64,000 nucleotides of DNA from the NCBI GenBank assembly GCA_003339415.1, contig PDHQ01000006.1:62001-126000 (forward strand). The letters are read 5' to 3'. A program made the position numbers and the translations under genes. The notes beneath the pieces are model-generated. The model saw nothing but the letters and a program-made list of their open reading frames with translations. It did not search any database and was not told where the DNA came from. The stretch is from Ophiocordyceps camponoti-saundersi (nom. inval.). Its lineage: Eukaryota > Ascomycota > Sordariomycetes > Hypocreales > Ophiocordycipitaceae. Every line of letters starts with the position of its first letter. Position 1 is the stretch's first letter. Shown piece after piece: positions 1 through 64,000 of this stretch.

Positions 1-616
1 GCGTTGTCGCGCTTGTCCTTGTGGGTTGAGAACTTCCACGCCTCATCTGCGTTGTCACGCTTCTCAGCAGTGTGAAACCTCCAAGCCTCGTCGGCATTAT
101 CGCGCTTCTCAGCAGTATGGAATCTCCAAGCCTCGTCGGCGTTATCGCGCTTATCCTTATGAGTTGAGAACTTCCAAGCCTCGTCAGCGTTATCGCGCTT
201 CTCAGCAGTGTGAAACTTCCACGCCTCATCGGCAGTGTCGCGCTTCTCCTTGGGGTGAGTCGAGAACTTCCAGGCCTCATCAGCAGTGTCGCGACGCTCC
301 TTGGTGTGAAACTTCCACGCCTCGTCGGCGTTGTCACGACGCTCCTTGGTGTGGAACTTCCAAGCCTCGTCCGCCACGTCACGTTTCTCAGCAGTGTGAA
401 ACCTCCACGCCTCATCCGCGTTATCGCGCTTCTCCTTGGGATGAGTCGAGAACTTCCAAGCCTCGTCGGCGTTGCCACGCTTCTCAGCAGAGTGAAACCT
501 CCACGCTTCGTCGGCGTTATCTCGTTTCTCTGCAGAGTGAAACTTCCACGCCTCGTCCGCCATGTCACGGCGGTCCGCAGAGTGGAACTTCCATGCCTCG
601 TCACTCGTGCTAGCAT
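1..616 (-). repeat. In-frame tandem repeat array of 45/48/51-base units encoding the RiPP cores
   Basis: Minus-strand coding repeats. Units of 45 bases (15 aa, ending HTAEKR or HTKERR) alternate with 48-base (STHKDKR) and 51-base (STHPKEKR) units. Silent and conservative differences between copies show they are not a collapsed perfect repeat. All copies stay in frame, which indicates selection on the encoded peptide. Confidence 0.9.
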
Positions 617-766
617 CTAACAAGGGAAAAATCATCAGACTTGATCCGCAAGAAACAACAACGCTGGTAGATATAGCCAGGCCATGTTTCCCTTACCCGC
701 AACGGGAAGAGCGGTGACGCTCAGAGCCATAAAGGCAAAGACGACTGCGACTTTCTGGCTGTACAT
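1..766 (-). CDS. Kex2-processed repeat precursor peptide of a putative dikaritin-type RiPP (3' end beyond window)
   Basis: Two exons, complement(697..766) and complement(1..616), joined by an 80-base GTAAGG...TTAG intron in correct phase. Exon 1 encodes a signal peptide (MYSQKVAVVFAFMALSVTA). Exon 2 is almost wholly tandem repeats: 13 complete units and the start of a 14th before the window edge. Each unit carries the core D-x-A-D-E-A-W-(K/R)-F, the first two or three residues varying in some copies, then a short linker (HTAE, HSAE, HTKE, STHPKE, STHKD or HSAD) and a dibasic Kex2 site (KR or RR). Units are 15-17 residues. A signal peptide plus Kex2-bounded near-identical repeats is the hallmark of UstA/PhomA/GigA-type precursors, which are cut in the Golgi and then cyclised by UstYa-family oxidases. 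Two UstYa-like genes lie just upstream on the same strand. The core has Trp and Phe but no Tyr, unlike ustiloxin or phomopsin. A pheromone-like precursor is the main alternative, but the neighbours argue against it. Confidence 0.85.
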
Positions 767-2045
767 GATGATTATCAAGTGATGGAGTAGAAGCTTGATG
801 CTGTGAGTTTCCTTGTGAACTGTAATGAGAGTTGGAACCTATGTTGAAAGAAGAGCGGGTTTCTGATCAGGACAAGCCCTTCTTAAAAACAACAGACGAG
901 GACCCCTCTGTGTGAATGAGTCTGACTAGATGTTCTCACCATATCGCCACTTACAACCCTGTTTCCGAAACCACTACTCCAAGACTCTTCTCCTCTCATC
1001 CATGAAGCATGCTCGTCGATCGCCGCCCGCTTCCTAGTTTCCGCTTCTCCGCAACTGCATCTCAAGCCTGGTAATGGCTGACCACCCCCGAAGCCTCGAA
1101 TCCTCCTTTCCATGTGCTGTAACGTCTCTGCGAAGTGCAAAAGACTAGCTCTCACGTCCATCCGCCCGGTTGCGCAGAAGAACGTTCCCTACACACTCGA
1201 TCCACGCCTTGTTTAAACGTGCAGTAGCCGCCGTTCTACAGCAGCAAAGCTTGTTGGCGGCTGGAGATGTGTCGGTCTGATCTGGTAGGAAATCAGGGTC
1301 TCGGCTTCACGGCAGAGTGTGCTGTTGATCACAGTCTCATCGCGGCAGTTCCGCTCGAGAAGGATTCGCTCATGTGAGGTCGGGTAAGCGGGACGGGCTT
1401 TTGGTGGAGAGTTGCTGTCGTTGGCATGCATGTGGCTGCAAGTCATCAGATAGGATACGATCGTCGAACACAGAGTTGAATCCCATGCAGACTAGCGTTG
1501 CAGCACACGAGGACATGCATTGCTTGCCGATGCCGTGCTCGACGGGGGACTGATCCTGTTCCCTCTATGCATGTATGTGTGTGTGTATGTATAGTATGAC
1601 GTCTTCGCGTTATCAAGCATATCCTTTTCATATGCTCTGTTCAGAATACTCCTGGTCATAGGCATTTGACACTGTCGTAAGAAACTAGATAGACTCAAGA
1701 TCTCGTCCTCTGCGTCGGTGATGTTGTCAGCTTACCCGACATTTGGCCTAAGCTTTCTCCCCATGCTCAGAGAGAAGCCGGCCATCCGGGGGCGTTGCAG
1801 AGAGAGACGCCAACTCATTCGTACTCGGCTCATGATATGCTCCAGTTGCCATGCAATAGTTCCTGGACCAGCTTCAAGTCTGCTTCTAGTGCTTCGTAGA
1901 GTTTCTAGAGCAAAAACTAGACACAACACATGCACTGGTAGAACATGCATCACGTAGAGTAGAGCTAGGGCCATACTTAGTCCTGCCTTGAATCTCAAGC
2001 CGATGCTGTGTTTCGAGACATCAAAGCAACTCATCTCATCAAAGC
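767..2045. other. Intergenic, upstream region of the RiPP precursor
   Basis: I see no convincing gene. Short open frames on both strands lack codon bias, splice support or recognisable motifs. A short TG/CA run lies near 1570-1590. The stretch presumably holds the promoter of the precursor gene and the 3' region of the upstream UstYa-like gene. Confidence 0.5.
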
Positions 2046-2774
2046 CTAGTCCTCATCCATACTCGAATTCATCCTTACAGGAACCTCAATCAAGAAGAAG
2101 TGATCCGGAATCGGGTTCCTGATCAGTCGCGAGCAGTGCTTCACATGGTCGAGGCTATCAAACCTCTCCTCCATGACAACCCCCGTCTCGCGCATACGAA
2201 CGTACTTTTGCCAGTAGAAGAGGCAGTGTACGATATGCCAGTCCCTCGACGCCCAGAAAGACCCCCCCGTTTCCCCCAGACCGGCCATCTGACTCGTAGT
2301 GAGCGGTTCAATCCCAGCCTTGTCGGCGAAATAAGACCATTGACCGTTTGGTCCTGGCCCTGATTTGTCGAACTCTGCTGTTAGCTTCTCGTCTCGACAA
2401 TACGGCGGCAGCCATGCCGTGGCCATTGTGTCGTAGACGCAGCCTCGTGCGAGGGCTTCCTTGATGGTGTTGCCGCAGTGGCATGTGTTTCGTCCCGGTT
2501 CTAGAGTCTCGGGGTGGTAGGGATCAGGAAGGGAAGAGGAGAAGAGCCATTGCTGGGCTGTGATGCGTTGAGCTATGGCAAGACATAGCGAGAGAAGGCC
2601 CCAGCTGGCGAGAGCAATGACAATAACGTGGGTAGTTGTGTGTAGAGACGGCCAGTTTCGTCTGCGGCGTGTTGGTTTATGTGTTGCGCCTAGTTCTTCT
2701 TCTGATATGTCCAGATCACTGTCTGCTTTATCCTCGTCGTGTGATAGAAAGGGGACGTTTGATGAAGCCATCAT
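2046..2774 (-). CDS. UstYa-like (DUF3328) membrane protein, divergent
   Basis: A single exon of 242 residues. An N-terminal cytosolic stretch rich in acid, then RRRR, precedes one membrane segment at about residues 49-68. The lumenal part holds two HxxHC motifs, HIVHC at about 180-184 and HVKHC at about 210-214, the signature of the UstYa/DUF3328 family. Members catalyse oxidative cyclisation of fungal RiPP cores (ustiloxin, phomopsin, victorin and others) and are thought to bind metal through these motifs. The protein also has a CHC and other cysteines at about 98-126 and ends only some 28 residues after the second motif. It lies about 1.3 kb upstream of the precursor and points the same way. 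The family call rests on motifs and topology; its substrate is inferred from position. Confidence 0.72.
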   Translation of the reverse strand: MMASSNVPFLSHDEDKADSDLDISEEELGATHKPTRRRRNWPSLHTTTHVIVIALASWGLLSLCLAIAQRITAQQWLFSSSLPDPYHPETLEPGRNTCHCGNTIKEALARGCVYDTMATAWLPPYCRDEKLTAEFDKSGPGPNGQWSYFADKAGIEPLTTSQMAGLGETGGSFWASRDWHIVHCLFYWQKYVRMRETGVVMEERFDSLDHVKHCSRLIRNPIPDHFFLIEVPVRMNSSMDED

Positions 2775-3440
2775 GTTCGTATGTTACGACGACAAGGTAG
2801 AAAACAGTTGAAAAGTCAAGATGTTGATAGCATCCCTTTCTCACTCGAGAAAATGGGTTATAGAGGCCAAACGAAAGGAGCATCCGTTATCACAGACATA
2901 AGGTACATGTAGGTGATGACACTTGCAACGTGATCGACGTCGAAGTTTCCATGTCATGAATTGTGCATGCGTCTATGCCTAAAATCTGACCCGAAGAGCT
3001 GCAGAGTCAACACCCTCCCCCCTTCTGCTTCTTCCCCTCTCTAGTATGGTCAGAACTAGTTCAGGAACAGCAACTGTAGTAGAATGCTAGGTGTAGTAAT
3101 GAGCCTGACATGAGCAAGTTTGAGAAGAAGGAAGCCCTTGATATCAGGAGAAACAGGCCTGTGATAATGATGATGATGATTATGTGCGATTTGAAACTGG
3201 AAACATGCGTTCAGTCTCGCCACTTGCGTCTTTGTAATACTTGTCAGCTGATAGTGCTGGGGTTGGAGGGCGTCATGACACTATTCTATCGAGGAACATG
3301 GGTTTCGCTCATGTTATTCAGATGAAGAAGAAAGACAAGGTAACAAAAACATCTCGAAAAAGCTTCAATTCGAGCAACTACTATTAATAGCATTGAAAGG
3401 ACATCCAGCTCTGTAAAACATCTATAAACCATCGTATCCG
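2775..3440. other. Intergenic between the two UstYa-like genes
   Basis: No gene seen. It holds the 5' region of the downstream UstYa-like gene and the 3' end of the upstream one; a short ATG-repeat (GATGATGATGAT) lies near 3165-3180. Confidence 0.5.
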
Positions 3441-4660
3441 TCACTCATGTTCATGTAAGAGCCCGCCTTTTCCAAGCGGAGCAATGCCCAAGCCGTGACC
3501 ATGACCCGTCGAGTTTTCATAAGGGTTGCCTACACGTATGCAAAGCAGAAAGGGGTTAGAGATGCACCAGCCATACACAGTCAGGGTCTATGCATATTAT
3601 CTCACCAAGAGTTGGATGAACGAGAAGGCCCGGCTCGAAGGGGTCAAACGAATGCTCGGCCATCCATTCGTAGATGGGCTCCCAGACCACACATTGATGC
3701 TTGCCCTTGTCAGTCGACACAGGACCAGGAGAGCTACACATCATGACGGCGTCAGCACTAACATAGAAGAGAGGGGAGATGGAAAACACGAGTTGTTGCA
3801 AACTTACTCGGCAGCCCATTGGATGGGAATGAGGGTTGTGTCAGCGTTACACTGCACATATTGTCGAAGCCAGTCGATACAGTGCTCTGAAGTCGTCAGA
3901 TGCTCGTCAAACCCACAACGACAAGGAAGCGGAGCTAAATGCCGTACTTACCGGTGTGCCGCTTCAAGAGAAAAGTCTCATCCTCGGAAAGGCCGGGGTA
4001 GTAGTGATCGGCGTAGATGGCGTGGTGAAGCCTTTGAACGCAGTGAAGGCCGTGGAAGACGGCGACGGTGGTGTAGTAGCCGCTTCCGTCTGTGAGCTTC
4101 ACGATGGAGTCGTCTCCGGCGTACTGCCCCAGCTCGCTCTCTGGGACGCGAACGTTTTGATCTGAGAGCCGAGAGTGAGAAAGGATTCGCTAGCATGTGA
4201 AGTAGGGGGAGCACGGAGAGAGAAAGACGAACGCTTCATGAGTTTGTCCCATGCGTTTTCGAGACTTTCTCGTGGTGGACCGTTGAACGAGTTTGCTTTG
4301 TGTGGATTGAGAGTCCCGTTGTTCAGATATATGGCTTTGACGTCGAACGGGCGTCCTTCATATGATATGACGTCTCGAAAAGGGGCTTCATCTATGATCA
4401 GTCTGCTATTTCTTTCTCGCGCCGTCTTGAGCGATAGACTCACTTGGATAATGAGGGTCGACCTTTCTCTCGATGGCGAGCCATGTGTATGCGTTAAGTG
4501 ACAAGACCAGAAGGTTGATGGCAAGGAAGACGCAGTGTAAGGCTATACGTGATGTTCGTCGAGGAGGTATGGGAGTCTCATCGAAGTCTGAACTGTCTCT
4601 CGCGGGAGACGAGTCGTGCTCTTTCCATGGTGAGGATTCGATCTTTGAGTATCTGGCCAT
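3441..4660 (-). CDS. UstYa family (DUF3328) oxidative cyclase-like protein
   Basis: Best model has six exons: complement(4391..4233 preceded by 4660..4444, then 4161..3952, about 3902..3808, 3733..3606, 3529..3441), roughly 298 residues. It has an N-terminal cytosolic tail, one membrane helix at about 38-58, then the family's YPNEAPFRD start, WDKLM, a SELG segment, the first metal motif HGLHC at about 162-166, and a second segment ending EHCIDWLRQYVQCNADTT. The order and wording match the UstYa family, which cyclises RiPP cores in the secretory pathway. In the second motif the first His is replaced (TSEHC), unless splicing differs. Introns 1, 2, 4 and 5 join in phase with GT-AG. Intron 3 (donor GTAAGT at 3951) has no AG acceptor that keeps the frame, so that junction is non-canonical, carries an indel, or the gene is decaying. 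Confidence 0.8.
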
Positions 4661-6095
4661 GACGAGGCTGGGCTGGAGTTGTGTATGCTGGGTGAGAGAA
4701 TGGGGAGGAATTGCGTTGATAAGGAGCTGTAGCGACTTTAGCATTATAAGCGGATGCTTCTTACATGCATACGGATTGCAACGTGCCTGTCAGTCATACG
4801 GTCATACCAAGTAGGTCGGTGGCGGTAGTGTCTGACAGTCTAGAGGCTTGTCTCCCCTAGCTTCTGTGCAGCGGCATGTCAACGTGTAGACGCATATGGC
4901 CCTGCGCTAGACGTCGTCGTGGGCTAACTGATGCGAATACATGCGGCGTGAATGGCGTATCGGGGCATAAGGCAGACGATCAAAAGAGTTGCATCTATAA
5001 GATGGCAGACTTGCCTCCATCTTGCCCGCCCTTCTACTGTCTATCGTCTATTCCATAGGGCTTCTCTTTGCGAAATCAGCTGAATAGAAATGCCAGTCAT
5101 TACTCTGCTTATCCTGGATATTGATACCTCTTCTCAACTCATTATAGCGCCGTCATCTTCAATCTCATCTATCACGACAAGCTTCCACCTCGAGCAGAGG
5201 ACCAGCCGCAATCTGTCTACTTCCACGTACAGCTCGTCTTCTCTGCAACTTCTCAAGAGCGTGCAAGAGGTGAACAACAATGTATTCGTGTAACGACTCT
5301 GAACGCGCGGGTAAGCGATAAGACGATGATAGTTTCATCTCACCAACATGTCATGAACAACATCTGGATTCCTGCTTCTATGTGAGTCCCTCACCAGCGA
5401 CATGTACCTCTGCTGAATGGAAAGCTGGGATAATATCTGCCTCTTCAGGCAGCTTTCTAGGTTCGCAGTCTCTTCCAAAGCAGAAGCTGGAAGCGAGTCG
5501 GAGGTGATGTCGGCAAAGCAGAAAAGGCCCATCACCAACCGTGATATCGTACGAGGCTGGTGTGATGTGTCTAAGACCAGAACAACGTCATGGCCGGCTC
5601 AGCCGTATGTTGAGCTCAGGCTGAGAGATTCGCCCACTTGATCAGAGGTCATTGGGGGCCATGCATGTAGCCGAATTTCCCCACGAATTTCGACATGGAC
5701 TCTTAGTCTTACCTATCTACATACTTGGGCATATTGCCGTCATGAAACTGACATCGAGATAAGCTCCATCACAAGTCAGTCTGCTGAATCTTGCCACACT
5801 TACCCCTGAGTTGATAGTCATTTACATCCCGTGTAACCAATGATCATCATCAACTGTAGCTCTGTAATGCCCTGATCCATGTAACTCGAATCATAATTGG
5901 CCGAAAGGTCAGCCCTTCGGAGTCACCGAGCAAGGCTACGACTTCGGCAGGGTTCTTCCAATAACGCCCCCCTGCGTTGTCTCTGGGGTGTTTGATGGTG
6001 CTGCCTGAATCCCGATATCATATCTCCAGCATCATGAGTCGAATATAACATTCTTCTCACCTATCCCTCATGATCCTCACACAGTCTCGCCAAAG
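4661..6095. other. Intergenic
   Basis: No supported gene on either strand. Short open frames show no motif or codon preference. Likely the shared boundary between the RiPP cluster and the next gene. Confidence 0.5.
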
Positions 6096-8463
6096 ATGAG
6101 CAACTCCTCCGGATGGGATGAAGCCGCACAGCGTCGCGTCCACCTCGGCACATGGACGGACTGGACTCGCGGGCCCGTCATGGGCGTCACTTTGACACTG
6201 AACCGCAAAGAAGGGGCCCTACTCATCGCCTTCACCGCATTCTTCGTCGGCATCGTCGCCTCGTGCTTCTGGCGCATCCTCGTCTTCTTCGTCTACCGCC
6301 TATACTCGACCCCAGCTCCTCGCGACGCCCTCCATCACCAGCGTCAAGCTCTCCTTCGAAACTCCGTCACGGCCCCTTCTAGTCTCTGGGCCTTTTCCCA
6401 GCTTTACTGGACCTGGCGTGGTGATGGCCGGAGTCTTCAAAGGACGCTTCCCATCATTTTCTGCGCCTTCGTGTCTATTGCCTTGTTCGCTGTTGCCAGT
6501 GGCTTTTCGTCGCAGATTGCTTCGGGGACGGGAAGTGCTGCCTTGCTTGATGGATCTCACTGTGGTTTCGTCCAGGGAGCAACGCAGGCCAGCCGCTTGG
6601 AAGACCTCGGTGTGCTTTTCCCCTATGGCGTCCGGCGACTGACCGAGTCCGCCAACTACGCACAGCAATGCTACTCGACCGGCGGCGGCGGCTTGCTTAA
6701 TTGCGGGACCTTTGTTCAACGGAGCCTGCCTTATACCTCTAATCGTCAGGCTCCCTGCCCCTTTCAAGGTGGCATCTGCCGGAGCAATACATCCAACTTG
6801 ATGCTCGATACGGGATATCTGGATAGCCATGAACATCTGGGTATAGTTTATTGCGATGCCCCTTTCACACATCACTCTAACACGTGAGAACTGGATAGGG
6901 GTCAATTCATCCCCAGATCTTCGCATTCGCTTCAGGACAACGCTGCATTGCGCGCCTTTAGAAACTGAAGGATACTCTGGAGACATCCGGACCCCATCCC
7001 GCAACTACACCAGATACTTCTATGGCCCCAGAACGCACGAATCGTCATCAGATCGTGACGGAAACTATACCCTGCAAGTCCGTGCTCTGGACGATCAGTA
7101 CAGCTGGTACTACCGCAATACCGATAACCAGGATGCCAGCTACAGCCCTTCGATACAGTGAGCTTCTGCCAGCCTCCCTTCATCTGCTCGTCAGCTTCAA
7201 TGGTTTCGAAAGTGCTGACTCTGCCGTCTTCTCAAGAAACTACGTAGCATTCGTCAGAGACGGTCAATTCTCTCCCAACGGATCAGAATTTGAGCCCATC
7301 CCTCAGCTGTTCCGGCCCGACGGAGACATCATGATCTTCTTCCTGGTGGGAAACGGCGCCATGTTCATGACACCGACGCCAGATCTCTGGTATCGCGGCA
7401 CAGCCAGTGGCAAAAACGTCTCAGTCGATCATTCCGCCGGTGGCCTGTCGCTAGAGACGTACGAGCCCGAGGTGGCAGCTTCTCCGCTGGCCTGTCTCCA
7501 GCAGCACCAGTTCTGCGACTCCTCTGGTCACTGCGGGCCACTGGCTGGCTATATAGATGCCCTGCAGGGTGCTAACCTCCTCTTCAACTCGACTGCACTC
7601 GGACAAGCTCGACCGAATGAGAAGCCGGATACCTTCTTTGGCTCGTTCCGACGTGCTTTGGGTCAATCTCTGGGGACGATAGATTTCATGGTTTCTAGTT
7701 TCCAGAGCAATTCTTTGCTTTCGCAGCAAGTTTCGAGCAGCGGCCTCAGAGGCCCCCTGCCAGATAACCAGTGGCAGATTGACGTTAACTACTGGTGGAC
7801 TACGACATTGGCTGCCATGCAGGCCTCGTTTGTTCAGCTGGCCGCCTGGACGACGGATCCCGAGTTGGAGCCTTACGTGACCCATCTCAACAGCTCGTAC
7901 GTGTGCCGCAGTCAGGTATGGAATCGCCAATGACGATGCCACAAGGCTCACAGGCTCATTGACGAGTTGGTTAGAAAATCCTCACCTCCGAGTACACGTC
8001 CTTTAGTGTCTTTGGTCTCTGCTTCACATATTGTCTCGGCCTTGTCATCATCCTCATCTCGTTTGGGCTAGAGCCTCTACTTGACTTCCTCGGAAGCCGG
8101 CAAAACCCCAAGCATTACGCCTATCTAGAGCGCCAGTCTTGTCAAGTGCTTCAGTTGCAGCGCGCTGCATATCAGGGTATCGGATCCGGGGCTTGGCAAG
8201 GCTTTAACGGCGCTGTGCCGAGGACTAAAGGGATGGAAGTCCTTGCAGATCTGACCTCTTGGTATAGCGACTCACGAGATGATGAGAAGACGACTGATGT
8301 GAATGATAGTCCTGTGCAATCTGCTTCTACCGTGGGCAACGATTATCCCGGAACAAATCATGTTGGCAAGGTCGCTGAAAGCGTTCAGGAGGACGATGTC
8401 ATTGGCAATGAGAGCACAGTGATAGTCTCGCCAATAATACCCCGGCGACACTCGGCTGCTTGA
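6096..8463 (+). CDS. Fungal three-pass membrane protein of unknown function
   Basis: Four exons (6096..6840, 6899..7157, 7237..7915, 7975..8463) give an intact 723-residue frame; introns of 58, 79 and 59 bases carry GTATAG/GTGAGC/GTATGG donors and CTAAC/CTGAC branch points. Two membrane helices lie near the N-terminus (around GALLIAFTAFFVGIVASCFW and LPIIFCAFVSIALFAVASGF) and one near residues 605-630. Between them is a roughly 430-residue presumably extracytosolic domain with several NxT/S sites and paired cysteines. The C-terminal tail of about 100 residues is hydrophilic. It resembles conserved hypothetical proteins that are widespread in filamentous ascomycetes; I know of no assigned activity and infer none. 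Confidence 0.8.
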
Positions 8464-9677
8464 AGGAACAGCTGCTTGTTGGTTTGGAGCCTTGGCTGCA
8501 ACGGGCTGAGTAACTAGAGATGAAGGGAGACAAGGATACGAGCCAGGTGGCTGGAGAGGTGGGTAGGTATATTGATGTCGACGATGCAGTCATGCTGTCT
8601 CTATGTACGGATAAACATCTGTCATTGACTCGAGGATCAGTATAGCCACAAGTATCAGTACGAATGCAGGTATCAAAACAGTGATTGAAGATGTTGTGGC
8701 GTCCTTTTGGATGTCTCTATGGCTCTTCTACCCTTGCGATGCTGCAAAAGCCTTCTTACGGGCATGGGCTCCGGACATCTCGGCCCAATCGGCCCCTTGC
8801 ATGTACAATTAGCGTACGAAGGTATGCAGCCATCTCGCAGCTCGTGTTCGGACCCATGTTTCGTCCTGGATCGTCATCTGTGTTCATCTTTATTACGACC
8901 TTGACACAGCAGAAGCAAGCCGGTACTGTAGTCTGTATGTGTCCACGGAACAGGGCATTAAGGGGCAGGCTGGAGAGAAGAGATCAGAGGGTTCGCGTAC
9001 GTATACTTGATGAAGAGATTCCTGCGTGGTCTGGACTCATTCGTCTTCACTTACATGTTAGTATAGGGAGTACATGTAAGGCGAAAGAAAGGGGGTAGAC
9101 GAGCAAATCGCCACCAAGACGCGCCGCTTCTGTCCGATGCATGCAGTCTCAAGCCGACACCCGTGATCCCCGTGGCCACATGCGGGTAAAAATAGCCAAG
9201 CAGGTTTATGTACATACACATAAAAACCCAGGCCGAGGAAGACGGTGAGACCGAGACAGGGTCGTGGTGGTTGCATTAGCCGCCGCATGGCCCCCCGGCT
9301 GCAGGAAAGGAGAATTAAGTGCAGTAGCAACAAGGGGAAACCCGGACGAGATCGATGGCCGTCTTATTATTCCTTGTCTCCCGTGTACGGGGGAGAAGCG
9401 GATCTGCAAAAAGATTACTCCTGTGAGTGTCAGATAAGGGGAAGATGTAGAGTTGAGGAAGAGAAGGAAAAGAAGGGTAAGAAGCAGAAGAAGTAGTGAT
9501 AGTAATGGTAGAAGAAGACGGAGAAGAAGAAGAAGAACAACATCAAAGATGACAGTCTAAATACATGTATTATCCCAATCGCTGAAGCTGAAACTTTTTT
9601 CTTCACCTTTCCAAAGATGCCGAGACTCTATTACGTGTCGTCGTAGCTCCCCCTTTTCTCACCCTCCTCCCCCATTC
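8464..9677. other. Intergenic between convergent genes
   Basis: 3' flanks of the membrane-protein gene (plus) and the hydrolase gene (minus). An AG-rich purine tract runs from about 9445 to 9540. No gene recognised. Confidence 0.5.
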
Positions 9678-11310
9678 TTACGCCTCCACCCTATCAAACC
9701 ATATATAGTCGTCCACACGCTCCTGGAGATGGAGACCAAGTCTCACGGCCTTGTTACCCTCGAGCCGGAACTCGGCCTTGATGGGAAGATCAGTCGTCTC
9801 GAAAGACTGCATCATGTAGCCGATGTACTTGGTCTGCTCGCAGATGTGCTTGAAGGTGAGGGTGAAGCCGTACGATCGGTCGGTGGCGTCGATGTAGAGC
9901 GCCTCGTCCTTGACTTCGACCTTGAGGTTGTGGTAGCCCGGATGCGAGTAGTTCCCCGTGTAGGTGCTGAGCGGCATCTTCTGCGGCTCCGGCTCCTCGA
10001 GGCCGGGGCTGAGCTCCTGACGAAGTTCCTCCTCGAGCCCGTCGTCATCTTCGTCATCGTCCGTGACCGACTCGGAATCGGATCCGGACTCGGACTCGGA
10101 GCCGAGCCCTTCCTCTCGAAGGACTCTCCCGTTACCGCCCTTTTGTGCCACCTCGTCGATCATGCGGTACATGAGAAGACTGACTACCGTGTCGGCTTCG
10201 TCGGCGTTGCTGAAGATTACACCGCCAAAGTTGAGCTCGGGGAGGAAGAAGTGGTTGCACTGGAAGCCGGGCTCGCCACCGTCGTGCGAGACGATCGTGT
10301 AGCCGCTGTATTGATGGACCTGCCAGCCGAGAGCATAAAAGGCACACGACTCTTGCTCGGGATCCTGCTCGGGATCCTGTTGTATGCGCTTCGTCGTCAG
10401 AGACTTGGCCATCTTCTCCGTGACGGGGCCCTCGTGTTGGAGCATGGCCTTGACCCATTTTATGTAGTCGTCGATGGTGGAGTAGATCTGGCCTGCCCCT
10501 TGAGCCTCCGGGCCATCGCAGGTCACCATCTCGCGGTGCTTGCCCTTGTCCCAGCAGTAGCCGGTGGCGACCCTACTCTCGAGACCTTGGGCCCGGACTC
10601 GGTCCATCAGAAGATAGGTTGACTTCATATCGAGAGGCTCCAAGATATTCTTGTACATGAAGTCGTAAAAGGACATGCCGCTGATACGCTCGATCATGTA
10701 GGTCGATGCCGTGTACATCATATTGCAGTATATGTGCTCGGCACGGTTCGGCGCGATGACGGAGAGGTTTCGGAGGTTCCTTGTCAGGGACCGAGGGTCG
10801 TCCGGGTGCTCCGATTGGGGGCCGAGAATAGAGTACTCGTGACTATCGGAGGAAGGTGGGTCAGTCTTTCCCGTCTACGTCTCCGTCTCCGTCTCCGTCT
10901 CCGTCTCCGTCTCCGGAGCCCTTTGCTCCGGGGGGGTTCACTCACGGAGCCATGCCGGTCCGATGGCAAAGTACATCTTCCACGGTAACATCGTCGTGAT
11001 CTTTCCCGGGCATGACGAAATCACCTGGCAGGAGGCTCGACATGGTGGCGTCAAACTGCACCTGGGGATACTTGTCATTGTCCTCTACCAGGACAGCCAC
11101 AGACGCGGCCGTCAGCGACTTGGCAGACGAGCCGACGCAGAAGAGGGTATCGGTGCGGAAGTCCCGCGGGGGGTCCAGCGATGCTTTGCCGTAGGCGGCC
11201 GAGGCGACCTTGCCATTTTGAACGATGGCGATGGCTAGTCCGGGGACGTGGTGGCGCTCGATGAGCTTCTTGACGTAGGCGGAGAAGTCGGGGGAGCGGA
11301 AGAGATCCAT
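9678..11310 (-). CDS. Class C beta-lactamase-like serine hydrolase
   Basis: Two exons, complement(11310..10946) and complement(10842..9678), 509 residues in frame. The start is the ATG in context CCCCATGG. Motifs of the beta-lactamase/penicillin-binding family (PF00144) are in order: SxxK as SSAK (Ser61, Lys64), YxN as YCN (Tyr160) and HxG as HDG in SHDGGEPGF. These make an active serine esterase/peptidase fold plausible. In fungi such proteins include LovD-like acyltransferases and other hydrolases; the substrate cannot be read from sequence. No signal peptide is visible, so it is probably cytosolic. A very acidic low-complexity insert (about 30 residues of E, D and S) precedes a C-terminal lipocalin-like beta domain containing YTGNYSHPGY. 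The 103-base intron contains a CTCCGT hexamer repeat. Confidence 0.88.
10870..10916. repeat. Hexanucleotide (CCGTCT) microsatellite inside the hydrolase intron
   Basis: About seven consecutive copies of a CCGTCT unit, wholly within the intron of the beta-lactamase-like gene, close to its 3' half. Confidence 0.85.
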
Positions 11311-12775
11311 GGGGACAGTTTTTTTCTTCAAGGAGGGGGGGGGGGAGAGGTGATGGGGGGGAAAGATAGAGCAAGTGAGGGAGAGGGAGGGAGGGAGAGG
11401 GGTTTAAGAGAAGATGGGGGGTATAGAAGAGAGAGATGGAGAGAAGAGGATGAGGAGGAGATGGAGGAGGATGAGGAGGAGGAGGAGGAGGATGAGAATC
11501 AGGCACTCATAAGCTGCCACCCCTTTAGGCTGGGGAATCTCGGGCTGTTAAAACTTTTTTTTTATACACACGGCGGCGGCAAACGTCAGCACAAGGATGC
11601 ATACGTCTATACGTCCTTATGACAGGCTCGTAAATGTTCGTGCATGTACGGATGTCCGGCACTTTACTAGCAGGGGTTCGTTGTGCGGCGTACGAATACA
11701 CATGCATAGTAGTCGTACATACGGATACATACATACAGGTCATCTGCGGTTTGTCTTCGATCCGTGAAATCCACGTATTCCTCGTAAGTATCCGTACGGA
11801 TAGATAAGCATATTTATCCTGTGCATACGTTTATATTCGTCAAGGTGGTTTCTCGCTTCGGGAGAAGCTACATACTACTACGGATGCATACGGACGTTTA
11901 GATCTAAACTCAGAGTTAACGGATAAATCGTACGAGTGAAAGAGAGAGAGAGAGAGAGACCGAAGGAGAGAGAGAAAGAGAGAGAGACAGAGAGAGAGGA
12001 GGTCTCTGTTCTGCTCGTCAATGCATGGCTTGTAGATAGATACCTTGTCTAGGACCGCATTGTGAGTGCCAACGGTCATGAGACCTCATCTAGATGAAAC
12101 CCGCCTTCATTCTTACCTGACTCTGCAGTTTACTCTGTCTACCTACAGAGATTAGAGCTACCACCTAACGAGTATAGGTAGCACAGCACAGCTAAGCACG
12201 ACATACCTACCTACCTACTACCTACCTGATTCCTTCTCGACCGAAAAAGCAACCCTCTCACACACTCTCTCTTTCTCACACTCTTCTTTGGGGGCGCCGC
12301 CAATTCATCCTTCCCTCGGCTGATGATTGCCGCCGCCGCCGGGCTGCATCCTCCATTCAGATGGCCGCGTAGACCATAGCTAACTTGTAACTAACCTGAC
12401 TGCTGTTGTCGTTGTTTCTTTTTCCTCACCCCCCTTTTCAATTTATTTCTTTCTTTCTTTCCCGAAACCCCCACGTGAGAGAAGGGCAGGGCAAGGCAAG
12501 GCAAGGCACAAGCCGAGGACGGATAATTGCGCCGAGAAGCAAGAAGAAAAAGAAAATAATAAAGTGTCGGAGATGTTTCTCCCCGCCCCTACCATCACCG
12601 GCTGTTCTCTTTCCCGGGGGCGCTTGAGGCTTGATCGAGTGAGGGTTGATGACGACGACGAGGACGACGACGGTTGCGAGCTGATGAGCTCGGGACGCGC
12701 GTGCTTGTGACGCTTATTTCTTAGTGCTTGTGTTACTTTTGTCCTGTCCTCGCTTACAGGTGTGGGTTACGTTGT

Positions 12776-12850
12776 GGTTGATGTTGATGTTGATGTTGAT
12801 GTTCTTGTTGTTGTCGTCGTCGTCATCGTCATCGTCGTCGTCGTCGTCAT
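12776..12850. repeat. Trinucleotide repeat tract
   Basis: Runs of GTTGAT followed by GTC/ATC units. No open frame with other support crosses it. Confidence 0.7.
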
Positions 12851-12954
12851 GGACCACAGACTGCCCTTGGCTCTTTATAATTATATAGAGACACCTAATT
12901 ACCTACCCCTTTCTACCTGACTAGGTACCTACATTCATATACTTCTTGATATAT

Positions 12955-13112
12955 GTGCATTGTGTGTGCATTGTGTGTGCATCTGTGTGTGTCCGTGTCT
13001 CTCTGTGTGTGTATATATGCGCACACACATACAGAGTACGGATACAGGCCTGTAACTTCGGATTTACGGCACATTCCGCTCACACACACACACACACTCA
13101 CACACGTCTCTC
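12955..13112. repeat. TG/CA dinucleotide-rich tract
   Basis: Imperfect TG repeats on the left and a CA run on the right, able to pair as a long imperfect inverted repeat. Confidence 0.6.
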
Positions 13113-13761
13113 TCATATATATAAACAATGTAGCAGCGGTATGTTCCTGCGCAAGGGAAAAACCTTGGTTGAGCCTAAATCCATCGCTGACGACATAAAG
13201 ATAATGCAAAGAATTCCCGATTTCTCCTCCGCCATCGTCTTCCTATCCGGCGGCTAAAGGCGGTAACATCAGTTCGTCATCAGGGGCACAGCACAAGAAA
13301 AAAAACGATAGACCCGGACTACATTCCCGTTGCGCCACCATCGACCGCTCCATGCAGGGGATTGGCATCTCTTTGACGTAGCATGCAGCCGTGTTCGTGG
13401 CCTGATAAACCCCCTCCCCCTTTCTTTTATCCGATATAACCGGAGCCGTTTTAATCGCCGAAAGGAAGGGCTTTGGCATCGACTTGGCTGAAAGAGGGTG
13501 GCAACATGGGGGCGAGACCGGTTTGCTGGTATAGAGCTTGATTCGGCTAGAGGTTGTTACCTTTGGCAGCGTAAAGAGAGACTATAGAATCGATGGTCTG
13601 GCACGTTTACGAAAGTCCCTCTAGATGGTGCTAGATCTGCGCGTCCTTTGCGACGGAGATTGTCATTGCTTTCTAATTCAGGCGCCAACTCAGAGATCGA
13701 TATGTAATCACTTTGACGACGTTGCGTACATGTATGATTCGCTGCATGTTTGCCAGTAAAG

Positions 13762-14497
13762 CTAACGGTCTTCCTTCGTCTCCTGCCCGGCGTCGGTTTC
13801 TGGGAAGATGATTGGCGAGGCAGAAGTACAGTCCTATAACAGCCCGTCATGTTAGCAAGTTTGATGCCATGATAAGACTAAAGGGAAAGCCGAGAGGATC
13901 ACTCACAAATCCATGCCCCCTACGGTTTCCTATTTGGCACTATGAACATCCATCAAGTTAGTAAACCGCCCATAGAGTTGCTCTTCATGGATAATCATAA
14001 GCTGGACTGTTAGTTGCGTAGGGGGGGAAGCACCCACCTCAACTCGGTTTTTTGCTTCGCCCTTCGCCTTTGTGAATTTGCACTTGGGCGAGAGAGAGAG
14101 GTGTTAGTTGGCTTTCCCTCATGCATTGATAGCTAGATTTTTACCTTTGATCTGAAGTCACTGGCCGTGTACTTCAAAACGGCTCTGATGTTAGCATAAA
14201 CCGTAAACAACTATCAAGGTATCTGTTAAAGCCACTTACACAAGCCCTTCCCGTCTTCTGCTTACCGTTTCCACCGTTGAGAATATTCTGGTTATACCAA
14301 TCTGCACATGAAGCCTCGCAATTCTTGCCGTCGGCAGGACATATCCCTAGTTTTTCCCGGGGAGGACTGGATCCTTGACGATCACATCCCTTTATTTTTT
14401 CCTGTCCTATCTCTTTGGTTTGGGTTTTGGGTTTCTCTGGGGTCGCCGCAACAGCAAGTCCGACGAGGAGTGATTGAACGATGATGGAGATCTTCAT
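13762..14497 (-). CDS. Small secreted cysteine-rich protein (effector-like), five short exons
   Basis: Exon 1 (complement 14497..about 14240) encodes a signal peptide (MKISIIVQSLLVGLAVAA) and a basic region with Cys-rich text CPADGKNCEASC. Downstream exons at about 14184..14145, 14082..14038, 13939..13907 and 13833..13762 are supported by good donors and acceptors and phase-0 joins that bring together CKFTKAKGEAKN, CQIGNRRGHGF and a terminal DC. Fungal small secreted proteins of this kind commonly end in a GNRRG-type segment. The first junction is ambiguous: the strongest donor (GTAAGT at 14239) does not keep frame, whereas GTAAGC at about 14262 or a GTGTAA donor, with an acceptor ending CAGAG, does. 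Product about 135-147 residues. Function unknown; secretion is the only safe inference. Confidence 0.65.
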
Positions 14498-15722
14498 GAT
14501 GCCTCGTTCACCAACGGGACACTTTCAAGGAAGTTGAATGTAAAGTATTTAGAAAGAGTATGTATAGAGAGAGCTATGAGCATCACATCGACACAGTCAG
14601 GAATACAGAAACCCCAGATTCAAACGGTTTATATAATTGAAGAGTTTCCCAGACAAGGCGTTCTTCGTCGACGACAGTGACTCGATTCTTCCGTGAATCT
14701 CTGTTCAACATCTTCATCCATTGGGCTGCGCTGAATCGCGCGGCCAAGCGGAAGACAGGTATCCGGAGAGTGGATTGACTGGTGGTTAGCCATAGAGTAG
14801 GCTTTTTCGCCGTCAGGTTGGATAGTGCGTACGGATCCCTGCTCGTAAGGCTCACCGGAGGGAGTCGATCTCAGGAGTTCTCTGGGGTCGATCCACAATC
14901 TTGAATGGTTTATTTCACGCGCGAGTCAGTCGCCAGTCATGAGCTATATCTAGTACTGAATATATGTATGAATGCACAGACACATCTACATACATACATA
15001 CATGATGAACTGCTGTGTATGTACACAACTACAGAGTTAGCGATTAACGAGCAAAATGTGTTGTCTACTTGTGCTTCGTTTCAGACGACCATGCGTGTAC
15101 TCTTTCATATGTACACGTTGCCTCTCCTGAAGTTGTTGATCCGCTCTCGGTGACCATCGTGTCTCGCTCGTACCCGTCTCCAGGAGAGATCTTCCTACGA
15201 TCGGCCTTTGCCGAGCCAACCTATCCCGGTCCGGAACCGATCCAAGTTTTCTCTCAACACATTCATTACAAACAGGGTCAGCAGGCATCTGTTTTTACCC
15301 CCCCAACGTCGTCGGTGTCAGCTGCTGAGTACAGGTCAGATATCAGCTGCCCACATCAGCAGGAGGAGTCGTATGTAAGTAAACCTATCTTACATGCGGT
15401 TGTATACGATGCATGTACGGAGTATGTAAGGCTCGCATTCCTAGGATAAGTCTTGGAAACAAGACGCTCACTCCCTCTATGAAATAAAGCAAAGCAAAGG
15501 TCAACGCTGAGAACACGGCAATTGTTCCCAAGTCTTTGCTACAGATTTGCTGACTCAGTCTAAACCCTGAACAGCTGAAGGGCCCCGAAGCTAAAGATTG
15601 ACTCGACCCCGCAGTCACATGAGAAGCTGACGTCATCTGCAACAGCCTTGTGCTTGACTCACCCCGCCCTCGACTCGCCAGCCCCCCTCCGAGGCTCCGT
15701 CTGGCATCTTCAACCATCCATC
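14498..15722. other. Intergenic, divergent promoter region
   Basis: Lies between the secreted-protein gene (minus) and the metacaspase gene (plus), so it holds both promoters. Repeated CATACATA runs occur near 14990-15003, and a TACGGAGTA motif near 15415-15424. No supported gene. Confidence 0.5.
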
Positions 15723-17164
15723 ATGTCAGGCTACGGAAACTACGGTCCTCCCCCCCCAGGCTACGGCGGTCATCCCTACGGCGGTCCTTCATACGGCGGT
15801 CCTTCATACGGCGGCGGCCATCCTCCTCCTCCTCCTCAAGGCGGTGGCTACTACGGCGGCGGCCCTCCTCCACCTCCACAGAGCTCGCGTCCCAACCACT
15901 ACCCCGGCAATTCCGGAAATAACTACCCCGGCAACAACTATCACCGACCTCCTCCGCAGCATCCGCCTCCTCCGGGCCTCGACGCCTACGGTTATCCGAT
16001 GCACGGCGGCAACTATGCTCGTCACGCCAGGGCCGGACCGCCCCCGCCCTCGGCGCCGCAGCAGTTCGGCCACGGCGCGCCTCAAGGTTACACGTTTCAG
16101 TATTCCAACTGTACCGGTCGCCGCAAGGCTCTTCTCATAGGCATCAACTACTTTGGGCAAAAGGGCCAGCTGCGAGGGTGCATCAACGATGTCCATAATG
16201 TCTCCGCCTTCCTCTGTGAAAACTACGGCTACAGACGCGAGGACATGGTCATCTTGACCGACGATCAACAAAACCCGGTTCAGCAGCCGACAAAGGCCAA
16301 CATGATCCGTGCTATGCAGTGGTTGGTCAAGGACGCACAGCCTAACGATTCTCTCTTCCTGCATTATTCTGGTACGTTATCCCTAATCTGCTTGCTTTGA
16401 CCGTTTTTAACCTCGCTCCAGGCCACGGTGGCCAGACGGAAGACCTGGACGGTGACGAGGACGATGGCTTCGACGAGGTCATCTACCCAGTTGACTACCA
16501 ACGCGCCGGTCACATCGTCGACGATGATATTCACGCCATCGTCGTCAGGCCCTTGCGTCCTGGCGTCCGACTCACCGCCATCTTTGACTCGTGTCATTCG
16601 GCGACTGCCATGGACCTGCCTTACGTATACTCCACCAAGGGTGTTCTCAAGGAGCCAAATCTGGCCAAAGAAGCAGGGCAGGGCCTCCTCAGCGCTCTAG
16701 GCTCCTACGCCAGAGGTGATCTTGGCGGTGTTGCGAGCTCCATCTTCAGCTTCGCCAAAACTGCCTACAAGGGTGACGATGCTCACAACAAGACCATGGC
16801 GACGCGCACGTCACCGGCCGACGTCATCATGTGGTCGGGAAGCCGTGACGATCAGACTTCGTAAGTCTGAACCCAGCGTCAGTTTGACTTTTTTTTTTGC
16901 TGACAGATGGCAGTGCCGACGCCACCATCAATGCGCAAGCCACGGGAGCCATGTCATGGGCCTTCATCAGTGCTCTCAAGCAAAATCCTAAGCAGAGCTA
17001 CGTCGAACTGCTCAACAGCATTCGTGATGTGCTTGCCACCAAGTACTCGCAGAAGCCACAGCTATCTTGCAGTCATCCGCTGGGTAGGTGATCCGCAGAG
17101 AAGGAAGTTGAGAAGCCAGCTAACGACGGGTTTTGCAGATACGAACCTTCTGTTTGTCATGTAA
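15723..17164 (+). CDS. MCA1: Type I metacaspase
   Basis: Four exons (15723..16371, 16422..16860, 16914..17083, 17139..17164) give an intact 427-residue frame. Residues 1 to about 125 are a Pro/Gly/Tyr-rich prodomain with repeated GGPSYGG-like units, typical of fungal type I metacaspases. The caspase-like fold follows ([13 protein letters not shown]). The catalytic dyad is His218 in YSGHGGQ and Cys274 in DSCHS; the acidic S1 pocket residues ([10 protein letters not shown]) and the terminal [15 protein letters not shown] are characteristic. Metacaspases cut after Arg/Lys in a calcium-dependent way and act in stress responses, protein quality control and cell death. For intron 2 the acceptor is ATGGCAG, not the nearer ACAG, because only this keeps the conserved QTSADATI text. 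Confidence 0.97.
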
Positions 17165-17972
17165 CGAGTCCGGGGATTGATTTGCTTTTTTTTGCGTGTG
17201 CGAGTGTTGCGAGAGATATTCGATGCAAGTTTCGATGCTGAGCCGTTCTTTTCGGCGTATCGCGAGGTCGGTCACCTCAACAATACCGGGATTGGGTTGG
17301 GGAGCTGTATAATTAGCGCTATGTTGGAGCTACGGCGATGCCAAATAAACGACGGTTTCTGACTGAATGCTTTACGACCTGTGTTCTCTCGCCATTTTAC
17401 ACGCTGTTCTCTTTCCCATCCTGGCTCCGGCAACATATGTACGTATGCCAGATAGACGCCGGCGTTTTATCCCCTACGATGGTTTGCTTGGCGCTTATTC
17501 ATAGACTTGTTTCCATCCACCACAAACACCGAGCAATTCGAAACTTGGACCCCTTATTGCCGCACTTTACGGTATAGAAGAGGTAGAATGTGGCGCGGGA
17601 GTGGCCTAGGTTGATGCTGTGATAACACGCCGAAGTGGGCGGTGAGGCTGATCGAGTTCACGACTCTTTAACCATGGCTTACTTGATAGTACACATCTCT
17701 CAACTCGCTGTCTTTCTGCCGAGGCAACAGTGAAAGCAGACTGTCTTATCGCGTATCCTGCCTTACAGAGGGAGGAATGCGGCTTCGGGCCGTGAAGAGA
17801 CATCAATGTCATCGCATTTTAGTTCCCGTCGAGACTCACATTCCGAAGGGGGAGTTTCGTCTCCCTCATTCAATCTGCTTTAATTTCTAGCCCGCGAAAC
17901 TAAGGCTTACTTCCAATGCCAATCGCCACCAGCAGCTTCCAGAGCACTCTCTTCACGACGTCAAACGTTACC
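17165..17972. other. Intergenic between convergent genes
   Basis: 3' flanks of the metacaspase and of a small secreted-protein gene; no gene seen. Confidence 0.5.
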
Positions 17973-18374
17973 CTAAGGCGTCTGAGAAGGAGCAGGCTGA
18001 GGTTTCCTCCAAGGAGGGACACAGCAAGAGCAGTAGTTATCAGCGCACCCCCCGATACGGCTTTCGTTATATCGACATGACGTCTCGCACGTTCCTTTCC
18101 AGTCGGGACCACACCTTCGCGGTGTTTCCCCGCCTGCTCGCCGGTAGAGACTCAAGGCTGCTAAGCATACGTCCGGACGAGAGCCGGGGTTCGGCACTCT
18201 CATGCCGGGGAGGGAGGAGCCGTTGAGGTGGATGCTGATCATGCCTTCTTTGTTCTCCGAGAACCAGAAGTCGAGGGCGGGCGAGTTGACGGCTGGTGTT
18301 GGTTGTGGGTTGCTGGGGGTGGAAGAGGCTGCCGTGAGTAGGGCTAAGGCGAGGAGGAGAATCGTCGCGTGCAT
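17973..18374 (-). CDS. Small secreted eight-cysteine protein
   Basis: A single open frame of 133 residues starting with a clear signal peptide (MHATILLLALALLTAASS). The mature part has eight cysteines, six of them clustered in the last third (GTCETSC, then GGCADNYCSCC), an NxS site, and a Pro-rich tail. The pattern suggests a disulphide-stabilised secreted peptide, as in effectors or antimicrobial-like proteins. I do not recognise the family. No intron is needed, though a C-terminal intron cannot be excluded. Confidence 0.6.
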   Translation of the reverse strand: MHATILLLALALLTAASSTPSNPQPTPAVNSPALDFWFSENKEGMISIHLNGSSLPGMRVPNPGSRPDVCLAALSLYRRAGGETPRRCGPDWKGTCETSCRYNESRIGGCADNYCSCCVPPWRKPQPAPSQTP

Positions 18375-20048
18375 GGCGATAGGACTGTTTTGGCTGACTT
18401 GAGAGAGGAGTTGTAGTATCTGCGTTGTGCTGATTATTGATTGTTTGGATGCTGTCGTCTTACACAGGTTTGAGAAGACGCTTTAGGAACACTTGAATTG
18501 CAGCAATAGATAGAGTCTGGGGAGTTGGCGGTTAGCGTATACGTAAACTCTAGATCTTGAAAAGACTATGAGTTACACATCAATCTAAGAAGGACATGAG
18601 CGGAGACCGGCGATGAAAAGCCGGGAAGAGGAGGGATATCCGATAGCCGAGGAAATCGGATAGTGTTTACGTCCCCCTTCAAGGGTTTGGGTAGTATCCC
18701 CTCGGCGAGACTGGTCAAGATGTCCGTCGTCGGCTGATGGGATTCGAGACCGAAATCTCTAAAAGGCAAGGTTTCGCATATAGACTCTGTTACTTTAACC
18801 GGTCACTCGGTGGGACGATGTGGCAGTGGAGAGTGGTATAGAGCGTATAGAGTGGATGCTTCGTTGATGCTACTTTGAAATAAGGAGTGGGAAACTTGCC
18901 TGTTTTCGAGAGAAGACACTTTCTTTTCTTCTTGCTGTTTCTTCTTGTTGTTTACTGGAGGGTGAGTTCGTGGGAAGGGGTGGTAGCATGGTTTGAGCCA
19001 AGATTCGGGTAACCGTAGATCCTACGCTCGTATACGCAACTCTTTCGGTTACTTTGACTTGCTTTTATGAACTCTTGATTCGAAGATTGTAGTGGGTAGT
19101 TGGAGGGTGATGAAGTTGCACTTTGGGTGGATAAGGTGATTCTGTTAAACTCATTCAACGCACATGGAACTATGCATGTCGAGAAATGATACGAGATACT
19201 GTTCTAGAATTATCTCGCGGATGGTATCTATCATATTCTATTTTCCTCGTATACTCTCTCTTTAACTGCTAACTCAAGAAACTCCGTATATGTTGTGTAG
19301 GGATCCAAGGTTCAGCTTCGACTAACGTCCGTACTTCTCTCATGATTCAACTGGTTACATTCTTAGAGCAGTAGAAACTGTTCTCGAGATTATACAATGA
19401 GACACTCCATGTGTTCAGCCATGCTTCCTTATCACAGTTTATCCTTTACTTGTTTACCGGAGTTGTAAACGCTCTTACAAACACCCGCCAGCGAGTACGA
19501 CAGTTGAGCGACGCACACCCACCTGGTAGTTTTATGTCGACAACACATCGAAGTTGGCAAGGCCTCCTAGCAAACCTAACAGCACTTGACGAGCTGTTCA
19601 GTCAGCTGCCCCTGAGAGATATATACCCAGTCACGTCCGGGTACGTGGAGTCGAAACCTGATGCAACGGTAGAAGCCACGAGATCCACAGCTCAGAGCTT
19701 ACTTCTGGCCATGGGAATCCTTCGCTCAAGGCAGAATGGCGTTTGAAAACATGGGCATTCGTGCTAGAGTTTGCGGATGCATTCTTGGCAAGACATCCGT
19801 ATAAGTGGCAAACACGGACGTTCCCTCGCAGATGCAGAATAGACTTGATTGATCACGCCATCCTCTCACCCCCTCGCTTACGACTTATCAATCTCGGACG
19901 TGAATGAGCTCGGTGAAGAAATTATCAATCTCTTGGTTTCGTGATATCCCGAGTCAAGCCTCAACTGCTCAGCACGAGTTACAAGTTCAACACTTGGGGC
20001 TTGTTGAACCGATCGAACTATAAGATTCGAACGTAACGGCCCGCCACC
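18375..20048. other. Intergenic, with a possible gene relic near 19.41-19.75 kb
   Basis: Mostly without coding signal. On the plus strand, 19411-19746 is an open frame with protein-like composition (for example WQGLLANLTALDELFSQLPL) but no ATG in frame near its start and no recognisable family. It could be an exon or a decayed fragment. Confidence 0.35.
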
Positions 20049-22532
20049 ATGGTCACAAGCTGTTGGAGCACCGGCTTCCTAGCGCTGACGACATGTCTTG
20101 TCTCATTCTGGCCCGGAACGGATGCAAACCCTGGCTTCAACTGGCAGATGGACCGGGGACAAGCATACGGCTACGTATTCGTCGATGCTTCCACGCACAC
20201 TTATCCAGGCTATTTCAGGGGCCAGGGCGGCATCGGACTCACCTTCGAAGACTCTACCGCCCCGAGCGGCGCAGCCTGGCTTTTCAACAACTGGGCTCAA
20301 TGGGAGTCGAACTGGTTCACGGTTCATCGCGACTTGGACGGCTTCCCTCCCTCTGCTTGGCGGAACGGCACGTGGATTTACCAGGTTCAACTGTCGCCGC
20401 AGATCGTCGCTCAGCCTACGCAATGGCCGCGACCGTCTCGGGTAGAGGATGAACCGAAGGCGATGGGAGGCATATACTGGACGCAGATCTATGCCTTCAC
20501 CCTTGTTAGCGAGAGTCATCCGGGGAAAGTGTGGCAGCGTAACGCGGACTTTGATCCTAGATGGTCTAATTACGGCATTACCGTCTCGCAGCATCACTTC
20601 TTCGGGAGTCAGGCGTCATCGGCTCGTCACGTCGCTAAGGAATTCATCAAAGACCTAACTGGACCGCACAATGCCGCTCTGAAGTCTCATGAACAACAAG
20701 TTCTCCGAGTGCTGATGGATTGGGACGTCCAGGCCGAGCCTGAACGCGATCTGCCATTGATTCGCTCCAAGGGCGGTAAGACGAGTCTCTGCTCGACTTA
20801 CAAGTCTTTACTGACGGCTACGTGAAAGTCCCTGTGGTTGACATGTTCAGTAATTGCGACTGGTCCAAGCTTGGCTGGCCTAGGGACTTGCAGATAGCGC
20901 TGTATTCAGGCCTTCCAACAAACGAACAGTGTATAGAGGTGAGGAATGGGCATACCAAGCACCCGGTGAGAGGATATGATGATCAAAAGAACCCCTGCAC
21001 CATGATCAAGGTAGTGATCCTCGAGTCGACGGTGGAAGGGTTTTTCAACGCGTCGAATCGTGAGTTGCGAGCTTCACAGCGCTGTCGAAGGCTGTTCTGA
21101 CGCTTCAAGGTCATAGCTTCACCTAAAGCTCTCAAACCCAGGCATCTGATATACAGCTCACAATCCGACGTCTTTCTCTGCGATGATCTCGACGGACATT
21201 CTTGTACCGGCACTAGAGCTCCTAGTGGCCGATGTGGTAAGGTCTTGTTGACTGGAGTTGAGCCCAAGTTACCGTGCGTCTGACGCTTCTATCAAGTCAA
21301 GGTTCCCGAGACATTCAGAGGAAAGGTCTCTTCAGTGCGACCGCAGAGAATCTCTGGCAAATGCATCTTTTACGTGTAAGTTCCACGGGGTTCTCAAGGA
21401 CGGCGCAGTCGTTGATGCTCAACCTTGTCCTTTGGTCTTTAGTGGCCAAGGCTGTACAGGCCACAGTCAGGTGGCCTCTTATCCGGGTCGTCGCCTCTTC
21501 TCCTTCTTTGAAAATAAGATACAGTCCATTCGTTGCACCGGCGATGGTGGACTTGAACGAAGCCGATTTGATAACTGGACTTGGTCAAGTCAGACGCGGC
21601 AGAATCTCTGCCAGCACGTCTACGAACTATGGTTCTACATAAAGCTGTCTCCTGGAGTTTATTCGGTCGCCCTGCACTTCAACGGCTTCTTTGAGCATTG
21701 GCAGGTTCCTGTGCTGATGAACGTCGTCAGCCCGGCTACTCCAGAGGGATTTGATTGGCATAGGATTGATATTAAAGAGGTTTTCCACTCTTTTCCGGTT
21801 CCCATGAAACAACTCACGGGCAAGGTGCAACTTGAGGCCAAGGCGGTTCAAGGAGAGGCGCCCAAGATCATCGGTATGTCATGATTTGCTCTGGAACTGC
21901 TTCAGATGGAGGGGATACGAGCTGACGTTTGCACGTAGACACGAAACTGGTTGCCCGATGTAATGAGTCTGACATAACTCTCTGGATGGAAAGGTTCAAG
22001 AGTACCGAGAAGAGTGTCACGGTTCAGAAACCCCTTACCGCTGAGTGGACATACAACATCACCGCGGATGACTGGGCTCCAATCGAGCCATGCAGCTATT
22101 TCCAGCAACTGAACGCCACAGTTTACTTCACAAGCAGGACCATGAACGAGATATACGCCACATTCGGCAGCCAAAGCTTCCTCGTGGTTCGAAAGCCTCG
22201 TCCACGAACTTCCTACACTGTCGAGATCGACCTGGAAAGTTCGTACAACTCGACGGTTGTGTCGCCGGCTACCGTCAACCGCATGTGGCTAGGCAACGAG
22301 GGAGGAGACATTGGGGTTGCGATTGAGAGTAAGTTGATACGCGTTCGAAAAGAAACAGGTTCAGAACTGACAGGGCTTCCCTCGTGATCAAGAGATCAAA
22401 CTAAGCGCTCTTTGTACCGGTTCGTCTGCTACGTATCATCTTGTAATTGGGAGGGATCATGATGTGTGGCTCATGGACCAACGGGAATGGGACTTGGCTA
22501 TAAAGCCTACGGCATGGAAGAGGGGAAAGTGA
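20049..22532 (+). CDS. Secreted protein with heat-labile-enterotoxin-A-like ADP-ribosyltransferase fold, probably altered active site
   Basis: Multi-exon gene: exon 1 20049..20775, exon 2 from 20829 to about 21057, further exons near 21118-21237, 21260-21873, 21938-22330, and a last one to about 22532. A signal peptide occupies about residues 1-26. Residues 40-165 follow the layout of LT/cholera toxin A chains: a first strand ending in GG, the text WIYQVQ, an E-D-E motif at about 133-135 matching the catalytic ExE, then MGGIYWTQIYAF matching the ALGGIPxSQIYGW block. The Arg of the R-S-E NAD-binding triad appears to be Val in the first strand, and the STS strand is not recognisable, so catalysis is doubtful. 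About 500 further residues with many Cys and NxT sites are of unknown fold. Such proteins are expanded in insect-pathogenic Hypocreales. Later exon edges are approximate. Confidence 0.6.
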
Positions 22533-23030
22533 GCATCACTCGTGACAAGTAGGTGTTCAACTTCTAATACGACTCTGTATCAGCTGTAAGAGGAGAAGGT
22601 ATCACTGCTCGTAAACGACTGCTTCTGCCACGCTTTCATGAGGCCAAGCATGGGCTTCACTGACACAATCCTTGTTACTACCGAGGACATGGTTCCCATT
22701 CTATCATCTGTCTGATAACCTATAAACGCATATATCGTACTCGGCATGAATCCAGCTTCACTGCTACAAGGAACTCATACGGATTTCCAGCAGACACTCC
22801 ACAAAGCTTGGCACATTGATACTCTATATCCCCTCCCCTCGACCTAATCCGGGCCTTAACGCCGTTGCCTATGTCTCGCTCGAAACATCGTGAGCACTAT
22901 AGCCGGCCCTAACGCCGCTGCGGCTGCCTGACCATCTGGCATTATACCCGCCCCTTGCCTCGCTCCGGCTCACACACCAGGCCCCGTGTAAGCGCATCAA
23001 CACCGTCCAGGCTCGAAAACCGACGCTCTC
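22533..23030. other. Intergenic between two co-oriented secreted-protein genes
   Basis: About 500 bases that serve as 3' end of the enterotoxin-like gene and promoter of the next. No gene seen. Confidence 0.5.
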
Positions 23031-24460
23031 ATGCATGCAATGATCATCGGCGCCCTCATCCTTTCCCTCTCTGTAGCAGCTTGTGCCACCTCTCTCGGCA
23101 AGCGAGCTGATGATTACATGGGCGACGGCTGGGCCGAAAGGATCATCAAGGAACTCAGGAGACAGAGATCACTGGGACAGGCGGGCAGCGTGCAATGGAC
23201 GGCAGCCAGCGTCGACTACAGCAACCCTCCGCGGTCTGACCATCGGGCGATGGAATCAACCTGCTTCGCCAACGTCTGGCGCTGCAACCCAACTTTCTTC
23301 CTCGTTCGCCAGAAGATGGTCCCTTCATACACGGAGCAGGGCCTGAAATGGGTTCTCCAACCGCAGAGTGAGTGTCCTCGTTTCGAGTATAACGACGGTA
23401 GGATCCTATCAAACTACGACACCCTGCCCAAGCTCCTCCCGGCCGATCAGCAGCCGGATGATGGTTGGTCCCATTGCTACCAGAAACGCTGGTACGTCAG
23501 CAAGCTCATCGTATCGGATCCGCGCGTCAACGTCACCGTCACCGTCAACAGGGACGTCTCGCTGCGGAACGAGGATAGGTGGCATGTTGCTGAGATCGTG
23601 GCGCAAAAGAGCACCGCCGTCTTGGACCAGACCTTGGACGGTTGGGATTTGCAGGTGACCTTGTCTGGGAAGGGGAAAGTTATTCATCCCGTTGGTGCCA
23701 CTGGCAGTCTGGGGCTTTCCGTCTCGTCTGGCATGTCACATCAGAGGATCACATCGAAGGCTTATACTGAGTCTGTGGTGTTGAGAAAGACGTGCAGACC
23801 TTGGAGGAACTGCTACATAGGTCGGTCTCGCCGTTCCGAGAGTCTCTATACTGACATGAACAACGAACGCCCTTCCAAGAGGCCATCTTGGCAATCCCAG
23901 CTCATCCGGCTGAACAGGGCGAGAAAGTTTACTGACCATCTACACCGTCACACACAGAGACATGGACTCTCCACGCCAGCATCGTCAGCCACTGCGCCCG
24001 GCGCTCGTACATCAACTGCGGTACTGGCGACGTCGACGTCTGCGCATGGAGACCCCTAAACAAAGACTACTCAACGCAGCCCCGGATCCCGCGTCATGCC
24101 TGGACCACGTGCAAGCAGTTTGACAGATTCGTCGATGATAAATGTCGAGCACGATATGTGCAGCCCCAAGATCCAGTGCTATACTCGCATCAAGGCGACA
24201 CCGAGATGCAAGTCGATTGCAGCAGGCGTCACTACTGTCGTCTCGAGAAGCGGGAAGAAGGCCTTTACGCCGTCACCGGCGAACCGGTCTCGGCCTGCGA
24301 GGCGAAGACGCCCATCCTACAAGACGGGAACAAGCCGGTCTTTGTCACCGTCTTCTACTCGACTGACATTAGCAGCGGCCTGGGTCGAAGGAACGAATCG
24401 CTGAATGAGGATATGGTATCTGAGGATGACGAGTTTGAGATTCTGCGCGTCTCCTCTTGA
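23031..24460 (+). CDS. Large secreted protein with Kex2 propeptide site, function unknown
   Basis: Two exons, 23031..23820 and 23958..24460, give an intact 430-residue frame, with a GTCGGT donor that is weak but in phase. The N-terminus is a signal peptide (MHAMIIGALILSLSVAACA) followed at about residue 24 by SLGKR, a likely Kex2 cut. The mature protein is rich in Cys, Trp and beta-strand text, including VNVTVTVNRDVSL and WTLHASIVSHC, with a Glu/Asp-rich end. I do not recognise a domain. It sits 0.5 kb behind the enterotoxin-A-like gene on the same strand, similar in size and secretory character, so the two could be co-regulated; that is inference. Confidence 0.6.
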
Positions 24461-25057
24461 CACGCTGTTTGGTGCCGAGTTTATGCTGCGTTCTTTCACC
24501 TGTGTTGTAGGTAGCATATGTATGTATGGGCGTGAAAGGCAGCTTTTGCCTGAAGCCTACTCGTATAGAACTTGTATTATACCTTATTCTTCAACCGCAA
24601 ACTTGATGATAGAATACTGCTGCTACCGACTTACACTCGACGCAACATGTTGAGGCTAGGCATCCTCAAGACACGAGAATAACCAGAACAAGGAACAACT
24701 CGGCAAAAATGAAGACATGTTACACTGGTTAGTACAACAAAGAAAAGAGACGAACCCAAAGGTTGTTCTCGCGTCGTCCAGTGGCGTGCTATTCTAGATC
24801 AAGCCCGAATGTCCAACTATATTCAAGATGCCCAATTCCGTCCAACAGCAGCAACTTCAGCCTTGGTAAGCCAAGAAAGACCTCCTGTTGAAAAGGATTG
24901 CAGAGTGTCCGAAAGACACTCAATAGATCGACAAGACACGCGTGCTACACAAGTGCAGACACGACCTTCACAAACACCAGGGCAGATACGTTTGAAATCT
25001 TTAATCCTGAGAACCCCCCTTCTTCTTTTCATCACTCCAGGACCACACATGGCTGGG
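24461..25057. other. Intergenic between convergent genes
   Basis: No supported coding sequence; 3' flanks of the 23 kb gene and of the minus-strand gene that follows. Confidence 0.45.
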
Positions 25058-26880
25058 TTAGGAGAGCAGGGCCGAGTGCGGAAGTCGCAAGGGAGGGACC
25101 TCGTTGACGCACTCACGTTCCCCGAAGGAGACAACATAACAGGAGGTGTTTTGCGGAGACTTGAGCGAGGAGATATAGTTCGACTCGCTCTCGATGTGCA
25201 GTTCGTTGTTGTACTTGCGGTAGAATAACTGCATGATTTTTCTCGTCTGTGTGGTTGTACATGTTGGTGGCAACGAGAGGCCACGTCCGAAGAAGACGCA
25301 TCTTCCACTCCAGAGACGGCACTGGTAGGATATGTCGATATTCGGAAGACTCTCGTTGTTTTTTTTTCCCTTTTTCTTCTTCCCCAAACGATATATTCAA
25401 GATGCCCAAGCCGGCCTATAAAATCCAAAAAGGGGTCACAGAAACCCCCCGAAGACCAGGAAATCGCCGGCTATTGGACTTGGCTGGGAAATATGTCGGG
25501 AACCTGAGGCGTCAAGGCAGCGGTTATTGACGGGGTGGATGTACTGCGTGTTGACTTCCAAGAACCTGACCTCCGACTCTCAATTGTAGGGAAGGGATGA
25601 ATAGGGAAAATTAGGTGAAGGATTGTCTAGTCAAGACAGGATAACTGAGGACACGAGCTGGGAAAGCTCCCCTTCGGCGACAGACAAATGGATGCTCTCA
25701 ACCAGAGGTGAATCGATCAAAGCCTGCTCTCTCGCTTTGTAGTAAAGGGCAAGCTCTGCTCTTTACCCTTCGGTTTTTCGCGGCTGCGGCCAACATTCGT
25801 CCTCCTCCTGCTTGGTCGACGATGCATCGATGAGTATGTGGGTGACCGTTGGGAGGCAGGGATTTAGTTGGTAGTCGACCTGGACAGGATTCCGTCACGA
25901 GCATGAAGTATATAAAGACGTTGGGGGGTTGGACATTGGCTGCGATGGTGATGTTTCCGTATATCAAATTCAAGTCTGTCCGGATAACAGCGAATCGAGA
26001 GAAAGGTTCAAAAACCACGAGCAAGTAAAGAGAGGCATTTCGTTCCTTTTTTTCGAGGAAGGGGAAGCGAAAGAAATATCTCTTTGGAGAAAACCACCTG
26101 GAAGATGGTAGCTGCTTGGGATTCTCGCAGATTCTTCGATTCTCAGACGAAAAGTGCCGTGCTATATGGAGGTCTTGAATGGCGAGATGCTCATGTTCCC
26201 TCAGCTGGGTGCTAAACCTTTTGCACCGCCGTTGTGAAGGAGAGAGCATGTGCTTTGTCCTCCGCTGATGGTCCAGCAGAGTACGACGCGAGGTTCTCGC
26301 CTGCTCCAGCCTGGTCCTCAATGTCTTCGCACAGGAGTGTTGTCATATGAGAGGGACGTATTGTTGAAGACATAAAGCTGCCAACATATCGAATCATCTT
26401 CCTCTCTCAGTGATTTGCTGTCATCGTCGTTATTGTTGTTATCGGCGAACTTGCAGGCGAGGGAGACGAATGGTCTTCTCATCTTCTTCGGCCCGTATGT
26501 GAATGTAGGTCTTGTATTGACGCCCACCACCACCGAAGCAGTCTGTTGCAAGCGCCTCAGAGAGTCAGGAGAGTCGGCTGGAAGTTGACACCTGAACCTC
26601 CACTCCTCCCTGAGCGTTTCGCTGCCTTTCTTCCCAACAATTGATCTGTCCAGTTGCCTCTGCTATCGAAAGACAGCCGCGCGAAGAACTCAGTGGGTTG
26701 CCGTCTTCGTTGAGGCGATCAACAGTCATGCTGGGGCAAGGATGCGCTGCGAATGAGCCATCCAGCAGAGACCACGAAGACGGTTGAGGGACGGCCGCGA
26801 CGGTAATCTGACCAGAAGAGACTGCCGTTTCCCCCCCCACGATAGGATCGCCAGGCGGTGAGTTTTCGAGGCTGCTGTGC
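25058..26880 (-). CDS. Probable secreted or extracytosolic protein, multi-exon, structure only partly resolved
   Basis: Two segments look truly coding. At complement(about 26880..26592) and complement(26542..26320) a 49-base intron with donor GTGTCA, a CTCCTGAC branch point and acceptor CAACAG joins in phase 0; the frame contains several Cys and an NNTS glycosylation site. At complement(about 25387..25058) a frame with strong C/G third-position bias contains CRLWSGRC, FYRKYNNELHIES and NTSCYVV and ends in TAA. A middle segment near 25860-26140 (NASLYLLVVFE, YGNITIAAN) may link them. I could not find the start codon or signal peptide with confidence. A run of eight G near 26831-26838 sits where two frames meet and could hide an indel. 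It could be one gene or two. Confidence 0.4.
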
Positions 26881-28264
26881 AGAAGACGCGGTGGCCGATG
26901 TAAGGGCCTTTCGTGTCTTCTTTTCCTCCTTGTTCTGGCCCTTTTGAGCCGCGAACTGTTGTTGCTGGCCCGACTGTAGCTGGGCCATGACGAGATAGCT
27001 CCATGGCGAGGAGCAAGTTAGACGAGGCTTCTGTCCAAGATGGATGAAGCCGACATGATATGATGTGATGACTCGCTCAACAAGAGAAGATGAGGACGCG
27101 GAGAGAAGCGTCTAGTGATTGATGGGGCATGTGTCGGTTGTTCCATAGTGAAGTGGTGATTTGCCTGCCGAAGCAAGAGGATGAATCGGGAGAGTACGGC
27201 GGCTATATATAACAATGCTGAAGCGACGATGACTTCGAAACGATACGTCTCACTCTCTCGCACGAGATTCCGAGAGCGGGAGTTTTCCCTGCTTTTCTTG
27301 TCTGACAGCATGAGAGACAGCATTACCCGAGAAGTACACGATTCCTTGGCCGAGACGTCGTACGGAATATGACCAGGGAAGAAGAAAAGGCACACGCGAG
27401 CCAAGCAAGATAACGAGATGGACACGAAGACCAACGGCTACTTGCCTCACACATAGATACCGTGGCCACCACCTTTTCTCGTCATTCTTCTGTACGTGTA
27501 CGCAGGTCAGACATGAGTCCCTCGATTCTCATCCCTTACGCCCCTATCTGACGTTACCCAAGCCGCCGCAAGTTCAGAGAACCGTGGACGAATCGCAGAA
27601 GCATCATAGTCAAACAAAGCTGCTGTGCAACGCGCAAACGATACGCGACCCTCGAGCGTCTCTCCCGACGTCATACCCGTCACAAGCCGCAGTGGAAACG
27701 GTGTGTCTCGACGACCAATCAAACTTGTAGCACGCGGCGGAATGGCGAAGCGAAGATGGAGAGGGCACCTATGGTTTGCCTTGACCATGTCGTGGCACCG
27801 GCATATGGTTTCGAATGACGGTGGCGAGGAGGGGGTTTGCTATCGTCTGGTGGATGCCGACGCTTTTCTACGGACCGTTCTGGACAAGCCTTTTCGTGGA
27901 GATGGCGAGGCGAGGAGATGATTGTGATGCTTCTGTCGCGGCGAACTCGGGTGTGTAAGAAGATGGTCTGTCGCGCAATACATCCAGCCGAGACTGCATC
28001 AACGCCAAGCCCAGATCGTTCGCAGCATCTTCATGAAGTCACGTAAAGCATCCTGACCGAGTCACTCATTGCCTACGCTGAAGACGAGCGAGGATGAACA
28101 GAGACGTTGAACGAGGTTGAAGCATCTTGAGCTGGCGACAGAGAGATTATGGCTTACGAATCTACGGATCAATCTGCCCTTCTCCCGGACCGCACGGAGC
28201 CTTCCTATCCGTCGCCCGGCCGGCCCTAGGAAAAATTCTCTTCCTCTTCTAATCTAATCAGCAA
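26881..28264. other. Intergenic, divergent promoter region
   Basis: Includes a TATATATA-like element near 27204-27212 (minus-strand sense) and the upstream region of the dehydrogenase gene. Overlapping open frames lack support. Confidence 0.45.
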
Positions 28265-29194
28265 ATGGCCTCCAAAGTCTTCATCGTGACCGGTGCCAGT
28301 AGAGGCATCGGCCTGGCTGTCGCACGACATCTGCTCAGCCAATCCCACAAGGTCATCTTGGCCGCGCGATCCGAGGAGCCGCTCCGAGCCCTTCGGCAAT
28401 CGCATCCCACCCAGGTCGACTATGTCGCCGGCGATATCACCAACCCTCATGTGCGTCCTACTGTCTTGTCTCCCCTTCATCCAGCACGCGACTGATGTCT
28501 TACCTATCCAGGTGGCAGGTGAGCTTGCCGACCGCGCTGTGCAATCCTTTGGCAGCATCGACGGCATCGTCATCAGCCACGGTGTCCTGGACCCTCGTCG
28601 CATCGACAGTTCCACCGTAGACGAGTGGAAGCACGTCTACGACGTCAATGTCTTCAGCTGCCTAGCTATGGTACTTACACAACACCCGATCAGAGCAAAA
28701 AAATTGCGAGGCTGACGGGTGTCTGGGCAGGCCAAGGCCGGTATCACGGAACTGCGCAAGTCCAAGGGTTGCGTCGTATGGGTGTCATCAGGCGCCGCAG
28801 CTAAGCCGTACAAGGCCTGGGCAGCGTATGGCTCGTCCAAAGCCGCCGTCAACGCCATATCAGCCCATCTCGCCGTCGAAGAGCCCGACGTGACCAGCAT
28901 CGCCGTAGCCCCAGGCCGGGTAGACACGGACATGCAGGCCGTGATACGCAATGCCGGGAAAGATGGTATGGATAAGGCGCAATATGACAGCTTCGTCGAG
29001 GCCTTTCAACAAGGCAAGCTCCTGAAGCCCGAGCAGCCGGGTCATGTCATTGCCAAGCTCGCCGCTCGCCCGCGCAAAGAGCTCAGTGGCAGTTTTCTCA
29101 AGTATGCTTCGATGTACGCCACTGTAATTGACGGAAAAGCTACTGACGAGAAAACAGTTGGAACGCACCCGAGCTGGCCGAGTATCAAGATTGA
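28265..29194 (+). CDS. Short-chain dehydrogenase/reductase
   Basis: Four exons (28265..28450, 28512..28670, 28731..29101, 29158..29194) give an intact 250-residue frame. It has the classical SDR layout: TGASRGIG cofactor loop at about 9-16, an acidic/Arg second strand (AARSEE) consistent with NADP(H) use, a catalytic Ser in VSSGAAA, and YGSSK for the Tyr/Lys pair. The C-terminus FLNWNAPELAEYQ matches a subfamily that includes yeast YIR035C/YIR036C-type reductases. The substrate is unknown. The last 37-base exon is supported by the conserved LNWN text, which only appears after splicing. Confidence 0.93.
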
Positions 29195-30477
29195 CCATTC
29201 AATTGATGTGACTATGGTTTGCAGCTGAGTTAGCACATGTGCAGGCCAAAAAAAAAGTGTAACAATTAGAAGAAAATTCAGATGCACAATCAGTCGAAAG
29301 ATGAAAAGCTCTTATGTTGCTCCACATGCGTGATTCGGTATTAGCATGGAATAAGTTGTATCATCACCTGCACGTCAAGAAAATTGAAGAAACATAGTTT
29401 GCCTTACCTACGTGGAGGCATCTCACGACCGGGGAAGCCGGGGGTCTGTCGGTCGTCAGCACATGAATCACTGCCGAGATTCTGCAGCTCGCAAAAAAAG
29501 GAAGAAAGCGCTCAGGCTATCGAAAAGAAGAAGGTTTCCGTCATGAAAAAAAAATCGGTATTTGATAGCACCTGATAGCAAAAGGCATCACGGCGCGTGT
29601 CGGTGGGCAAGACGTGATCGCAGGTGAAGACTTACCCATCTTGGAACTACGTCTGGTCAAAACCCGAATTAGCTTCACTGCCTGCGCAGCTCAAGGCTGA
29701 GGTGATCGGTGTGGGGAAAAGGAAAGATTCAGAGGGTCTTTTTGGCTTTGAAGACGGTGTCTATCACCACGAGAGGACCAAAGGCCTCCTCTGCCTGGGG
29801 CGACAACTTGACTCATCATGGAATCGACGGCGGCAAAGCGCCGAGCGTAGGGGTACTTTACCTTTTGTAGTGTTTCTTTCTCTTCTTGCTGATTAGGTAG
29901 TTCTCCTTCTTCCACGAGAAAGACGCAGAGAAGACGCCCGCCAGTGGAGGACGAGTACGGAGTTATGTGGTAGGTAGAAGACAGGAGAGGCTGGCAGTTT
30001 TTGGGAGAGTTTTTCTCGTATGTACAGTAAGGTGTCTGTGGTCGCAGGCCACGTGCATATACACGTGAGACACACACATACAAACCTAGGTACATAGGTG
30101 CCGGGCCAAATATAAATACTCGTGAGTTCATAAAGGAAACAACAAGAAACGGGACAACTTCTTCCTCCTTCTTCTCCCCCTTTAGCCAGTCCAGCATGAG
30201 AGAACCTATCAGACCGGCACACGTTATTGGAATCATGCAGGCTTACATACATCCTCGGACCCTATCCCGTTGGTCGGGACAAGGTCAGCTCGTCGAGACT
30301 CAGCCTTCAGCGGTTTAGCCACTTCGCAGGCATGGGAAATGATGATCTTGACCATTGACCCCGCAGTATTCGGACACACATGGATGGGGAAGGTTGTAGA
30401 TATCATGAATCCCATTTGCGTATCATCCACTGATTTCCCGCCTGCCTTGTACGCTTCCAGTCTGACAGAGTACGACA
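29195..30477. other. Intergenic
   Basis: No gene recognised; contains the promoter of the NLR gene. Several frames on the minus strand are open but read like non-coding sequence. Confidence 0.5.
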
Positions 30478-33400
30478 ATGTCGGACACGAAGAAAAAGTA
30501 CACCATCGGTTGGATCTGCGCCATCAACACCGAATACGTCGCTGCCCAGGTCCTCCTAGAAGAGCCACACGATGGGCCTCACTGGATCGACACAAGAGAC
30601 GGGAATAATTACAAGCTCGGCAGCATCAGCAGGCACAATATCGTGGTAGCTACGCTGCCTAAGGGAGACACCGGTACTGCAACGGCGGCGATAGTGACGA
30701 GGGACATGATTTATAGTTTCCCCAACGTCCGCTTCTGTCTCATGGTTGGTATCGGCGGCGGCGCGCCGAGCGAGAAACGCGACATACGGCTGGGAGACGT
30801 CGTCGTCAGCGTCCCTTCTTACCATCAAGAGGCTGGGAATCAGGGCGGTGTGGTTCAGTTCGACTACGGCAAGACGATCGAGAAGAGGTGCTTTCAAAGC
30901 GTACGGTACTTGGACCGACCGCCTCGAGCACTCTTGGCCGCTGTCCAGGGGCTATCTTCGAAACACGAGATATACGGCAACGAAATCGACAAGACGATTC
31001 AAGAGATTCTAGATAGAACGAAAAGGCTTCGCAAGAAATACAGCAGACCGGATGCAGCCACAGATGTACTCTACGCCGTCGACGGCACAATCAAAGACCG
31101 ACCAGAGCGCACCGAAGACGACGACAACCCAGAGGTGCACTACGGCCTCGTCGCGTCGTCCGACACCTTCATGGAAAGCAGCCAAGTGCGCGATCTCCTC
31201 GCCGACGAGCGCGGCGTGCTGTGCTTCGAGATGGAAGCCGCCGGCCTGATGAACAACTTTCCGTGCATCGTCATTCGCGGCATCTGTGACTATTCGGACT
31301 CGCATTGGCGCGAGTACGAGGCGTGGCGGGGATATGCTGCCTTGGCGGCTGCGGCATGCGCTAGGGACTTGATTCTCGAGGTTGTTGCTAGCCAGCTCGA
31401 GGCTGAGAGTGGAATTGGCGAGTTGCTCGGTCAAAGTTAGTTTTGTCGTCTTTCAGAACGTCGTCGTTGTTTCAAAACAAAGTGCTTTACTCTATTAACA
31501 TGACGCTTCTACTGATAGTCAGCGAGGACGTTCGAGAGATCAAAACAACCACGACCAGCACAAACAAGGAGGTTGGAATCATCCGGTAAGACGATAGCAA
31601 CGCTATTCTGACAGCTCTCGAGTCTCATAGGCGGCTCTCGAGTTTCATAGTCCCGGCTAACCTACTTCACACTATTAGCACGGCAATTCTCAACGTCGAC
31701 CAGAAAGCGGTCTTAGATCGGCTCCCCGTTGCAGTAGGCGCCTGCTGGGATTCGTACGCCGACGAGGACAGCCCTCTATGTCTCCCGAACACGCGAATCG
31801 AAGTCATCAGCAAGATCAAGCGATGGGCGGCGAATCCAAAATCCGAGACGGTTTTCTGGTTGAACGGCATGGCGGGAACCGGCAAGTCAACCCTCTGTCG
31901 ATCTATTGCCAAGATCTTCCAAGAGAACGGGAGCCTGGGCGCCAGCTTCTTCTTTAGAAGGGGCGAGGGCGATCGGGGCAATTCCTCTCGATTCTTTACC
32001 ACCGTCGCCGCTCAGCTGGCGAAGACGAGGCCTTTCTTGGCTTCATATATCAAGCAGGCAATTGACGACAACCAGGGCATCTTTGATATGAGCTTGGTAA
32101 TACAGTTTGAGAAGCTTGTCCGGGATCCCCTTCGCGCTCTTACTCCAGACCCGAGGGGGAAGCAACCGATAGTCATCGTCATCGATGCCCTGGATGAGTG
32201 CGAGTATGATCGGAGTGGAAGAGTTAAGCCGATTATTGACATATTTCTTCATGACAAAAGACTGGGTCTCAAAGTCTTGGTCACGAGCCGGCCTGAGTGG
32301 GAGATTCGCCGTGGTTTCCGCCCCCACGAGGATCAATATCAGGATATCATCCTTCACGAAATACCCAGGCCTATCATCGAGCGCGATATCTCAGTCTTCT
32401 TCGACTACATGCTGGCAAGGATTCGTGCGGATAATGAAGAACTAGGACTGTCGGCAGACTGGCCCGGCCCGGATAACACGCAGCGTCTCGTGGATATGTC
32501 GATGCCCCTCTTCATCTATGCCTCAACCATTTGTCGCTTCCTTAATGACTCTAAATGGACTAGTCCCGAGAGGAGACTACAAGAGGTTCTTAAACAGTCC
32601 ATCACGGGTTCGGAATTGAGGCTTGACGCGACTTACTTGACCGTCCTAAGTAAGATCATCGAGGGCTTGCCCGACAAACGGGCAGAAACTGTTCTTGCAG
32701 ACTTTAAAACAATAGTCGGGTCGATCATCACCGTCGCAAGCCCTCTTTCAATAGCCACACTATCGTGCATTCTCTCGGTGGGCCAAGATATCATTAAAAG
32801 CCAGTTATCCATGCTTCACTCGGTCCTGAGCGTGCCGAAATCCGAAACGACTCCCGTGAGGCTCTTTCATATCTCATTCCGCGACTTTCTGCTCAGCGAC
32901 CAGAACAAGTCTCGGTTCCGGATTGACGAGAAGCTAGCCCACAGAGACTTGGCCACCAGCTGCTTGCGTATCATGACAGATTCCCTCAAGAAAGATATTT
33001 GCGGCCTACAACGGCTAGGATTATATGATGCTACTATCGAGAGGAACGAGGTCGATAAAGTCATTCCGTTCGAAGTGCAGTATGCTTGCTTGAACTGGGT
33101 AATTCACCTTCAAGGAGCACGAGAAACTGCGGGCTCGCTTTACGATGATGCATATTCCTTTCTCAAATGCAAGTTTCTTCAATGGATTGAGGCGCTGAGT
33201 TTGACGAGACAGGTTCCGGAAAGTATCAGAATTATCAAAAGACTTCACGCTCCTGTCAAGGTCAGTTTTCAGTTTCGCCCTTGTATGTCAGGGTTGAGAG
33301 GCAACTAACTCTGTTGCAGGCTATGACTATTATACCCGACACCCAATTCTCAGACTTTTTGGATGATGCTCTACATATTCTTCAGAACAACTTTTCCATC

Positions 33401-34939
33401 ATAACCACAGCACCTCTTCAAATCTATTCTTCCGTCCTTTTATTCGCCCCTAGCAGGAGTGTTCTTAAGAACCTATTCGAGGGCGACATACCCGAGTGGA
33501 TACATCGCAAACCAGAGGTAGAGACCGATTGGGATCACTCTCTGCTATGGAAACTGGAGTCTCGGTCTAGGACTGTCCGATGTGTGGCCTTCTCGCACGA
33601 CTCGCTGCTTCTCGCATCGGCCAGCGATGGGATAACCGAGTTGTGGAACAGTGAGACAGGCGAGTGTGTCCAAGAGCTGGGGACTGCGGGAATCGAAGGC
33701 ATGTATCAAGTGGCCTTCTGCCGCGACTCTCAGTTCGTCGTGACCTTCTCATTCTTTCGGCTGTCACTGCGCGTGTGGCTTGTCCATACGGGCGAGTGCA
33801 TCCAGGATATTAAGCTGTATCCGGAAGGATCCGTTTCTGCTTTTCGCATCTCTCGCCGATCCTTGTTGGTCGTCACAAGAAGGGTAAACGAGAGACCGGT
33901 TTGCAGCCGCATCGTGACGGGAAGCGAGTGCGATAAATTAGAGGGTATCTGTGGCTCGACACGTGGCACCGCGCTCTCACCAGACTCGTCTCTCGTCGCC
34001 TGGACATCAGAAAAGACCATGACAGTTGCTGCTGTCGATACGGAAAAACAGATGCGAGTGCTGGGCAAGCGTTTCGGCTGGCGGGATTCCATCATCTTCT
34101 CACACGATTCATCACTCATAGCATCCATAGGCGAAGACAAAATCTGCCTCTGGCCAACGGGTTCGGGCAAGTGCTTCCAGGAGGTTGTGTCCAAGGCTCC
34201 GTCTGCTTTTCGAGTTGCATTTTCACGACTTGCCTTTTCGCACGATTCGTCTCTTATCGCCGGAGCGTCAAGCCTGTCCAGAGGGGCCAAGGTCTTGATC
34301 TGGCGGGTTGATAGCGGCGACTGCATCCAGCAACTTGAAACCCATTACGGAACGCCTATTTCAGTTGCCTTTTCCTATGATTCGTCGCTCATCGCCATGT
34401 CCTCTTCGAGCAACACAGTCTGGGTTTGGCGCGTCGGTGCAGCCAAGGGCGCCATCGAGAAGCGTTCCCGAGGCAGAGTCTCGATGATCGCTCTATCGGA
34501 CGACTCAACACTGGTTTCGGCCATCATGCTCGATAATCCTCACACGGTTCATGTCTTCCGCGTCGATACGGGACAGCGCCTCTTCAAGCTAGATGTCAGT
34601 AATCAAGTCGGCTCGCTTTCCCTTTTACCCGATTCTTCACTCGTTGCATCAAGCCCTGAAAACAACTCGATTCTATTATGGCGGGCTGATACGGGGCAAT
34701 TTTCCAAGACTCTTTCAGCATTCTTAGCCATTCCCTTGTCTGGTAGGAATGAATCCAACATTGGTTTCAGCTCGATGCAAGACTGGATCACATTCAAAGG
34801 TCGGAACCTTGTATGGTTGCCTATTGATTTTCGGCCAAATATCGTTGCACGTAAGGGATCAGTTGTCGTCTTAGTCTCAGAAACGACTGGGACCATGCAC
34901 ATCCTTGGCTTTTCAGATGATATCCAGGACAAGATTTGA
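30478..34939 (+). CDS. PNP-NACHT-WD40 NLR-type receptor
   Basis: Four exons (30478..31435, 31519..31585, 31679..33260, 33320..34939) give an intact 1408-residue frame. Residues about 8-310 are a PNP_UDP (nucleoside phosphorylase-like) domain, with LMVGIGGGAPS and the FEMEAAGL substrate loop. A NACHT domain follows: Walker A GMAGTGKST at about 404-412 and Walker B IVIVIDALDE at about 505-515, with a TSRPEW sensor. From about residue 955 come irregular WD40-type repeats with the recurring text AFSHDSSLIAS. This is the commonest fungal NLR layout; relatives act in non-self recognition and programmed cell death. The PNP domain is the presumed effector, NACHT the switch and the repeats the sensor. 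All key nucleotide-binding residues are present, so it looks functional. Confidence 0.95.
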
Positions 34940-35049
34940 CGATTGTTTTCACCGACGGCATACCTCATCTGTAACGGACATTTCTGAAGAACAGGCCTCG
35001 CCCGTTTGGGGGATGATGAAGGCAGAACCCTCAACGGATCGCAAATATA

Positions 35050-36870
35050 AATCTATCCAGCCTTTACAATCTCCGTCAAAGTCTTCTCGAAGAGCCGGAT
35101 CAAGGCCTCGATCCTGTCCTGGTGACGCACGCGCGAGTTGTACTTGAACGCCGCGCACACCCGACCTCCCTCGACGGAGACGACAAGGTCGATGACGCCG
35201 ACGGTGTCGAGGGGAGCCATCCCCGCCGGCTTGTAGTCCCCCGGCAGCTTGGCGGCCCTGAGCAGAGACGACTCCCCCTCGAGCTGCTGGAACCGAAAGA
35301 GGAAGTTGAAGTTGAGCTCCATCTAGCGGTCGTCGAGAAAGGCCTTCCGGCCCTGTTCGTTCAGATACCGAGACGCCAAGTAGGACCAGCCCTGATACGG
35401 CGTGTCGCGCAGACCGTCTCTCGTCGTCCCCCTTCCGATGGCTCGATCTGCACGGGGAAAACCGTCGTGAACCAGCCGGCCGTCTGCGAAAGGTCAATGG
35501 ACTCATCCCATGGTGCCTCGCGGCCGTGGCCCTCGGTGAAGGTGGGCGGCAGCGAGCGGTCTCGGAACACGCGACTGAACGAGTAGCTCAAGACACCCAT
35601 CATGAGCTCATGCGGCCGCACTTGAAGAAGTCTCGTGCTGCTGCGGGGACCGAGCAAGGCCGCGCTGGTGGATCCGTCCAGCAAGACCTGCCTTCGGGTA
35701 TACTTCTCCTCGCCCGGCACCGCGTCATCTGCTCCCCAGTAGTCAGGGAGCGGTAGACGTCGTCGGACAAGAGGCGAGCTCTCTTGTGGTTAGGAGACGC
35801 TCCAGATCCAGCAAGAGCAGGCGCCACGACACGAAGTCGATGACGAGGTGATGGTCCGTGAGAAACAGCGTCTGCCCGTCGTCGTCTTCGAACAGGGCGG
35901 CCACAAAGGACGGCCCGTTCACGATGTCGATACTGCCGCGACACTCGGCGATGGCAGCCGCCGCCGGCCTCCTTGTCGAGGCGAAACCGAGCCCGTAGCA
36001 TTGCGTGGCTCCCCACCAGCCGGTGAACAGCGTCGTCCACCGCCTGAGAGGCTACACGGCTCCTAATTCCCAGTTAAAAGGGCAGGTCGGCCAAGTCAGG
36101 GCCCTTGGGCCTCGTATCGAAGTGGTATCGCTGGATCGGCGACAGACCGAGAGGTTCGTCCGAGTGCCCGGCAGTCGTACGGGCGGCCATCGGCGTCCGG
36201 TTCCCCGTCGCCGCCTGCGCTTCCAGGGAGCTGGCGAGCTCCGCAACGGCGCTCTGCAGCCTCAGGTCTCCCCGTGGGGATGTGCAGGCCGTGCGAGCGC
36301 GCCGCCACCGAGACCTGCATCGACGACATGGAGTCGCCGCCGAGGCTGAGGAAACTGTCGTCCACCCCGATCTCGGCCGTGGTGACGTTCAAAATCCGAG
36401 CCCATATCTCGGCCAACGTGCGCTACACCCGGCCCGTCGGGAGCCGCCTGGGCCGCGTGCTTACGCCCCGCGTGCCCATATACGGGGAGGAGGAGGAGGA
36501 GGAGGAGGTCATCCTCGACCTGGAGAGCGAGCCTCCCATGGCCCGTAGCCGACGGCGATCCCTCTTCCCCGTCGTCGTCGTCATCGGCAGACTACCCAGG
36601 GCCAGGTAGGCGCTCGGTATCATGTGCCGCGGCAGCACGCTCGCCAGCCTCTCGCCCGGCCCGGCCACTATCCCGCGCACCTGGGCGGCGCCGCACTCGT
36701 CAGCAGCTGACGGGAAAGGGGGAGCCTTCCTCTCGCCGCCCGGGTAGACAAAGGCCACGAGCACGGGCTGGCTGGCGTCCCGAGGCGTGACCATCTCGGC
36801 CGGAAATGTACGCTTCCGCAAGAAATGCTCTTTTAGAAGCAATTTAATGAGAAGTTGCACCCAAATCATG
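35050..36870 (-). pseudogene. Nonribosomal peptide synthetase module relic (A-T-E/C)
   Basis: Recognisable NRPS pieces occur in the right order but in different frames. About 36820-36530 is the C-terminal subdomain of an adenylation domain (LPRHMIPSAYLALGSLP, GKRDRRRLR). At 36416-36260 there is a carrier domain with the phosphopantetheine site LGGDSMSSMQ. An epimerisation- or condensation-type domain begins near 36165 (GLSPIQRYHFDT), continues with LVGSHAMLRARF and HHLVID...SWR at about 35980-35780, then EGHGRE and LSQTAGWFTT at 35720-35430, and ends at 35322-35053. At least four frame breaks and a stop separate them. The A-domain N-terminus is missing. It is therefore a decayed terminal module, starting about 110 bases behind the NLR gene, convergent to it. 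Confidence 0.85.
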
Positions 36871-37794
36871 TATCATTGCAAATCTCGTCATCTTATGAAG
36901 CGACCACAGTTGGTGCTGTTTCACTGTGAAAGCGTTCAAGATACTCCTCATCTTTAACACCCATTTTTGCTCTTTTTAGGCCATCTTTAGACTTGTGTGA
37001 CGCGCCTAGGAATCAGCCTATCATATCTATTAAGCTCCTCCTCCTCCTCCTCCTCCTCCTTTTCCACTGTTCATGAGACTCCAAGAGGTTTTGATGAGCT
37101 TCGGGTTTCTCTTCGGGACGCCCATCAAACCAGTTGCTAGACAAACTTGAAAATTAATCACCAGTGGTTAAGGGAAAAAATAAAGAGGAGTACATACATA
37201 CATGAGTTCCGCCTAGGATCTTAACGTGAGGAGGACGTGCCGAGCAATTAGATTGAAGCTGAATAGACTGAGCAGAATAAGCGGCACGTATAGAAGAAAG
37301 GAAGTGGTAAGCCCAAAACCAGCAGCTGCTTTGAACCGCGTGAGAAGCCTCGATGACTGTCGTGTGCGTGTCGTTAAACGTCGTCTTTAGACTAGTTGCC
37401 GGGTAGATGAGGTCTTCAAGGGCTACTTCGACGGAGTTTGACATTGTAGTGAGGATGGGACGTGGTGGGAATTGAAGAAGATGGAGATCAAGGAGAAGAA
37501 AGAAGATGGTCGTTTTGAGCCATTGCTCGGATTTACACTGAGCCAGTGATGGCAAGGGGGAACCCCTTTGGATCACGTCGGATAGGCGCGCTCCGTCTGC
37601 TTGTTTGAGAGCCTTTTCGTCGATAAAGTATTCGACAGAGATCCTATCCCTCGTTTCTCAAGGCTTGCTTCCCAAGCGACGAATGTAGTTTTGTTGCTTG
37701 ACTTCCACTCGTCGAATTTATACGTCAGAGATTTGATCGAGCCTTGCAACTCAGCAAGATTCGGATTGCTCGCTTGAAGCCTCCAAACGTTAGA
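36871..37794. other. Intergenic between NRPS relic and retroelement relic
   Basis: A CTC trinucleotide run lies near 37036-37060. Open frames on the minus strand (37154-37480 and 37573-37790) lack recognisable domains and may be decayed sequence. Confidence 0.4.
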
Positions 37795-38115
37795 CTTCGT
37801 TTCGTTGAAGGATTGTGCCGCTGACTGAGTGCCTTGAGGCAACCGCGTGGGTTATAGTTGTGAGAAACCGGGAATCTGGAACGCAAGAAGGTGCCGTAAT
37901 GAGGGTTTAATTGGTATTGCCCAATAGCCATGTTTGAGGTCAAACATGCTTGCTATATGATCCGATTCGTGGCTCAGACAGTCTATCGTGAAGTTTCGAC
38001 AGCAATGGGATCGTCGTTCCCGGCAGATCTTCATGGACGTTGTGATAGTTGATCGTGAGGCGCATCTCTGCCCATGGGTCTGCCAGCAAGCCCAAGGGTT
38101 TATACAAACAGCTTC
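37795..38115 (-). mobile_element. Degenerate Gypsy-type retrotransposon reverse transcriptase fragment
   Basis: Minus-strand text matches the core of a fungal Gypsy-like reverse transcriptase, spread over three frames: MRLTINYHNVHEDLP, then FDLKHGYWAIPIKPSLRH and LLAFQIPGFSQL, then PTRLPQGTQSAAQSFNE. The catalytic YMDD segment that should follow is not visible. Frame changes and the missing ends make this a dead fragment. No terminal repeats or target-site duplications are recognisable. Confidence 0.75.
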
Positions 38116-38154
38116 GACTTTCCAGACATGTTCTTCTTTCTATAAAATACAACC

Positions 38155-39691
38155 TCAGACGTCCAGGCGGTCTCGCCTGCATCGCCAGCATGCTCGAAGG
38201 TGGCATTGTCGACATTGGAAGATGTATTGGTTGAGCCAGTGATGACATTCTTCGCAACGGAACCTGCCATGAATGCCTCGCCAGCTTTCGTGTGCGCACA
38301 CGTCTCCGGCGGCTTCTGCCCTTCGTTGAGCCCTCGCGACCATGTAGTCAAAGATGGCGGCGTTCTCGTTGTCTCTATCAACGACTGGCTCGTCTTCGTC
38401 GAGGGGCGGATCCTCGACGTAATCGTCTTCGTCTTCATCATCGTCTTCGTCTTCGTCTTCGTCTTCGTCTTCATCATCGTAGAGCTGATCGTCGTCCCAC
38501 ATCTCACAGTCACATGTCTTCCAAGGTCCGCCACAGATGTAGCAGAACTCAGCGCCACACAAACAGCCTACCCACGATGCATTAGTACCGGCAGACGCGG
38601 ACGCAGGCCAGAAGCCAAAAAAAAACAATCAGATCAAGCTTGTGCTTACTTATGTGATTGCATCCGGTGTTTAGCTCGATGATCCTGTTGCAGCAATGAC
38701 AGGCCTGCCACTTCTCCTTGGCCGCCAAGTTGTGCAATGCTTGGATGGCCGTATTCTGCGGACAATCGCCTTGGTGCAACTCTTCCTTGCATATCGCACA
38801 AGTTCCCCTCCCGCAAGTACCACAATAAGCCGCGTGCTTTCTGATCGTCTGGACGGGAATGAATGTAGAGCACGCCAGATCGGAGCAGTAAGTCCTGTCC
38901 GCGGTCTCATATTCGATCTTCTTCGCCTTGAAGCTGCAGACCAACTCCTGAGGCAGGAAGCTTTCAATCGACTCGATCACAAGTGGCGTCTTGCAACAGC
39001 GTGGTGGAAACAGTGACTCGTCTCTCGTTGAGACTTCGATCAGCCGAGCAAGGCAGTCTCTGCAGTACCTGTGATCGCAAGGGCATCGGGCCATGCTGAA
39101 GAAAGTGCCTTCATCTCCGCAGCTGATGCAGACGAATCTGGGCTGGAAGATTGTCTGCTCTGTTTGACTGACGGCCTCAGAATAAGACGACGACGATTCA
39201 GCTTCATCCGGTTCGCCATCTTCTTCCGGAAGGCCGTAGTGGGGAACCAGGAATCTTCGGACCATGTACCGCAAGATGTGATCGAAGGCCGTAGAGCTCG
39301 CCTTTCTCCAGGTAGCTGTTATAGGGTCCCTGTTGCTCCCGGGCTCACCTTCTGCCTCAATTCTCGCAGGTGTAGATGCTTCCGCCTGCTGCACCTGGGC
39401 AGAAGTCGTGTGCCCCGGGCAAGAAGAGTGTGTACCGGGCGTAGCTGCCTGTGATTCCACCCATTGCTCTGTCCGGTCAAGGCAGTTATCAGTCGCGACA
39501 GGTTGCTGATCTGCGAGAAGAGGCTTGAGTAACGCCAGTTCGGATTCGAATGCGTTCAAGGCCACCTTGCAATCGGGAAATTCGCCTTCGCGATATTTCC
39601 CTTTGTCCGAGTCGTGGAGGTTCTGGATATCTTCCCGCAAGAGATCCAGCACCAACCGGAGGGAACTGTGATCCATGTCTGAGAAGTCCAT
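38155..39691 (-). CDS. RBR-type (RING-IBR-RING) E3 ubiquitin ligase
   Basis: Two exons, complement(39691..38650) and complement(38567..38155), 484 residues in frame. The start ATG lies in context CACCATGG. After a variable N-terminal region, RING1 begins with CISCGDEG and continues CPCDHRYCRDCL. An IBR region with CGTCGRGTCAICKEE follows, then RING2, CHCCNRIIELNTGCNH, split by the intron and completed by CLCGAEFCYICG. The Cys in NTGCNH is the expected thioester-forming residue of RBR ligases, which take ubiquitin from E2 onto RING2 before transfer. A very acidic DE-repeat (about 35 residues) follows, then a second Cys/His-rich tail (CEECHHWLNQYIFQCRQC). Such RBR proteins are many in filamentous fungi; the target is unknown. 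Confidence 0.9.
38425..38485. repeat. GTCTTC/GTCATC repeat encoding the acidic tract of the RBR protein
   Basis: Trinucleotide-derived repeat on the coding strand of the RBR gene (GAA/GAC/GAT codons), in frame. Confidence 0.8.
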
Positions 39692-40601
39692 GGTGCCTGG
39701 AATCAAATAGGAACACAGCTGGTTGATATTGAGGTTGACAAGGTGAAGAATTCTTCCAAGTTGGGAGAGTGAAGATGAAGGTGCTCTGGGTTTCTGACTT
39801 GGGGAAATTGCTGCTCTTGCTCGCTGGAAATTCTGCTGAGAAGAAGGTGCGGATGAAGAGGAAGATGTGTAAGAGAAGGAAACATCATGGTCTTTGGAGT
39901 GCTTGGAAGATATATATAGGTAGGTACGTGGTGCAAGCTCTGATGATCATGAGCAAGAAGCATGTTGAAGAAGATTCACTCTGAAAGCACTCTGAAAGCC
40001 AAAGAAGTAGAAGAAAACAATGATGCGATCGTAGCTTTCCGCAATGACGGCAATCATATACCCAACATGTGAGATTGACGTCCCAAGTGTCAGATGGCAA
40101 AGATTCAAGTGCCAGATGGCAAAGGGCAGCTGTCAGATGGCAAAGGGCGGCTGTCAGCCACGTGTGTGTTTCGTCCCTTTGCAACCTGTAACCTTGATAT
40201 CTAAGATTTCATCCGACATGATCCGGTTCCAGCATCTGAAAGAAAAGTTATCATTGCCGCTATTCCAAGTCTAACGAAGCTTTCCAAGCTGATGAAGAAT
40301 CTTCACGTCGGCAGACTGCACATGCAGAAACTTATCCTCCTCTCCGCATATGCTATCGTTTGGACGGCTTCTCACAGCCGTGCTATCCTTGGGAAGATTT
40401 AGGTGCGGCATGTATGTAGCCGTCAACTTAGATGTCTGTCTACACATGTCAGCGTGTAAACGCCAACGAGCATCGTCTCGTTTGCGTGGGTGACCAACAG
40501 ACGAGGCTTAAACATCCGTATAAGCAGGTGGTCGCCCAGCTACTTTTGAGCAAAAGCCACGCCGCCTACATCGTCAGACTCAAAGCTCAAGCCTCGTCAG
40601 A
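39692..40601. other. Intergenic with a short tandem repeat
   Basis: Promoter side of the RBR gene. Three imperfect copies of a roughly 22-base unit containing CAGATGGCAAAG lie at about 40087-40155. Otherwise nothing recognised. Confidence 0.5.
40087..40155. repeat. Three-copy tandem repeat with CAGATGGCAAAG core
   Basis: Units beginning near 40087, 40109 and 40132 share TCAGATGGCAAAG or CCAGATGGCAAAG, the last two followed by GGC(A/G)GCTGTCAG. Confidence 0.75.
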
Positions 40602-40907
40602 ATGGATTACGAATACTTCGACTGTTCGACGGATGAGCGGATATCAGACACGATCCTGGCTGGCCGTCGGTCTGACTACGACCCGTGGCTGGCGCACTAC
40701 ATCTATCGACGGGAAATACAGCGAACCAATTATGAACAATCCCAGAGCATGACCACGCTGTTTTTCAGCTGCTGCCTTATCTTTCTCTTGCTCATCTATG
40801 CTCTCTTCTATGTTATCTTCATCTTCTCTCTTCTCCTCTTGATTTTTATCCTTTCCGTGTGTTATATAGTCCATGATTCGATCTCTGAAAGGCTCCCAGC
40901 CAGATGA
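40602..40907 (+). CDS. Possible small membrane protein
   Basis: Open frame of 101 residues. The first 48 residues are polar and Tyr/Asp-rich (MDYEYFDCSTDER), followed by about 40 strongly hydrophobic residues that could form one or two helices (FFSCCLIFLLLIYALFYVIF). No family recognised and no splice evidence. The hydrophobic part is T/C-rich DNA, which can mimic membrane helices, so this could be spurious. Confidence 0.3.
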   Translation: MDYEYFDCSTDERISDTILAGRRSDYDPWLAHYIYRREIQRTNYEQSQSMTTLFFSCCLIFLLLIYALFYVIFIFSLLLLIFILSVCYIVHDSISERLPAR

Positions 40908-40949
40908 AAAGCTAGAGAGCCGCGGGTGAAAGAGAGTATGTTCCTCTTA

Positions 40950-42235
40950 CATGTCTTGTTGCCTCTGTCTTTTACAAAAACTTACCATCTTTTTAGTCCG
41001 GTCACTTTCAGCAAACTTGTCCTGGAGATTGAACAACCATTTGGGTTCTGCCTATGAACTGGAGACGACACCATCACGACAACCGCGTCCAGACAGATAT
41101 TTTGAAGGGATTCCGCAAGGCTCTTTTGTTCTTTCGCAAACTGATGCTCTTGTGGCTGCCCCTCGTTGATCAGAGACAAGAAATCATCCTGTCGACCATA
41201 AATGGGCCTTGGATCTCAAACATGTTCCCCGTCAGAGAAGGTTTTCCGTGTAGTATCTATCTTGATGGCTTCTAGCCTTATTGAATCACTGTTTTCTTTG
41301 CCGCCAATTCCGTTTCCGCATATCTCGTTGGGCAAAGATGATTCAAGGCGAGCCAAGGTGTGTGTGTGGGATGTTGTTCACGACTCTCGTATTCTCGTGC
41401 TGTAGCCATGCGACTATATGTACGCTGGACCGTCAGTCTTGACAAAGCGGATAGACCTGCAGCTTTAGTGGCAGCCATTTGGACATCCTATCTTCCAGCT
41501 GCGACTTGATATTGGCAGGCAAACTTGATCCTTTCAGGGCGAGTAGAACAGCGATCCGAATGTCGCCGTTTCTTACTCTGCAGCTGCTCGCTTAAAATCT
41601 CGAATACCTCGCTGCATCCCTAGATAAACAGCACTATCATCGTTGTCTAGTAGCGCCTTTACAGCCCTATGAGTCTTATCCGGCAGGGTATGTTGACAGG
41701 CCCTCTATACTTTGCTGGCACAGCAGGGTTTGTTCGGGGCATTGGACTTTGTTTGCTAGGCAGGAAGTATAAGCTAATCCTCAATCACATTCGAGCTGAT
41801 TTTATCCAAGAAATTTCTCTTCCAAGCTCGATGGAACAGAAAGGCTGGTCGATGCTTCGCCTACGCACTGCATAAATAATTGTTCACTGAGAGTTGGTTA
41901 GTTGCGACCCAAATGTGATGACATCGTTGGGCTCATCCAGAAGAGTTGAGCCAGATCCGGGAACAGGTGCCCATCCCTATCTGGCTCTTGGGAAACGTCA
42001 TCTAAGCCGTCGAGAATGTGCAAGGTCCGGTTTCTGCCTGAGTTTATGGGCCATAGCTCTTTTCTTGCGCCATCTCCGACCACTTCAACGACTCTTCCGA
42101 ATCATGGGGATTCTTCCAAGTCCATGTGTCGGGTGATGTGGTGCCGAGGCCGTGAATGGCCATAACGCTGACGTCGGCTTCCAAAGAGACGTCGTAGGTT
42201 AGATGGACCTGTCACCTGAGTGACGGCGAAGAAAT
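40950..42235 (-). pseudogene. Decayed NLR-like gene (alpha/beta-hydrolase and NACHT remnants)
   Basis: Minus strand. Near 42210-42120 the text SVMAIHGLGTTSPDTWTW matches the start of the hydrolase-like N-terminal domain (AxHGLG) of many fungal NLRs. Near 42030-41900 TLHILDGLDDVSQE resembles a NACHT Walker B region, followed by LFPDLAQLFWMSP. Further down (about 41690-41440) text such as AVKALLDNDD and SQLEDRMSKWLPLKL is interrupted by stops. No Walker A is visible and the pieces are in different frames with parts missing. It is read as a relic; family assignment is by motif only. Confidence 0.5.
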
Positions 42236-43424
42236 GGAGAAAAGATGGAGACAATAGCCTTGGCATTGAGAACAAGATAATTTAAGGCTGGGGAGGATGC
42301 GGCTCAGACACAGCCACTCCCTCCTTACTGGCTGCGTTCACGACCCGTGAGTATGTACATGCAAAACACCCGTCTTCAGCCTTATGGCCCGACGCATCTT
42401 GCTCATTTATTCTTCGTTATGCCCTGCAAGTCTGGGTTCGCTAACGATGGAGTTTGTCATGCTGTCTTCAGACGCATTGAGTAGTCGATTATCAAGATGC
42501 TGAATCGAAGGAATTGGCATGATTCCTTAAGAGATGGCCTTTCTACGAGTCAAAAGGAAAAAGAAAACTATTTTACAATCATTCGAATCTACTTCCCGTG
42601 CTGAGACAATGAGGCTACTAAACCATCAGCAGTCCTGGGAGAATCAACGGGTTCAGGGAGCGATACCCCGGAGACAGAGGTTGGTCGAAATCCTAACGGG
42701 CCGACTCTGATTGGGGAATTACCGTCTCTCCATAAGAGTGAACAGACGATGTGAAAGAGAAGAGTGTCATCTTCATCTTGAAGCCAAATGATGACGATAT
42801 CATCGCATACCCAATTGTAGTTTCAATCCCTTGACGAGGAGTAGAAGAGCTGCAAGTTGAGCATATCAATCCTCATACCTACATACAGCAAGGTATGGAA
42901 ACAAATAAAAACACCCGCATAAAGACTCGCCGTTCGGTCTCAGTCAAAACAGACTGACCAAGATCAAAACAGACTAGTCCAATACCCTGCCACCTCTCAT
43001 GGCAGCAACCCTGTGCGCCCTGATGTGGAATCATGGTCATCCTTGGTCATCCTCTCCCACTTGTTTCATGCGCTAACGCAGAGATGCTGGCTATGTACGG
43101 TGGCTGTAAGTGTCTGGCTGACGCGGGATGATTCCATTGTTTACGATCCCGCAATATTGCTCTATTCCAGTCACCGATTGGATGATAATCTTCATGCGAC
43201 ATTTTGACTATGATTCCATCAATGGTGTTCACCGTGAGAGAATTTCCACTATTGGTTACTCGTAGAGTACAACGACGGATCAAGTGATATAAGAGCACCA
43301 TGCTCAAAAGCCATACATATATATATACTCATCGTGCTGTCGAGAATTCTTCTTCTCTATCTCATAACCTCCGCCTGAGTCTCTTGGTGTAAATCATTCC
43401 ACAGCCTGCCAAAAGAAAGGAATC
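42236..43424. other. Intergenic
   Basis: No gene recognised. It ends with the promoter of the secreted lactonase-like gene. Confidence 0.5.
43314..43329 (+). promoter_or_regulatory. TATA-like element upstream of the lactonase-like gene
   Basis: An alternating AT run (CATATATATATATACT) about 100 bases before the ATG at 43425. Its position fits a core promoter, but function is inferred. Confidence 0.4.
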
Positions 43425-44650
43425 ATGAAATTCGCTCTGCTTGCACTCGCCGCTTCCTCGGCACTCGCGGCGCCTCAGACGAAGTCGAGCTCTACCAAGC
43501 GAGTGCTTTACTTCCTCGATAGCAACCCCAGCAAAGCCTCCATCTTCGCAGTGCCAATCAAGCAGGATGGTTCTCTGCCCAGCGCCAAATCAGTGGTAAA
43601 GACATCAACAGGCGGCGTTGGTTCTATTGCCAAGGATAAGGATGGCCCCGTCAAATCTGGTAAGTCGGCTCAACAGGTGAATGACTACTCTCCACTAAAC
43701 TCCCTCTAGATCCTCTATTCTCTCAGGATTCCGTCATAGTCAAGGGCAACCAGCTCTTCACCGTCAACCCCGGTTCCAACACGGTCTCGCGCTTCCTCAT
43801 CCCCGAGAACGACCCGTTGCACCCGGTGCTCGAGGACGAACCCGTGTCGAGCGGTGGCGAGTTCCCCAACTCCATTGCATACTCGGAGAAGAATCAGATT
43901 GCCTGCGTGTCAAACACGGGTAAGAAGGCGGGCGTTCAATGCTTCAGCGTGCCCGAATGCGGGCCTTTGGAGCCTCTTGGCGACTTCATGCCGCTGCCCA
44001 TCAACCAGACATCGCCGCCGGTAGGCCCTGTCAACACGGTATCGGACATCGTCTTCAACCCGTCTGAGACGGCCTTGTACGTCAGCGTCAAGGGCGACGG
44101 CATGGGCCTCGGCTTCCTATTCGCCTACCGCGTCGTCGACGGCAAAGTCGATCCGAAACCTGTCATTTCACGTCCGCCGGAGCTCAAGGTCGACTTCTCC
44201 CTGACCTTCTTCTCCGATGACGCTGCCGTCATGACGGATGCAGCCTACGGAGCTTCTTACCTCACTCTTCACAAAAACTTGTCCGCCACGGTCTCCAAGA
44301 AGATTGAAATCCCTGGTCAGACCGCCACTTGCTGGTCCGTCTTCTCGCCTGCCTTCAACGCCGTCTATGTCATGGACGTCAAGTCACCGAACATCACAAC
44401 GCTGGATCCCAAATCTGGCGAGATCAAGTTCATCAGTCCTGGAGAGAAGAAGGCCATGGGATCATTGGACGCCATTGCAGACCGCTCCTCATTATACGTC
44501 CTTCAAGGAAGCCCGGAAATTGCGAGGTTCGACTTGAAAGGATCTGAGAATGGCAAGATGAAGCCACGTGTGTCACAGTATCTTGACCTTAGTTCTCTGG
44601 GCGATCGGTCTGGATGGACAGGGCTCGCCGTTTATCCCGCCAGCGGATAG
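43425..44650 (+). CDS. Secreted beta-propeller lactonase-like protein (3-carboxymuconate cyclase-like)
   Basis: Two exons, 43425..43659 and 43710..44650, give an intact 391-residue frame. A signal peptide (MKFALLALAASSALA) precedes text typical of the fungal secreted lactonase/carboxymuconate cyclase-like family: RVLYFLDSNPSKASIF, VNPGSNTVSRFLIP, VSDIVFNPSETALYVSV and WSVFSPAFNAVYVMD, each corresponding to a propeller blade. Such proteins are abundant in fungal secretomes and often described as 3-carboxymuconate cyclases, yet most lack a tested activity, so the enzyme name should be taken as a family label. Several NxT/S sites fit secretion. Confidence 0.88.
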
Positions 44651-45136
44651 ACGCAGCGATCAACTTTAATCACTTACGGCTACTTAGTCTGGCGAGTGTT
44701 CTTAAGCGTTGTGCGTAGAGCCAGATATACGTATGCCTACTGTCAGTTTCTCACACAAGCAGCCATCAATCGAATGCTGCTCAATTTCTTCCATAATAAA
44801 GACTGATGCCATGTCGAGATCACGTGTATCTCCTTCTTGTCTCAGCCTTGCGGAGACCCTTGGCAGCCTCGTGATTGGACCCACGTGACCCCTGGGCTTA
44901 CTTTTGATGTTGGCATCGGCCTCTTCAGGGTCTCTCCTCCCAATTCCCCAGCATGGCTGCCGACTTGACACCGACATCGTCGAACTCATTGTATTCCGCA
45001 CCTGTGTTTCATTGTCGTCTCCGCCGACCGGCTTCGCTCACGCCTCAAGTTTTCCGCCCTCGGCCCGCGTCACACGGGGCGACGCCTGCCGGACCTCGAA
45101 GTCGACCACCCGAGCCCTCCTAGAGACCCCAACGCC
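44651..45136. other. Intergenic, promoter of NCB2
   Basis: No gene seen. 3' end of the lactonase-like gene and upstream region of the NC2-beta gene. Confidence 0.5.
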
Positions 45137-46088
45137 ATGTCCGATCACGAGTTTGGAGGTAAGCTGTGACGGCCGAGATCTATCTGGTTATAGCGCTGCA
45201 TCGTTTGCTTTGCCTACAACTTTCGCCAACTGGTGGTTGTGTCTGGCCCTTCTTTGTTGTCTCTGACGAAGAGACGCGCACGTTCGCAACAATTTCTTCA
45301 TTGTCCTTGGGCTTGCCGCAACTGTCATCCAGTTGGCCAGGTGTGACATTCTCTTTTCCGTGTGTTTGCTCTTTTGCTTTCCTACACACTCGGATTCAGT
45401 TGTATCCTCGGAAATCGCGCTGCCTCATCTTTCCCCGCTATCAAGGAATACATTTTTACCACCATGGCTCCGCCGCCAGCGTCGGAGCGCTACTGGGCTC
45501 AAGTGGACTCTGGATTTTCGCGTTGCGTGGATTGTTTCTAAAGCCATTGTCAAATGCGACACTAACTCTGCCTAGGCAACGACGACTTATCTCTGCCAAA
45601 GGGTAAGGCGATGATGCTATCAAGCTTTCTTCCTAACCGTAACATACATCTGACACTTCGCAGCAACCGTTCAGAAGATTGTCGGCGAGATTCTTCCTCC
45701 CCAAGGAGGTGTGGCGTTCGCGAAAGAGGCCAGGGACCTGCTCATTGAGTGTTGCGTCGAGTTCATCACCCTCATTTCATCCGAAGCCAATGAGATATCG
45801 GAAAAGGAAGCCAAGAAGACGATTGCGTGCGACCACATCACCAAGGCACTCGAACAGCTGGGATTCTCAGACTACGTCCCTGCCGTGTTGGAGGCGGCCG
45901 CCGAACACAAGGAGGTTCAGAAGGTGAGACTACCATCGACGTTTGCGTGGTCGTCGCTACTGACGCGCACGCGCGTATAGGGTCGCGAGAAGAAGGCCGA
46001 CAAGTTTGCGAATAGTGGCATGTCGATGGAGGAGCTAGCGCGCCTGCAAGAGGAGCAGTTTGCTCAGGCACGGCAACGACATACATAG
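45137..46088 (+). CDS. NCB2: Negative cofactor 2 beta subunit (NC2-beta/Dr1)
   Basis: Four exons (45137..45158, 45576..45602, 45664..45923, 45981..46088) give an intact 138-residue frame. The first two exons are tiny and encode MSDHEFGGNDDLSLPK, the conserved start of Dr1/NCB2. The histone-fold core follows (ATVQKIVGEILPP, AKEARDLLIECCVEFITLIS, KKTIACDHITKALEQLGF). NC2-beta pairs with NC2-alpha, clamps TBP on promoter DNA and blocks TFIIA/TFIIB, so it acts in the nucleus as a general repressor of TATA-dependent transcription and an activator of others. The first intron (417 bases) is several times longer than others here. The tail (MSMEELARLQEEQFAQARQR) is the conserved C-terminal helix. Confidence 0.97.
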
Positions 46089-46560
46089 CGCGGACCGATT
46101 TCTCTACATGGCGTCGTGGTTGGCGTTGGCTTGGCGTTGCAATACAAGGAGAAGGGGCGAACTTATCCCGGCTGGGGTTGCGCGAAGGTATTGTTTTGGA
46201 GGAAATGATGAGAAGATGGAGAAGAGGAACACAAACAGGACTTGATTCTTCTCTCCCGAATACCGACTTTAAGAAGGTGTATTATATTCATCGCGCGTGC
46301 CTACTCGCCTGCCTGCCTGTCTAGTGACCTCTCCGTGGACATCTCCTTGTTGGGCCAAGTCCATGCGCGGTCGGCCTTATCGACAAGCGGAGATGGGGCA
46401 ATCGATAACCAACCGAGCGACGTCATCAGCCACAATCTCTAAAATGAAACCTCTTTTTCTACGGTTCATCATCAATTATCTGCCTCTGTGTCAGTTTTAT
46501 CCTCACATAATCTCGTCATCTTATTTATAGGCCCTCCCGGCCGACTCCCCCGTCGCCACT
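46089..46560. other. Intergenic, promoter of HST2
   Basis: About 470 bases between co-oriented genes; nothing else recognised. Confidence 0.5.
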
Positions 46561-47796
46561 ATGGGGCAGGAGGAGTCGACGCTCGTGGGTGACTCGGTGT
46601 CGTCGGAAAGCCTTTCAGCCCGGACATTGGAGGCCGTCGCCTCATACATCAATTCGCCGCCGCGGAAGCGCGTCGTCGTCCTGACTGGCGCAGGCATCTC
46701 CACTGCGGCTGGCAGTACGTTGTTCTGTAGTCGCCAATGACGTTGACTCGTGCTGACGGCTGGCCTTTCTTTTCCCGGCCTCCCAGTTCCCGACTTCAGG
46801 TCGCCCAAGACGGGCCTCTACAGTAACCTCGCGCGGCTCGACCTACCCCACGCCGAGGCCGTATTCGACATATCATACTTTCGAAACAGACCCGAGCCCT
46901 TCTACGCCCTCGCGCGGGAGCTCTACCCGGGCAAGTTTCATCCGACGGTATCGCATGCCTTTATCGCGCTGCTTGCGAAAAGGGGCTTGTTGCAGATGCT
47001 CTTCACGCAGAACATTGACTGCCTGGAGCGCGCTGCCGGCGTCCCAGAGGATAAGATTGTGGAGGCGCATGGGAGTTTTGCGACGCAGCGGTGCATCGAC
47101 TGCAAGACGGCTTTTCCAGACGATGAGATGCGGGAGTGCGTTCTCGACGGCAGGGTTCCTCGCTGTGACTGTGGCGGCATCGTCAAGCCTGACATTGTAT
47201 TTTTTGGCGAATCGCTTCCGCGAGACTTCGAGCAGAAAGCATTCAACGTGGCCATGGCCGACATCGTTCTCATCCTCGGCACGAGTCTCTCCGTCTATCC
47301 CTTCGCCGGCCTTCCCGAGATGACGACGTCGGGTAAGCCGCGCGTCCTGCTCAACATGGAGCGCGTCGGGCGCATTGGTTCCCGGCCTGACGATGTCGTC
47401 GAGATCGGGTCCTGCGATGAGGGAACGCGGAAACTTGCCGACGCCCTCGGTTGGAGAGAGGAGCTGGAGACGCTGTGGCGGCAGTCTGTGGGTGACGACG
47501 AGGCGGAGAAACAGCTTCAGCGGCGGACTTCGGTCGAGGAGGATGCTGATGACGAGATGCAGAAGCTCACTGAGGGGTTAGAGGAGGCGCTTCGCCTTGG
47601 AGAGACGGATAGACCTGGGTCACCGAATGGGGAAAAGACGGGAGAAGAGCATCAGCTTCAGACGGGAGAAGAAGCGGAGGCCAAGGAACCTATGCCGCCT
47701 CATGTCGGGGTGAGTGACGGCGCTGACGGAGATGGAGACAAGCAAGTCTCAGACAGCAAGGCAGATGCCGGGTCAAGGGAGCGCGAGACAGTCTAA
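46561..47796 (+). CDS. HST2: NAD-dependent protein deacetylase, Hst2-type sirtuin
   Basis: Two exons, 46561..46714 and 46787..47796, 387 residues in frame. Sirtuin motifs are complete: VVVLTGAGIST and IPDFRSPKTGLY for NAD binding, FTQNIDCLE, the catalytic His in EAHGSFATQRC, zinc ligands CIDC and CDC, GGIVKPDIVFFGE, and ILGTSLSVYPFAGLP. These spell the SIRT2/Hst2 class, mostly cytoplasmic deacetylases of histone H4 K16 and other proteins that shuttle through the nucleus. The C-terminal third is acidic and low in complexity (E, D, G, Q), as in other fungal Hst2 proteins. The start is the ATG in CACTATGGGG; the first junction restores GIPDFRSP. Confidence 0.97.
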
Positions 47797-48299
47797 CCCT
47801 ACATGGTCCTGATAGACGATAGAAGTACCTACTTATGACGAAGCATCCAGAAAGAAATTTGGAATCCCTTGACATAGGCAGCTGCTTGTCATTATGGGGC
47901 GATGACGTGAATAAGAGTCGACCTCGTTGAAGCGATAGTAATTTTGCTTCATGCCAACTGCAGTCTACCCTTTCCCGAGTCCAGATCCCCTCAGAGTGTA
48001 GATAGACAGCAACTTTCGCAGTTAAGCAAGATGATATATACAGACACTGTTCATCTATGTACAGAACGGCGAGCATCCGCAGCCATTCCCAGAGTCTCTC
48101 TCAAGCTGAGCCAAAAGAGTGTATGTACAAGATTTTTTTTCCCAATCTCGAAACCGATTTCGAACCCAAGATATTGACAAGAAATTGACAAGGAAATAAA
48201 GGAAATAAAGAGAGACAGACAGAAATCGTTCCGTTACATACACGCATACAACGTCAAGCCCATATGTACAGAGTAAAATCACAGCAGTGGCGTCAAACT
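47797..48299. other. Intergenic between convergent genes
   Basis: 3' flanks of HST2 and the laccase gene; no coding signal. Confidence 0.5.
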
Positions 48300-50380
48300 T
48301 CACAGCCCGCTGTCGATCTGGTCCGGGATGTTGGTGTTCGTCCAGGCTCCCCACTGGCGACATGTCTCGGCCACTACTTGAGGAGGGCGCATCTTCTGGA
48401 GAGCGGTGCTTCCCGTCCTGAACTGGGTTAGCAAGCCGGAGCCCGAGTGCCAGGCGATGTGGCAGTGGAAAGGCCAGACTCCTGGGTTGGAAGCGGCGTC
48501 GAATTGGATCACTATATGACCGTTTTTGCGCAGCATCATGACATCTCTGCGCTGAGGGTTTTCGGGATGGATGATGGTGGTGCCGTCCCAGTTCCCTTCG
48601 CCTTCATGCAGGATGTACATGTTGAAGCCGTGGAGGTGCATCGGGTGTCTGCGCCGGTTGCTTATTAGTCTCGCTTAAGGGCGGGGGTAGTAAGATGGGA
48701 AAGGGGTAAGAAAGGAGGGGGGAGTTTTGGTGAAAAAGGGGTAAAAGGGGGAAACGAGGGGGGAAGTTGAAAAGGGGGGCGGCGGTAGATGGGTTCGACT
48801 CACGCAACTGGGGAAGTGTTGTTGACAATGACGCGAACGCTTCGAGCGTCTCTCGTGCTCTGAACGTTCCAATCCTCCTGAACGGTGAAATTTCCCAACA
48901 CCGAGAGCAGCAGCGTCGGACTGTTGTAGTTTCCGCGGAAAGTCTGATTGCCGAGAGACCAGAGGGTGACGCCGCTTTCGTTACGGCCGACTGCGACGTC
49001 GAAGTTGTAGGTCAGGTCGGGCTGCGGCAGCTTCAACTTCATCAAGGGCCTGGTACGGTTGAGGTCATCGTTGGCACAGGTTCCGGGGTCCGGACTGTTG
49101 ACCGAAACCGACTGAGGCGTCTTGGTCTGGTTGGCGTTATCGTAGTAGATTGCGGCGAGCCCCTGGGTGACGGCGGCGAGACTGCAAGGGATGGAGACGT
49201 TGGCGCGCATCCAGTAGGCGTCGAGATTGCCATCGGCCTTGACTAGCACGTCGGTGCGTTGACCGACGCCGAGGGTCACCACGTTGGTGACGTAGGGCTC
49301 TACCGGGACGAAATCGTTTGCGATGACCGTCATGTTGTGTCCGTCGATGGAGAAGCGGAAGAGGGCTTCGGCGCCGGCGTTGACCAGTCTGAGCCTGTGC
49401 GTCTTGCCGCGCTGGAACTTGAATCTGGCGACGCCGGCGTCGCTGATGCAGGGTGTGGTGTCGCCTGCTGCCACCGTGGAGCAGTCAAAGTTGCCTTTGC
49501 CGTTGATGAGGATGTTATCTGATCTGATGGGTGCGCTGCCTGGCGTCATGGATTGCTTGACTAGATCGTAGTATTTCTTGTGATACCAGTCTGAGAGCAT
49601 TACCGGGCCGAGATCGATGTCGTAACTGCGTTGACGAGGTCCGTATATCGTGATGGGGCCAACTAAACCAGCGGCGTACTGAGAAGAGTAGTGACTGTGA
49701 TACCAGGTGCTGTTTCATCGAAGACGTGTTAGCCCTTCCATCCCCGATGACAACTGTTTCCCGCAAGGATTCCCGTCATTATTACCTTCCATAGAGCTCA
49801 GCCTCAAACGAATAGGTGAACGACTTTCCCGGGGCGATAGGACACTGGGTAACGGCGGGAACGCCATCCTCCCACGGCTTGCCATGCTGCAAGAAGCCGT
49901 GCCAATGAAGTGCGACGCCTTCCTCCGGACCGGTGACGTTGTTATGAACCGTCACTTGAATCGTATCGCCCCAATTGGCTTCGATTGGAGGGCCGGGAAA
50001 GGCCCCGTTGACGAGAAGCGTCTCTGACTGATAGCCATCCGGTGCGATGTGTTGCCGGGTGACTGTAAAGTCATACTTGCGGATGACGCCGGTGCGAGGA
50101 TGATCGACATAGTAGTTCGTGTCGAGGTTGAGCGTGCTCCATGGAAAGCCATTAGGAAGCGGGTTGCTATTCAGAAAGTAAGGCAGCACAGGCGCGAGCA
50201 GCGTTCCGAGCAGAGACCTCCTGTGAACGCAAGCATCTTGTCAGTCAAGTTCGACAGCAACAGCTAGCTACTACGAAGAGACGGAGAGGTCAGGGAAGCG
50301 AACCCATTGGTCCTCAGCTGCGGAAGCCTGTTGTCGACAACCACGGCTCGTGGCTGAAGCGAATTGGACGCCCAAACCAT
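48300..50380 (-). CDS. Laccase (multicopper oxidase)
   Basis: Four exons, complement(50380..50304), (50220..49796), (49709..48803) and (48648..48300), 585 residues in frame. All four copper motifs are present: [17 protein letters not shown] and HCHIAWH, the last followed at Cys+10 by Leu, the axial position linked with high redox potential. The protein ends IDSGL; a DSG(L/I/V) end is the ascomycete laccase C-terminal plug normally trimmed on maturation. Laccases oxidise phenols with reduction of oxygen to water and in these fungi act in pigment formation or phenol detoxification. The ATG at 50380 gives a short hydrophobic start; the same frame is open a little upstream (text [13 protein letters not shown]), so the true start and signal peptide may lie slightly further out, possibly behind a further intron. 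Confidence 0.92.
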
Positions 50381-50993
50381 GGCGGCAAAGGCAATAAGGA
50401 GTGCTGGTTTCGAGCAAAAAAAAAAACGAGTGTTGGGATAATCAGCTTCGCTCTAAGGCGAGCTCTATGCTGAAGAGCAGCAAACGAGAGTGACCGAGAT
50501 GGGCAAAGACACGACGAGCACAAAAACAATGCAGAAACGACCCAACGAAGGAAGAGAAGCGAGTGTGTTGATGATGATGATGGATGCTAAGACTCCATCC
50601 CTTGGGAACTAGGCGCGTCCTACTTATAGTCAAAGACAGACACACAGTAAAATGGACCAAGTCAGCTCGAAACTCCAGTCCCTCGTTATCTCCCACGCCA
50701 AACCCCTTGCCCTCACTCTCTCATCCTAGGGGGGCGGGGAACAAGGGAAAAGAGCTGGAAGGGCGGAAGAGGAAAGGGTTAGTGACGGCCGGGACGGGGC
50801 GAGAAAGACGGGCTTGTCCGACGGCGCCCGACGACGTCCGAGCGAAACGCAGGCTTGGAGCTATCGGCCGTCAGCCACGCCGGGAGAATCAGCCAGCAGT
50901 GGTCCCCGGGGGGGGGGGGGGGGGGGGAAAACAACCCACGCGCAACCACCCACCAAAACAAAACAAGAACAGCCACCCACGACCAAGACGACC

Positions 50994-51003
50994 NNNNNNN
51001 NNN
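50994..51003. other. Assembly gap (10 N)
   Basis: Ten undetermined bases flanked by a G homopolymer and T-rich sequence, which suggests a sequencing failure at low-complexity DNA. Confidence 0.98.
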
Positions 51004-51431
51004 TTTTTTCTGTTTTCTTTTTTTCTTCTTTTCTCTCGCTGCTGATGTTGGAACACCAGTCACTCAGGCACACCCTCACAAAAAAAACTGATCACAAGTT
51101 TCCTCTTCTTCCCGTTCCGTTGGAGATACGAAAGAAAGAGTCTACGAAAGTGAGAGGTCAAGTGACGCAATCAGGTGACAGGCTCAGCTCACCCGCGTAT
51201 CCGGTCTGTGCCTGGCAGCGATCTTCAGGGCCGACGAAACGGAATGGAGGGGGTGGGAAGGGCGTAGAATCAGGTTTGCATGATGACACCCCAGGTCAGT
51301 CCATTATCCTGGTTTGGACAAAGAACCTCAAGGGAACGCAAAAATAGCCTTGCGGGCTCCTCGATGCGGGCTCTTTTTGTCAGCTCTGCTTCACATACAG
51401 GGGGTTCCAGCTCCCCGTTGCGGAGCGGACG

Positions 51432-51456
51432 GCAGCAGCAGCAGCAGCAGCAGCAC
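51432..51456. repeat. CAG trinucleotide repeat
   Basis: Eight consecutive CAG units in non-coding sequence. Confidence 0.9.
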
Positions 51457-52427
51457 TTCCTGTTCCTGTCGGTTGTCACCGAACCCAGGCTTCCATGGTA
51501 TTGGGTGTCACTGCCTGTATGTATGTACGGAGTATGTACGTGAGGTTTTACCAAGGCAACATGCATATGCATGCGGCTCTCGTTGTTGATATGATCCTCT
51601 TTTGCTTTCTTTAATCGAGACATCGCCGTCCATGGTTCGTATAAAGCCAACAGAATGATCCGCCGCTGTGCCGAACCGGACTCTTAAGATCCGGCTCAGC
51701 CCCATCTGCAGCTGTGTCGTCTCAGTAAGATGACCATCAGCCCTATTGAAACACGACACACGGCTCGGGCGCACACATTGAGAGAGAGGGGGGGGGGGAG
51801 ATGGAGGAAGAGTGACGGCGTCGCCGCGTACGGAAATAGAACACATTATCGATTATATGCCTTGAAACATGACGTAAACTATCCATCAGCCACATTCATC
51901 ATCATCTTTGCCTCGAAGCCTGGCTTCCCGCGGCCGGCATCGGAGGCGGTCGTCGGTCGCCGAAGGACGGACGCGTGGATCCTTGGCAAGTCTCACGGGC
52001 GACAATCGTCGGTCTCGACGTCGTGATGGAAATTCTCTGTGCCGCTCCGTGAGACGGTAAAATGCAAGGGTTGACGACAACCCCGGCCTGCCCTGACTCA
52101 CAGCCGCTCGATTTTCCGCCGAGAGCAGTTGGTCGACGTGAAGCACACGGGCTGAGGCCATGGATTCGCATCTCGTGCCTTTTACGCACACGATTGCATG
52201 AAGAACGTCTACTTTCAGTAACGATTTTCACATCTCACGTAGACTGAGGCGTGCGATTGGATTGCTTTTTTGTCTTCACAGCGGCCCTGGGGTATCCTCG
52301 ATCTTCGTGACGAGCTATCCGACTCGGCCTCCCATCATCCCTTTTGCCATGAGCGGTGCATCACCATCGAGAATGGATACCCAGGTGCACGGTATAACTT
52401 GGTTTCGAGTGTTTCTCGTCCCGTCTC

Positions 52428-52987
52428 TCAGCCTTTTCGCCAGCCAGATTCCGCAAGCACGAAAATCGGTCGGCGTTGTTGCGCTCGCAGGTATAGTTCC
52501 TGCATCTTCTGAGGGTCAACGTCGGAACGGATAACGCTGCCGATCGACATGAAGAAGCTGGGCGCGAAGATAGTCAGCAGTGGGCGGAGCTCCGGATGGA
52601 TAGAAGGGTGATTCGACAGACCCAAAAGTAGCTCCAGATGCACCCATGTACTGCCCCAACGTCCTCATGACGCCCTGAGAGCCGGCACCATATCGGAAGA
52701 TATTAACGCTCCCTATAGCCAGTAAGCTAGCGCGTCCTTTCTTGGCAAGCTCGTTCCATTACCGAATATAAATCCGATGATAACACCGACGGCTTTCATA
52801 GCGTCAGTGGTCTGATGAGAGCAGGAGTTGACGGCGTCATACTTCCGCCCATCAAGGCGCCCATCTTCACTGCGATTCACCGTGTCAGTGCCGCGATCCG
52901 GAGCCGGATTCGAAAAGCAAACGTACGCTTGTCGAAGTTGGACGGGCCATGATGTCCGCCAGCGGAGGAAGCCGGGAGTGGAGGCAT
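52428..52987 (-). CDS. MGR2: Mgr2/ROMO1 family mitochondrial inner-membrane protein
   Basis: Five short exons, complement(52987..52927), (52869..52843), (52792..52763), (52712..52622) and (52557..52428), join in phase to a 112-residue protein. The spliced text has all family landmarks: GPSNFDKLKMGALMGG, a first membrane segment (VGVIIGFIFG), IFRYGAGSQGVMRTLGQYM, and a second segment with SGATFGFFMSIGSVIRSD. Mgr2 is a lateral gatekeeper of the TIM23 preprotein translocase in yeast; its animal homologue is ROMO1. Exons 2 and 3 are only 27 and 30 bases, so the gene is easily missed by automated annotation. Donors (GTACGT, GTATGA, GTAATG, GTCTGT) vary, but every junction matches family text. It is divergent from the FHA-protein gene. 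Confidence 0.93.
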
Positions 52988-53867
52988 CGTTGCCTGGAAC
53001 TGAGGTGAGCGTTCTCTGTCAACGCGGACGAAGGAAAAAGTCTCGATATTGACGGATTTGATTTATTAGTCGCCGGTGAAACGTTTATGCGACGCCAGAC
53101 TTGCTGAGCCCCCCTCACAGTGCGCCCTCTCCCCTAATCTGCCGAATACCCGCACGATGAGATGCCGTGTCACGTGGACCACGATCATCAACCGGGCTTC
53201 TTCCTCTTCATCTTCTTCTCCTCCAGAGGTGAAGGAACCTCAACACCGCTCTCGGTCACGACGACACAATCGCTAAGCCCGCTCGCCCGCTCTCGAAGCG
53301 TCTGCGCTGCCGCTGTCGTCAGCGTCTTTTGGTTTCCAGAGGGTTGACATCGAGCCGACGCACGCGCTTGCTTCGCAGCACTGTACGAACGTGGCTTCAA
53401 GTGTTAAACCCCCTCCCCCTCTGCCCCCCTCTGGAACCAGCAGCAAACACTCCCTCGCAGCGTCGCAACCACGAGACAGTGCCAAGGCCGTCGTCGTTTC
53501 TTTTATTTCGAAAGGTAAGCCGTCGTCGCGTCTTGCAGCCGTGGCCCGCGCTGGGCCGTGGGCGTTGAAATCCTCATTTCGGCTGTCGAAATATTGACTG
53601 TTGCTCGACCGAAGCATCCAACGGTGGAATTTGTCGATAACGAGAGTCTCGTCTCTGCCTCTATTTTCTACCTTCTTCCACGTATTTCTCTCCTTCTCAT
53701 ATCCCTCAGGGTGCCCTCGGGGTGAGGAACTACCTACAACTGAAACGACGCAACTTGTTCCGACTGCCAAAAAAAAAAAACAACGACGACACACGAAAAC
53801 CAGCGACGCACAGGAAACTTGATCTCCTCCCCTTACTTCCTCCTCGCGACACGTCCATTCCTTCCTC
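52988..53867. promoter_or_regulatory. Shared upstream region of MGR2 and the FHA-protein gene
   Basis: About 880 bases between two divergent genes, so it must carry both promoters and the 5' untranslated leader of the FHA gene. Short open frames within it look incidental. Confidence 0.5.
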
Positions 53868-56126
53868 ATGACCGCCGTGGCCAGTCCTCCGTCCTTTCCC
53901 CAGATCTCGAGACCAGCATGGGGGGGTGTTAGCGGAAACAACCCCATGAATCCCGACCAAGTCAGAGCAATGTTCGTGCCCCGCAGAAAAGTCACCCGAT
54001 CCTCCTCCTCCTCGTCCATCTCTTCAAACTCGTCAAACACGACCATCGCCACAAACGAATCCCAAGCCAATGGCACCCCGTTGTCCGCCTCTTCGGACCT
54101 GAGTCAATGGTCCGCCAACACTGCTGGCCCTCGTAAGCGACCACCGCCAAAAAGCCACTGGCCGATCGCGAAGAGCGACATTCTGGACCTGTCGCGGGCG
54201 ACGGTGGCAACGGTCGGACGCCCCAGCGGCATGGCGACGCATCACGCCCCGATGCAGCAGACCCCCGGACAGCCGTCGATGGCTCAGCAGGCAGGCATGC
54301 GTGCTATAGGACCCGATCAGTTTCCCCCGCGTCAGCCGGTGCTATATCTTCTCTCGCTCAACGGAACCTTTGAGAGGAAAACCATTGCCGTACCTTTTGC
54401 TCCCGACAGCCTGCGCATCGGCCGACAGACGAACCAGAAGACGGTCCCGAGCCCTACAAACGGATTTTTCGACAGCAAAGTGCTTTCCAGGCAGCATGCG
54501 GAAATTTACGCCGAACGAAACGGCAAGGTATACATTCGCGACGTCAAGTCGTCCAACGGCACCTTTGTCAACGGCACTCGCCTATCTCAAGAGAACCGCG
54601 AGTCTGAGCCGCATGAGCTGCAGACGGCCGATCATCTCGAGCTCGGTATCGATATCGTGAGTGAAGACCAGAAGACGGTCGTTCACCATAAGGTTGCCGC
54701 CAAGGTCGAGCACGCTGGCTACCTGAGCAACACCAGCAATGTCCTCGACATGAATTTTGGCGACCTGGACCCCGCGAACGGCACCATGCTGGTCCCCAAC
54801 GGACCGCTGCAGATGCGGGCAAGGGCCGGAAGCAACGCGTCCGCTGGAAATAACGGCGGACGAATGATTGCGAACGGCGGGGTCATGGCCTCTCAGAACA
54901 ACGGCATGGCACAGCATCGCCCGTTCTTCTTCTCGCCCATAGCTACAGAACAGATCCTTAAGCGTCTAGCGGTAGGTTGCACCGTCTCTAGCTGGTGGCC
55001 CCCTGCACTGACTGACAAGCGAAAGAACGAGATGCGGAACGCTCGGCTACAGGCCCAGGATCTTAACCGCACAAACCAGTTCGTCAGCACTCTTCTCTCC
55101 AAAGACGACGTCAAAAGCCTCGAAAAGGCCGATATACCCGAGATATCGAAACCCATGGCGAATGGGACCGGTGTCCCCTTCCGAACCGACGCCAAAAATC
55201 GCTTTTCCGATCCCCCGGCGCCTCCCCCGCAGCAACCACTCCCAGAAAAGCCCGACGCCCCGTCGATGAGACGCGGGCCGTCGGAACGGCTCAAGATGGG
55301 GCCGACGAGCCCGGCGTCTGGGAGGCAGGAGAATCTGAGCCAGATCATTCAACTGACGGAGGCCCTGAACAACGCCAAGCGGGACATGGAATTTCAAAAT
55401 GTCCGGGTGCGCGAGCTGGAGTTGATGCTCCAGAAGGAGCGGCAGGCGCGGGAGCTGGCCGAGGATCTCGCTAGACGGTTCGAGGAGTCTGCCAACACCC
55501 AGATGATGGGATCCGTCGACGGGGTGCCCATGGAGCCTTTCGAGGGGTCCTCTCAACAGGCTCAGGACGCGCCAGAAACCGACGCCCACGAATCGGAGGG
55601 GTCTGAAGTTACCGCACCGGAATCGTCACCGGCACTTCATTCACGTATTGAGATGATGGATAAGCAAATGCGCAATCTCAGGGAACAGATGGAGATGTGG
55701 AGACGGCGATGTGAGGCTGCGGAAACGGAACGGGACGAGGGGCGGCAATCTTTGGCCGATATGGTTGGCCGACTCCGTGCCGAGGAGGCCAAGCGAGTCA
55801 CATCACGACTGACGAAGGCCTCGCCGTCGAGGAGGGGTCGCTCTATGCCTCGAGGAGACCAATCTGGGGAAGCAGTCGCGCCGCCGAAACCGTCTACACG
55901 CGACCGGGGGCTGACGACCGACGTTCTTTCATCGGGTGACGAGCGGGGGGGCTCTACGGAGGCCATAGCTGGCGACGAGACGTTGCTGGCGGCGCATGCG
56001 GACAGGCTCCACAACATGTACGCCGGGCTGCCGTACGCGTCAATGCTTGGGGTGGTGCTGGTTGGGATGAGTCTGATGGCATGCATCAACGGTTGGCAGT
56101 CTCCTCCTCCTCCGCTGGAAAGATGA
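53868..56126 (+). CDS. pro45: FHA-domain, coiled-coil, tail-anchored STRIPAK protein (PRO45/Far10/SLMAP type)
   Basis: Single exon of 752 residues. After a Ser-rich N-terminus, an FHA domain spans about residues 160-260 (LRIGRQ, SRQHAEIY, and the phospho-threonine-binding SSNGTFVNGTRL). The middle is Pro-rich. Two long heptad segments follow (around LTEALNNAKRDMEFQN and IEMMDKQMRNLREQMEMWRR). The protein ends with one hydrophobic helix (ASMLGVVLVGMSLMACI) and a short tail, a tail anchor. This order is that of SLMAP in animals, Far9/Far10 in yeast and PRO45 in Sordaria, subunits of the STRIPAK kinase-phosphatase complex at the nuclear envelope, ER and mitochondria, needed for hyphal fusion and sexual development. 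The assignment rests on the full domain order. Confidence 0.93.
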   Translation: MTAVASPPSFPQISRPAWGGVSGNNPMNPDQVRAMFVPRRKVTRSSSSSSISSNSSNTTIATNESQANGTPLSASSDLSQWSANTAGPRKRPPPKSHWPIAKSDILDLSRATVATVGRPSGMATHHAPMQQTPGQPSMAQQAGMRAIGPDQFPPRQPVLYLLSLNGTFERKTIAVPFAPDSLRIGRQTNQKTVPSPTNGFFDSKVLSRQHAEIYAERNGKVYIRDVKSSNGTFVNGTRLSQENRESEPHELQTADHLELGIDIVSEDQKTVVHHKVAAKVEHAGYLSNTSNVLDMNFGDLDPANGTMLVPNGPLQMRARAGSNASAGNNGGRMIANGGVMASQNNGMAQHRPFFFSPIATEQILKRLAVGCTVSSWWPPALTDKRKNEMRNARLQAQDLNRTNQFVSTLLSKDDVKSLEKADIPEISKPMANGTGVPFRTDAKNRFSDPPAPPPQQPLPEKPDAPSMRRGPSERLKMGPTSPASGRQENLSQIIQLTEALNNAKRDMEFQNVRVRELELMLQKERQARELAEDLARRFEESANTQMMGSVDGVPMEPFEGSSQQAQDAPETDAHESEGSEVTAPESSPALHSRIEMMDKQMRNLREQMEMWRRRCEAAETERDEGRQSLADMVGRLRAEEAKRVTSRLTKASPSRRGRSMPRGDQSGEAVAPPKPSTRDRGLTTDVLSSGDERGGSTEAIAGDETLLAAHADRLHNMYAGLPYASMLGVVLVGMSLMACINGWQSPPPPLER

Positions 56127-56610
56127 CTTTGGGGGTGGCAGATTGAAAGTGGTTTGGTTCAACTAGAAGGGCGAGTCGCAAGCGCGCACAGCGAGCATTT
56201 GCCAGGAGTTTCCATTATGGGAGACGACGGGACGGACTGATGACGACCGGGGCACATGAGTCGGCTCTGCCATGTTTGTCGCTTGTGCGACACATGGCTT
56301 CGCCTTGTCTCTTCCTTTTTTTTTCCTCCTTTCCTTTTTTCTCTCATATCTCTTTCACCGGATTTTCTTCTTGTTTTTGTTGTCCCATGTCGAAGGAAGG
56401 GCATTTGTATATATAATTAGGTACGCCTCCTTGACGGCAGACGGGGCTTCGAGCTGCTGGGGGTGTGAGGAGACTACGCGCAGATGGTGGAACGAAAGAG
56501 AATGGCACCGACATGGATGCTAGAGACAGGCAGGATGGGGCGTGAAAGGCGTCTTTGACGATTTCGATTTGTATGCTTGGCTTCAATCGAGAGTCTGGAA
56601 AGCGCAATTT

Positions 56611-56654
56611 GTGAGTGTGAGTGTGAGTGTGAGTGTGAGTGTGAGTGTGAGTGT
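56611..56654. repeat. GTGAGT hexanucleotide repeat
   Basis: Seven consecutive GTGAGT units. Confidence 0.95.
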
Positions 56655-56999
56655 CTAAGTAAAATGTCTATGTACCTAGGTATGTATGTATGTGTGATGT
56701 TGGCAATGAACATGAATATATTGTCCTACCCTAGAGCAATCGGCGATTATGAGGACGATTTCTGATGTGAAAGAAACGATCGAATGACGACATGGGAGAT
56801 AGCCAGGGACACGAGCCTAGTCCCTACGGGTAGATAGGAGGTAGGCAGAAGGCAATTACTGCCTGAGACAGTACGGATGTGGACTACGAATAGTCGGGTA
56901 TGTCGTGCTCAAGCGAGTGCCTCAGGGGCCTGTAACTGATAGGCCGACATGTGCCTTGGTATGTAATCCGTACTAAGGAGAAAACGGATAGGAGGCGAG

Positions 57000-57056
57000 A
57001 TAGGAGGTGGAATAGGAGGTGCCGAGGTGGAATAGGAGGTGGAATAGGAGGTGGGT
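57000..57056. repeat. GGAGGTGGAATA-type minisatellite
   Basis: Several imperfect copies of a 9-18 base unit built from AATAGGAGGTG and GAGGTGG. Confidence 0.8.
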
Positions 57057-57241
57057 GGGATAGGGTGGGATGGAGGCGGGGCTGGGGGAGAAACACGACA
57101 TTACCTAAGCTATGACGGAAGAGTTGATTCAGCGTGACGTCTGGTCTCCGAGCCTCTGAGGTCATGGCCATGACCATTGACCATTGACGAATAAAAGCAT
57201 CGAGGAGCAGCAGTTTTTTTTAATCACGAAGAGCGCAAGGG

Positions 57242-57797
57242 ATGCCAACCTTCCAACGCAACCGGTTTCGCGGGTCTGCCGATGCCAACACGGCCGGGGC
57301 GCGGTATAGGGTGTTGATCCGCAAGCACCCGTTTCTGGCATTTGGCCTACCCTTCATCTCCGTCGTCGTGGCCGGGTCGTTTGTGCTTACGCAAGCTACG
57401 GCTATTCGGTACGAGAGGCATGATCGGAAGGTGAGGCAGATGAGCAAAGAGGAGGAGTTGGGGATGAGGAGAGGTGGGAGGAGGGTTGACATGCGAGAGG
57501 AGTACAACGTAAGTCCAGGCGACGACGACAATTCTCTTTTCCCTCAATCTGTCCTTTCTCCTTTTCTTCCCTTTGTGTTTTCCTGTTTGCAACTGCATCG
57601 ATGGCTACATCGAGGATGTATGCCACTGCATCGAAGGCATCGCCAGCAGGGAGAGGTCGAAAGAGGTGAAGAAGGGAAAAACCAACATGCTGACGGAGCT
57701 AAATCGATGATAGAGACTTGCAGGGAGGGACCTCGACAAGTGGGAGCAGAAACGTGTGGAGAGGCTACCAGGCGAAAGCGATGGGATCCTGAGATGA
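57242..57797 (+). CDS. COX16: Cytochrome c oxidase assembly protein Cox16
   Basis: Two exons, 57242..57508 and 57714..57797, join in phase 0 to a 116-residue protein. Text RKHPFLAFGLPFISVVVAGS is the conserved single membrane segment of COX16, followed by TQATAIRYERHDRKVRQM and, after the intron, RLAGRDLDKWEQKRVERLPG, the family's conserved C-terminal block. Cox16 is a mitochondrial inner-membrane factor for complex IV assembly, associated with Cox1/Cox2 maturation. The intron is 205 bases with a CTGAC branch point. If unspliced, the frame runs on to about 57940 but loses the conserved end, so the spliced form is preferred. Confidence 0.95.
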
Positions 57798-59020
57798 CGC
57801 TACCGAGACGTCATACGACGCTACCAAGACGTCATACGTTACTCTGTGTTTTGCGGGGGAATAAAAACAACATGGGTTCAGAGGAGAAGAAAAAGAAAGG
57901 AACGGATTCAGAACCCTTTTTCGCCCTGCCGTTGAGTTGAATGGTGGGAGGGTGTGGGTGGCAGGTCGATGAGATCGGGCTAAGAAGCTGTGATCGATGA
58001 GTGTCCACACACACGTCCACCACCAAGAAAACACACAGACAGAAAGGGTCTACGGGAAGGCAAGCCGGACACACAGACGTGACTGATTTGACGGACGGGG
58101 AGCTCCGCCTGGCCTCTATTTACATACTTAGGTGATTGGGGGTCTCTGACCTATCTAGAGCCGTAGCCCGGGACCATCTTTCTGAGCTTCTAATCGTGGC
58201 GAGCTACTAGCTAGGCAGGAAATGGAAGAATCGTCGATTAGACGCGAGCCCCGATGTGGGTGGTCGATGACTTATTTTTTTTTTTCGACCGATTCACTTA
58301 CCTCGATGAGATTGTAGTTTAGCCTTGAATGTCTTCTCTTTCTCTCCCTTGACGTGGTCACAAGAGCATGGGGTGGGCAAAGAGAACGAAGGACATTCTG
58401 GGGCGATGAAACAGGATAGGAAGAAGGTGACGAAGGAGAAACAAGAAGGTAGACATATATACGGGAACAAACAACGGTAAACGGTCTGTCATCATGATCT
58501 GTTTACTGTTAGTTCAATTCCTATTTCTTTTTTTTTTGCTTTTCCCCTGGCATATCGTGATGGTTATGAGGTTTTTTTTTCCTCCTCGCGGGTTTGTTTC
58601 ACTCGTGACGTGACGGTTAGCTTTCCCCTGCTTAGATGGCTGCAGCGAGATGCGAGGCTTGTCATACGTGCAGGAGACGATCTTCATATCTTTTCCCGTT
58701 ACGTGGAACTCTTTATTATTTTTTTTTTTCACACGAGAGCTTCGCGTTTTTTTGCTATGTGTATGTTGGTTGGTTTAACCTGCTGGCGATGGTTGAGGAT
58801 TCGCTTGCATTGCATCTTGCATGGAGATGTAGAAGGTGGGTGATGATGAAGAAGATGATGATGGGAGAGGTTGCGTGGGCTTGCTTTGATGGATGGGGGG
58901 CGTTACTTCATCGAGATGGGAAGCTGTCTTTCGTATTGTATTGCTAGACAGTAGACACGAATGACGTGTGTGTCTTCTTTGTTTTTTTGTTTCCCGCGTG
59001 CGCGTGACTCCTCCCCGCCT

Positions 59021-59051
<31 letters not shown>

Positions 59052-59749
59052 CTGTTTGTGAGTCAAGAGCTGGAGGCGTGGGTGTTTATTGTTTGTCGTA
59101 CCCTCGTATGAGTCTTGGTGTACATATGCACATTAGCGGAACACCCCCCCCGTCTCCCAACTTCCAAACCCCTCCCCATCTTATTAAAAACCTTTTCCCT
59201 CCCTTTTTTTTGCGTCAAACTTCTTCCTTGCTTCGGGGGAAGAAGAGGCGAGCGGGGAGGGGAAAAAAAGGAGATTTCTCACTATGCGGTGAGAACAAGA
59301 GAGAGTGAGAGAGAGGAACAGCTCGTGTATTTGTGATTGATTGTTGTTCTGTAGGTTTCAGCGAATGAGGAAACCGTCTGGGTCATTGTGGTGGATCGTG
59401 TGCTTGTAAGCTGAGGTAATCTCGGAGTGAGAACTGGGTCCCGGTCTTCCCCGCGTTTAGTATGTACCTATGTACATACATACATCCGGCCCGGGGCTTT
59501 CCGGGCGGGGCCAATCGTCAGCTGTGTGGATTTTTTTTTTTCGTGCCTTCCCCAGTTTTGTCTGTGTGTGTTTGTGTGTGTGTGTGTGAAGACTGAAGAG
59601 TCAGTCGAGACGGGCAGAGTCAAGCGAAATACATCCATACAGATCGTACATACATACACGATAACAGACAGACAGACAATACATAGTTATCGCTTCGATA
59701 CTTCATCATCGTCATCGTCATCGTCACCACCACCACCATCATCATCATC
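57798..59749. other. Intergenic, T-rich tracts and simple repeats
   Basis: Contains several poly-T runs, a CT dinucleotide run (about 59029-59051), a TG run (about 59565-59588) and a CAT/CAC run directly before the ADE8 start codon (59706-59750). No gene recognised. Confidence 0.5.
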
Positions 59750-59750
59750 A
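59706..59750. repeat. CAT/CAC trinucleotide run in the ADE8 leader
   Basis: Continuous CAT, CGT and CAC triplets end at the ATG of the next gene. Confidence 0.8.
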
Positions 59751-60656
59751 TGACCTGCCGCATCGCCGTCCTCGCCAGCGGCAACGGCTCCAACTTCGAG
59801 GCCCTATGCCAAGCCGTGGCAGACGGTCGCATCTCCTCGGCCGTCATCAGCCGGCTGGTGGTCAACCGAGCGGCGGCCGGGGCCACGGCGCGCGCCGACC
59901 GACACGCCGTACCCTGGGAGTACTTTAACCTCGTCACGCACGGCTTCCAGGCCAAGGGCGAGCGCGATCCGGACCGGGTCCGGCGCGGACGAGAAGAGTA
60001 TGATGCGGCGCTGGCGAGGCGCCTTCTTGAGCCGGCGTCGGAGAGGCCGCACCTGGTCGTCTTGGCCGGTTGGATGCACGTTTTTGGTCCGCGTTTTCTC
60101 GAGCCAATGGCTGAGGCGGGCATTGACGTGATCAACTTACATCCGGCGCTGCCAGGTTAGTGTTTTAGCGTATTTTCCTTTGTCTTTCCTTTTCTTTTTT
60201 CTTCTCATCGCTCTGTCTCTCCTGTCGGGCAATTGTTTTCTTCCCTGTACGGGAGTATTTAGTCCATCGGACTTTTTTTTCCCCTTTTACGCTGATGTTG
60301 TTCGAAAGAGAAGAGGAGGATGAGAAGGAAGAGGAGGAGCAGGAAGAAGCGGAAAAGAAATTATCGTCGTCATTCTAATGTCTAGCCTTCCAGGACAATA
60401 CGACGGCGCGCAAGCCATCGAGCGCGCCTACAAAGACTTCCGAGACGGTCGGCTCGAGCGTAACCGGACGGGGGTCATGGTCCACCACGTGATAAGCAAG
60501 GTGGACGGCGGCGAGCCTATCCTCACGCGCGAGGTGGAATGTCTGCCCGATGACGACCTGGACAGGCTGACGGCGCGGATGCATGCCGTCGAGCATGAGC
60601 TGATTGTCGAAGCCACAGCCAAGCTGGTGGTGTCCCGACAACGAGGGGGACCCTGA
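59750..60656 (+). CDS. ADE8: Phosphoribosylglycinamide formyltransferase (GAR transformylase)
   Basis: Two exons, 59750..60155 and 60394..60656, 222 residues in frame. It starts RIAVLASGNGSNFEAL, the GAR-binding loop, continues with LVVLAGWMHVFGPRFL and INLHPALPG (catalytic Asn and His), and after the 238-base intron QYDGAQAIERAY and VMVHHVISKVDGGEPIL, with the catalytic Asp. It transfers a formyl group from 10-formyltetrahydrofolate to glycinamide ribonucleotide, the third step of purine synthesis, in the cytosol. Length and order match yeast Ade8. A short insertion rich in charged residues (about 68-95) is common in fungal forms. Confidence 0.97.
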
Positions 60657-61423
60657 TCAGCATCAGCCCAGATGTGATGACGATGACGATGACTTGTCTC
60701 TCTCTACTCTCCGCGGGAGTCGGCTCCGCGGGATTACCGAAGCTGACAATTTTGGTTGCTGTTTTTTTTCCCCCTTCCTTTTCCTTCTTTTCTTTCCTTC
60801 TCATACCCTTGCCCAACCGAAATCAGCCCTTGAAGTTGCGCCCGACGGGTAGCGGGTCAGGACCCAGGGTCAGGACCAAGGGTCAGGGGAGAGGGGGGTC
60901 CAGCCCAGAGGGTCGGGAACGTTGATGGCGGCGCCGGGAGGTCGGAAATGGGACGTGGCAGGGGTCCCCTTCTCTACGAGAGACAACGGAGAGCCAAGGG
61001 GCATTCGCCGCGGACACGTTCCTTTCGATTGTGGCAGTCTGTGTGTTTTGTTCTCGAACGAACGAACGAACGACTTGACTGTCGTTTTTTTTACACCACC
61101 CTCCCCCCCTTTTCCTTCTGCTTTTTCTCCTCCTTTTGTTTTCTACTACGATTATCCGCTAGATGATAGGTCCGACGGATAAGTGCACCAGGGGCTGGAG
61201 CTTTACTTCTTTGCTTTTTCCTGTCTATGTGTGTGTTGTTTTTTTTTTAATTGGAAGGCTTCTGCCAGGGCCAGGAACCGACGAAGTCTTTGCTTTTTTT
61301 TTTCGCTCCCATAATTCCTTTTTCCCCCTTTTTCTCACTCTTGGGCGCCGACGGAGTGGTCGCCGTCTCGGAATTTGGCAGTTCGCCTAAGGGTCGTGCC
61401 AAGGTTCAGGTCGAGGCAGAGGC

Positions 61424-61451
61424 AGGCGGGCGGGCGGGCGGGCGGGCGGGC
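61424..61451. repeat. GGGC tetranucleotide repeat
   Basis: About six GGGC units. Confidence 0.85.
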
Positions 61452-62897
61452 CGGTCTAAGGCGCCATTCTCCGGATTTAGCTGTCATGTGCATTTTGCAT
61501 GCTTAGAAATGGGTAGCGAAGGGGAAGGGGGAGGAGGAGGAGCGATTGGATGATGCCATGATGGGGGGAGGATTTGCTTCAGGTTAATTGATGGTGATGG
61601 TGAGTGCCGGTTCCGAGGGATGGGAGCGGGAGTCGGATTTTGCGTACATGTCAGTTGTTGTCCTGCATGTATGTATCCGGCTGTACGGAGTACTATGTGC
61701 GGATGCATGCATGTATGTACGTCTGAATGTGTGTATCATGTATGTATGAATGCTGTGATTTATACATGATGGGGTGGCATTACATATGGGGAGGTGGTCT
61801 GTATCCGTAGACGGGCACGTATGTATGTACGTGTATATCCGTATGCAGGTAGATAGACGCATACGTATGCACATGCATGTAATATAAAAGACGGATATAA
61901 AAAGAGGCTTCACTTGTCTGTATCGCATCTCTAGAGTCTAGATTCTATCCGCAGAGTCTAGTGATATCATGATAATATTATGCCGTGCAGCCTTCGGAGA
62001 GACGAGACGCAGGGTTGGAATCGGCAGTCGCACATGGGGAGACTTGTATGTAGGTAGTACGAATAGGGGGAAAGAAGAGAGTGGGTGAGTGAGTGAGTGA
62101 GTGAGAGAGAATGTCCGTAAGAGGGAGGGAGACTTGGGGATGCGCTGGGATGCGATGCGATGCGATGCGCGCTTTACTTTTCCTGAATTTTTCTTTCTTT
62201 TTTATTTCTATACTGAGTTTTTCTTTTCCAGAGTAGGTATGTATGTATGTACCTACATGAATATTGTGTGCTGTTGCCTGTCTGTGTGTCGTCGATGGTA
62301 CCTTATTATCTGGTTCCGGAGACGCGGAAGGGTGGCTGAGGGGGCGCGGACAGGGGATTGGAAAATGGGACAGGATGGGATGGACGGGGGGGAGAAGAGA
62401 GAGAGGGGGAGGGGCGTGGGAAGATGGGCGGCCTCGATAGATTGAAGAGAGTTGCTTTCCCGAACAACAATGCATCTTATCATCTATCCCGGCTACGGGG
62501 GGACCCACGGTAGAGAGTGAGGGCGGAGGCGGAGGCCGAGGCGAATGGATGGATGGATCGAGGGATGGATCGGTGGACGAGGAGCAAAGAGAAACGGGCG
62601 ATGGCTGAACGGGGATACTTTTCCACGGTTGCGGCGAAGCGACATTTGCTCGGCGACTGGATACAAATGATACGATGGGAGAGGGGCGGTTACGTGTGAG
62701 TGGTGGTTTTTGTTTTGAAGGGGGTGAAGGAGGCTGCGGCGGTGTCGCCAAGGATTAAGGATTTGGGGTGGGAAGGAGAGGAAAATGGTAGGATTCTCTT
62801 TTTGGGGATTTTTTTTGGAGGAGGGAAAAGGAAAGATGGGAAGGGGAAGAGTGGGAAAAAGTAAGGATGGCATAGATGGTTTGCATGCATTGGTTAA

Positions 62898-62970
<73 letters not shown>
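62898..62970. repeat. GAAA tetranucleotide microsatellite
   Basis: About eighteen consecutive GAAA units. Confidence 0.95.
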
Positions 62971-62971
<1 letters not shown>

Positions 62972-63475
62972 CGAAGTAGAAGACGTGATGTGATGGATGG
63001 ATGGATGGATGAATGGGATGGGATGGGATGAGATGGATGGAGTGAAGGTTTAGGCGGCACTACTGCGAGGTACGAGGCACACGAGACAGGAAGAGGTTTA
63101 GTTTTCTTGCATGCAATGCATGTAATGCATGTATGTACGGACGGGATATGTATGTAGGTGAGAAAAGGAAAGAATGAATAGGAGGAAGAAGGGTCAAGAG
63201 AGAGGGATGGAAGTGAATTGGATCAGAAGGATGATCAACAGATGGAATCAAGCGATGGAATCAGGAGATGGAGTGAAAGAGAGAGAAGAAGAGAGAAAGA
63301 AGAGATCATGATGCATACGTCATTGGCAGAATAGGGATCCGCAGGGGGGGGGGGGGGGAGAGAGAAGGAGGGGAAGGAAAAAAAGGGAAGGAAGACCTTT
63401 TGCTCACCGCGGTGCAACCTGCCTCTCAACCTCTTTCCATCTGCTCTCTCTACTCCCACCAGGGTGTGTCTGTGA

Positions 63476-63557
63476 AGGGGGGGGGGGGGGGGGGCCACCC
63501 CCCCCCCCCCCCCACAAACCCCCCCCCCCCCCCCCCCCCCCCCCCCNNNNNNNNNTT

Positions 63558-63592
<35 letters not shown>

Positions 63593-63644
63593 CTCCCCGG
63601 CGGCATCGCGCCCCCCCCCCGCCCTCCCCGGTGCCGCCTGTCGG

Positions 63645-63687
<43 letters not shown>

Positions 63688-63690
63688 AAG
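63476..63690. other. Homopolymer tracts around an assembly gap (9 N at 63547-63555)
   Basis: A G run, then C runs, nine N, a T run of more than 30, and a G run of nearly 40. Such a string is unlikely in a single native locus and suggests poor consensus quality. Confidence 0.85.
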
Positions 63691-64000
63691 AGCTACTCCG
63701 CGGATGACCAAGCCATTCTCTCTCTCTCTCTCTTTCTTTCACTAACCCAAGGCAAACGCGTCTCTCTTCTACAGCGACATCGGTTTCACCGCCGTGTACA
63801 CCGACAGGACAACAAGAGAGAGAGAGAGTCAACAGCAGGGCGAGCGTGTTTTTTTTTTATTTTATTCCCGTCTTTTTCTTTTTATTTCTTTTTTTTCTCT
63901 CACTTTTGATTTATTAAGCTCTCTTTGCTTCTTTCCCCGTCTTTTCTTTTCTTGTTGGTCTGACTCACACACCCTCCCCTGTACATACACACCACCCCCC

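What the first reader, a model, noticed from the sequence alone, without database searches (positions are those of the whole stretch)
1..4660. Putative new dikaritin-type RiPP cluster at the left edge
The sequence shows a signal peptide plus 13 or more Kex2-bounded repeats (core ADEAW(K/R)F) and two co-oriented genes with DUF3328 HxxHC motifs within 4.7 kb. Known families: UstA/PhomA/VicA precursors with UstYa-type oxidases. The core matches none of the published cores I know of (ustiloxin, phomopsin, asperipin, victorin, epichloecyclin). More cluster genes probably lie left of position 1.
Basis: partly seen in the sequence, partly recalled or inferred. Interest (0 to 1): 0.88.

Follow-up and report, generated by a model that had tools for sequence, protein, structure and literature searches.

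The report
Tryptophan-core peptide cluster, ant fungus
A zombie-ant fungus carries a gene for a secreted protein made of 15 near-identical short tryptophan-containing peptides, next to two probable copper enzymes that would chemically modify them; it looks like a new member of a known kind of fungal peptide pathway.

Summary
The window is from the ant pathogen Ophiocordyceps camponoti-saundersi. On the minus strand lie a 6-exon UstYa-family oxidase gene (3441-4660), an intronless, divergent UstYa-like oxidase gene (2046-2774), and a 2-exon precursor gene (766 to 78 bases left of the window), followed by an MFS-type gene. The precursor has a signal-like leader and 15 repeats; DEAW(K/R)F is kept in 15 of 15 while synonymous sites vary freely. 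Each oxidase has a hydrophobic N-terminal helix and two HxxHC motifs on helices, as published for the copper enzyme CctR. The two oxidase families share a contig length in 20 cases. In Metarhizium rileyi a fused gene model puts the UstYa-like enzyme directly upstream of a leader plus EDWKM repeats. So this is very probably a Kex2-processed, oxidase-modified RiPP (dikaritin-like) locus with a Trp/Phe core and no Tyr. Cyclisation, product, expression and function are untested. DUF3328-linked repeat precursors are numerous (1758 of 7878 in one survey) and Trp is not rare in them, so the kind is known; my ten literature searches did not turn up this locus.

The parts
697..766 (-). Precursor gene, exon 1: start codon and signal-like leader MYSQKVAVVFAFMALSVTALPVA
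   Evidence: gene model; hydropathy peak 2.03 at residues 6-24
617..696 (-). Precursor gene, predicted 80-nt intron GTAAGG...TTAG
   Evidence: joins leader and repeat frame without a stop; not checked against RNA
1..616 (-). Precursor gene, exon 2 (continues 78 bases left of position 1, to C659:61922): repeats D-N-A-D-E-A-W-(K/R)-F-... bounded by KR/RR; 15 in all with the part outside the window
2046..2774 (-). UstYa-like (divergent DUF3328-type) oxidase, 242 aa, no intron, hydrophobic segment from residue 50, HIVHC (180) and HVKHC (210)
3441..4660 (-). UstYa-family (PF11807) oxidase, 293 aa, predicted exons 4660-4444, 4391-4233, 4161-3952, 3886-3808, 3733-3606, 3529-3441; HGLHC (162) and HTEHC (194)
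   Evidence: structure modelled on the O. camponoti-floridani relative P0095

Best explanation
A small RiPP locus. The precursor enters the secretory pathway; the two membrane-anchored DUF3328-type copper oxidases, facing the Golgi/vesicle lumen, oxidise the conserved DEAW(K/R)F core (most plausibly at Trp and/or Phe, giving a cross-link or hydroxylation); a Kex2-type protease cuts after KR/RR to free up to 15 near-identical peptides, trimmed to about 13-15 residues; the neighbouring MFS transporter or plain secretion exports the product. Shown: repeats, dibasic sites, conserved core, HxxHC motifs, recurring pairing of the oxidases. Predicted: introns, TM helices, folds. Inferred: Kex2 cutting, copper, oxidation and its site, export, and any role in infection.
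For: 15 dibasic-bounded repeats after a signal-like leader. The core is fixed at the protein level with divergent synonymous codons, so the amino acids, not a young DNA repeat, are kept. Two co-oriented HxxHC oxidases lie within about 4 kb; the UstYa family search matched 7 places in 45.7 Mb, this one included, so chance proximity within 5 kb is roughly 0.15% (crude). The two oxidase families recur together: 20 contig lengths occur in both hit lists, the window's own included (50 of 92 and 50 of 59 hits carried NCBI names); 9 pairs have locus tags differing by one, and three public models run UstYb and UstYa-like together in the window's order (P0004, P0094, P0108). Metarhizium rileyi P0080: UstYa-like enzyme followed by a leader and EDWKMTIET repeats on the same strand. 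Each HxxHC lies on its own helix behind an N-terminal helix in the models, as described for the copper enzyme CctR (PMC12435403, passages).
Against: No expression or mass data. The UstYa-like protein is below the Pfam cut-off (18.8 of 25 bits); 10 of 36 family members match PF11807 at E<=1, and the profile comparison of the two oxidase families gave probability 0.4% and E 0.15, although it aligned both motifs in register. Neither model matched a solved structure at E<=0.001; sequence searches gave no or only chance matches. No Tyr in the core, whereas 65.6% of DUF3328-linked repeats have Tyr; Trp is not enriched near DUF3328 genes (20.5% against 24.5%; PMC7329392 section 7). One-unit similarity between the M. 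rileyi and window repeats is no better than shuffles (770 of 5000 as good). The precursor search scored no relatives at E<=1 among 5311 candidates.
Confidence: 0.8

Rival explanations
1. The precursor is an ordinary Kex2-processed repeat protein (KEP) whose peptides are secreted unmodified, as effectors, hyphal or pheromone-like signals; the oxidases act on something else.
For: 6120 of 7878 KEPs lack DUF3328 neighbours, and Trp is no rarer in them (PMC7329392). The core has no Tyr. Four of six other UstYa regions scanned in this genome showed no dibasic or Tyr/Trp repeat precursor in 8.5-9.9 kb (C280, C104, C201, C659:381-391 kb), so UstYa genes need not serve KEPs.
Against: Two oxidases lie adjacent and co-oriented, and the same UstYa-like gene is followed by a Trp-repeat precursor in M. 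rileyi. No pheromone or other Pfam family on the repeats.
Confidence: 0.13
2. The locus makes a modified peptide that serves the fungus's own development (as reported for N. crassa POI2, a KEP of the ustiloxin type) and not host interaction.
For: POI2 is needed for female structures (PMC7329392 section 9). The oxidase pair also occurs outside insect pathogens, e.g. in Penicillium, Aspergillus, Nemania and Chaetomium.
Against: None direct; the precursor core could not be compared in those species. This concerns function only and shares the mechanism of the best explanation.
Confidence: 0.4
3. The repeat is a structural or cell-wall protein whose dibasic sites are incidental.
For: It is a tandem-repeat protein with a signal-like leader.
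Against: 14 of 14 inter-repeat junctions carry KR or RR, the units are short, and there is no Pfam match. The flanking oxidases would be unexplained.
Confidence: 0.03

Closest known systems
Dikaritins (ustiloxin, phomopsin, asperipin-2a; precursors with UstYa/UstYb-type enzymes)
   Same: Signal plus multi-copy Kex2-bounded cores; DUF3328-type oxidase genes adjacent.
   Different: Core has Trp and Phe, no Tyr; no tyrosinase match on the contig, no S41 peptidase family match in the genome, no methyltransferase among the open frames given to Pfam. One oxidase is below the UstYa Pfam cut-off.
Victorin
   Same: Multi-core precursor probably cut by Kex2; a Phe side chain takes part in the ring (PMC9233826 passages), showing that Tyr is not essential.
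   Different: Different core (recalled) and organism; victorin is chlorinated.
DUF3328-linked KEPs of the fungal survey PMC7329392 (e.g. type P-3, with W)
   Same: KEP with DUF3328 neighbours; 1758 such KEPs counted, W content rate 20.5%.
   Different: P-3 genera are Fonsecaea, Cladophialophora, Galerina, Psilocybe and Coprinellus, none in Hypocreales (recalled). Whether any entry of its supplement equals this core could not be read (no supplement look-ups).
Metarhizium rileyi NOR_08747 (P0080), fused gene model
   Same: UstYa-like enzyme (71% identity over 54% of the query) directly followed by a leader plus EDWKM repeats.
   Different: Repeat spacers have a single R, not KR; one repeat unit is not significantly similar.
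Second UstYa/repeat locus in the same genome (contig C15)
   Same: Many repeats open with (R)DNAE against (R)DNAD here; UstYa matches lie at 3425 bases or less from each other beside it.
   Different: Tyr-Ile containing unit (QSYI), mostly single-R spacers, different oxidases.

Membership tests
Dikaritin / UstYa-type fungal RiPP | Secreted precursor with multiple Kex2 (KR/RR) bounded near-identical cores | tested here: met
   15 repeats, 14 dibasic junctions, leader exon; secretion and cutting predicted only
Dikaritin / UstYa-type fungal RiPP | Adjacent UstYa-family (DUF3328, HxxHC...HxxHC) oxidase gene(s) | tested here: met
   The 3441-4660 gene has two exons over the PF11807 cut-off (41.3 and 32 bits); the second gene has the motif and helix layout but 18.8 bits of 25
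Dikaritin / UstYa-type fungal RiPP | Tyr in the core as cross-link donor (ustiloxin, phomopsin, asperipin) | tested here: not met
   No Tyr in any of 15 repeats. This excludes the Tyr subtype; victorin (Phe) shows that the wider class does not need it
Dikaritin / UstYa-type fungal RiPP | Oxidatively cross-linked (cyclic) mature product | not testable with these tools
   needs mass spectrometry
Dikaritin / UstYa-type fungal RiPP | Accessory genes of ustiloxin/phomopsin type (tyrosinase, S41 peptidase, methyltransferase) | tested here: not met
   PF03572: 0 matches, 0 candidates in the genome (six frames, introns may hide it). PF00264: 6 matches, none on C659. Methyltransferase sought only among the open frames. 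Umemura's text gives asperipin-2a one DUF3328 gene, so small clusters exist
DUF3328 / UstYa protein family (for the 2046-2774 product) | Score over the Pfam PF11807 cut-off | tested here: not met
   18.8 bits against 25
DUF3328 / UstYa protein family (for the 2046-2774 product) | N-terminal TM helix and HxxHC(x)nHxxHC, each motif on a helix (as in CctR) | tested here: met
   Hydropathy peak at residue 50; helices 177-197 and 208-219 carry the motifs at 180 and 210, mean pLDDT 83.9; H, H, C of the first motif invariant and of the second at least 90% in 36 sequences
Fungal alpha-pheromone precursor | Pheromone family match | tested here: not met
   0 Pfam families for the repeat protein

The most novel reading that the evidence does not exclude
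A Trp-centred branch of copper-oxidase RiPPs: a conserved pair of DUF3328-type enzymes, one in a family outside the Pfam definition, jointly oxidises the Trp (with Phe or Met two residues on) of an E-x-W-K-(F/M) core in insect-pathogenic Hypocreales, giving an indole cross-linked or hydroxylated peptide that ant-manipulating Ophiocordyceps release in the host.
Probability: 0.12. Interest if true: 0.85.

Novelty: new member of a known kind. Interest (0 to 1): 0.46.

Why it matters
If true, zombie-ant fungi have a ribosomal peptide product, with many copies per precursor, that the Ophiocordyceps papers I looked into (passages only) do not name. It offers a precise mass-spectrometry target in organisms whose behaviour-changing molecules are mostly unknown. 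The paired oxidases with a Tyr-free core would also test whether this new copper enzyme family acts on Trp.

Tried and rejected
Precursor as database query: 5311 candidates, none at E<=1; the gene seems not to be predicted in the searched protein sets, so the cores of sister ant fungi could not be read. Own-genome search with the repeat: this array and one chance match of E 0.64. Pheromone and cell-wall readings: lowered for lack of any family match. Further cluster enzymes: 40 open frames were given to Pfam, a part of those listed. Left of the precursor they gave MFS_1 (one of three frames over the cut-off) and an FAD_binding_4 oxidase about 11 kb away at C659:50433-51011 with other frames between, not counted in the cluster. 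Right of 4660 they gave no RiPP-type enzyme. Fold searches gave nothing at E<=0.001 for either model, so a DUF3328 structure was not found in that copy. The multi-unit alignments (0 of 2000 and 1 of 2000 shuffles as good) double-count repeats; the one-unit tests replace them: M. rileyi 770 of 5000 shuffles as good (not significant), contig C15 unit 39 of 5000, leader against leader 1 of 5000 (signal peptides share their order by nature, so weak). A dibasic repeat near the UstYa match on contig C22 (SSNVTLHRR) was set aside: the next frame carries HEVGHWFGLLH, a metalloprotease-type zinc motif (the repeat frame itself has no Pfam match).

Literature: ten searches. 'Ophiocordyceps' with 'UstYa' gave 1 paper, on lichens; the passages I saw mention dikaritin clusters of Ophiocordyceps through their methyltransferases. 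The antiSMASH comparison that includes O. camponoti-saundersi, PMC11057048, has neither 'ribosomally' nor 'fungal-RiPP' in its main text. The transcriptome paper PMC7341126 has no 'UstYa' or 'RiPP'. Ten papers were opened, by passages only (PMC12458967, PMC7329392, PMC7099791, PMC6339444, PMC12048977, PMC5624889, PMC7341126, PMC12435403, PMC11057048, PMC9233826), except PMC7329392, of which I also read section 6 part 1 and sections 7 and 9. No supplements.
Full report
Source. The window is G000:C659:62001-126000 of a 45.7-Mb, 733-contig assembly. A database protein on a contig of the same length as C659 (488,045 bases), 100% identical over 70% of the UstYa-like query, is CP533_3436 of Ophiocordyceps camponoti-saundersi (lineage), a member of the O. 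unilateralis ant-pathogen complex (treated as such in PMC11057048, passages).

Observation. I fetched 59 kb to the left and confirmed the overlap. The precursor has exon 1 at 766-697, an 80-nt intron at 696-617, and exon 2 from 616 to C659:61922, which is 78 bases left of the window; 254 residues. After the leader come 15 units, often DNADEAW(K/R)FHTAEKR, with variants ending STHPKEKR, STHKDKR or TKERR; all 14 junctions are KR or RR. DEAW(K/R)F is present in 15 of 15 units, ADEAW(K/R)F in 14 of 15. Over these 14 cores pS is 0.78 and pN 0.025; the two residues before have pS 0.99 and pN 0.20, the two after (15 units) pS 0.59 and pN 0.32. So the core is held far more tightly than the linkers. 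Shuffling the protein never gave more than 3 pieces sharing a 4-mer, against 15 (5000 shuffles).

Oxidases. The gene at 2774-2046 has no intron and encodes 242 residues with HIVHC and HVKHC. The gene at 4660-3441 has six predicted exons with introns of 52-76 nt, one of them with an unusual donor (GTTCGT), and 293 residues with HGLHC and HTEHC. The public annotation fuses the two into one 422-residue protein (P0004). I split it because the upstream gene has its own stop and the downstream gene its own start, and because O. camponoti-floridani and O. unilateralis have two separate proteins. The 293-residue protein has exons over the PF11807 cut-off (pieces); the 242-residue one reaches 18.8 of 25 bits, and 10 of 36 members of its alignment match at E<=1. 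The profile comparison of the two families is not significant (probability 0.4%) though it puts both motifs in register. Structure models (pLDDT 83.9, and 78.3 for the O. camponoti-floridani relative P0095) show a long N-terminal helix and a domain in which each HxxHC sits on its own helix. That is the layout reported for CctR, shown to be a copper- and O2-dependent enzyme with two coppers per monomer, placed in Golgi, endosome and vacuole membranes (PMC12435403, passages). No solved structure matched the models.

Conservation. The UstYa-like query gave 92 relatives, the UstYb query 59. Among the 50 NCBI-named hits of each list, 20 contig lengths occur in both, one being the window's own contig. 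Nine pairs have locus tags that differ by one: O. camponoti-floridani, O. unilateralis, Hirsutella rhossiliensis, Tolypocladium paradoxum, Trichoderma velutinum, Penicillium frequentans, Zasmidium cellare, Xylariales sp. AK1849 and Xylariaceae sp. FL1651. A shared contig length alone does not prove adjacency. Three fused public models (P0004, P0094 of O. camponoti-leonardi, P0108 of Aspergillus carbonarius) show the order UstYb then UstYa-like on one strand, as in the window. The pair is therefore an old module, wider than insect pathogens.

Precursor relatives. The protein search scored none. A gene-model error gives the one link: P0080 of Metarhizium rileyi runs from the UstYa-like enzyme into MHPLKLSYVAVLLACGVRALPTNG followed by three EDWKMTIET repeats. 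Order, strand and Trp-Lys pair agree with the window; the one-unit alignment is not significant on its own. It is a single case: of the 151 proteins held, an internal-repeat scan flagged P0080, the window's own repeat and P0075, whose repeats lie in a His/Glu-rich tail. A second repeat precursor in the same genome, on contig C15 beside two UstYa matches, has ten EPDRHQSYI units, most opening with NAE. Of the six other UstYa regions scanned (8.5 to 9.9 kb each), C15 showed such an array; C22 has a dibasic repeat that I take for the pro-part of a metalloprotease.

Mechanism. The anatomy matches what is published for dikaritins: Golgi targeting, Kex2 cutting, and UstYa/UstYb-type cyclisation (PMC9233826 passages). 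I infer oxidation of Trp and/or Phe, since these, with D, E and A, are the invariant residues and there is no Tyr; Phe is a ring partner in victorin. An MFS-type gene follows the precursor on the same strand, in three open frames at C659:59435-61267, one of them over the MFS_1 cut-off (44.6 bits). No tyrosinase match lies on the contig, no S41 match was found (a six-frame search that introns could defeat), and the 40 open frames given to Pfam had no methyltransferase or P450. The locus looks minimal: precursor, two oxidases, transporter.

Novelty. A survey of 1461 strains lists 7878 Kex2-processed repeat proteins, 1758 with DUF3328 neighbours, W content rate 20.5% in these (PMC7329392, sections 6 part 1, 7 and 9), and 2560 of the 7878 had no homologue at all, so a new core is an ordinary event. 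In the ten searches made and the passages read I saw nothing that describes this locus; supplements were not readable. I file it as a new member of a known kind, with a Tyr-free core and a divergent oxidase as the unusual points.

Noticed in passing
L028:4090-4533 (-) (G000 contig C15), beside UstYa matches at C15:101937-102581 (-) and C15:103881-104162 (+): Second repeat precursor in the same genome: ten EPDRHQSYI units separated by (K)R-(D)NA, with a likely leader exon MRFSTVIVCLPALAFAAPT upstream; a probable Tyr-containing dikaritin-like locus near a contig end. No Pfam match.
   Followed up: partly
window:2046-4660: Public gene model CP533_3436 fuses the two oxidase genes into one 422-residue protein and drops the C-terminus of the upstream and the N-terminus of the downstream one; a similar fusion occurs in O. 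camponoti-leonardi (P0094). The precursor was not found as a predicted protein.
   Followed up: yes
window:20037-20822 (+): 262-residue open frame with a weak match to Enterotoxin_a (19.7 bits, cut-off 21); enterotoxins are reported as over-represented in the secretome specific to ant-infecting Ophiocordyceps (PMC5624889 passages).
   Followed up: no
L029:6066-7372 (+) (contig C22), about 0.9 kb from a UstYa match: Secreted-looking frame with SSNVTLHRR repeats, followed by a frame with HEVGHWFGLLH (metalloprotease-type zinc motif, recalled); probably a protease with a repeated pro-part, not a KEP.
   Followed up: partly
window:9681-11403 (-) and window:15579-16861 (+): Beta-lactamase-family hydrolase with a DUF3471 domain, and a caspase-domain (C14) protein; ordinary neighbours outside the cluster.
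   Followed up: no
G000:C201:427-3655: Two distant relatives of the UstYa-like enzyme (28 and 30% identity) and a PF11807 match within 3.3 kb; no repeat precursor found in the first 9.9 kb of the contig.
   Followed up: partly
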